Shown: one piece after another, positions 1 through 33,073 of the stretch
How the letters are laid out: every line of letters starts with the position of its first letter
Numbering within the stretch: the first letter of the stretch is position 1
Origin: Chloroflexota bacterium
GTDB lineage: Bacteria > Chloroflexota > Anaerolineae > Anaerolineales > Villigracilaceae
Assembly (NCBI GenBank): GCA_016208355.1
Contig: JACQYE010000089.1
Span: 1 to 33,073, forward strand
Direction of reading: 5' to 3'
Length of the DNA stretch: 33,073 bases
Notes under the pieces: model-generated
Told to the model about the DNA's origin: nothing
Databases searched by the model: none
Seen by the model: the letters and a program-made list of their open reading frames with translations, nothing else
Translations under genes and position numbers: made by a program

Positions 1-1
1 C

Positions 2-382
2 GTTCAGGACGCGATGAACCGCCAGATGACCGCCGAGCGCGTCCGCCGCGCCGTGGTGACTGAGTCCACCGGTACGCGCGAGGCCGCCATCAACGTGGCC
101 GAAGGTGAGAAGCAGGCCGCCATTCTCAAGGCCGAAGGCCAGAAGCAGGCCGCCATCCTGGAAGCCGAGGGCCTGAAATCAGCCCAGGTGCTGAAAGCCG
201 AAGGTTTCTCGGTGGCCCTGGAAAAGATCTTTGCTTCTGCCAAGACCATTGACCAGAAGACCATGACCCTGCAATACTTCGAGACCCTCAAGTCGCTGGG
301 CACAGGCGCTTCCACCAAGTTCATCTTCCCGATGGAATTCACCAGCATGATCGAGAACTTCGTCAAGGGGAAGGAAAAGTAA
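2..382 (+). CDS. SPFH/Band 7 (stomatin/prohibitin-like) protein, C-terminal part, truncated by window start
   Basis: Protein AERVRRAVVTESTGTREAAINVAEGEKQAAILKAEGQKQAAILEAEG is the typical charged, Ala/Glu-rich C-terminal coiled coil of stomatin-like SPFH proteins; frame open to the window edge. Confidence 0.85.
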   Translation, partial: VQDAMNRQMTAERVRRAVVTESTGTREAAINVAEGEKQAAILKAEGQKQAAILEAEGLKSAQVLKAEGFSVALEKIFASAKTIDQKTMTLQYFETLKSLGTGASTKFIFPMEFTSMIENFVKGKEK

Positions 383-414
383 GCAGCCAAAAGCACCAAG
401 GAAAGAGTAAAATA

Positions 415-443
415 GAAACCTCCCGGTAATACGGGAGGTTTCT
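415..443 (+). terminator. Rho-independent-type terminator hairpin after SPFH gene
   Basis: Perfect 11-bp inverted repeat GAAACCTCCCG-gtaata-CGGGAGGTTTC followed by TTC. Confidence 0.75.
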
Positions 444-475
444 TCATCCACATTGCTTCTGATCCTTCTTCCTTT

Positions 476-925
476 ATGGAAATCCTCCCTACCACCCTGC
501 GCGACTTCGCCGCGCTGCGCCGCATCGAACATGCGTGTTTTCCGAAAGACGCCTGGCCGTTGCTGGACCTGCTGGCTGTGCTCACCTTCCCGGATGTGAT
601 CCGGCTCAAGGCGGTTGTGGACGGGCAGATGGTCGGCTTCATCGCCGGGGACCTGCGCCGCACCGAAGGCCTGGGGTGGATCGCCACCATCGGCGTCCTG
701 CCGGAATACCGCCGCCAGGGCATCGCCCGCGCCCTCCTGCTCGAATGCGAACGCCAGATGAACACTTCCCGCTTCCGCCTGTGTGTGCGGATGGAAAACA
801 CCGAAGCAATCCGCCTTTACGAGGAGGAAGGATACGGGCGCACTGACACCTGGAAAAAATACTACAACGATGGCGGCGACGCGCTGGTGATGGAGAAATA
901 CAATCCTGCTGGAGACTACGTGTGA
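476..925 (+). CDS. GNAT family N-acetyltransferase (RimI-like)
   Basis: IGVLPEYRRQGIARALL acetyl-CoA binding motif, ENTEAIRLYEEEGY C-terminal GNAT motif. Confidence 0.88.
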   Translation: MEILPTTLRDFAALRRIEHACFPKDAWPLLDLLAVLTFPDVIRLKAVVDGQMVGFIAGDLRRTEGLGWIATIGVLPEYRRQGIARALLLECERQMNTSRFRLCVRMENTEAIRLYEEEGYGRTDTWKKYYNDGGDALVMEKYNPAGDYV

Positions 926-979
926 CCGTATCCGGTACGCCTCCACGCCCGGCAGCCAACGATGGACTATAATCGAGAC

Positions 980-1115
980 ATGCCTCCCCTTCTCCCTCCG
1001 CCCGTCTGGATAGACCGGCCGGAAGCCCTCCAACGCCTCGCCCGGAAACTGCTCGACCAGCCGCGCCTGGCGGTGGATACCGAGTCCAACTCCCTGCACG
1101 CCTACCACGAGCAAG
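980..1115 (+). pseudogene. 5' fragment of an RNase D gene (partial duplicate of 2940..3075)
   Basis: 136-bp segment aligns without gaps to the start of the intact RNase D gene with about 9 mismatches by eye; homology stops abruptly after codon HEQ (gagcaag). Confidence 0.9.
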
Positions 1116-2879
1116 ATTGGCGCAATCATTTTGCCGGCCGGGGTGGCGGCAATTTATGTGGTCTTCAAGAACAGAATTTCCCCATCCCCCCGCAACCGCC
1201 TGCAAAAAACGTGGATGTTCCGCTTCCTGGTGCTCGTGATCGCCGGAACAGCCGCGATCTATGCCTTCCTTTGGTTTGCCGCGATCACATCCCCCGATCT
1301 CTCTTGGGATGGGAATGCTTATCACATCCCGCCCATTTCCATGTGGGCGGCGCATGGGCATGTCTATTGGATAGAGACCCCATACCTCGAGGCCATTATC
1401 AACGGCTACCCCAAAGGCGCGGAAGTAGTGGCGTATGCAATGACAATGGCCTTTGGCAATTCGGTGGTCAATGCTGTCAATCTTGTCTTCCTGCCCCTGG
1501 GCGTGCTGGGCATAGCCAGCCTTGCCTGTTCGCTGAAAGTACATCCCGTCCTGGCATTGAGCGCCGGGGCGCTCTATTTGCTCACGCCGGTCAATATCAA
1601 TCAATCGATAACCACCTATGTTGATTCGGCCTTTGCCTCCAGCATCATTGCCTTAACCGCCATCTGGTTCGACGCCGTGCAGGCCGGCCGCATAAGAAAA
1701 TGGTATGGCGCGCTCATCCTCGGCTTGTCCATTGGACTGGCGCTCAGCCTCAAAAGTTCTGGCGGCGCCGTTTGCGGCATTGCGTTAATCATCTTATTCG
1801 CTGTTTGGGGGAAGGATTTGATCCAAAAGAAACCCGTTCCTCAATCCGCTGAAAACAAACCAGAAAATACGAACGGCTGGAGAAGACTTGTGCTCTCCTT
1901 CCTCCTCGCCGGAGTCGCCGCCGCAATCGGAGGCGGTTACTGGTACATCAGGAACTACCTGATCGCAGGTTCGCCGCTCTATCCGGTTGGGGTGAGCATT
2001 CTCGGCCGCACGATCTTCCCAGGCGCATCCGTGGCAGAGGCCATCAGCCAGGCGTCGAATACGCCGGCAGAGATAGCCAGCCTCCCAGCGGTTGGCAGGG
2101 TGCTGTACACCTGGCTGCAGGGACTTGGAAAATGGCCGCTGTCCATCAAAGGATACGATACCCGAACCGCCGGGTTGGGTTTTCTCTGGATCGCCGGCTG
2201 TGTTCCCTCGACCCTGATCTTCTTGATCAGCCATCTCAGGAAACGGATGCTCGCCTCGACCAGTTACCTGGCATTATTCTGCCTCATCCTGCCGGCTTTC
2301 CTGTTGACACCCATGGACTGGTGGGCGCGCTACACACTGTGGATCTACGCCCTCGGCTTGCCCGCCTTTGCCTGGGCTGTGCAAGAATTCATGGTTAACC
2401 GCGCCAACCGGCAGCCGGGTACACTCCTGACCCGGTTCTGGCTGGCGACCTGCATCCTGCTGGCTGGCTTTGAAGGGCTTTACTGCGCCATGGACGTCTT
2501 TGCCCTGGCCACCCCCGGCTCCGTCAGCAGTTCTCCTCAAGCCATCCTCAGCCCCGAAACATGGACCTGGCCGACCTTCTACCTCTTCCCCGACATGAAC
2601 GGCACCGCCCTCGAAGATGTGCTCACGCCCGGCCAGGTCATCGCCATCGGCCCCCACGGCGACAGCTACTTTTGGCGCTATGCCGGATTGATCGGCCAAC
2701 GCTCGCAGGCGGTCGGCAAACGGGAACTTGTGTTCATCAAAGAAAATGAACGCCTCGAAGCTATCCATTCGCGCCACGTCGAATACATTGTCTGGGATGC
2801 GTCCATTCCCCTGCCCCAATCCCTGGCTGCCCTGCCCCAGGAAGAAGCGGCGGGATTCATTGTTCTGAAATTCCCATAA
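1116..2879 (+). CDS. Multi-pass membrane protein, GT-C glycosyltransferase-like; N-terminus probably truncated
   Basis: Many hydrophobic helices, SWDGNAYHIP loop motif; open frame continues upstream of the TTG at 1131 as IGAIILPAGVAAIYVVF right up to the RNase D fragment junction at 1115/1116. Confidence 0.65.
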   Translation: MGAIILPAGVAAIYVVFKNRISPSPRNRLQKTWMFRFLVLVIAGTAAIYAFLWFAAITSPDLSWDGNAYHIPPISMWAAHGHVYWIETPYLEAIINGYPKGAEVVAYAMTMAFGNSVVNAVNLVFLPLGVLGIASLACSLKVHPVLALSAGALYLLTPVNINQSITTYVDSAFASSIIALTAIWFDAVQAGRIRKWYGALILGLSIGLALSLKSSGGAVCGIALIILFAVWGKDLIQKKPVPQSAENKPENTNGWRRLVLSFLLAGVAAAIGGGYWYIRNYLIAGSPLYPVGVSILGRTIFPGASVAEAISQASNTPAEIASLPAVGRVLYTWLQGLGKWPLSIKGYDTRTAGLGFLWIAGCVPSTLIFLISHLRKRMLASTSYLALFCLILPAFLLTPMDWWARYTLWIYALGLPAFAWAVQEFMVNRANRQPGTLLTRFWLATCILLAGFEGLYCAMDVFALATPGSVSSSPQAILSPETWTWPTFYLFPDMNGTALEDVLTPGQVIAIGPHGDSYFWRYAGLIGQRSQAVGKRELVFIKENERLEAIHSRHVEYIVWDASIPLPQSLAALPQEEAAGFIVLKFP

Positions 2880-2939
2880 TACCCGCGCCGGTTGAAAAAA
2901 ATCACCCGGCGAAAATGCCGATAGGCGTATAATCACCCC

Positions 2940-4055
2940 ATGCCGCCCCTCCTCCCGCCGCCCGTCTGGATAGACCAGCCCGCAGACCTCCAACGCCTCG
3001 CCCGAGAACTGCTCGACCAGCCGCGCCTGGCGGTGGATACCGAGTCCAACTCCCTGCACGCCTACCACGAGCAAGTCTGCCTCATCCAATTCTCCACCCC
3101 AGAAACCGATTACCTGCTCGACCCGCTCGACCTCGCCGATCTCTCCCTGCTGGCCCCCTTGTTCGCCAACCCCAAAATCGAAAAAGTTTTTCACGCCGTC
3201 GAATACGACATCATTTGCCTGAAGCGCGATTTCGGCTTCGAGGTCGTCAACATCTTCGACACGATGCAGAGCGCCCGCATCCTCGGCTACCCCCAGGTCG
3301 GCCTGGATGCCTTGCTCGGTCTGAAATTCAACCTTCAAGTGGACAAGCGTTACCAGAAAGCCGACTGGGCGTACCGTCCACTCACGCCGGAGATGTTGAA
3401 CTACGCCCGCCTCGATACGCATTACCTGCTGCCCCTGCGCGACATCCTGCAGGCCGAACTGGAAGCCGCCGGTCGCTGGGACCTGGCGCGCGAAGAATTC
3501 GTCCGTATGGCAAAATTGAACGGGAACGGAAAAGCCGAAGTCCCCTCCTGGCAGCGGGTGACCGGAGCGCACAAACTGGCTGCTGACCAGTTGGCCGTCC
3601 TCAAGGAACTGTGCGCCTGGCGTGACCAGACCGCCGAACATCTGGCGCGGCCGACCTTCAAAGTCGTGGATGACAGGCGGCTGGCCGCGATTGCCGCCGC
3701 CAAACCGGAACGGCCAGACGAATTCAAAGATATTCTCACTGATTACCAGCGCAGGCGGTTCGGGACTGAGATCCTGCGCGCCGTTAGACGCGGCCTGGAA
3801 TCCCCGCCGATTTCCCGACCGCGGCCAGTGCGGCCGAAGCAGGCTTACATTGACCGGGCGAACGCCCTCGGCCAGTGGCGCAAACAACTTGGGCAGAAAC
3901 TCCACATGGAATCCGACATCATCCTGCCCAAAGCCTGGATGCAGGCCATCGCCGAACAAAACCCGCGCACCCGCGAGGAACTGGCTGCCCTGATGCCCGA
4001 GTCGCCGTGGCGGCTGGAAAACTTCGGCGAGGAAATCCTGAAAGCAATTCTGTAG
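2940..4055 (+). CDS. rnd: Ribonuclease D (3'-5' exonuclease with HRDC domain)
   Basis: LAVDTESNSLHAYHEQVCLIQFS (DEDD Exo I), HAVEYDIICLKRDFGF, YARLDTHYLL (Exo III), HRDC-like C-terminal region. Confidence 0.92.
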   Translation: MPPLLPPPVWIDQPADLQRLARELLDQPRLAVDTESNSLHAYHEQVCLIQFSTPETDYLLDPLDLADLSLLAPLFANPKIEKVFHAVEYDIICLKRDFGFEVVNIFDTMQSARILGYPQVGLDALLGLKFNLQVDKRYQKADWAYRPLTPEMLNYARLDTHYLLPLRDILQAELEAAGRWDLAREEFVRMAKLNGNGKAEVPSWQRVTGAHKLAADQLAVLKELCAWRDQTAEHLARPTFKVVDDRRLAAIAAAKPERPDEFKDILTDYQRRRFGTEILRAVRRGLESPPISRPRPVRPKQAYIDRANALGQWRKQLGQKLHMESDIILPKAWMQAIAEQNPRTREELAALMPESPWRLENFGEEILKAIL

Positions 4056-4076
4056 CGTCAATTCTTAGGAGTAAAG

Positions 4077-5468
4077 ATGCGTATCACCTTCAATGGCGCT
4101 GCCCGCACCGTCACCGGTTCGCAATATCTATTGGAAGCCAATGGGTCAAAAGTGCTGCTCGAATGCGGCTTGTTCCAGGGTCGCCGGTCGGATACCTACG
4201 AGCGCAATCGCTCTTTCAATTTCGATCCAAGCCAGGTGAACGCCGTCCTGCTCTCTCATGCCCACATTGACCACAGCGGCAACCTGCCCAATCTCGTCAA
4301 ACAGGGATATGAGGGGCCCATATATGCCACCCGCGCTACGGCCAGCCTGGCCGAAGTGATGCTACTGGATTCGGGGCATATCCAGGAAGCGGATATCCTT
4401 TTCATCAACAAGCGCCGCTTACGGCGCGGCCTTCCACCCGCCGAGCCGCTTTACACCCAGGAAGACGCCGCCAAAGTGGCCCCGCTCCTGCGCCCGACCG
4501 ACTACGACAAACCGTTCGAGGCTGCACCCGGGGTGAAGGTGGAGTTCGTCGAGGCCGGGCACATCCTCGGCTCCGCCGCGCTCAGGCTCGAAGTCCAGGA
4601 AGGGAGCCGCAGGACCCGCCTGTGGTTCTCCGGCGACATTGGCCGCCCCGGGCTGCCTATTGTCCGCGACCCGGTCCTCCCGTCTGACGTTGATTACGTC
4701 ATGATGGAATGCACCTACGGAGATAAACAGCATAATGACCCCGAACTTGCTCACCGCGAGTTCGCCGATGTCGTACGCCGGACGGTGAGGCGGGGCGGTA
4801 AAGTCATCGTCCCGGCCTTTGCGGTCGGCCGCACGCAGGAGCTGGTCTACAGCCTGCACCTGCTGATTGCCTCCGGGGAGATGCCGCCCATTCCCGTCTA
4901 CGTGGACAGCCCGCTGGCCGTGAACGCGACCCGGGTGTTCGAGCAGCACCCGGAATGTTACGACGAGCAAACGTTGAAATTCATCCGCCTGGGAAAACAC
5001 CCGGCTCTGCAATTCGGAGGGCTGCATTACGTCCGGGATGTGGAAGAATCCAAGGCGTTGAACGAAAGAAAAGAACCGATGGTAATCATCTCGGCCTCGG
5101 GCATGGCTGAAACCGGGCGCATTTTGCATCATCTCAAGAACAACATCGAAGACCCGAACAATACCATCCTGATCGTCTCCTGGCAGGCACCCGACACCCT
5201 AGGCCGCCGCCTGGCAGAGCGGGCGAAGGTGGTCAAAATCTTCGGAGAGGAATACCCGGTGCGGGCAGAGATCGCGACGATTGGTGGCTTATCTGCGCAT
5301 GCCGGGCAGGATATGCTGGTCAAATATGCGCGCGCCGTCCGTTCCGTGAAAGGCGTGATTCTGGTGCACGGTGAAGAAGACGCCGCCACCGCCCTGCGCG
5401 AGAAACTGGGGTCCGCCGGGATAAAACGCGTCGTTTACCCTGATTTATTCACAAGCATTGAACTATAA
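4077..5468 (+). CDS. MBL-fold/beta-CASP exonuclease with RNA specificity domain
   Basis: SHAHIDHSG (HxHxDH), beta-CASP motifs and C-terminal GGLSAHAGQ/LVHGEEDA; SD aggag upstream. Confidence 0.93.
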   Translation: MRITFNGAARTVTGSQYLLEANGSKVLLECGLFQGRRSDTYERNRSFNFDPSQVNAVLLSHAHIDHSGNLPNLVKQGYEGPIYATRATASLAEVMLLDSGHIQEADILFINKRRLRRGLPPAEPLYTQEDAAKVAPLLRPTDYDKPFEAAPGVKVEFVEAGHILGSAALRLEVQEGSRRTRLWFSGDIGRPGLPIVRDPVLPSDVDYVMMECTYGDKQHNDPELAHREFADVVRRTVRRGGKVIVPAFAVGRTQELVYSLHLLIASGEMPPIPVYVDSPLAVNATRVFEQHPECYDEQTLKFIRLGKHPALQFGGLHYVRDVEESKALNERKEPMVIISASGMAETGRILHHLKNNIEDPNNTILIVSWQAPDTLGRRLAERAKVVKIFGEEYPVRAEIATIGGLSAHAGQDMLVKYARAVRSVKGVILVHGEEDAATALREKLGSAGIKRVVYPDLFTSIEL

Positions 5469-5486
5469 GGTATAATCCCGCCGCTT

Positions 5487-5573
5487 GGAGAGGTGCCAGA
5501 GTGGTTGAATGGGACGGTCTCGAAAACCGTTGTGGCCTTCGGACCACCGTGGGTTCGAATCCCACCCTCTCCG
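5487..5573 (+). tRNA. tRNA-Ser (anticodon CGA)
   Basis: Cloverleaf: acceptor GGAGAGG/CCTCTCC, anticodon stem-loop acggt-CTCGAAA-accgt, long variable arm typical of class II tRNA, T-loop GGTTCGAATCC, discriminator G. Confidence 0.95.
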
Positions 5574-5580
5574 CCTTATT

Positions 5581-5602
5581 GGGGCGACCCTATGGTCGCC
5601 CC
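5581..5602 (+). terminator. Hairpin downstream of tRNA-Ser (possible terminator, no strong U tract)
   Basis: GGGGCGACC-ctat-GGTCGCCCC, 9-bp perfect stem. Confidence 0.5.
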
Positions 5603-5628
5603 GGTTGCGTTTATGGTAAGATTGATTC

Positions 5629-6477
5629 ATGAAATTGACCCTCGCCCTCGCCCAGATCAACACAAAACTCGGCAATATCGAAGCCAACCTGGAAAAACAC
5701 CTGGCTTGCATCAAGGATGCCAAAGCCTCCGGGGCAGACCTGGTCCTGTTCCCCGAACTCTCGTTGACCGGGTATGTGCTCCAGGACCTCGTACCTGCCG
5801 TCGCCACGCTGACCGAGGCCGATGACCCCGTCTTCCGGCATCTGCTCGAGGCCAGCCGGAGCGTGGACCTGGTGGTCGGTTTCGTGGACGAAGACCCCCG
5901 CCGACGCTTCTACATCGCCTCCGCCTACCTGTCGCAGGGCGAGTTGGTACACATCCATCACAAGGTCTACCTGCCCACCTACGGCCTCTTCGACGAAGGT
6001 CGCTTCTTCGCACCCGGCGGCTCCGTCCAGGCGTTCGACACCCGTTTCGGGCGCCTCGGGATACTCATCTGCGAGGACTTCTGGCATGCCTCCCCGCCCT
6101 ACCTGCTCTGGCAGGATGGCGCTGACCTGCTCCTGTTCTCCTCCGCATCCCCGGGGCGGGGCCTGACCGGGGACTCGAAACTGGACTCCTCGGCCTGGGT
6201 GGAACACATCAACCGCGCCTATGCCAGCCTGTTCACCATCTTTGGCGCGCACGCCAACCGGACCGGGTTCGAGGACGGCCTGAACTTCTGGGGCGGGTCC
6301 ACCGTCTACGACCCGAACGGCAGCCTGCTGGTCCAGGCGCCCTACTTTGAAGAAGCGCTGACCCTGTGCGAGATTGACCTGAACCAACTCCACCGCACAC
6401 GCGCCCGTTTGCCGCTGCTGCGTGACGAGCGGCCCGAACTGGTGGAGCGCGAACTGGGAAGGATTCTCCACAAGTAA
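5629..6477 (+). CDS. Carbon-nitrogen hydrolase (nitrilase superfamily), probable glutaminase partner of the NAD+ synthetase
   Basis: FPELSLTGY (Glu), HHKVYLPTYGLFDEGRFF (Lys), GILICEDFWH (Cys) nitrilase triad; adjacent to NAD synthetase ORF. Confidence 0.85.
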   Translation: MKLTLALAQINTKLGNIEANLEKHLACIKDAKASGADLVLFPELSLTGYVLQDLVPAVATLTEADDPVFRHLLEASRSVDLVVGFVDEDPRRRFYIASAYLSQGELVHIHHKVYLPTYGLFDEGRFFAPGGSVQAFDTRFGRLGILICEDFWHASPPYLLWQDGADLLLFSSASPGRGLTGDSKLDSSAWVEHINRAYASLFTIFGAHANRTGFEDGLNFWGGSTVYDPNGSLLVQAPYFEEALTLCEIDLNQLHRTRARLPLLRDERPELVERELGRILHK

Positions 6478-6525
6478 CGCTCCCGCCGCCGTCCCCGGCG
6501 GCGTGGACGCTGCCCGGAGCGATAA

Positions 6526-7226
6526 ATGGACATTAACCTTTCCATTGACACCAATCTTGTTCTTAAAATTCTGACTGCTTTCATCCGCTCGGAGATCACC
6601 CGCGTTGGCTATTCGCGCGCAGTGGTGAATCTCTCCGGCGGGTTGGATTCCGCTGTCTCGTGCGTGCTGGCCGTCAAAGCCCTAGGCGCGGAGAATGTAC
6701 TGGCCCTGCGCCTGCCATATAAATCCTCAGCCCAGGATTCGCTCGATGACGCCCAACTGCTGATTGACCAGACCGGCATCCGGTCGCTGACCATCCCCAT
6801 CACAGACATGGTTGACCCACTGATCGCCCGCGAACCGGCTACACCACGCTCTACGGCGACTCGGCCTGTGCCCTAAACCCAATCGGCGACCTCTACAAGA
6901 CCCAGGTGCGGCAACTGGCGCGGGCGCTCGAAATCCCGGAGTCGATCATCACCAAGCCTCCCTCCGCGGACCTATGGGCCGGCCAGACCGACGAGGGCGA
7001 ACTCGGCTTCACGTACGAGGAAGTGGACAAATTGCTCTACCTGCTCGTGGACCAGCGCTTCCGCCCCGAAGAATGTATGGAAGTCGGGTTTGATGAGACC
7101 TTCGTCCGCAAGGTGGTGGAACGCATCCGCAAGAACCAGTTCAAGCGCGTCCTGCCGCCCATCGCCAAACTCTCCAGCCGTACGGTGGGCTACGACTTTC
7201 TGTACTTGCGAGACTGGGGAACGTAA
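6526..7226 (+). pseudogene. nadE: NAD+ synthetase, interrupted by internal deletion/frameshift
   Basis: Frame 1: NLSGGLDSAVSCVLAVKALGAENVLALRLPYKSSAQDSLDDAQLL...MVDPLIARE (6526..~6835); resumes in another frame as GYTTLYGDSACALNPIGDLYKTQVRQLARALEIPESIITKPPSADLWAGQTDE (6837..7226). The normally intervening NaAD/ATP-binding segment is absent. Confidence 0.85.
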
Positions 7227-7248
7227 CCTTCCTGGAAGCATCCCCCGC

Positions 7249-7286
7249 AAAGGTTTGAGGTAGTATTCCATCCTCAAACCTTTTTT
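7249..7286 (+). terminator. Rho-independent terminator
   Basis: AAAGGTTTGAGG-tagtattccat-CCTCAAACCTTT followed by TTT. Confidence 0.88.
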
Positions 7287-7297
7287 ATCAGGCTGTC

Positions 7298-8623
7298 ATG
7301 AAACTACACATTCCTCCCGCGCTTCGAAACAAAAGATACTTTTATCTCTGGCTCGGCTTGATCATATCCATCTCCGGTTCGCAAATGCAATGGGCCGCCC
7401 TGCACTGGCATATCCGCACATTGACGGACGAACCGGACCCGTTTGCCCTGGGTGGCATCGGGCTGGCGCGCATCCTGCCGGTGGTCATCTTCTCCTTCCT
7501 TGGCGGGCCGGTGGCGGATACGTTCAACCGCCGCCGCGTCCTGTTCATTACACAGTCAGCCATGGCGCTGGTAGCGCTGGCGCTGGCCATCCTGACCTTC
7601 ACCGGTCATATTACCATCTGGCACATCTACCTGCTGACAGCCATCCAGGCCAGCGCCCAGGCCTTTGACGGCCCCGCCCGGCAAGCCATGATCCCCAGCA
7701 TCGTCCCGGCCAGGGACCTGCCCAATGCCTTCAGCATGTCCTCCATTGCACAGAATACCGGCGCGATCATCGGTCCGGCACTGGCGGGGATCGTCATCGC
7801 CACGCTAGGGCAGGAATATACGTATTTCTTCAACGCCATTTCTTTCCTGGCGGTTATAACAGCCCTGGTATTGATGGGCGCGGTTCATCAGGATACCAGC
7901 AACGCGCCCGGGATTAAGTTCTCTGCCGCGCTAGACGGATTCCGGTTCATTTTTTCCAAGAAAATCATCCTGTCCACCATGCTGGTGGATTTTGTGGCAA
8001 CGTTCTTTGCCTCGGCCAAGACCATGATGCCCATCGTGGCAAGGGACATCTTGCACGTCAATGAAATTGGTTACGGCTGGTTGTTGTCGGCAGAGTCCGT
8101 CGGCTCGGTGATTGCCGGGGTGGTCATCTCCCAAATCCACACCCTGCGCAAACAGGGGAGGGTTTTCATCTCGGCAGTGACAGTTTTCGGCCTGGCAACC
8201 ATCCTGTTTGGCTTTGCGCACAAGCTCGGAGCCGGTATCATCCTGCTTTCCCTGCCGGGATTTACGGTCACGCTGGCCTTTGTGGTAGCCTTCCTGGCAA
8301 TGGTTCTCTCGGGCGCGGCGGACGCGGTCAGCACCATCATCCGCAACACCATCCGGCAATTGAGCACGCCTGACCACATTCGCGGGCGGATGGTCTCTGT
8401 CAACCAGATTTTTTTTCAGGGCGGGCCGCAGTTGGGCGAGGTGGAATCCGGGATCGTCGCCAGCCTGCTTGGGGTCCCGTTTGCCATTGTCAGCGGCGGG
8501 ATCGGGTGCATCGTCGGGACGGCGCTCATCGTCCTGAAATGGCCGGACTTGCGACACTATAACGGGGACGAGCATTTTTCCGTTACCACAGCAGGCCCCT
8601 CGGCGTCGCTCGAGACAGGTTGA
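7298..8623 (+). CDS. MFS transporter (MFS_3 / EntS-like)
   Basis: About 12 hydrophobic segments, RNKRYFYLWLGLIISISGSQMQWAALHW N-terminus, FNRRRVLFITQ loop motif. Confidence 0.88.
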   Translation: MKLHIPPALRNKRYFYLWLGLIISISGSQMQWAALHWHIRTLTDEPDPFALGGIGLARILPVVIFSFLGGPVADTFNRRRVLFITQSAMALVALALAILTFTGHITIWHIYLLTAIQASAQAFDGPARQAMIPSIVPARDLPNAFSMSSIAQNTGAIIGPALAGIVIATLGQEYTYFFNAISFLAVITALVLMGAVHQDTSNAPGIKFSAALDGFRFIFSKKIILSTMLVDFVATFFASAKTMMPIVARDILHVNEIGYGWLLSAESVGSVIAGVVISQIHTLRKQGRVFISAVTVFGLATILFGFAHKLGAGIILLSLPGFTVTLAFVVAFLAMVLSGAADAVSTIIRNTIRQLSTPDHIRGRMVSVNQIFFQGGPQLGEVESGIVASLLGVPFAIVSGGIGCIVGTALIVLKWPDLRHYNGDEHFSVTTAGPSASLETG

Positions 8624-8759
8624 CATTCCGGCAACGCTTACCCCACGTTTACCCTACAATTCTGCAATTTCGATTGACTTTCCATTCGAATTCCACTATA
8701 CTAGGTTCAGAGTAACCGCCTATGCGAGTCTTGAGCCTGAAATCCAAATTTGTTTGAAG

Positions 8760-8785
8760 GCACGCTGTTGTTTCGCGTGCTTTTT
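8760..8785 (+). promoter_or_regulatory. Terminator-like hairpin in the leader of the SWIM gene (possible attenuator)
   Basis: GCACGC-tgttgtttc-GCGTGC followed by TTTTT, immediately before the RBS aaaaaaggag. Confidence 0.6.
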
Positions 8786-8806
8786 CAATTAAAAAAGGAG
8801 AAGCCT

Positions 8807-9043
8807 ATGGACTCTGGAATGATCGGCAAAATACAGAAAGCCAAGCGTTACGCCCAGGAACACAACCGTTTCCACTTCGAGGCGCTTACGGTAAAGATTG
8901 ACGGCGAGAATAATTCCCACACCGCCCGTTTGGCGGGCGGCAAGTGGCATTGCGATTGTGACTATTTTCAAAGCCATGGGCTTTGCACCCATACCATGGC
9001 GCTGGAAGAACTGCTCAAGGGGATGCTCGTGATAACCGAATAA
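8807..9043 (+). CDS. Small SWIM zinc-finger protein
   Basis: ATG 8807 with SD aaaggag; CDCDYFQSHGLCTHTMAL matches the SWIM CxCx(n)CxH motif. Confidence 0.82.
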   Translation: MDSGMIGKIQKAKRYAQEHNRFHFEALTVKIDGENNSHTARLAGGKWHCDCDYFQSHGLCTHTMALEELLKGMLVITE

Positions 9044-9061
9044 CCCGGATATTGCCTCCTT

Positions 9062-9093
9062 AGCCTCCGGCAGGAACAGCCCGGAGGCTTTTT
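9062..9093 (+). terminator. Rho-independent terminator
   Basis: AGCCTCCGG-caggaacagc-CCGGAGGCT TTTT. Confidence 0.88.
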
Positions 9094-9113
9094 ATTTGGT
9101 AAAATTCAAACCT

Positions 9114-10139
9114 ATGAACCCCATTTCCCGACGTGATTTTCTCAAACTGGGCGGGCTGGCGCTTTCCAGCCTGGCCGTTACGACTGTCTTACCGGATTTC
9201 AAGGAATTCGAGGATATCGAACTGGTGCGCGTGGCAACCCATTCGGTCAGCGTTTACAAAGAACCAAACGATGAAAGCCTGATCGTCGCCACCTGGCCGC
9301 GCGATGCGCTGGTCAACGTCTATGAGACGGTGGACTCTGGGACGCCCGAATACAATCCCATCTGGTACCGCGTCTTCGGCGGCTACATGCACCGGGCGCG
9401 CCTGCAAAGAGTGCGTTTCCACTCCAATATCCCGTTGGAAACCATCCCGGAGACAAAACTTCTGGGCGAGGTTACCTTCCCGTTCATCCAGCCGTACCAT
9501 TACAGCGAACAGGATGGTTGGACACGCGTTCCCTTCCTGCTCTACTACAGCACCATCCATTGGATCACTGGCCTCGAGGCCGGCCCGGACCGCAAGGCTT
9601 GGTATCGTTTGCAGGACGAAGCTGATAAGAACGTTTTCTATCATGTCCCTGCCACGCAGATGCGCGCCCTTCCCCCGGAAGAAATTTCCCCGATCACTCC
9701 AGAAGTGGAAAACAAATTCATTGATGTGAACCTCAGCGCCCAAACTTTGACCTGTTACGAAAACAACCAGGAGGCATTCACAACCAACGTTTCCAGCGGC
9801 GTGCAGTATCTCTACGATACCCCCGCTGGACGTTTCAACATCATGGTCAAACTCCCCTCCCGCCGCATGAGTGCCGCCGACCGCGCTGCCAGCGATGATG
9901 ATAACGTTCTGGCCGGCGTCCCCTGGTGCAGTTTCTTCACCACGGAAGGGCACGCTTTCCACGGAACTTACTGGCACGACAATTTCGGCGTGCCGATGCG
10001 TCACGGCTGCGTCAACATGCGCAACGAAGACGCCAAATGGCTCTTCCGCTGGAGCCGCCCCACCGCCTCGTTCGAGGAGATTGACAAACTCACTCTCGAC
10101 CGGAAAGGCTACGGGACGCGGGTAGACATCCATTATTGA
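9114..10139 (+). CDS. L,D-transpeptidase (YkuD) with Tat-like/hydrophobic leader
   Basis: N-terminus SRRDFLKLGGLALSSLAV; C-terminal AFHGTYWHDNFGVPMRHGCVNMRNEDA (YkuD HGxx...HGCxxM). Confidence 0.9.
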   Translation: MNPISRRDFLKLGGLALSSLAVTTVLPDFKEFEDIELVRVATHSVSVYKEPNDESLIVATWPRDALVNVYETVDSGTPEYNPIWYRVFGGYMHRARLQRVRFHSNIPLETIPETKLLGEVTFPFIQPYHYSEQDGWTRVPFLLYYSTIHWITGLEAGPDRKAWYRLQDEADKNVFYHVPATQMRALPPEEISPITPEVENKFIDVNLSAQTLTCYENNQEAFTTNVSSGVQYLYDTPAGRFNIMVKLPSRRMSAADRAASDDDNVLAGVPWCSFFTTEGHAFHGTYWHDNFGVPMRHGCVNMRNEDAKWLFRWSRPTASFEEIDKLTLDRKGYGTRVDIHY

Positions 10140-10140
10140 C

Positions 10141-11358
10141 ATGCCGCTTCTCACCTGGCCGACCAAAGCATTACCGGACCCGCAGCCTGCCGCGCTGACC
10201 CTCGACTCGGTCACTTACCCGCGCGGCCTCGGCTACCCGGCCATGCCTCCCGATAATTCCCTCTACCTGGGGGAAAACTTGAGTGTGATGTCTGCCTTGC
10301 TGCCAGAATATGAGGGCAGGCTGGACTTGATCTACGTAGACCCGCCCTTTTTCACCAACAAACGCTTTTCAGCCCGCATCGGCCGAGGGGAAAACTCGCG
10401 CCGCCCGGACGAGTGGCAATTAGCCGAAGGGTACGCTGACCACTGGGACGATCTCGACTCCTATCTTGATTTCCTCTATCCCCGCCTGGCGTTGATGCAC
10501 CGCCTGCTCGCCCCGCACGGGACTCTGTACCTGCACCTCGACTGGCATGCAGACGCCTACGCCCGTCTCCTGCTCGACGAACTCTTCGGGCGCGAAAACC
10601 TGGTCAACGAGGTCATCTGGACATATCACGGGCCTTCGCCCATCCGGCGCGCCTTCAACCGCAAGCACGATACCATCCTCGTTTATGCCAAAGGCGGCGA
10701 TTACATCTTCAACGCCGATGCTGTACGTGAACCCTACAATCCGAGCACGGTAAAAACCTTTTGATCTTCTCCAAAGGCCGGGTTTGGCAAAATTCCCGAT
10801 CTGGAACGCGGCAAGGTCCCCGAGGACTGGTGGTATTTCCCGGTGATCGCCCGCCTGCACAACGAGCGCACAGGTTACCCCACACAAAAGCCTGAGGCCC
10901 TGCTGGAACGCATCCTGTTGGCCTCCTCCAATCCAGGTAGCCTGGTAGCCGATTTCTTCTGCGGTTCCGGGACATTCCCCCTCGTTGCCGCGCGGCATGG
11001 GCGGCGTTACCTGGCCTGCGACGCCACCTGGCGCGCCGTTCACACGGCACGCGTCCGCCTGCTGGCAGAATCCCGGCCATTCGCCTTGTGGCGAGAGGCA
11101 AAATCAGCGATCCCCTGCTCCCCTTCATCCCCGTCACTTCTTTCTTCTGGGACATCGGTCATCATCAACGACGCTCCTGAACTCGATTACTGGGAAGTGG
11201 ACCCTGACTGGGACGGGAAAACCTTCCGCAGCGCGGCCCAGGCGCGGCGTCCGAACCGTTCGGCTGAGATCCCGCTGGAAATCAAACTGCCCGTTGCGGG
11301 GGAGAATATCCGCATCCGGGCAGTCACGATTGATGGCAAACAAATCGAAATGAGTTGA
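10141..11358 (+). pseudogene. Site-specific DNA methyltransferase (N6/N4, beta-type order), interrupted by an in-frame TGA at 10762..10764
   Basis: Motif IV DLIYVDPPFFTNK upstream, motif I FFCGSGTFPLVAARHG downstream; both ORFs share the same reading frame and the intervening codons read SSPKAGFGKIPDLERGKVPEDWWYFPV. Confidence 0.88.
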
Positions 11359-12018
11359 TTACTCGTCCAGCCGATAGCCAACCCCCCGTACCGTCTTCAA
11401 GTGAGCAGGCTTGTTTGGGTCCGTCTCGATGGCTTGGCGCAGCCAGGAGATATGCACATCGAGCGTGCGTGTGTCGTCGGTGTAGTCGGTTTCCCAGACT
11501 TGCGAGAACAGAGACTTGCGCTCCACCACTTCGCCGCGATGCTCGATGAGGATGCTCAACAGGCGCAGCAGGCGGGGCGTGAGGCGGGTACGTTTGCCCT
11601 GATAGCGGACGATGCGCTTCTCCAGGTCGAGGCGGATCGGCCCGGCATGGAGACTATTCTTGCTCTCGCCTGGCAGGAGGTGGCGGATGCGGTTGAGCAG
11701 TTTCTGGGCGGTGAACGGCAGGATCAGGACCACCTCGGCGTCGGTCTTTTCGACTTCGCGGTCGGGGTCGAGGATCAACAGGATGGGCAGCGTCTCGCAC
11801 TTCTCGTGCAATGACTGGCAGATGCGCTTCCCGGTGGTGCGCAGGGTGGCCGCGTTAACAACCGCCACATCCGGGCTGAAGCCTGCTTCGATGCGTTTAA
11901 CAGCGTCACTGCCGCTGGAGGCCAGTTCGACCGTGAAACCCTTCTTGCGCAGAGCCGGAGTGAAACCGGGATAGTCTGCGTGTTTTCCCTCAATGACCAA
12001 CAATATCGCATCATCCAT
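11359..12018 (-). CDS. OmpR/PhoB-type winged-helix regulator with degenerate receiver domain
   Basis: C-terminal LTPRLLRLLSILIEHRGEVVERKSLFSQVW...DVHISWLRQAIE...LKTVRGVGYRLDE; receiver lacks canonical DD, phospho-Asp and KP residues. Confidence 0.9.
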   Translation of the reverse strand: MDDAILLVIEGKHADYPGFTPALRKKGFTVELASSGSDAVKRIEAGFSPDVAVVNAATLRTTGKRICQSLHEKCETLPILLILDPDREVEKTDAEVVLILPFTAQKLLNRIRHLLPGESKNSLHAGPIRLDLEKRIVRYQGKRTRLTPRLLRLLSILIEHRGEVVERKSLFSQVWETDYTDDTRTLDVHISWLRQAIETDPNKPAHLKTVRGVGYRLDE

Positions 12019-12026
12019 AATAAATC

Positions 12027-12051
12027 TTTAACATTATACACCAATGTTAAA
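12027..12051. promoter_or_regulatory. Operator-like palindrome upstream of the winged-helix regulator
   Basis: Perfect 9-bp inverted repeat TTTAACATT-atacacc-AATGTTAAA, 8 bp upstream of the start codon. Confidence 0.55.
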
Positions 12052-12198
12052 TAAAACGCGTATTACCTAGGTACCATTTGCGGTGAAAATACTCCGTTTT
12101 TCCGACCTTCCCACTCCTGCTTCCCTCTGGTAAAATCAGCCCCCGGAGTGTTGTACCCTTCACTCCAAATCCACTCTGAAAGAAAGGGCTTGAAACCA

Positions 12199-12759
12199 AT
12201 GAAAGTACTACTTGTCAAGGATGTCTATAAACTCGGCCGCGCCGGCGACGTAAAAAAAGTCGCTGATGGGTATGGACGCAACTTCCTCATCCCACAAGGG
12301 ATGGCCGTACTGGCCACTGAAGGCGCTCTCAAGCAAGCTGACCGCATCCGCCAGAAAGCCACGGAACGCCGCGCCATCGTCAACGAAGAAATGGGTGTTG
12401 TTGCCGAAGCACTGTCCAAGATCCAGCTCTCCTTCGGCGCCCGCGCCGGTGAAACTGGCAAACTCTACGGCTCGATCACCTCGCAGGACGTGGCCGACCA
12501 GATCCAACAGAAAAGCGGCTTTACCGTCAAGCGCCAGCAGATTGACATGCAGCCCCTGCGCACCCTGGGCGAACACACCATCCGCATCCGCCTGACCATG
12601 GACCTGATCCCTGAACTCACGGTTGTCGTCTTCCGAGAAGGCGAAGTGGAACCCAGCCTGCCGATCGAACCCGAGGAAGCCAAACCCGAAGCCCAACCCA
12701 TCGAGGCAGAAGCGCTTCCAACCGAGGAAGCCCCCGCCGAACCGGCTCCCGAAGCCTAA
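12199..12759 (+). CDS. rplI: 50S ribosomal protein L9 with acidic Pro/Glu/Ala C-terminal extension
   Basis: MKVLLVKDVYKLGRAGDVKKVADGYGRNFLIPQGMAVLAT signature. Confidence 0.96.
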   Translation: MKVLLVKDVYKLGRAGDVKKVADGYGRNFLIPQGMAVLATEGALKQADRIRQKATERRAIVNEEMGVVAEALSKIQLSFGARAGETGKLYGSITSQDVADQIQQKSGFTVKRQQIDMQPLRTLGEHTIRIRLTMDLIPELTVVVFREGEVEPSLPIEPEEAKPEAQPIEAEALPTEEAPAEPAPEA

Positions 12760-12778
12760 ACCAAACGAACGCCACAAA

Positions 12779-12815
12779 AACATCACCGGTCAAACAAGGG
12801 GAACCGGTGATGTTT
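12779..12815 (+). terminator. Terminator hairpin after rplI
   Basis: AACATCACCGGT-caaacaagggga-ACCGGTGATGTT, 12-bp perfect stem. Confidence 0.75.
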
Positions 12816-12826
12816 CATTCTGGACT

Positions 12827-14350
12827 ATGTCAGACACTATTGGTCAGCAACTCAAACAAGCCCGCCTGGCGCGCAACCTGAGCATCGAAAAAGTCGTCCA
12901 GGCCACGAGCATCCGGGCGCATAACATCGAAGCCCTGGAAGCGGACGATTTCGAGTCCATCCCCTCGGCAGCCCAGGCGCGCGGTTTCCTGAAACTGTAC
13001 GCAGACTTCCTGGGATTGTCCCTCGAAGATATGTTTTCCGTTCAGCGCGCCGCCTCCGCAGCAGACCTGGAGCCGGACGCGCCCGCAGGCGAGTCCCCTG
13101 CCGCCTCGCAAAGCGCCGCGGTCCCCGAGCCGGCAATCGAAGAAACAGATGAACCGATCGGCAAAAAGCCCAGTGCGGATAGAAAAACAATTCCCCCCAA
13201 GGATGGACAAAAAAAGTCGCGGACGCGGAAAAAAGCAGAAACCTTGAAGATGGATGAACCAGCGCCCGTTGCTGAACCTGTTCCCTCCGAGCCTGCTCCT
13301 GAAACAACGGAGATGGAGGAGCCGTCCAGCTTCGAAGTTCAGCCCGTAGCAGTTGCATGGCAGCCTGAAAGCTCTGCCCCCGTCCCGACCTCGCAAGCGA
13401 TCTTCAACGCCATTGGGGCCTCCCTGCGCCAGCGACGCGAGGGCCTGGGCCTGAACCTGGACGAAATCGAACGGCATACGCATGTCCGCAAGCATTACCT
13501 CGAATCACTGGAAAGCGGCCAATTTGAGCACCTGCCATCCTCGGTGCAGGCGCGCGGAATGCTGAATAACTACGCCCACTTCCTCGACATGGATGTAGAT
13601 GCCTTGCTCCTGGAGTTCGCTGGCGGCCTGCAAGCCCAACTTTCCGAGCGCCAGCCCAAACCCGAGACCCTCTCCAAGCCAAAACCCTCTTTCAAATTCG
13701 TTCTCCCCGCCTCGCTGCGCAGGATCCTCTCTCCTGATATCCTGGTCGGCGGCGGAGTATTGATCCTGCTGGTCATCTTTGCCATCTGGGGCACCGGACG
13801 AATCATCCGCTTGAGCGCCGCCTCCACACCGCAGCCAACCGCGCCATCCATCTCTGACATCCTGCTTTCCTCCCCGGTGGCGGGAGAGGCTGCCTCGACC
13901 AGCACAACTGGTCCAGGGTCCGCGACAGTGACGCTGGAGGCTGGGGCAACCCTGGAGGTCACCCTGCCGCCCGCCGGGGAAGGCCCGGTTCAGGTCGTCC
14001 TGGTGGCGGCGCGCAGCGCCTGGGTCAAAGTCATCGTGGACGGCAAGGTTGAGTTCGAGGGACGCGTCATCTCCGGGACGGCCTACGCGTACGATGGCAA
14101 TACCCAGATCGAAGTCGTGACCGGGGACGGGTCGGCAATCAGCATTATCTACAACCAATCCAACCTGGGCGCGATGGGCGCATACGGCGAGATCGTGGAC
14201 CGTATCTACACTGCGACGACCATCTTGATCCCCACAGTCACCTTCACCCCGTCGCCGACCATCTCACAAACTCCCACCATCACGCCGAAACCCAGCGCCA
14301 CCCCGCGTCCCAGCAACACGCTGAGACCCTCTGCCACACTCAATCCCTGA
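12827..14350 (+). CDS. RodZ-like protein with two HTH_25-type domains, TM helix and Thr/Pro-rich tail
   Basis: IGQQLKQARLARNLSIEKVVQATSIRAHNIEALEADDFESIPSAAQARGFLKLYADFLGL and a second IGASLRQRREGLGLNLDEIERHTHVRKHYLESLESGQFEHLPSSVQARGMLNNYAHFLDM; TM ILVGGGVLILLVIFAIWG. Confidence 0.88.
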   Translation: MSDTIGQQLKQARLARNLSIEKVVQATSIRAHNIEALEADDFESIPSAAQARGFLKLYADFLGLSLEDMFSVQRAASAADLEPDAPAGESPAASQSAAVPEPAIEETDEPIGKKPSADRKTIPPKDGQKKSRTRKKAETLKMDEPAPVAEPVPSEPAPETTEMEEPSSFEVQPVAVAWQPESSAPVPTSQAIFNAIGASLRQRREGLGLNLDEIERHTHVRKHYLESLESGQFEHLPSSVQARGMLNNYAHFLDMDVDALLLEFAGGLQAQLSERQPKPETLSKPKPSFKFVLPASLRRILSPDILVGGGVLILLVIFAIWGTGRIIRLSAASTPQPTAPSISDILLSSPVAGEAASTSTTGPGSATVTLEAGATLEVTLPPAGEGPVQVVLVAARSAWVKVIVDGKVEFEGRVISGTAYAYDGNTQIEVVTGDGSAISIIYNQSNLGAMGAYGEIVDRIYTATTILIPTVTFTPSPTISQTPTITPKPSATPRPSNTLRPSATLNP

Positions 14351-14379
14351 CCTTCTATGCCACCCACTCCCTTATCGGT

Positions 14380-15504
14380 ATGACCAAAAACACCTTTCAC
14401 CTGACCTCCCGCGGCTGTGCCAAAAATACCGTTGATTCCGACTCGATGGCGCAATTGCTCGAACGCGACGGCTACCAGGTGCGCAAAAGCCCCCATCCCA
14501 AACCCATCTACCACCTGCCGGATGCGCCCACCGTCGGCGCGGACGAACGCGATACAATCCGCGCCTCGGTTGCCGGGGCCAGCGCTTACCTGAAAATCGC
14601 CGATGGCTGCCGCCGTCCTTGCGCCTTCTGCGCCATCCCGCTCATCAAAGGGACGATGGTCAGCCGTCCGCTGGAGACCCTGCTCGCCGAAGCCCGCACT
14701 CTGACCGAAGCCGGGGTGCACGAACTCGTCCTGATCGCCCAGGACACCACCGATTACGGCCACGACCTGGGGCTGAAAGACGGCCTGGCTGTCCTGCTGG
14801 AACGGCTCACAGACGAAACCCTGCCCTCCCCCATTTCAAAGAAAACAGGAGGGGGGCTCGATTGGATTCGAATCATGTATGCCTATCCGGGATACATCAC
14901 CGACCGGCTGATCGAAGTCATGGCGACCCGCCCGCAGGTGCTGCCCTACCTCGACATCCCCCTCCAGCACGCCCACCCCGCTACCCTGCGGCGCATGAGC
15001 CGCCCGGCCAACGTGGACTGGGTCTACAAGACGATTGCCAAAATGCGGGCAGCCATCCCTGGGCTGGCTATCCGCACAACCTTCATCGTCGGCTATCCCG
15101 GCGAGACGGAGGAAGAATTCCAGGTCTTGTACGACTTCGTCGAGGAGATGCGCTTCGACCGGGTGGGCGCGTTCCAGTTCTCTTTCGAGGCAGGCACCTC
15201 TTCCGCCCCACTCGGAGACCCGGTTCCGGCCGCTGTCAAAGAGCAACGTTACCAACGGCTGATGGAACTCCAGCAGGGCATCTCGCTCCAGGTGAACCAG
15301 TCCTATGTCGGTCAGATGCTGGACGTGTTGATCGAAGGCCGGGACAAGGACAAGGGCATCTCGATTGGCCGCTCCTACCGCGACGCCCCTGAAATTGACG
15401 GCCTGGTGCTGGTGGAAGGGAATGCAAAAATTGGAAGCATCGTCCCGGTAAAGGTTACCGGCGCGATGGCGTATGACCTGGCGGGGACCCCGACTTTGTT
15501 ATAA
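14380..15504 (+). CDS. rimO: RimO-type ribosomal protein S12 methylthiotransferase with most of the UPF0004 N-terminal domain missing
   Basis: RGCAKNTVDSDSMAQLLERDGYQ, YHLPDAPTVGADERD, YLKIADGCRRPCAFCAIPLIKG radical SAM motif and C-terminal TRAM-like region. Confidence 0.88.
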   Translation: MTKNTFHLTSRGCAKNTVDSDSMAQLLERDGYQVRKSPHPKPIYHLPDAPTVGADERDTIRASVAGASAYLKIADGCRRPCAFCAIPLIKGTMVSRPLETLLAEARTLTEAGVHELVLIAQDTTDYGHDLGLKDGLAVLLERLTDETLPSPISKKTGGGLDWIRIMYAYPGYITDRLIEVMATRPQVLPYLDIPLQHAHPATLRRMSRPANVDWVYKTIAKMRAAIPGLAIRTTFIVGYPGETEEEFQVLYDFVEEMRFDRVGAFQFSFEAGTSSAPLGDPVPAAVKEQRYQRLMELQQGISLQVNQSYVGQMLDVLIEGRDKDKGISIGRSYRDAPEIDGLVLVEGNAKIGSIVPVKVTGAMAYDLAGTPTLL

Positions 15505-15511
15505 TCCCCCC

Positions 15512-16789
15512 ATGCGCCTCCTTGACCGCGTCCTGCAAGGCATCGAACTGACCCTGGCAGCCATCGTGCTTGCTTTCCTCCTGGGCGGCAGCGACATGCT
15601 CGACCCCGAAAAGCCGCAGGAACGCGCCCGCCGGTACACCCGCGCCGTTGAGTTCGACTACCTCGATTGGACGCTGGACGCCATCGGCGGCAAGCTCGCC
15701 CAGGCCGCACTCGATACCCCCTTCTACTTCGATGAAAACCAATGGCGGCAGATCGTCAGCGACTACCTGCGCCTTACGGACGAAATCCTGCAAGCCGAGT
15801 ACCAGCTAAACCTGATCTACACTGACCCGTCCATCCCGGACCCGGAGTCTGCTTCCGCCGAACTGCGCGCCCAACTCGACGACCTCTACACCCGCCAGCA
15901 GGGCCTTGCCCCGTTTGCCGAGGCTGTGCTCGAAGCGCAGGTCTCGGCTGTCCTGGCCGGCCTGGAACTGACCACCGGCGGCCAGCCCATCCCGCCCGTC
16001 CTGTTCCACATCAGCCCCCTGCCCTATCACCTGGTCATCTCGCCGCGGGACACAATCCAGCAGGATGCGGCCATCTCGCTCCTCCCCGATCTGACCATTG
16101 ACCGTCAGGCTGCCCTGGAAGAAAAGGTCGCCGCCGGGATGGATGTTTCGACACTGGTCGTCCCCGTGGGGGGCATCGGCTCCTACCCCACCATGGTCAT
16201 GCGCACCACCTCACTGGACTGGCTGGCTGACGTGATCTCCCACGAGTGGATTCACAACTGGCTCAGCCTGCGCCCGCTCGGATCGAATTACGACAGCACT
16301 CCCGAACTTCGCACCATGAACGAGACGACCGCCTCCATCGCCGGAGGGGAGATTGCCAGCCTCATCCTGCAACGCTACTACCCCGCCCTGGCCGCCGAAT
16401 ACGGCCTCCAGACTGTCAGCCTGTCGCACGGTCCGGTCCCGCCCGGCGGTTGGCCGCGCCCGGTCTTCGATTTTCGGGCCGAGATGCACACCACCCGCGT
16501 CCACGTGGACGAACTGTTGGCAGAAAAGAAGATCGAGGCAGCCGAAACATACATGGAAGCGCGGCGGCTGGTTTTCTGGGAGAACGGGTACATCATCCGC
16601 AAACTGAACCAGGCCTACTTCGCCTTCTATGGGGCTTACGCCGATTCCCCGGGCGGCGCGGCGGGCGAGGACCCGGTCGGTCCGGCAGTACGCGCCCTGC
16701 GCACCCAAAGCGACTCACTCACCGATTTCCTGGAAACGATTGCGGACATGTCCTCCTTCGAGGAATTACAGAAAGCTGTCAGTCCATGA
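15512..16789 (+). CDS. Uncharacterised membrane-anchored HExxH metalloprotease-like protein
   Basis: N-terminal hydrophobic segment; VISHEWIHNWLSLRPL (HEWIH) followed by NETTASIAGGEI. Confidence 0.7.
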   Translation: MRLLDRVLQGIELTLAAIVLAFLLGGSDMLDPEKPQERARRYTRAVEFDYLDWTLDAIGGKLAQAALDTPFYFDENQWRQIVSDYLRLTDEILQAEYQLNLIYTDPSIPDPESASAELRAQLDDLYTRQQGLAPFAEAVLEAQVSAVLAGLELTTGGQPIPPVLFHISPLPYHLVISPRDTIQQDAAISLLPDLTIDRQAALEEKVAAGMDVSTLVVPVGGIGSYPTMVMRTTSLDWLADVISHEWIHNWLSLRPLGSNYDSTPELRTMNETTASIAGGEIASLILQRYYPALAAEYGLQTVSLSHGPVPPGGWPRPVFDFRAEMHTTRVHVDELLAEKKIEAAETYMEARRLVFWENGYIIRKLNQAYFAFYGAYADSPGGAAGEDPVGPAVRALRTQSDSLTDFLETIADMSSFEELQKAVSP

Positions 16790-17985
16790 AAAAATACGGT
16801 TTCAGGTTTGAAGGTTTGAAGGTTGGCAGATTTTTTGTTTTTTGCTTTTTGCTTTTCATGTTCTCTTCTTGCGCTCCGCCAACCGCCGCGCCGCCTGCCA
16901 ACACCCCCATTCCCACCCCTACACCAGAATTCATGCCCTGCACCATCCTGCCATACGCCACCGACGTGACGGAGACAATGTCGGCATTCATTGACGAGTA
17001 TGCCCACGTCGCCGGACCGGAGGAAGCGCCCGTCACCCTGCTGGTCTTCACCGACTTCCAGTGCCCGGGCTGCGCGGTGCTGGCTGAGGGGCTGTCACAG
17101 GTCCAGGATGCCTACCCTGACAACGTACGGCTCATCGTCCGTTATCTGCCGGATGTGCCTTTCGACAGGAGCGCGCTGGCAATCCAGGCCGCCGAGGCGG
17201 CGCATTTGCAGGGAAAATTCTGGGAAATGCACGACTTTCTCTTCACGAAGCAGCCCGAGTGGTACGGCCTGGCTCCAACGGACTTCCCGGCCTGGGCGGG
17301 CGAGCAGGCTGCCGGTCTCGGCCTGGATGCAGACCAGTTCGAGGCCGATTTCAGCGGGGAGGTGGTGGCAGGCCGCGTCCAGCAGGCGCTCCAGTCTGCA
17401 GGCAGTGTTTCTCCGCCATTGCTGTACATCAACAGCAACACTCCTTACTCCGGTTTGGCCAATTTCTCCAGCCTCGACCAGATGGTTCGCCTGGCTTTGC
17501 TGGAGGATATAAAGTTCCATACCTGCCCAAGCTGGAGCCTTAGCCCGACCCGGCAATACATCGTTACCTTGCACACCGACCGCGGCGACGCCGTCCTGCA
17601 ACTGTATCCGGAAAAAGCGCCGTTGGCGGTGAATAACTTTGTCTTCCTGGCGCAAGCGGGATGGTATGATAACATCCCCTTCCACCGAGTCGAGGCAGGG
17701 TTTGTCGCCCAGAGCGGAGACCCCTCAGGAACAGGGTACGGAAACCCCGGCTATTACTTCACCACCGAGGCCGCTCAGGGCCTGGCCTTCGACCGGGCCG
17801 GGCTGGCGGCGATGTCCAACACCGGCACGGACACCAATGGCAGCCAGTTCTTCATCACCTATGCTCCCGCCCCCCAACTGGACGGGCAGTTTACCATCTT
17901 CGGCGAAGTGCTGACCGGCATGGATGCGTTGGAAGGCCTGTCAACAGGAGATTTGCTGTTAAGCGTGACAGTGGAGGAAAGGTAA
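16786..17985 (+). CDS. Lipoprotein fusing a DsbA/thioredoxin-like domain to a cyclophilin-type peptidyl-prolyl isomerase
   Basis: Lipobox-like FMFSSC; DFQCPGCAVLAEGL (CxxC) DsbA_4-like; C-terminal LYPEKAPLAVNNFVFLAQAGWYDNIPFHRVEAGFVAQSGDPSGTGYGNPGY...NGSQFFITYAP cyclophilin motif. Confidence 0.9.
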   Translation: MKKYGFRFEGLKVGRFFVFCFLLFMFSSCAPPTAAPPANTPIPTPTPEFMPCTILPYATDVTETMSAFIDEYAHVAGPEEAPVTLLVFTDFQCPGCAVLAEGLSQVQDAYPDNVRLIVRYLPDVPFDRSALAIQAAEAAHLQGKFWEMHDFLFTKQPEWYGLAPTDFPAWAGEQAAGLGLDADQFEADFSGEVVAGRVQQALQSAGSVSPPLLYINSNTPYSGLANFSSLDQMVRLALLEDIKFHTCPSWSLSPTRQYIVTLHTDRGDAVLQLYPEKAPLAVNNFVFLAQAGWYDNIPFHRVEAGFVAQSGDPSGTGYGNPGYYFTTEAAQGLAFDRAGLAAMSNTGTDTNGSQFFITYAPAPQLDGQFTIFGEVLTGMDALEGLSTGDLLLSVTVEER

Positions 17986-17988
17986 ATT

Positions 17989-19266
17989 ATGCAGCGCTTC
18001 TTTTCATCGAACCACAATCGTTCCATTCTCCTGCTTGTATTCGGCGTCATCAGCATTCTCGTCCTGCTTGGACGGGGCGTCTTCCTGGCAGTGGACGGCC
18101 TGCTCTCCTTTGCCGGGTCCGACCTGACCTTCTCGGAACTCGGCCCCTCCGCGCTCGATGCGCTGAGCATGCTCGTGTGCGCCGGCCTGCTCATCCCCCT
18201 GATCGTGGGAAGCATCCGACAGTTGCAGGGAAAGGAACTGCCTGCCGCGCGCCTCCCGCCCATCAAAGGCCGTCATTTCCTGCTCCTGGCAATCGTCTGG
18301 GTGGTGATGCTGGCCGCCTCCAGCCTGCTGACCGGGCTGTTCGACTTCGGCTGGCTGCTCTCCGCCCCGGCATTCCTCCTGGCGATGGTGATCCCGGTGG
18401 CAGCGCTGGCCTGGACCGGCGCGGGCGGACTGGTCGGCGGGTCGCGCCGCCGGTTGTGGGCGGCTTTCGGCCTCGGGATGACCGGGGGCACCGGACTGGC
18501 GCTCGTGCTGGAATATGTGCTGGTCGCCGTTGCAGTCGCCATCGGCGCTGTTGCGATCATCCTCCGTCCGGAACTGGCTGTGTTGCTGGAAGATTTACAA
18601 GCCCAGGCCGATAGCGCAAAAAATGTGGAGGAATTGCTGACCCTCCTGGCTCCGTACCTGACCCAGCCCTGGGTCTTCCTGGCAGTGCTGGCTTTTGCTT
18701 CTGGGTTTGGGCCGTTGATCGAGGAAGCTGTCAAACCGCTGGCAGTCTGGATTCTGGGCCGCCGACTGCGTTCCCCGGCGGAAGGGTTTGCCCTGGGCGC
18801 GCTCTCCGGGGCCGGGTTCGCCCTGCTGGAAGGGTTGATGGCCGCCAGCGGCATGGCCGAAACGCCTTACTTCGGCCTGCCGGCGCGCCTGGCCAGTTCA
18901 CTGATGCACATTACCCTAAGCGCATTGATGGGCTGGGGGATCGCCTCGGCCATGCTGGAAAAGCGCTGGAAGCGGCTCATCGGCGTCTACGTGCTGTGCG
19001 CCGCCCTGCACGGCTTGTGGAATGGGTCGGCTTTGCTGGCAGTGTACGGGTCACTGCGCTTCGTAGTCCAGGGGATGACCTACGACCCGGTCAGCATCCT
19101 GGCCATGGTAGCAGGCGTCGCCCTGCTCGGGTTGGTTTTTCTGTTCATCGCGGTCGGCTTGCCAATCCTCAATCGCCGTTTCCAACCAACGCAATCTGAT
19201 ATAATCGCCCCGCTCGCAACCCAACCGGAGAGGACACCCGATGGATTTGATTCTAAAAGCAGTTGA
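17989..19266 (+). CDS. PrsW-like / CPBP-type intramembrane protease family membrane protein
   Basis: Multi-TM; GFGPLIEEAVKPLAVW, FALGALSGAGFALLEGL and LHGLWNGSALL motifs resembling PrsW. Confidence 0.82.
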   Translation: MQRFFSSNHNRSILLLVFGVISILVLLGRGVFLAVDGLLSFAGSDLTFSELGPSALDALSMLVCAGLLIPLIVGSIRQLQGKELPAARLPPIKGRHFLLLAIVWVVMLAASSLLTGLFDFGWLLSAPAFLLAMVIPVAALAWTGAGGLVGGSRRRLWAAFGLGMTGGTGLALVLEYVLVAVAVAIGAVAIILRPELAVLLEDLQAQADSAKNVEELLTLLAPYLTQPWVFLAVLAFASGFGPLIEEAVKPLAVWILGRRLRSPAEGFALGALSGAGFALLEGLMAASGMAETPYFGLPARLASSLMHITLSALMGWGIASAMLEKRWKRLIGVYVLCAALHGLWNGSALLAVYGSLRFVVQGMTYDPVSILAMVAGVALLGLVFLFIAVGLPILNRRFQPTQSDIIAPLATQPERTPDGFDSKSS

Positions 19267-19903
19267 TTTCGTTCTACACGTTGACGTTTATCTCGAGGAG
19301 ATCATCTCGAACTACGGCGGCTGGACCTATGCCCTGCTATTTTTCGTCGTCTTCATGGAGACCGGCTTCGTCGTCACCCCGTTCCTGCCAGGCGACTCGC
19401 TCATCTTCGCCGCCTCGACCTTCGCAGCGCGCGGGGCGCTCAACCCCTGGCTGATGTTCGGCCTGCTGGCTGTCGCGGCGGTTATTGGCGACTCGGTCAA
19501 CTACTGGATTGGACACCGCATCGGCAAACGCGCTTATACCGGCGAGATCAAGTGGATCAAGAAAGAATACATGGAGCGCACGCACACCTTTTTCGAGAAG
19601 CACGGCGGCAAGACCATCTTCCTGGCACGCTTCGTGCCCATCATCCGCACCTTTGCGCCTTTCGTGGCAGGCGTCAGCCGCATGTCGTATGGCTTCTTCT
19701 TCCGCTGGAATGTCATCGGCGGAATTACCTGGGTGGCAACCTTTACCCTGCTCGGCTATTTCTTCGGGAATATCCCCTTCGTGCAGAAGAATTTCGAACT
19801 GGTCATCATTGCCATCATCCTGATCTCGCTCATCCCGGCAGTGACAGAGGCCATCAAGGCGAGGAAGGAGATAGGGGCGAAGAAAGCGGAAAGCGCGGAG
19901 TAA
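19241..19903 (+). CDS. DedA family membrane protein
   Basis: FLPGDSLIFAASTFAA, GDSVNYWIGHRIGKRAY, FLARFVPIIRTFAPFVAGVSRM motifs. Confidence 0.93.
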   Translation: MDLILKAVDFVLHVDVYLEEIISNYGGWTYALLFFVVFMETGFVVTPFLPGDSLIFAASTFAARGALNPWLMFGLLAVAAVIGDSVNYWIGHRIGKRAYTGEIKWIKKEYMERTHTFFEKHGGKTIFLARFVPIIRTFAPFVAGVSRMSYGFFFRWNVIGGITWVATFTLLGYFFGNIPFVQKNFELVIIAIILISLIPAVTEAIKARKEIGAKKAESAE

Positions 19904-19935
19904 GTAAGAATGCAAGGAGAAATAAAAATTACGCA

Positions 19936-19962
19936 AAGCCTCCCGGCTTGGGAGGCTTTTAT
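19936..19962 (+). terminator. Rho-independent terminator after dedA-like gene
   Basis: AAGCCTCCC-ggctt-GGGAGGCTT TTATT. Confidence 0.85.
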
Positions 19963-20074
19963 TGTTGTGAGGATGCGTACCAAATTGCAATCAATATCTG
20001 GTGGAGGTGCTATAATTTCAGCAGGCATTCCAATATCATGTCACGGCAAAAGGGATATTTTAATTGGGAAAACT

Positions 20075-21013
20075 ATGAAGAACTATTTAATTAATCTGTT
20101 GTGCTGTATAGGTTTTGCTCTGGAAGTATGGCTATTCGGAACGACAAGCACCCGGCAGCAACTTAATCGTCAAATTAAAAACAGCTTATTCCTGACCCTG
20201 CTCTTTTCGTTTTCAATCGTTTTTTTCATCGGTTGCCTGACTTTGAGTCATTTTTTATGGAAATCCACTGGTTTCTCCGATGCGGTCCTCGCTGACTTTA
20301 GCATTTATTCATTACTTGAGGACATTTCGGTTGTGCCTTTATATTTGTGGTGCGGACTATCTCTTTTCAGTCTTGGATTTTGTCTGATTAATAGGTCGCC
20401 GTACTTGCTGCCGAAAAAATTCCGCAGCCGTCCTTTTGAGGGTGTTATGTTCATCTGGGGATTTATTTCGCAAGTGCTTCTCGCTGCTATAGTCGGGATC
20501 ACATTGCGAGCAAATTACTTAGCTCGGCCCCACCTTGAAAAACCTTCATCAGTTTACATGCTCTATGAGAATGTGCTAATTCTAGGGGATAGAACCTACA
20601 GCGTGCCTGAATGGGTTTTCAATCTCGGATTCTATCCCATCGCAGAAGTATCCGCTGCCCGATGGGGTGACGACAGCATCGCGGTCGAACCCCTTTCGCG
20701 AGATAGCCTAACACGCGCCCTCCAGAACGGTCGCCTAGTCTTTATCGCTTCCCATGGAAGTTATCTAGGGGGAGCCATTTCTTTATCACCCAATGAAGTT
20801 TTGTATCCTGTAGATGTTTTTTTAATGGGAGGAACCGGGTCAAACCTGCAATTAGTCTATATTGCTGGGTGTAATGCAGGAAACTTGGCTGATGAGTGGC
20901 AATTGTTTCTTGCCCCGGCGCAAGTGATTGTCTTTGATCGGCTTTCCGCAATCGAAGAACACATATACTGGTTATGGTTTCGCGGCCCGAAGGTGGTATC
21001 TAGTTTAAGATGA
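20075..21013 (+). CDS. Membrane protein with C-terminal CHAT/caspase-like (clan CD) domain, putative
   Basis: About four hydrophobic helices, then RLVFIASHGSYLGGAISLSPNEVLYPVDV...LQLVYIAGCNAGNLADEWQLFLAPAQVIVFDRLSAIEEHIYWLWF; His-Gly after a hydrophobic strand and Cys in an AGCNAG context resemble CHAT catalytic motifs. Confidence 0.55.
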   Translation: MKNYLINLLCCIGFALEVWLFGTTSTRQQLNRQIKNSLFLTLLFSFSIVFFIGCLTLSHFLWKSTGFSDAVLADFSIYSLLEDISVVPLYLWCGLSLFSLGFCLINRSPYLLPKKFRSRPFEGVMFIWGFISQVLLAAIVGITLRANYLARPHLEKPSSVYMLYENVLILGDRTYSVPEWVFNLGFYPIAEVSAARWGDDSIAVEPLSRDSLTRALQNGRLVFIASHGSYLGGAISLSPNEVLYPVDVFLMGGTGSNLQLVYIAGCNAGNLADEWQLFLAPAQVIVFDRLSAIEEHIYWLWFRGPKVVSSLR

Positions 21014-21044
21014 ATTTAAATCTTCCGTATTAATGTCATGAAGA

Positions 21045-21074
21045 GAAGAGGCATCCCTTTTGGGAAGCCTCTTC
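21045..21074. terminator. Hairpin between convergent genes (bidirectional terminator candidate)
   Basis: GAAGAGGC-atCCCttttGGGaa-GCCTCTTC. Confidence 0.7.
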
Positions 21075-21126
21075 AAAACTGGTATCTTCCATTACCTCGC
21101 TTCGTACTTCTACTACATCCATCTTC

Positions 21127-24100
21127 TCACGGCACCAACCTCAAATGTGACTCTGTATTACTGATCACTGCCTGTTCGTTCCAGAGCATCGGGTAGTATT
21201 GCACATCTGTCCAGAGGGGCGCCAGGTCAATATAGTGCGGGTGATAGGCATGACCGGACTGCCCGGTGGTATGCACCGTGACCGAGTTGCGCAGGTCGCC
21301 CAGGTCCACGATCATGCGCATGGACGGCAGCCAGTCCACCTCGAAGCCCAAGCCAACCGTCCAGCCGGTGGCGTTGACGATGGACTCGCCGCCTCCAGTG
21401 GGGAACGGGCCGCGGTTGAAGATGGATTCGATCAGGCCAATGCCGGACTTTCCGAGGGTGGCATTGCGGAAGGTGGCGGTATGCGCCTCGCCCCAAGCCG
21501 GCCACGCCTCCAGATTTTTGCCGTACTCCTCCTCCCCGCTTTCCACGGTTTCAGTAAAGGCACGCAGGAAGATGTCGTCGCGGGTCTCGACCACACCAGA
21601 AGTGGATAGATCATCCCACCAGGCGCTGTCCGGCTGCTGTATCAGGTTGCGCATCACTTCGTAGAAACGTGAACCGCCCTCCGGGAAAAAGTCTTCAGGG
21701 AAAGGCTCATCATAGAAGGTATCCAGCAGCAGGTTCGACCAAAAACGCTCGAATAACAGGGCAGCCTGGGAACCGGCCTGCTCGCGGTAGTCCCAGCCTG
21801 CCAGGAAAGCCTGGCGGACCTCGTCATTGCGCCCGTCCATCGGCAGGGACATCAGGAGTGGCACCATCACTTCAGCATTCAGGCTGGTCGAATCTCCCTG
21901 CATCTGCTGAATGTACGCCGTATCAATCGGGCCGGGGGCATTCTCGATCATCGCTGAAATACGTTCGGCGCGGAAGCCGTAGTCCCAATCCGTGGTGACC
22001 AGGTAGGGATAATCGCGCGGCACGGACTGGTTGTTGGCCGTGACGATGTACCCGGATTCAGGGTTGAACACGAACGGTAGTTCCTCGAATGGAATGTAAC
22101 CGGTCCATTCGTACTCATCCGTCCAGCCGGGCACGGGCAGGGTTCCGTCGCCGTTCCGGCGGATGGGGACATTGCCCGGCATCTGGTAGCCGATATTCCC
22201 ATCCACATCGGCGTAAAGAAGGTTCTGGGCCGGGACCGTGAAATTGCGCGCCGCGTCCCGGAAATCCTCCCAGTCCTGGGCTTTGTTGAAACCCCAGATG
22301 GCCTCGAAGATGTGAGCCGGTTCGAGCGCTGTCCAGCGCAGGGCGATGACGAAGTTGTCAGGTAAATCCATCCCGGCCTGTTCCCCGAATTCTTCCAGCC
22401 CGTAGACCTCCGAAATGACCGGACCGTGCCGCGTGGAGCGGACGGTCACCTCCACCGGCTCCCCCCCGCCAACCTGGATGGTCTCGGTGCGGGTCTCGAA
22501 GTCCACCCACTGGCCGTTGACCTCGTACTGGTTCGGATTGTCGGGATTGACCTTCTCGACATACAGGTCCATCACGTCCGGGCCGTTGTTGGTGAAACCC
22601 CAGGCGATCCTGTCGTTGTGGCCGATGACCACACCCGGCACCCCGGCGAACGAGAAGCCGGCCACTTCGTAGGGACAGGCGTCGCTCTTCGGTTGGCAAT
22701 GCAACCCCACCTGGTACCAGATGGACGGCATTTGGATGCTCAAGTGCGGGTCGTTGGCAAGCAGGGGCATGCCGCTCTCGGTCAGTTCGCCGGAGATGGC
22801 CCAGGAGTTGGAGCCGATGCCCGTTCCCCCGGGCCCGAGGAGGAAATCCAAAAGCCCCAGGTTATAAGAGGCAGCCGACAGTGCAGAGTCAGCCGAAACG
22901 AGGGCCGCGCCGGTGGATTCCTGCGCGTCCGCGGCCGCCGCCGGGAATGTTTCAACGATCACCGGGTGGTCGGATGGGTAGGCAGGATACAGGTCCGCGA
23001 GCTGCTCCGGGGTGAAGACTTTCATCAGGACGGCGCGCTCGATTTCCCCGTCAATGTTGCCGCGCAAGTCCCAGGCCATGGCCTTGGCCCAGGTCATGCT
23101 GTGGACCGGCGTCCAGGGTTCCGGTTCGTAGTCCGGCGTCAGGAGGCCCAGGATGGCATATTCCAGGCTGATGGCCGCGCCGGAATGGTCCGCCAGGTAG
23201 GCGTTGACGCCCTCCGAATAAGCGGTGAGGATGGCGATGGCTTCCACACTGGAGGCGGCCACTTCCTGCTCGGCGATTTGCTCCCAACCCATGGTGCGCA
23301 GGAAGGCGTCGGTTTCCACCTGGTCGGCACCGAACATTTCAGAGAGTCGCCCCGAGCCGATGTGACGCCAAAAGTCCATCTGCCAGAAGCGATCCTGGGC
23401 ATGGACATAGCCCTGGGCAAAGAACAAGTCGTGCAGGCTGGAGGCGTAGATATGCGGAACGCCGTACCCATCACGGTAGATATCCACCTCGCCGTCGAGA
23501 CCAGACAATTGGATTTCTCCTTCCACCAATGGGAAGGAACGCCGGGCTGTGTAGACGCCCAGCACCGACAAAACGATGGCAAGCACGAGGAGTATCCCCA
23601 GCCCGCGCACCAGGAAACGTTGGAACTTTTCAGACATTATTCCTGCCGAGGCATCGTGCAGCACAGCCGGGGGATAATAGCCGCGGCTGACGAACCCGCC
23701 CAGCCAGGCGCGTTCGTTGACCGCCGCCAGCAGCGCCTGGTAAATATCAGCCTGCGCCTGCAAACTGACCGCCCTCTGCGTAATCCCCGGCTGGAGAACC
23801 GCCCGCGACGGGATCCAGTCCATCGCCGCGCCGTCCGCCGAGGGGTAGGCCGCGGCAATGATGACCGGCTTGCCCAGCGCGGCCTGGAAAGGCTGGATCT
23901 CGTTATCCAAAAGCGCACCCGCCGCCACGCGCAACTCGTCCACACCTGGGGAAGTCGAGCCGCTCAAAGGCGCATACCAGAGCAGGTAGACGCCGTCCAG
24001 GTCGCGGGCGAAGGTCGGGGTGGAGGCCAGGTCATCGGGATAGGAGACAGCCCACAGGATGCTCCCGCCGTAATGGGCGCGCACCTCGGCCAGGATGGCG

Positions 24101-26034
24101 CGCCAGCGCGTCTCCGCATCGGCCGGGACCCCGGAACTGCTCCCGTTGATCAGTCCGCCGGGCAGGGCCGGGACGACCCACTCCCCGCCTAGGATGAGCG
24201 CCTGCGCCCCGGACTGGGCCGCAAGGTCGGCGTGGTAGACAGCGAAGGCCTCGTAACGGTCGAACCAGGTGTTCCACCAAGCTGAATCGTGCGGCGCGGA
24301 CTGCCACCAGGCATCCATGTCGGCGGGCAGGCTGGCAGACGGGAAGAGCGCCGCGTTCAGGTTGAGGGCGCGCGCCCCGGCGACAAAATGGATCGTATCG
24401 GTGAAGAGCGGGTCTGCGCCCGGCAGGGGAGAAAAGACGAACGGGCTGGCCCGGCTGGCGGTCCAGGTGGGTGTGAGCACCAGCCAGTTGGAGTACAGGG
24501 CCTGCACGTTCAATACCGCCTGCGGCATCCAGGCCTGCCAGGTCGGGTTGCCGGTGGGCAGGAACTCGATCCCGGCCCAGAAGCCGGCGGCGCGCGGCGT
24601 GACAGCCAGTCCCACCAGCGAAGATGGCTGGAGCGTTTCCAGCCACATCCAGTCGGTGACCGTATCCTGCAAATCCTGCGGAGCCAGGCTGGAGGAGACC
24701 GGGCGGCCCACCCGTCCCGGGCCGGTCTGGACATCGTCGGCCAGGCCGCACTGGTCGTTGCGGCAATAGCGATATTCGAAGGCGGTAAGTATGTTGAGCG
24801 GCCCGTAGAGTTGGTAGGTCCAGCGATTATTGCCCATCGGCCACATCGGGATGGGCACCGTCCAGCCGTAGGGGTTGAACTGGATGGAAATGATGTCGGT
24901 GACAGGCGTTTCAGACGGGACGCTGACCTCGAACAGGATGGGCGAGGAAGTACCGGCCTGCCAGCTGGAGACAAAATCCTGCACCTGGACGACACTCTGC
25001 CCGGCAGGGACGATCAACTGGCGGAGGACGAACGCGCCGTCGGAGGCATGCTCGGCATTCCAGAAACCGTCGCCGAGGGTATATTTATAGCGGATGTCGG
25101 CCCCGGCAGGAAGCATGAGCGAGAGGGTATAGCGGCCGTCTCCCAGAGGGGAGAGGACGGGCATCCGGGAGGCCACGCTGCTCAAGCCTCCGTCGAGGTC
25201 GCCGTAAGTGTTGCCGAGGGTGTACAGGTTACCCGCCAGCCGGATGGGAGTATTCGCGATGGTATTATCCGGCACGCTGACGGTGAAAATCACATTCACA
25301 AATGAAGCGGCAACCAGGGAAATATTCGCAGGGGTGGTTTTGTCTTCCACCACGGTAGCCCCCTGCTGGAAAATCTGGAAGGAACCATCGAGGGCATAGG
25401 CCACCAGGTTGTGCGTGCCAGCGGGCAGGCCCTCGATCACGTACGCGCCGGTCGAGTCGGTCAGGGTCTGCTGCCCGCCGACGGCGATGAGGATATTGGG
25501 GAGCGGACTGCTGTCCGCGGCGTTGACGACCTTCCCGGCAATGCGCCCGGTGGGCGCGGCGAACAGGCTGTCGGTCCAGGAAGAGACGATGTCCTGCACC
25601 GTGCCGGGCGCCGAGACGGCGTACAGGCGGTAGCGCACGGCTTTCTCGGACGAGTCGTCTTCCAGGATGGGCAGGGCCGACTGGCGCAGGTAGCGGTACT
25701 CGACCACACTGCCGACCGGGAAGGGCAGGGTCAAAGTGTAATGCAGGGTATCCATGCCCTGCATGGTATAGTTGACCGGGTTCAAGCCGAGACCGGTCAC
25801 CTCGTCCACCACGCTCAAGTAGAGGGTCTCGCCAGGCAAGAGCGGGGAAGGCAGGGTGACGTTGAAGGTAACGGGGGCCGCAGGCGTGGCGGTGGGGGTA
25901 GGACCGGGCGGGAATGTGGGAGTCTTGGTGGTTGTCAGGCCGGGGATGTCCACCAGCGAGAAAGTACAGGCATTCAGTAAAAGGACGCTGACAATGGCAA
26001 GGGTGAAAATGGTTTTCTTTTGGTGGCGGGTCAT
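21127..26034 (-). CDS. Large lipoprotein: CBM/E-set-like modules plus glycoside-hydrolase-like barrel, fused in frame to a full-length penicillin acylase family protein
   Basis: N-terminal lipobox LLLNAC and Thr/Pro linker; repeated beta-sandwich-like modules, carboxypeptidase-regulatory-like GRIAGKVVNAADSSPLPNILIAVGG; GH-like region with LGGEWVVPALPGG; from 23637 downward MSEKFQRFLVRGLGILLVLAIVLSVLGVYTARRSFP...GGTGIGSNSWAISG (acylase nucleophile Ser). Confidence 0.85.
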   Translation of the reverse strand: MTRHQKKTIFTLAIVSVLLLNACTFSLVDIPGLTTTKTPTFPPGPTPTATPAAPVTFNVTLPSPLLPGETLYLSVVDEVTGLGLNPVNYTMQGMDTLHYTLTLPFPVGSVVEYRYLRQSALPILEDDSSEKAVRYRLYAVSAPGTVQDIVSSWTDSLFAAPTGRIAGKVVNAADSSPLPNILIAVGGQQTLTDSTGAYVIEGLPAGTHNLVAYALDGSFQIFQQGATVVEDKTTPANISLVAASFVNVIFTVSVPDNTIANTPIRLAGNLYTLGNTYGDLDGGLSSVASRMPVLSPLGDGRYTLSLMLPAGADIRYKYTLGDGFWNAEHASDGAFVLRQLIVPAGQSVVQVQDFVSSWQAGTSSPILFEVSVPSETPVTDIISIQFNPYGWTVPIPMWPMGNNRWTYQLYGPLNILTAFEYRYCRNDQCGLADDVQTGPGRVGRPVSSSLAPQDLQDTVTDWMWLETLQPSSLVGLAVTPRAAGFWAGIEFLPTGNPTWQAWMPQAVLNVQALYSNWLVLTPTWTASRASPFVFSPLPGADPLFTDTIHFVAGARALNLNAALFPSASLPADMDAWWQSAPHDSAWWNTWFDRYEAFAVYHADLAAQSGAQALILGGEWVVPALPGGLINGSSSGVPADAETRWRAILAEVRAHYGGSILWAVSYPDDLASTPTFARDLDGVYLLWYAPLSGSTSPGVDELRVAAGALLDNEIQPFQAALGKPVIIAAAYPSADGAAMDWIPSRAVLQPGITQRAVSLQAQADIYQALLAAVNERAWLGGFVSRGYYPPAVLHDASAGIMSEKFQRFLVRGLGILLVLAIVLSVLGVYTARRSFPLVEGEIQLSGLDGEVDIYRDGYGVPHIYASSLHDLFFAQGYVHAQDRFWQMDFWRHIGSGRLSEMFGADQVETDAFLRTMGWEQIAEQEVAASSVEAIAILTAYSEGVNAYLADHSGAAISLEYAILGLLTPDYEPEPWTPVHSMTWAKAMAWDLRGNIDGEIERAVLMKVFTPEQLADLYPAYPSDHPVIVETFPAAAADAQESTGAALVSADSALSAASYNLGLLDFLLGPGGTGIGSNSWAISGELTESGMPLLANDPHLSIQMPSIWYQVGLHCQPKSDACPYEVAGFSFAGVPGVVIGHNDRIAWGFTNNGPDVMDLYVEKVNPDNPNQYEVNGQWVDFETRTETIQVGGGEPVEVTVRSTRHGPVISEVYGLEEFGEQAGMDLPDNFVIALRWTALEPAHIFEAIWGFNKAQDWEDFRDAARNFTVPAQNLLYADVDGNIGYQMPGNVPIRRNGDGTLPVPGWTDEYEWTGYIPFEELPFVFNPESGYIVTANNQSVPRDYPYLVTTDWDYGFRAERISAMIENAPGPIDTAYIQQMQGDSTSLNAEVMVPLLMSLPMDGRNDEVRQAFLAGWDYREQAGSQAALLFERFWSNLLLDTFYDEPFPEDFFPEGGSRFYEVMRNLIQQPDSAWWDDLSTSGVVETRDDIFLRAFTETVESGEEEYGKNLEAWPAWGEAHTATFRNATLGKSGIGLIESIFNRGPFPTGGGESIVNATGWTVGLGFEVDWLPSMRMIVDLGDLRNSVTVHTTGQSGHAYHPHYIDLAPLWTDVQYYPMLWNEQAVISNTESHLRLVP

Positions 26035-26235
26035 ACCCCCTCCTTTTGGCGAGGGCGTTCGGCGGGTGGGTTTTCTTTACTGCTCCTTGATAAACATCTG
26101 GACTGAAGCAGCCAAAAAACAGGAGGATAACGATGCTTGGTGTTCAAAGGTTTACACCACACTCTGTATTTTACAGGGGAAATGGGATTAGCGGGGAGAG
26201 GGAGAAAAGGATGATGGGGACGAAAATCGGAATGC

Positions 26236-26290
26236 GAAAGGCGCGAAATTCGCGAATGGTCGTTCTGGATTCGCGTCCTCCGCGCCTTTT
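26236..26290. repeat. Imperfect inverted repeat (intergenic)
   Basis: AAAGGCGCG-aaa-TTCGCGAAT ... ATTCGCG-tcctc-CGCGCCTTT. Confidence 0.55.
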
Positions 26291-26332
26291 CTACTTTCGG
26301 TTCTTCCCGTAAAAACAAAAGAGCCATACTTT

Positions 26333-26779
26333 CTACGTCTTGCTCTGTCCCGTCCCTTTGAACAATTGCTTGATCTCATTTTCGCGTTCGGCCAAACTGC
26401 CCAGCACACCGTTGACGAAACGCGGAGCGCTGTCGGAGCCGAACTGCTTGGCAAGTTCCACTGCCTCGTTGATGGCCACTTTGAGTGGCGTTGCCCCGGA
26501 AATGGCAAACTCCCAGACAGAAATACGCAGGATGTTTCGGTCAATCGCCGCAATCTGGTCGAAAGGCCATTCGGGCGCGTAGCGGGCGATGACTTCGTCC
26601 AGGTGGGCGCGCAGAGGGAACACGCCAAAAACAATCTGGCGGACAAATTCCGCCAGGTCGTTTGCAAGCGGATCCTCCTCCAGACGCTCCGTCAGGGCCT
26701 GCGCCGGGGGGTGATCAGCCATATCCACTTCGTAAAGAACCTGCAGGGCAATCCCTCGCGCCCTGGTGCGAGCCTTCAT
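26333..26779 (-). CDS. nusB: Transcription antitermination factor NusB
   Basis: RTRARGIALQVLYEVD, IAAIDRNILRISVWEF, PLKVAINEAVELAKQFGSDSAPRFVNGVLGSLA. Confidence 0.95.
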   Translation of the reverse strand: MKARTRARGIALQVLYEVDMADHPPAQALTERLEEDPLANDLAEFVRQIVFGVFPLRAHLDEVIARYAPEWPFDQIAAIDRNILRISVWEFAISGATPLKVAINEAVELAKQFGSDSAPRFVNGVLGSLAERENEIKQLFKGTGQSKT

Positions 26780-26782
26780 AAA

Positions 26783-27130
26783 CTATGCCTCGGCCTTGTG
26801 GTAAATATCCTCGATGTGAACGTTGACGTGGCCCGCATCCAGGCCAGTCATCTCGGTGATGGCGCGCGCCACCGTCAACTGCACCTTGCGGCTGACTTCG
26901 CGGATGTTGACTTCGCTTTCCAGGATCAGGAAAAGGTCAACGAAGACGTTGCTGTCTTCGATGATCATCCGGACCCCGTCATTGCCGCGGCCAAGCAGGC
27001 TGTTCAGTCCACCCTTGACGGGCGCCATCGAGTGGACGCCTTCCACTTCCAGCGCAGCCATGCGTGCGATGGTAAGGAACACATCAGGAGTCAGGGTGGT
27101 CTTGCCAGCAGAATGATACTCGCTCGTCAT
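26783..27130 (-). CDS. Asp23/Gls24 family protein
   Basis: LTIARMAALEVEGVHSMAPVKGG ... VQLTVARAITEMTGLDAGHVNVHIEDIY. Confidence 0.9.
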   Translation of the reverse strand: MTSEYHSAGKTTLTPDVFLTIARMAALEVEGVHSMAPVKGGLNSLLGRGNDGVRMIIEDSNVFVDLFLILESEVNIREVSRKVQLTVARAITEMTGLDAGHVNVHIEDIYHKAEA

Positions 27131-27346
27131 GCTACCTCCTCAAAGGATTACGAAATTATAACACCTTGCAAGGGATGCAAGCCCTGCTATGTACAGCAAT
27201 AACACTTACTTCAGGGTTTCGTCACTGAGGCGAGGTAGTATCCCTGCAACCGGAGGCATTCTTGGAGCCTACTTCGGAGCCTGGTTTGTCGTATACTGAT
27301 TGGATAAAGGCGATACTGACAAGGATGTTGTTATGAAAAAATTCAT

Positions 27347-27817
27347 CTACGTATCCGAATACAGGAACATCCAGGAACCTTCCGAAAAGAAAAGGCTGTG
27401 GAAGACGGTGAAAAACTGCCAGAAACTGACCGCGGCGGAGACGCCAATCGCCGCCGCCAGCCCGACCGTCAGCCAGCCGCCGCGCCGGACGCCGCGCACG
27501 TATCCGCTCCACCAGCCGCCGAAGCGCGCCCAAAGTCCCACGGCGAGGAGAAAGGCCCAGATGCCGTACCCGATCCACAGCGCGGGACGCACGACATTCT
27601 TGACATCCAACATGTGGCTCAATTCGCGCCCGTTGTAAAGCGGAGAGCCATCCGGGAAGGTCTGGTCGCCGAGGAAGGAAATGTCGGCAGTATTGAGCAG
27701 GTAGTCCAGCGCCAGCGGGGCGTAGTGGAGACGGTCTGCCTGTGAAAAGCCGTAATTATCGGGCGGGAAACCGGGCAGCCGGTATTCCACTTGCAGGAAG
27801 GAGTGCGTCAACATCAA
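27347..27817 (-). pseudogene. DUF1461/TIGR01906-like integral membrane protein, truncated at both ends
   Basis: FLQVEYRLPGFPPDNYGFSQADRLHYAPLALDYLLN ... FPDGSPLYNGRELSHMLDVKNVV ... SEGSWMFLYSDT then TAG; the frame upstream hits TAG inside a palindrome. Confidence 0.65.
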
Positions 27818-27853
27818 CCGCAGGCCGAGGAAGGTCAGCGCGGCGGGGACCGT

Positions 27854-27878
27854 CCCCCTTCCCTATAAGGGAAGGGGG
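27854..27878. repeat. Perfect G/C-rich palindromic element
   Basis: CCCCCTTCCCT-ata-AGGGAAGGGGG (11-bp arms). Confidence 0.85.
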
Positions 27879-27893
27879 TGTAGGGGGATAGGT

Positions 27894-29444
27894 CTATTGT
27901 ATTATCTCCGTGCCATTGTCGAGCAGGAAGTTGAGGATGAGGTTGTTCGTCAGCCACTCGATGGGACTGCGGTCATCGGTGAAGACCACCGTCTGGGATG
28001 GAGCGGGGGCGAGGTTCGCCCAGGCCAGGTACATGGATTCCGTCAGCAAGGGATGGACATCGCCGCGCGCCTGCAATCGCACCAGGTTGTCGAACAAATC
28101 CTCCGCCGAAGTCGGCTGGAGGGTGGCGTACAGGATGGAGTTGAACGTGCCGGGGATGTCCATCACGTAAATGGACGGGAAGAGCGTCCCGATGGTGGTG
28201 GCCAGCCCATCAATCAGCCGCCGGTCGCCGGGGGCGCGGCCGACGTTGATCGCCAGCACGCCATCGGGATTAAGATGGTCGGCGGCGATCTGGAAGAACT
28301 CCTGCGTGGTCAGGTGCGGCGGGATGTAGGGCGGGCGGTAGGCATCCACGACGACCAGGTCGTAGGTCTCCGGGCTTTGCTCCAGCCCCCAGCGACCATC
28401 CTGAACGTAGACATTCAGATTGGGCAGGTTCATGGCGAAGTAATCCCGCCCAACCTGCACGATCTTCGGGTCAATCTCCCAGCCGTCAATGACAACATTC
28501 GGGAAGACCGCCGCTGCCTGGCGCGCCGTCGTCCCGGCAGCCAGCCCGACGATGGCGATGCGGGTCACGGAAGCCGGTTCCCGGTCCGCGTAGAAGAACG
28601 GGCCGGCCAGGAACTGCTGCCAGGGGCCGCCGTAGTTCAGCGTATCCGGGTTGTACTCCGAATGGACGCCCTGGCCTTCGTTCAGGCGCAGGTAACGCGT
28701 CCCGTCATCCAGTTCCAGCACCTGGATGTAATTGTAGGCCGACTCGGTCTCGTAGATCTGTCCCTGCGACTGTTTGACGATTCCCGTCCCGAAGACGGCC
28801 AGCAATGCAAGGATGACCACCATCAGCAGGTAGGGCAGCATGGCCTTCCGCCCGGCGCTGGACCCGAGGCCTGCCAGCGCCACACACAGCAGCGCCACGC
28901 TGAAAACGAGAAAGGTGCGCGTGGTGCCAATGGTCGGGATCAGGACGAGGGTCGGGAGGAACGACCCGATGAACGAGCCGATGGTCGAGACGCCGTAGAT
29001 CGTCCCGGCCACGTTCCCGGCGTGGGCGGTGTCGTCCATGCAGATGCGGATGGCAAAAGGCGAGATCATGCCGAGCAGCGTCACCGGGACGGTGAACAGC
29101 ACCAGCACCCCGACGACCGCCCCGGCCAGCACACCCACCTGGAGGGTGTCGAAGGCGTCTGCCGCGGCGCGCAAAACCGGGTTCGCCACGAACGGGACGA
29201 CGCCCAGGGTAAACGCGCCCCAGGCCAGGATGGCGTACATGGTCCTGGGGTATGGGGACTTATCGGCCCATTTGCCGCCGATGAAGTACCCGGCGGTCAG
29301 GTAAATGAGGATCAGCCCGATGATGACTGCCCAGACGATGTTGCTCGTCCCGAAGACGTTGCCGAGCAGGCGCGAAGCCCCAAACTCGGCGGCCAGGGAG
29401 GTCATCCCGGAGACAAAGACAGTGAAGTAGATGTATTTACGCAT
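27894..29444 (-). CDS. Membrane protein fused to spermidine synthase-like methyltransferase domain
   Basis: N-terminal multi-TM MFS/spermidine-synthase-type (SRLLGNVFGTSNIVWAVIIGLILIYLTAGYFIGG); C-terminal IAIVGLAAGTTARQAAAVFPNVVIDGWEIDPKIV...DLVVVDAYRPPYIPPHLTTQEFF. Confidence 0.88.
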   Translation of the reverse strand: MRKYIYFTVFVSGMTSLAAEFGASRLLGNVFGTSNIVWAVIIGLILIYLTAGYFIGGKWADKSPYPRTMYAILAWGAFTLGVVPFVANPVLRAAADAFDTLQVGVLAGAVVGVLVLFTVPVTLLGMISPFAIRICMDDTAHAGNVAGTIYGVSTIGSFIGSFLPTLVLIPTIGTTRTFLVFSVALLCVALAGLGSSAGRKAMLPYLLMVVILALLAVFGTGIVKQSQGQIYETESAYNYIQVLELDDGTRYLRLNEGQGVHSEYNPDTLNYGGPWQQFLAGPFFYADREPASVTRIAIVGLAAGTTARQAAAVFPNVVIDGWEIDPKIVQVGRDYFAMNLPNLNVYVQDGRWGLEQSPETYDLVVVDAYRPPYIPPHLTTQEFFQIAADHLNPDGVLAINVGRAPGDRRLIDGLATTIGTLFPSIYVMDIPGTFNSILYATLQPTSAEDLFDNLVRLQARGDVHPLLTESMYLAWANLAPAPSQTVVFTDDRSPIEWLTNNLILNFLLDNGTEIIQ

Positions 29445-29562
29445 GGTGGGCTGATTATACCGTCAACCAATTCTCCTTGACGATTCCCTTTTTGTCGTCT
29501 ACAATTCCGCCCGCTTCCGGCACAGCCGGAGGAAATCTACTGTAGAGCGAAGGTAATCCCAA

Positions 29563-29613
29563 ATTGTAGTGACGACTTCAGTCGTCCAGAACGGCTAAAG
29601 CCGATACTACAAT
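29563..29613. repeat. 51-nt element predicted to fold as a three-way junction
   Basis: Outer IR ATTGTAGT/ACTACAAT enclosing GACGACT-tc-AGTCGTC and CGGCT-aa-AGCCG. Confidence 0.85.
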
Positions 29614-29643
29614 CGGGGTGAGAGGCGCTCGAGGAAGGAAAGC

Positions 29644-30312
29644 ATGGAGAAAGTCGTTATCAAAGCCACCAAGCGCAGCGTCACCGGGAAACAGGTGCGC
29701 GCCCTGCGCCGCGCTGGCGAACTGCCCGGCATCCTCTACGGGTTTAACATGGAGCCGGTCAACATCTCGATGGACGCACATGACGCGACCCTGGTGCTCA
29801 ACCGCACCACGGCTTCCAGCCTGATCAACATCGAACTGGACGGCAAGGAATACCCGACCCTGGTGCGCGAAAAGCAGCGCAACCCGATCAAGAACGTGTT
29901 CGTCCACATTGACTTCCAGTCCGTGTCGCTGACCGAGAAGATCCGCGCCAAGGTCGCGGTTCAATTGACCGGTCTCTCCCCCGCGGTCAAAGATTTCAAC
30001 GCCGTGCTGGTGACCGGTTTCAACGAACTGGAAGTGGAAGGCTTCCCGCAGGACCTGCCCCAGCGCATCGTGGTGGACATCTCCGGGATGCTCAAGATCG
30101 GCGACGGCATTTACGTCCGCGATATCGTCGTCTCCGACAAAGTCAAGGTGCTGGATGATGTGAATGAGATGCTCGTCCTGGCAACCGCGCCCAAGGCTGA
30201 GGTCGTGGAAGAGGTAGTTCCCGAGGTCGAGGCAGTCGAAGAAGGCGCCGAACCGGAAGTCATCGAGAAGGGCAAGAAGGAAGAAGAACTTGCCGAAGAA
30301 GAGAAGAAGTAA
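29644..30312 (+). CDS. rplY: 50S ribosomal protein L25/CTC
   Basis: SVTGKQVRALRRAGELPGILYG, VREKQRNPIKNVFVHIDFQSVSLTEKIRAKVAVQL, acidic C-terminus. Confidence 0.95.
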   Translation: MEKVVIKATKRSVTGKQVRALRRAGELPGILYGFNMEPVNISMDAHDATLVLNRTTASSLINIELDGKEYPTLVREKQRNPIKNVFVHIDFQSVSLTEKIRAKVAVQLTGLSPAVKDFNAVLVTGFNELEVEGFPQDLPQRIVVDISGMLKIGDGIYVRDIVVSDKVKVLDDVNEMLVLATAPKAEVVEEVVPEVEAVEEGAEPEVIEKGKKEEELAEEEKK

Positions 30313-30329
30313 CTCTCTCATCGAAATCA

Positions 30330-30362
30330 AAATCCCCGGAGTTTCTGAAACTCCGGGGATTT
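30330..30362. terminator. Bidirectional terminator between rplY and the Nudix gene
   Basis: Perfect 15-bp IR AAATCCCCGGAGTTT-ctg-AAACTCCGGGGATTT. Confidence 0.88.
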
Positions 30363-30368
30363 GCTTTT

Positions 30369-30980
30369 CTATATTTCCAGCACCGACAAAAAATTCAACA
30401 TCATCCTCGCGCTGGCCCCCCACAATATTTCCCCATTGTATTCGTGATACCTGACCACCGGGAAGGGACGCGATGCGCCGTCAGGAGTGAACGGAAGTTC
30501 GTCCCGGTTGCGCCGGTCAGCCAGCCAGAGGAGCGGGATGGTAAAGACGCGCGCCACCTCGTCCGGCGCGGGATGCAGCAGGTAGGGCCAGGGCATCACC
30601 CCGATCACAGGCGCCACCCGGTAGCGGGTGATGGTAGCCACGTCGTTCAGGCGTCCCAGCAGGCGCACGTCAGTGGGATTCAGTCCGATCTCCTCTTCGG
30701 CTTCGCGCAAGGCAGTCGCTTCGGGGGTTGATTCGTCCACGTCGCACGCGCCGCCGGGAAAGGAGACCTGTCCTTTGTGATGTTCCACCGCCTCGGTGCG
30801 GCGGGTGAAGACCAGATGCCATTCGTCCTTGAACCAGGCAAGCGGGATCAGCACCGCGGCGCATGTGAGCGTGACATCGGCGTACATCTCAGCGTGACCG
30901 TCGGTGGAGGCGATGACGCCGGGCTGGTAGCCGCGCTGGAGGCGCGCTGAAATTTCGGCTTCTGTCAGATGTGAGGTCAC
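30369..30980 (-). CDS. Nudix hydrolase (CoA pyrophosphatase-like)
   Basis: Nudix box GGACDVDESTPEATALREAEEEIGL; GTG start at 30980 proposed, because earlier starts lie within the upstream gene. Confidence 0.9.
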   Translation of the reverse strand: MTSHLTEAEISARLQRGYQPGVIASTDGHAEMYADVTLTCAAVLIPLAWFKDEWHLVFTRRTEAVEHHKGQVSFPGGACDVDESTPEATALREAEEEIGLNPTDVRLLGRLNDVATITRYRVAPVIGVMPWPYLLHPAPDEVARVFTIPLLWLADRRNRDELPFTPDGASRPFPVVRYHEYNGEILWGASARMMLNFLSVLEI

Positions 30981-30988
30981 AGATTGTG

Positions 30989-31534
30989 TTATTCGGCCCG
31001 CACCGCGCCCCCGCAGAAGGGACATTCCGCCGTCGCCTCGTCCACCCATTCGACTTCGTCGGAGCGGATCGGGCCGCCGCAGCCGGGGCAGGAGGTGGGC
31101 AAAAGCCGGGGTTTGGCGGGACCGGCAACCGGTCCGGCCGCGAACGAGGCGGGGATGACACCTTTGAGAAGCGATTCGATCTCCGCCGCTTCCGCGGTCA
31201 GGCCGCGCTGGGTCAGTTCGGCAATGGCGCGCTGACCGGCGTTCTGCAGGTTCTGGTAGTTGCCCCGTCCGGCGATGATGGTCAGTCCCTGTTTGAGATT
31301 GGCCATGCCCACCGGGACTTGCCCGGCCAGGATGCGGCAGCGGCCGGCTTGCAGGAGCAACTGGGCGTCACGCGGGTTCCCGCGCATCTGCGCGCCGCGC
31401 GCCAGTTGCTCGTATGCCTCGGCAGCCGCGGCATAATTTCCAGCCGCCATCAATTCGTTGGCGCGCCGCAGGAGCGGGGGCACATCGGCCATCATGGCGC
31501 GGCGCATGGGACGGACAAACGGTCTTCGGAACAT
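30989..31534 (-). CDS. Helical repeat (TPR-like) protein with C-terminal zinc ribbon
   Basis: LLRRANELMAAGNYAAAAEAYEQLARGA; CPGCGGPIRSDEVEWVDEATAECPFCGG (two CxxC pairs). Confidence 0.75.
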   Translation of the reverse strand: MFRRPFVRPMRRAMMADVPPLLRRANELMAAGNYAAAAEAYEQLARGAQMRGNPRDAQLLLQAGRCRILAGQVPVGMANLKQGLTIIAGRGNYQNLQNAGQRAIAELTQRGLTAEAAEIESLLKGVIPASFAAGPVAGPAKPRLLPTSCPGCGGPIRSDEVEWVDEATAECPFCGGAVRAE

Positions 31535-31550
31535 AAATCTCTCCTTTGGT

Positions 31551-32438
31551 TTATGGCGCGACGGTATACTCGATCAATTCGACCACGCTTTCCACCGGCG
31601 CGGCCGACTCTTGCCCGGGCAAGATTTCCAAACTGGCCGAGTCGACCTGGGAGCGCACCAAACCGATGAACGGGGCGTACCACTGGGTGGTCGTGACAGT
31701 CAGCGGGGCGCTGGTGGCCAGAGTTGGATATACCAGCGTGGTTGCCATCCTGAATGTGAAAGTTACCTTCAACGCCTGGGAAAAAGTACCTGCCGGGACG
31801 GTCACTGATTCGTATTCGCCCTGCGTCTCGAAGGTCAAGTCAATCGGCGAGGAACTGTTGATGCACATGGTTACGTTTTCCACTACATTGGTAAAACACA
31901 AGGATTCCTCAGTGAGATACTCAGCATCCCAATCCAGGTGCCAGTTACTCGCCGCCAACTCAGCATAGGCAGGGGCATAGATGCCGGATTGGTAAAATGT
32001 ATTCAACACCCCATCCATATAATCACCCATCTGCAGGCTGATGAAGAACAACGGGAAATCCTCGATTCCTCCGCCCCCCAGGCAGGTGACCCAGTCGCCG
32101 TCAATGGTGCCTGTTTCCAGGTCTTCCATCTCGATGACTGCATTGATGCCAACCTCCTCGTTCCACTCTGTCACTCGCAGGATTTGTTCTGACGAACCCA
32201 GCTGGCTGGTGGATCGGTATTTCCACTGGTTGCCCACATTCAGCGACATCAGCGGGTTGTCACATGGGCCGGAGGGGACAGGCGTGGCGGTAGGGGTCAG
32301 GGTTGGCGTAGGCTGGACGGGCGTGAGCGTGGCAGTGGGCATCGGGGTCTCGATCGGTATTTGCAGGTCCGGCACCTCGCAGGAGACAATCAACAGGCAG
32401 GCAAGGACCAGGGTACTGAATTTCAAGAAGCGATTCAT
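31551..32438 (-). CDS. Uncharacterised lipoprotein with Thr/Pro linker
   Basis: LACLLIVSC lipobox, PTPTLTPTATPVPSG linker; VTVPAGTF...WYAPFIGLVRS shared with downstream paralogue. Confidence 0.75.
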   Translation of the reverse strand: MNRFLKFSTLVLACLLIVSCEVPDLQIPIETPMPTATLTPVQPTPTLTPTATPVPSGPCDNPLMSLNVGNQWKYRSTSQLGSSEQILRVTEWNEEVGINAVIEMEDLETGTIDGDWVTCLGGGGIEDFPLFFISLQMGDYMDGVLNTFYQSGIYAPAYAELAASNWHLDWDAEYLTEESLCFTNVVENVTMCINSSSPIDLTFETQGEYESVTVPAGTFSQALKVTFTFRMATTLVYPTLATSAPLTVTTTQWYAPFIGLVRSQVDSASLEILPGQESAAPVESVVELIEYTVAP

Positions 32439-32513
32439 TACTCGACTCCTCTCGCTGCGCAGCCGGACCCGAGTCCTGCCGCGCTAGATGGACGGTCATC
32501 AACCCCGCAGCCG

Positions 32514-33073
32514 TTAATGCGTCTCGAACAGTTCCACCGAACCGGTGATCTCCATCGGGAAAGTAATGCCGAAGGTGGTCAAGGTGGCGGAAACGATCTC
32601 GGTCTTGAGCAGGCCGATATAAGGAGCAAACCAGTGGGCAGTCTCGATGGTGATGATGCCTTGACCGGTCAGGCCTTCCGCGGAAATGGTGGCCTCCACC
32701 TGGGTGGTGCGGGTGACCTTGTAGGCATTCTCGAAGGTTCCCGCCGGGACGGTGACGGTCTCCTGCCCGGCATTCTGCCAGGTCATCGTAATCGGTGAAT
32801 CCGTCAACGTGACGGTCGTCTCCTCGCCTTCAGCATAGAGAGTGACTGCGCCGGCGGCAACGTACTCACCCTCCCATTGCATGTTCCAGTCAGAAGCCGA
32901 CAGATCAGCCTCGGAAGGAACGAAAATGCCGGAAACATAGACAATCTCAATGTCTCCCCCCAGGTAGTCGCCAAACAGGGAACCGAGCGTCATCAGCGGG
33001 AAGTTGGTGATGGCGCCCTCCTGGCAGTCCACGGTCGTCTGGGTGGTGGCGCCGGTGGCCAGGTCCACCGCGT
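32514..33073 (-). CDS. Paralogue of the 31551..32438 lipoprotein, truncated by window end
   Basis: TVTVPAGTFENAYKVT...HWFAPYIGLLKTEI aligns with the neighbouring protein; frame open to the window edge. Confidence 0.75.
   Translation of the reverse strand, partial: AVDLATGATTQTTVDCQEGAITNFPLMTLGSLFGDYLGGDIEIVYVSGIFVPSEADLSASDWNMQWEGEYVAAGAVTLYAEGEETTVTLTDSPITMTWQNAGQETVTVPAGTFENAYKVTRTTQVEATISAEGLTGQGIITIETAHWFAPYIGLLKTEIVSATLTTFGITFPMEITGSVELFETH

Follow-up and report, generated by a model that had tools for sequence, protein, structure and literature searches.

A compact membrane-anchored protein with a predicted CHAT/caspase-like domain, encoded by a single-gene insertion in a Chloroflexota genome

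The window that we analyzed, a 33,073 nt stretch of a Chloroflexota contig, contains at 20075-21013, on the forward strand, a gene for a 312-residue membrane-anchored protein that resembles CHAT and other clan CD peptidases; its start codon aligns with the start of its homologues. An initial annotation had singled out this gene, and the open reading frame and the peptides it quoted (RLVFIASHG, LQLVYIAGCNAG and LADEWQLFLAPAQVIVFDRLSAIEEHIYWLWF) are all present at the positions claimed. So is the AT-rich islet it described: in 500 bp bins, GC content is 41%-48% over the gene and mostly 55%-69% around it. The gene itself has a GC content of 0.450 and a GC3 of 0.455, against GC3 values of 0.65-0.86 in 14 neighboring genes of the window. 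It is present as one copy in its own genome.

The islet had been taken to be bounded by two hairpin terminators. Both hairpins exist, but their assignment changes. The upstream one (19935-19959, forward strand) scores as an intrinsic terminator and is a flanking element outside the islet: a sister genome that has no islet keeps the same hairpin 3' of dedA, implying that it is dedA's own. The downstream one (21045-21074, read directly from the sequence and given no strand) has the form GAAGAGGCATCCC-TTTT-GGGAAGCCTCTTC and lies between the islet gene and a convergent gene at 21127-26034; the terminator scan gave it no T-tailed score. Reading the DNA directly, we also noted TGCTATAAT at 20008-20016 on the forward strand, a likely extended -10 promoter element (TGnTATAAT) that the consensus scan did not list, since that scan demands a -35 element at 16-18 nt. 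The islet gene thus probably carries an extended -10 element of its own.

Comparison with related genomes accounts for the islet. Six sister genomes of the genus have 0.13-0.23 kb between the ends of dedA and the convergent gene; the window has 1.2 kb there, occupied by the islet gene alone. Because both flanks are syntenic with the sisters, this is not a binning artefact: it is a recent insertion of a single gene between dedA and the convergent gene. Horizontal acquisition, originally offered as a possibility, is now well supported by the adjacency of the two flanking genes in the sisters and by the GC3 anomaly. The convergent gene (21127-26034, reverse strand) is itself a 1635-residue reading frame that joins a GH113-like/CarboxypepD-regulatory half (to residue ~802) to a penicillin amidase (849-1623). 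Of the sister genomes examined, five lack the amidase and have the N-terminal half ending beside dedA, and G008 has the amidase. An insertion hotspot seems to lie on the dedA side.

Elsewhere in the window, an NAD synthase gene (6526-7226, forward strand) is apparently split into two reading frames in different frames, by a frameshift or an assembly error; the first, 6526-6876, covers only positions 3-86 of the 242 in the NAD synthase profile. A short N6/N4 DNA methylase frame at 10141-10764 (forward strand) matches positions 2-125 of a 221-position profile and is possibly truncated. A 164 nt direct repeat, 88% identical between 968-1131 and 2928-3091, covers the start of an RNase D-like gene (2940-4055) and, in its other copy, the start of the reading frame at 962-1624; it looks like a partial duplication.

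We then asked how widely the islet protein occurs. An order-level search of 400 genomes gave one further carrier, an Anaerolineales MAG (G046, JAFGSI01) whose protein is 36% identical. A two-member profile built from these proteins was needed to reach Firmicutes, where it recovered full-length copies in Petrocella sp. FN5 and an HGW-Firmicutes-2 MAG; searches around those two genomes yielded three more. The family therefore comprises seven full-length members, two from Anaerolineales and five from Firmicutes related to Petrocella, the others being 30%-36% identical to the window protein. Carriers make up 3 of the 22 genomes searched in Petrocella's family and 5 of 295 in its order, and 391 genomes of the class and 349 of the phylum added no true member. 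One class-wide match, in G1373, was rejected: it involves the transmembrane region only, in a reading frame between what we read as spore-germination cluster genes. With the window protein alone as query, scans of viral and genome collections returned nothing; two profiles (A1 and A4) found no family member in viral contigs, and tblastn with two of the members found none in plasmids or phages. With seven members spread over two phyla, the family is rare and patchy. Close pairs within it have dN/dS ratios of ~0.2-0.45, as for a real protein under purifying selection. This selection, together with full-length homologues in which a histidine and a cysteine are invariant, indicates more than a chance reading frame; the gene is real, and it is rare.

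All seven members share one layout, three transmembrane helices followed by ~150 residues. By hydropathy, the helices of the window protein fall at residues ~38-56 (20186-20242), ~87-105 (20333-20389) and ~124-142 (20444-20500), all on the forward strand. The proposed catalytic residues, His227 in SHG and Cys266 in GCx[A/T]G, are invariant in all seven and separated by 35-40 residues, and Cys266 is the sole conserved cysteine. In the window, His227 (codon 20753-20755) belongs to an ASHG motif at 20747-20758, and Cys266 (codon 20870-20872) to a GCNAG motif, residues 265-269, at 20867-20881, both on the forward strand. Homologues that keep neither residue had been named as grounds for abandoning the assignment; both are retained in every homologue found. 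Positions invariant in all members include S226-H227-G228, G265-C266, G269, E274-W275, P281-A282, F287, R289, E295-H296 and W299-L300. In the Firmicutes copies the cysteine motif reads LSGCDTG, near the CHAT pattern SACxTG named in the initial annotation.

Conventional sequence searches do not recognize this family. Pfam, NCBIfam, PADLOC and PHROG contain no family that matches the window protein, even at loose thresholds, and PF12770, the CHAT family, does not match any of four members tested at E values up to 10. We therefore do not assign it to the CHAT family and describe it as CHAT-like within clan CD. The weak matches that did appear were discarded: those to NCBIfam and PHROGs were driven by the transmembrane helices, a Csx1/TM match in PADLOC from one family member was at chance level (E 0.099), and so were PDB sequence-profile matches to a periplasmic binding protein and a phosphoglycerate mutase (E 0.13-0.48), the latter covering little beyond 'AxHG'. 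More sensitive comparisons suggest a link to CHAT. When a four-member profile was run against 400 Chloroflexota genomes, its one match outside the family (E 8e-4 per genome) was a PF12770 CHAT protein, scoring 84 bits in Pfam. Aligning the family domain profile with CHAT domains from related genomes using hhalign gave a score of 37.8 and a probability of 74%, against a maximum of 18.4 in 100 column shuffles. Without the bait-selected CHAT protein, the score was 27.0 and the probability 14%, with a shuffle maximum of 21.5; reversed controls scored 13-14. In the alignment, the two HG motifs coincide, and so do the two cysteines.

The predicted structure leads in the same direction. A full-length AlphaFold2 model built from four sequences has a mean pLDDT of 59.8, low in the transmembrane region and 75-89 in the core (residues ~200-290). 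Residues 156-312 (20540-21010, forward strand) are modeled as a CHAT/caspase-hemoglobinase-like domain: beta1 (160-164), helix, beta2 (202-206), helix, beta3 (221-228, ending in SHG), a hairpin, beta4 (260-266, ending in Cys266), helix, beta5 (283-288) and helix. In clan CD, core strand beta3 has the catalytic His at its C-terminal end and beta4 has the catalytic Cys at its own (PMC4357240). The model shows the caspase-hemoglobinase order and places its proposed His and Cys correspondingly. No strand follows beta5 in the low-confidence C-terminal end, implying that beta6, the last strand of the six-stranded caspase core, is either missing or unmodeled. Foldseek against the PDB placed chains of the SAVED-CHAT structure 8tl0 first (probability 1.00, E 2.7e-4 to 8e-4), with caspase-3, -2 and -7, the GPI transamidase subunit PIG-K and legumain lower down; TM-scores are low (0.30), and GPCR matches driven by the membrane helices are interspersed in the list. 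The domain folded by itself yielded a poorer model, for which 8tl0 again ranked first at a nonsignificant E of 0.036. Against BFVD there was nothing below 0.001, and several of the named weak matches were viral caspases or metacaspases. A fold unrelated to clan CD would have told against the original suggestion; the predicted fold is clan CD-like, and its best match is a CHAT protease.

On which side of the membrane might this domain lie? About four hydrophobic helices had been described. Three are conserved in all seven members, but the fourth, N-terminal one is weak in six: its hydropathy is 1.85 in the window protein, which passes the cut, and at most 1.25 in the others. In every member, basic residues precede helix 1 and occur in the helix 2-3 loop, the helix 1-2 loop is close to neutral, and the C-terminal domain is acidic. 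Under the positive-inside rule, three helices with these charges would put the catalytic domain outside the cell. The protease domain is thus probably extracytoplasmic, as judged from hydropathy and charge; if the N-terminal segment does span the membrane, the domain would instead be cytosolic.

The gene's surroundings offer no obvious partner. Its neighbors in the window are housekeeping or unrelated genes, with no defence genes among them, and the homologues lie in differing neighborhoods that include GNAT acetyltransferases, beta-lactamase-like hydrolases, a Clp-type ATPase, DUF2339 and aro genes. The exception is the two closest Firmicutes copies, which have common surroundings. The earlier remark that no partner is evident extends to the homologues, whose neighborhoods have no gene in common. 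The window protein has no PADLOC match to a known anti-phage system, and there is no conserved defence neighborhood. One Firmicutes MAG has, ~2 kb from the homologue, a gene that strongly matches PDC-S26, a candidate defence family (L017:4479-5726). The rows of single genes at the Firmicutes loci raised the idea of integron cassettes, which we rejected after finding no repeated attC-like flanks in that MAG.

We read the protein as a compact, membrane-anchored variant of the CHAT/clan CD peptidases, with proteolysis, outward orientation and any role in defence inferred. What had been proposed was a compact caspase-like protease anchored in the membrane; the predicted clan CD-like fold and the invariant His and Cys are in keeping with that description, but its casting as an effector or regulator, and as part of an undescribed system, finds no support. 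Our preferred account, to which we give slightly better than even chances, is a self-contained, membrane-embedded cysteine endopeptidase of caspase/CHAT type with its domain outside; catalysis, orientation and substrate are all putative here. The three transmembrane helices would anchor the protein and present the 157-residue catalytic domain on the extracytoplasmic face, where His227, which ends one core strand, would activate Cys266, which ends the next, to cleave a protein on the membrane surface or close to it. The gene would travel alone with its own promoter, its recent landing site being the gap between dedA and the convergent penicillin-amidase gene. An active, outward-facing cysteine protease is most likely. 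A broader proposal, to which we give low odds, is that there are mobile, partner-free, membrane-embedded caspase-like proteases with an outside CHAT-type domain whose targets are proteins at the surface or entering the cell, as would suit enzymes of surface-level defence or competition, for instance.

The same fold could instead work in the cytoplasm, as a four-helix abortive-infection or stress effector that cuts a cytosolic or membrane target upon infection or damage. We consider this unlikely but worth keeping in view: CHAT proteases of known role are cytosolic defence enzymes (TPR-CHAT, SAVED-CHAT; PMC9729208, PMC11229360), the gene is horizontally acquired with homologues in variable regions, one of them near the PDC-S26 gene, and the window protein's N-terminal segment has sufficient hydrophobicity to span the membrane. 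However, that segment is too polar in six of the seven members and the charges favor an outside domain; nor is there a sensor domain, a common partner gene, a defence gene nearby in the window, or a phage or plasmid copy in the collections searched. A predicted outside-facing domain also suits an accessory enzyme that processes or transpeptidates exported peptides or surface proteins, comparable with clostripain, legumain or GPI transamidase. The presence of legumain and PIG-K chains in the Foldseek list is consistent with this, and a specific pocket is suggested by the W/E/H/W residues that, like the catalytic pair, never vary, but no conserved precursor peptide, sorting-signal protein or exporter lies beside the homologues, and we regard this role as rather improbable.

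Two further explanations would deny catalysis. The core as modeled has no visible beta6, and some cyanobacterial caspase homologues lack the active-site Cys or His (PMC3501461), so the domain might be catalytically dead and serve as a membrane receptor or scaffold; yet neither His nor Cys varies across two phyla, at 30%-36% identity, with Cys266 the only conserved cysteine, and a dead domain seems quite improbable. Alternatively, this may be an unrelated alpha/beta membrane protein that has HG and GC motifs by chance; the lack of a family match by sequence and the chance-level results from the PDB sequence search are in keeping with that. Against it, the Foldseek, profile-profile and conservation evidence agree, making coincidence very improbable indeed. 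We return, then, to the self-contained outward-facing protease.

How would such a protease relate to known enzymes? CHAT proteins (PF12770), which include TPR-CHAT/Csx29 and SAVED-CHAT, share with it a His in a strand-HG motif and a Cys in (S/A)GC-x-(T/A)G 35-40 residues on, a helix-strand-helix after the Cys, and a segment before HG that aligns with the family's EPL..(S/T)L..AL; SAVED-CHAT 8tl0 is also its best structural match. TPR-CHAT, with its dyad H585/C627 42 residues apart (PMC9729208), and SAVED-CHAT (PMC11229360) are sensor-coupled immune proteases, whereas the window family has three membrane helices, no TPR or SAVED sensor, and a very short domain (157 residues) with no beta6 in the model, to which PF12770 is blind. 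Its invariant W, GFY, EW, PA, F-x-R and EH..WL are peculiar to it. Bacterial metacaspases and orthocaspases (Peptidase C14) likewise combine the clan CD fold and a His/Cys pair, and a minority are membrane anchored: 15% of prokaryotic metacaspases have membrane helices, mostly a single N-terminal one (PMC3501461). The window family differs in its three conserved helices and has no Peptidase_C14 match. Legumain (C13) and PIG-K are clan CD peptidases that work outside the cytosol and appear in the Foldseek list, but we found no sequence similarity to them, and their structural scores are weaker than those for CHAT. Our literature search found no paper on a comparable family, which does not prove that none exists.

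Bacterial CHAT and caspase-like proteases are known mainly as cytosolic immune enzymes fused to sensors. A minimal CHAT-like domain on a polytopic anchor, free of sensor and partner and present in two phyla, would widen the sites at which this fold acts, and would offer a small, testable model for what a bare catalytic core needs.
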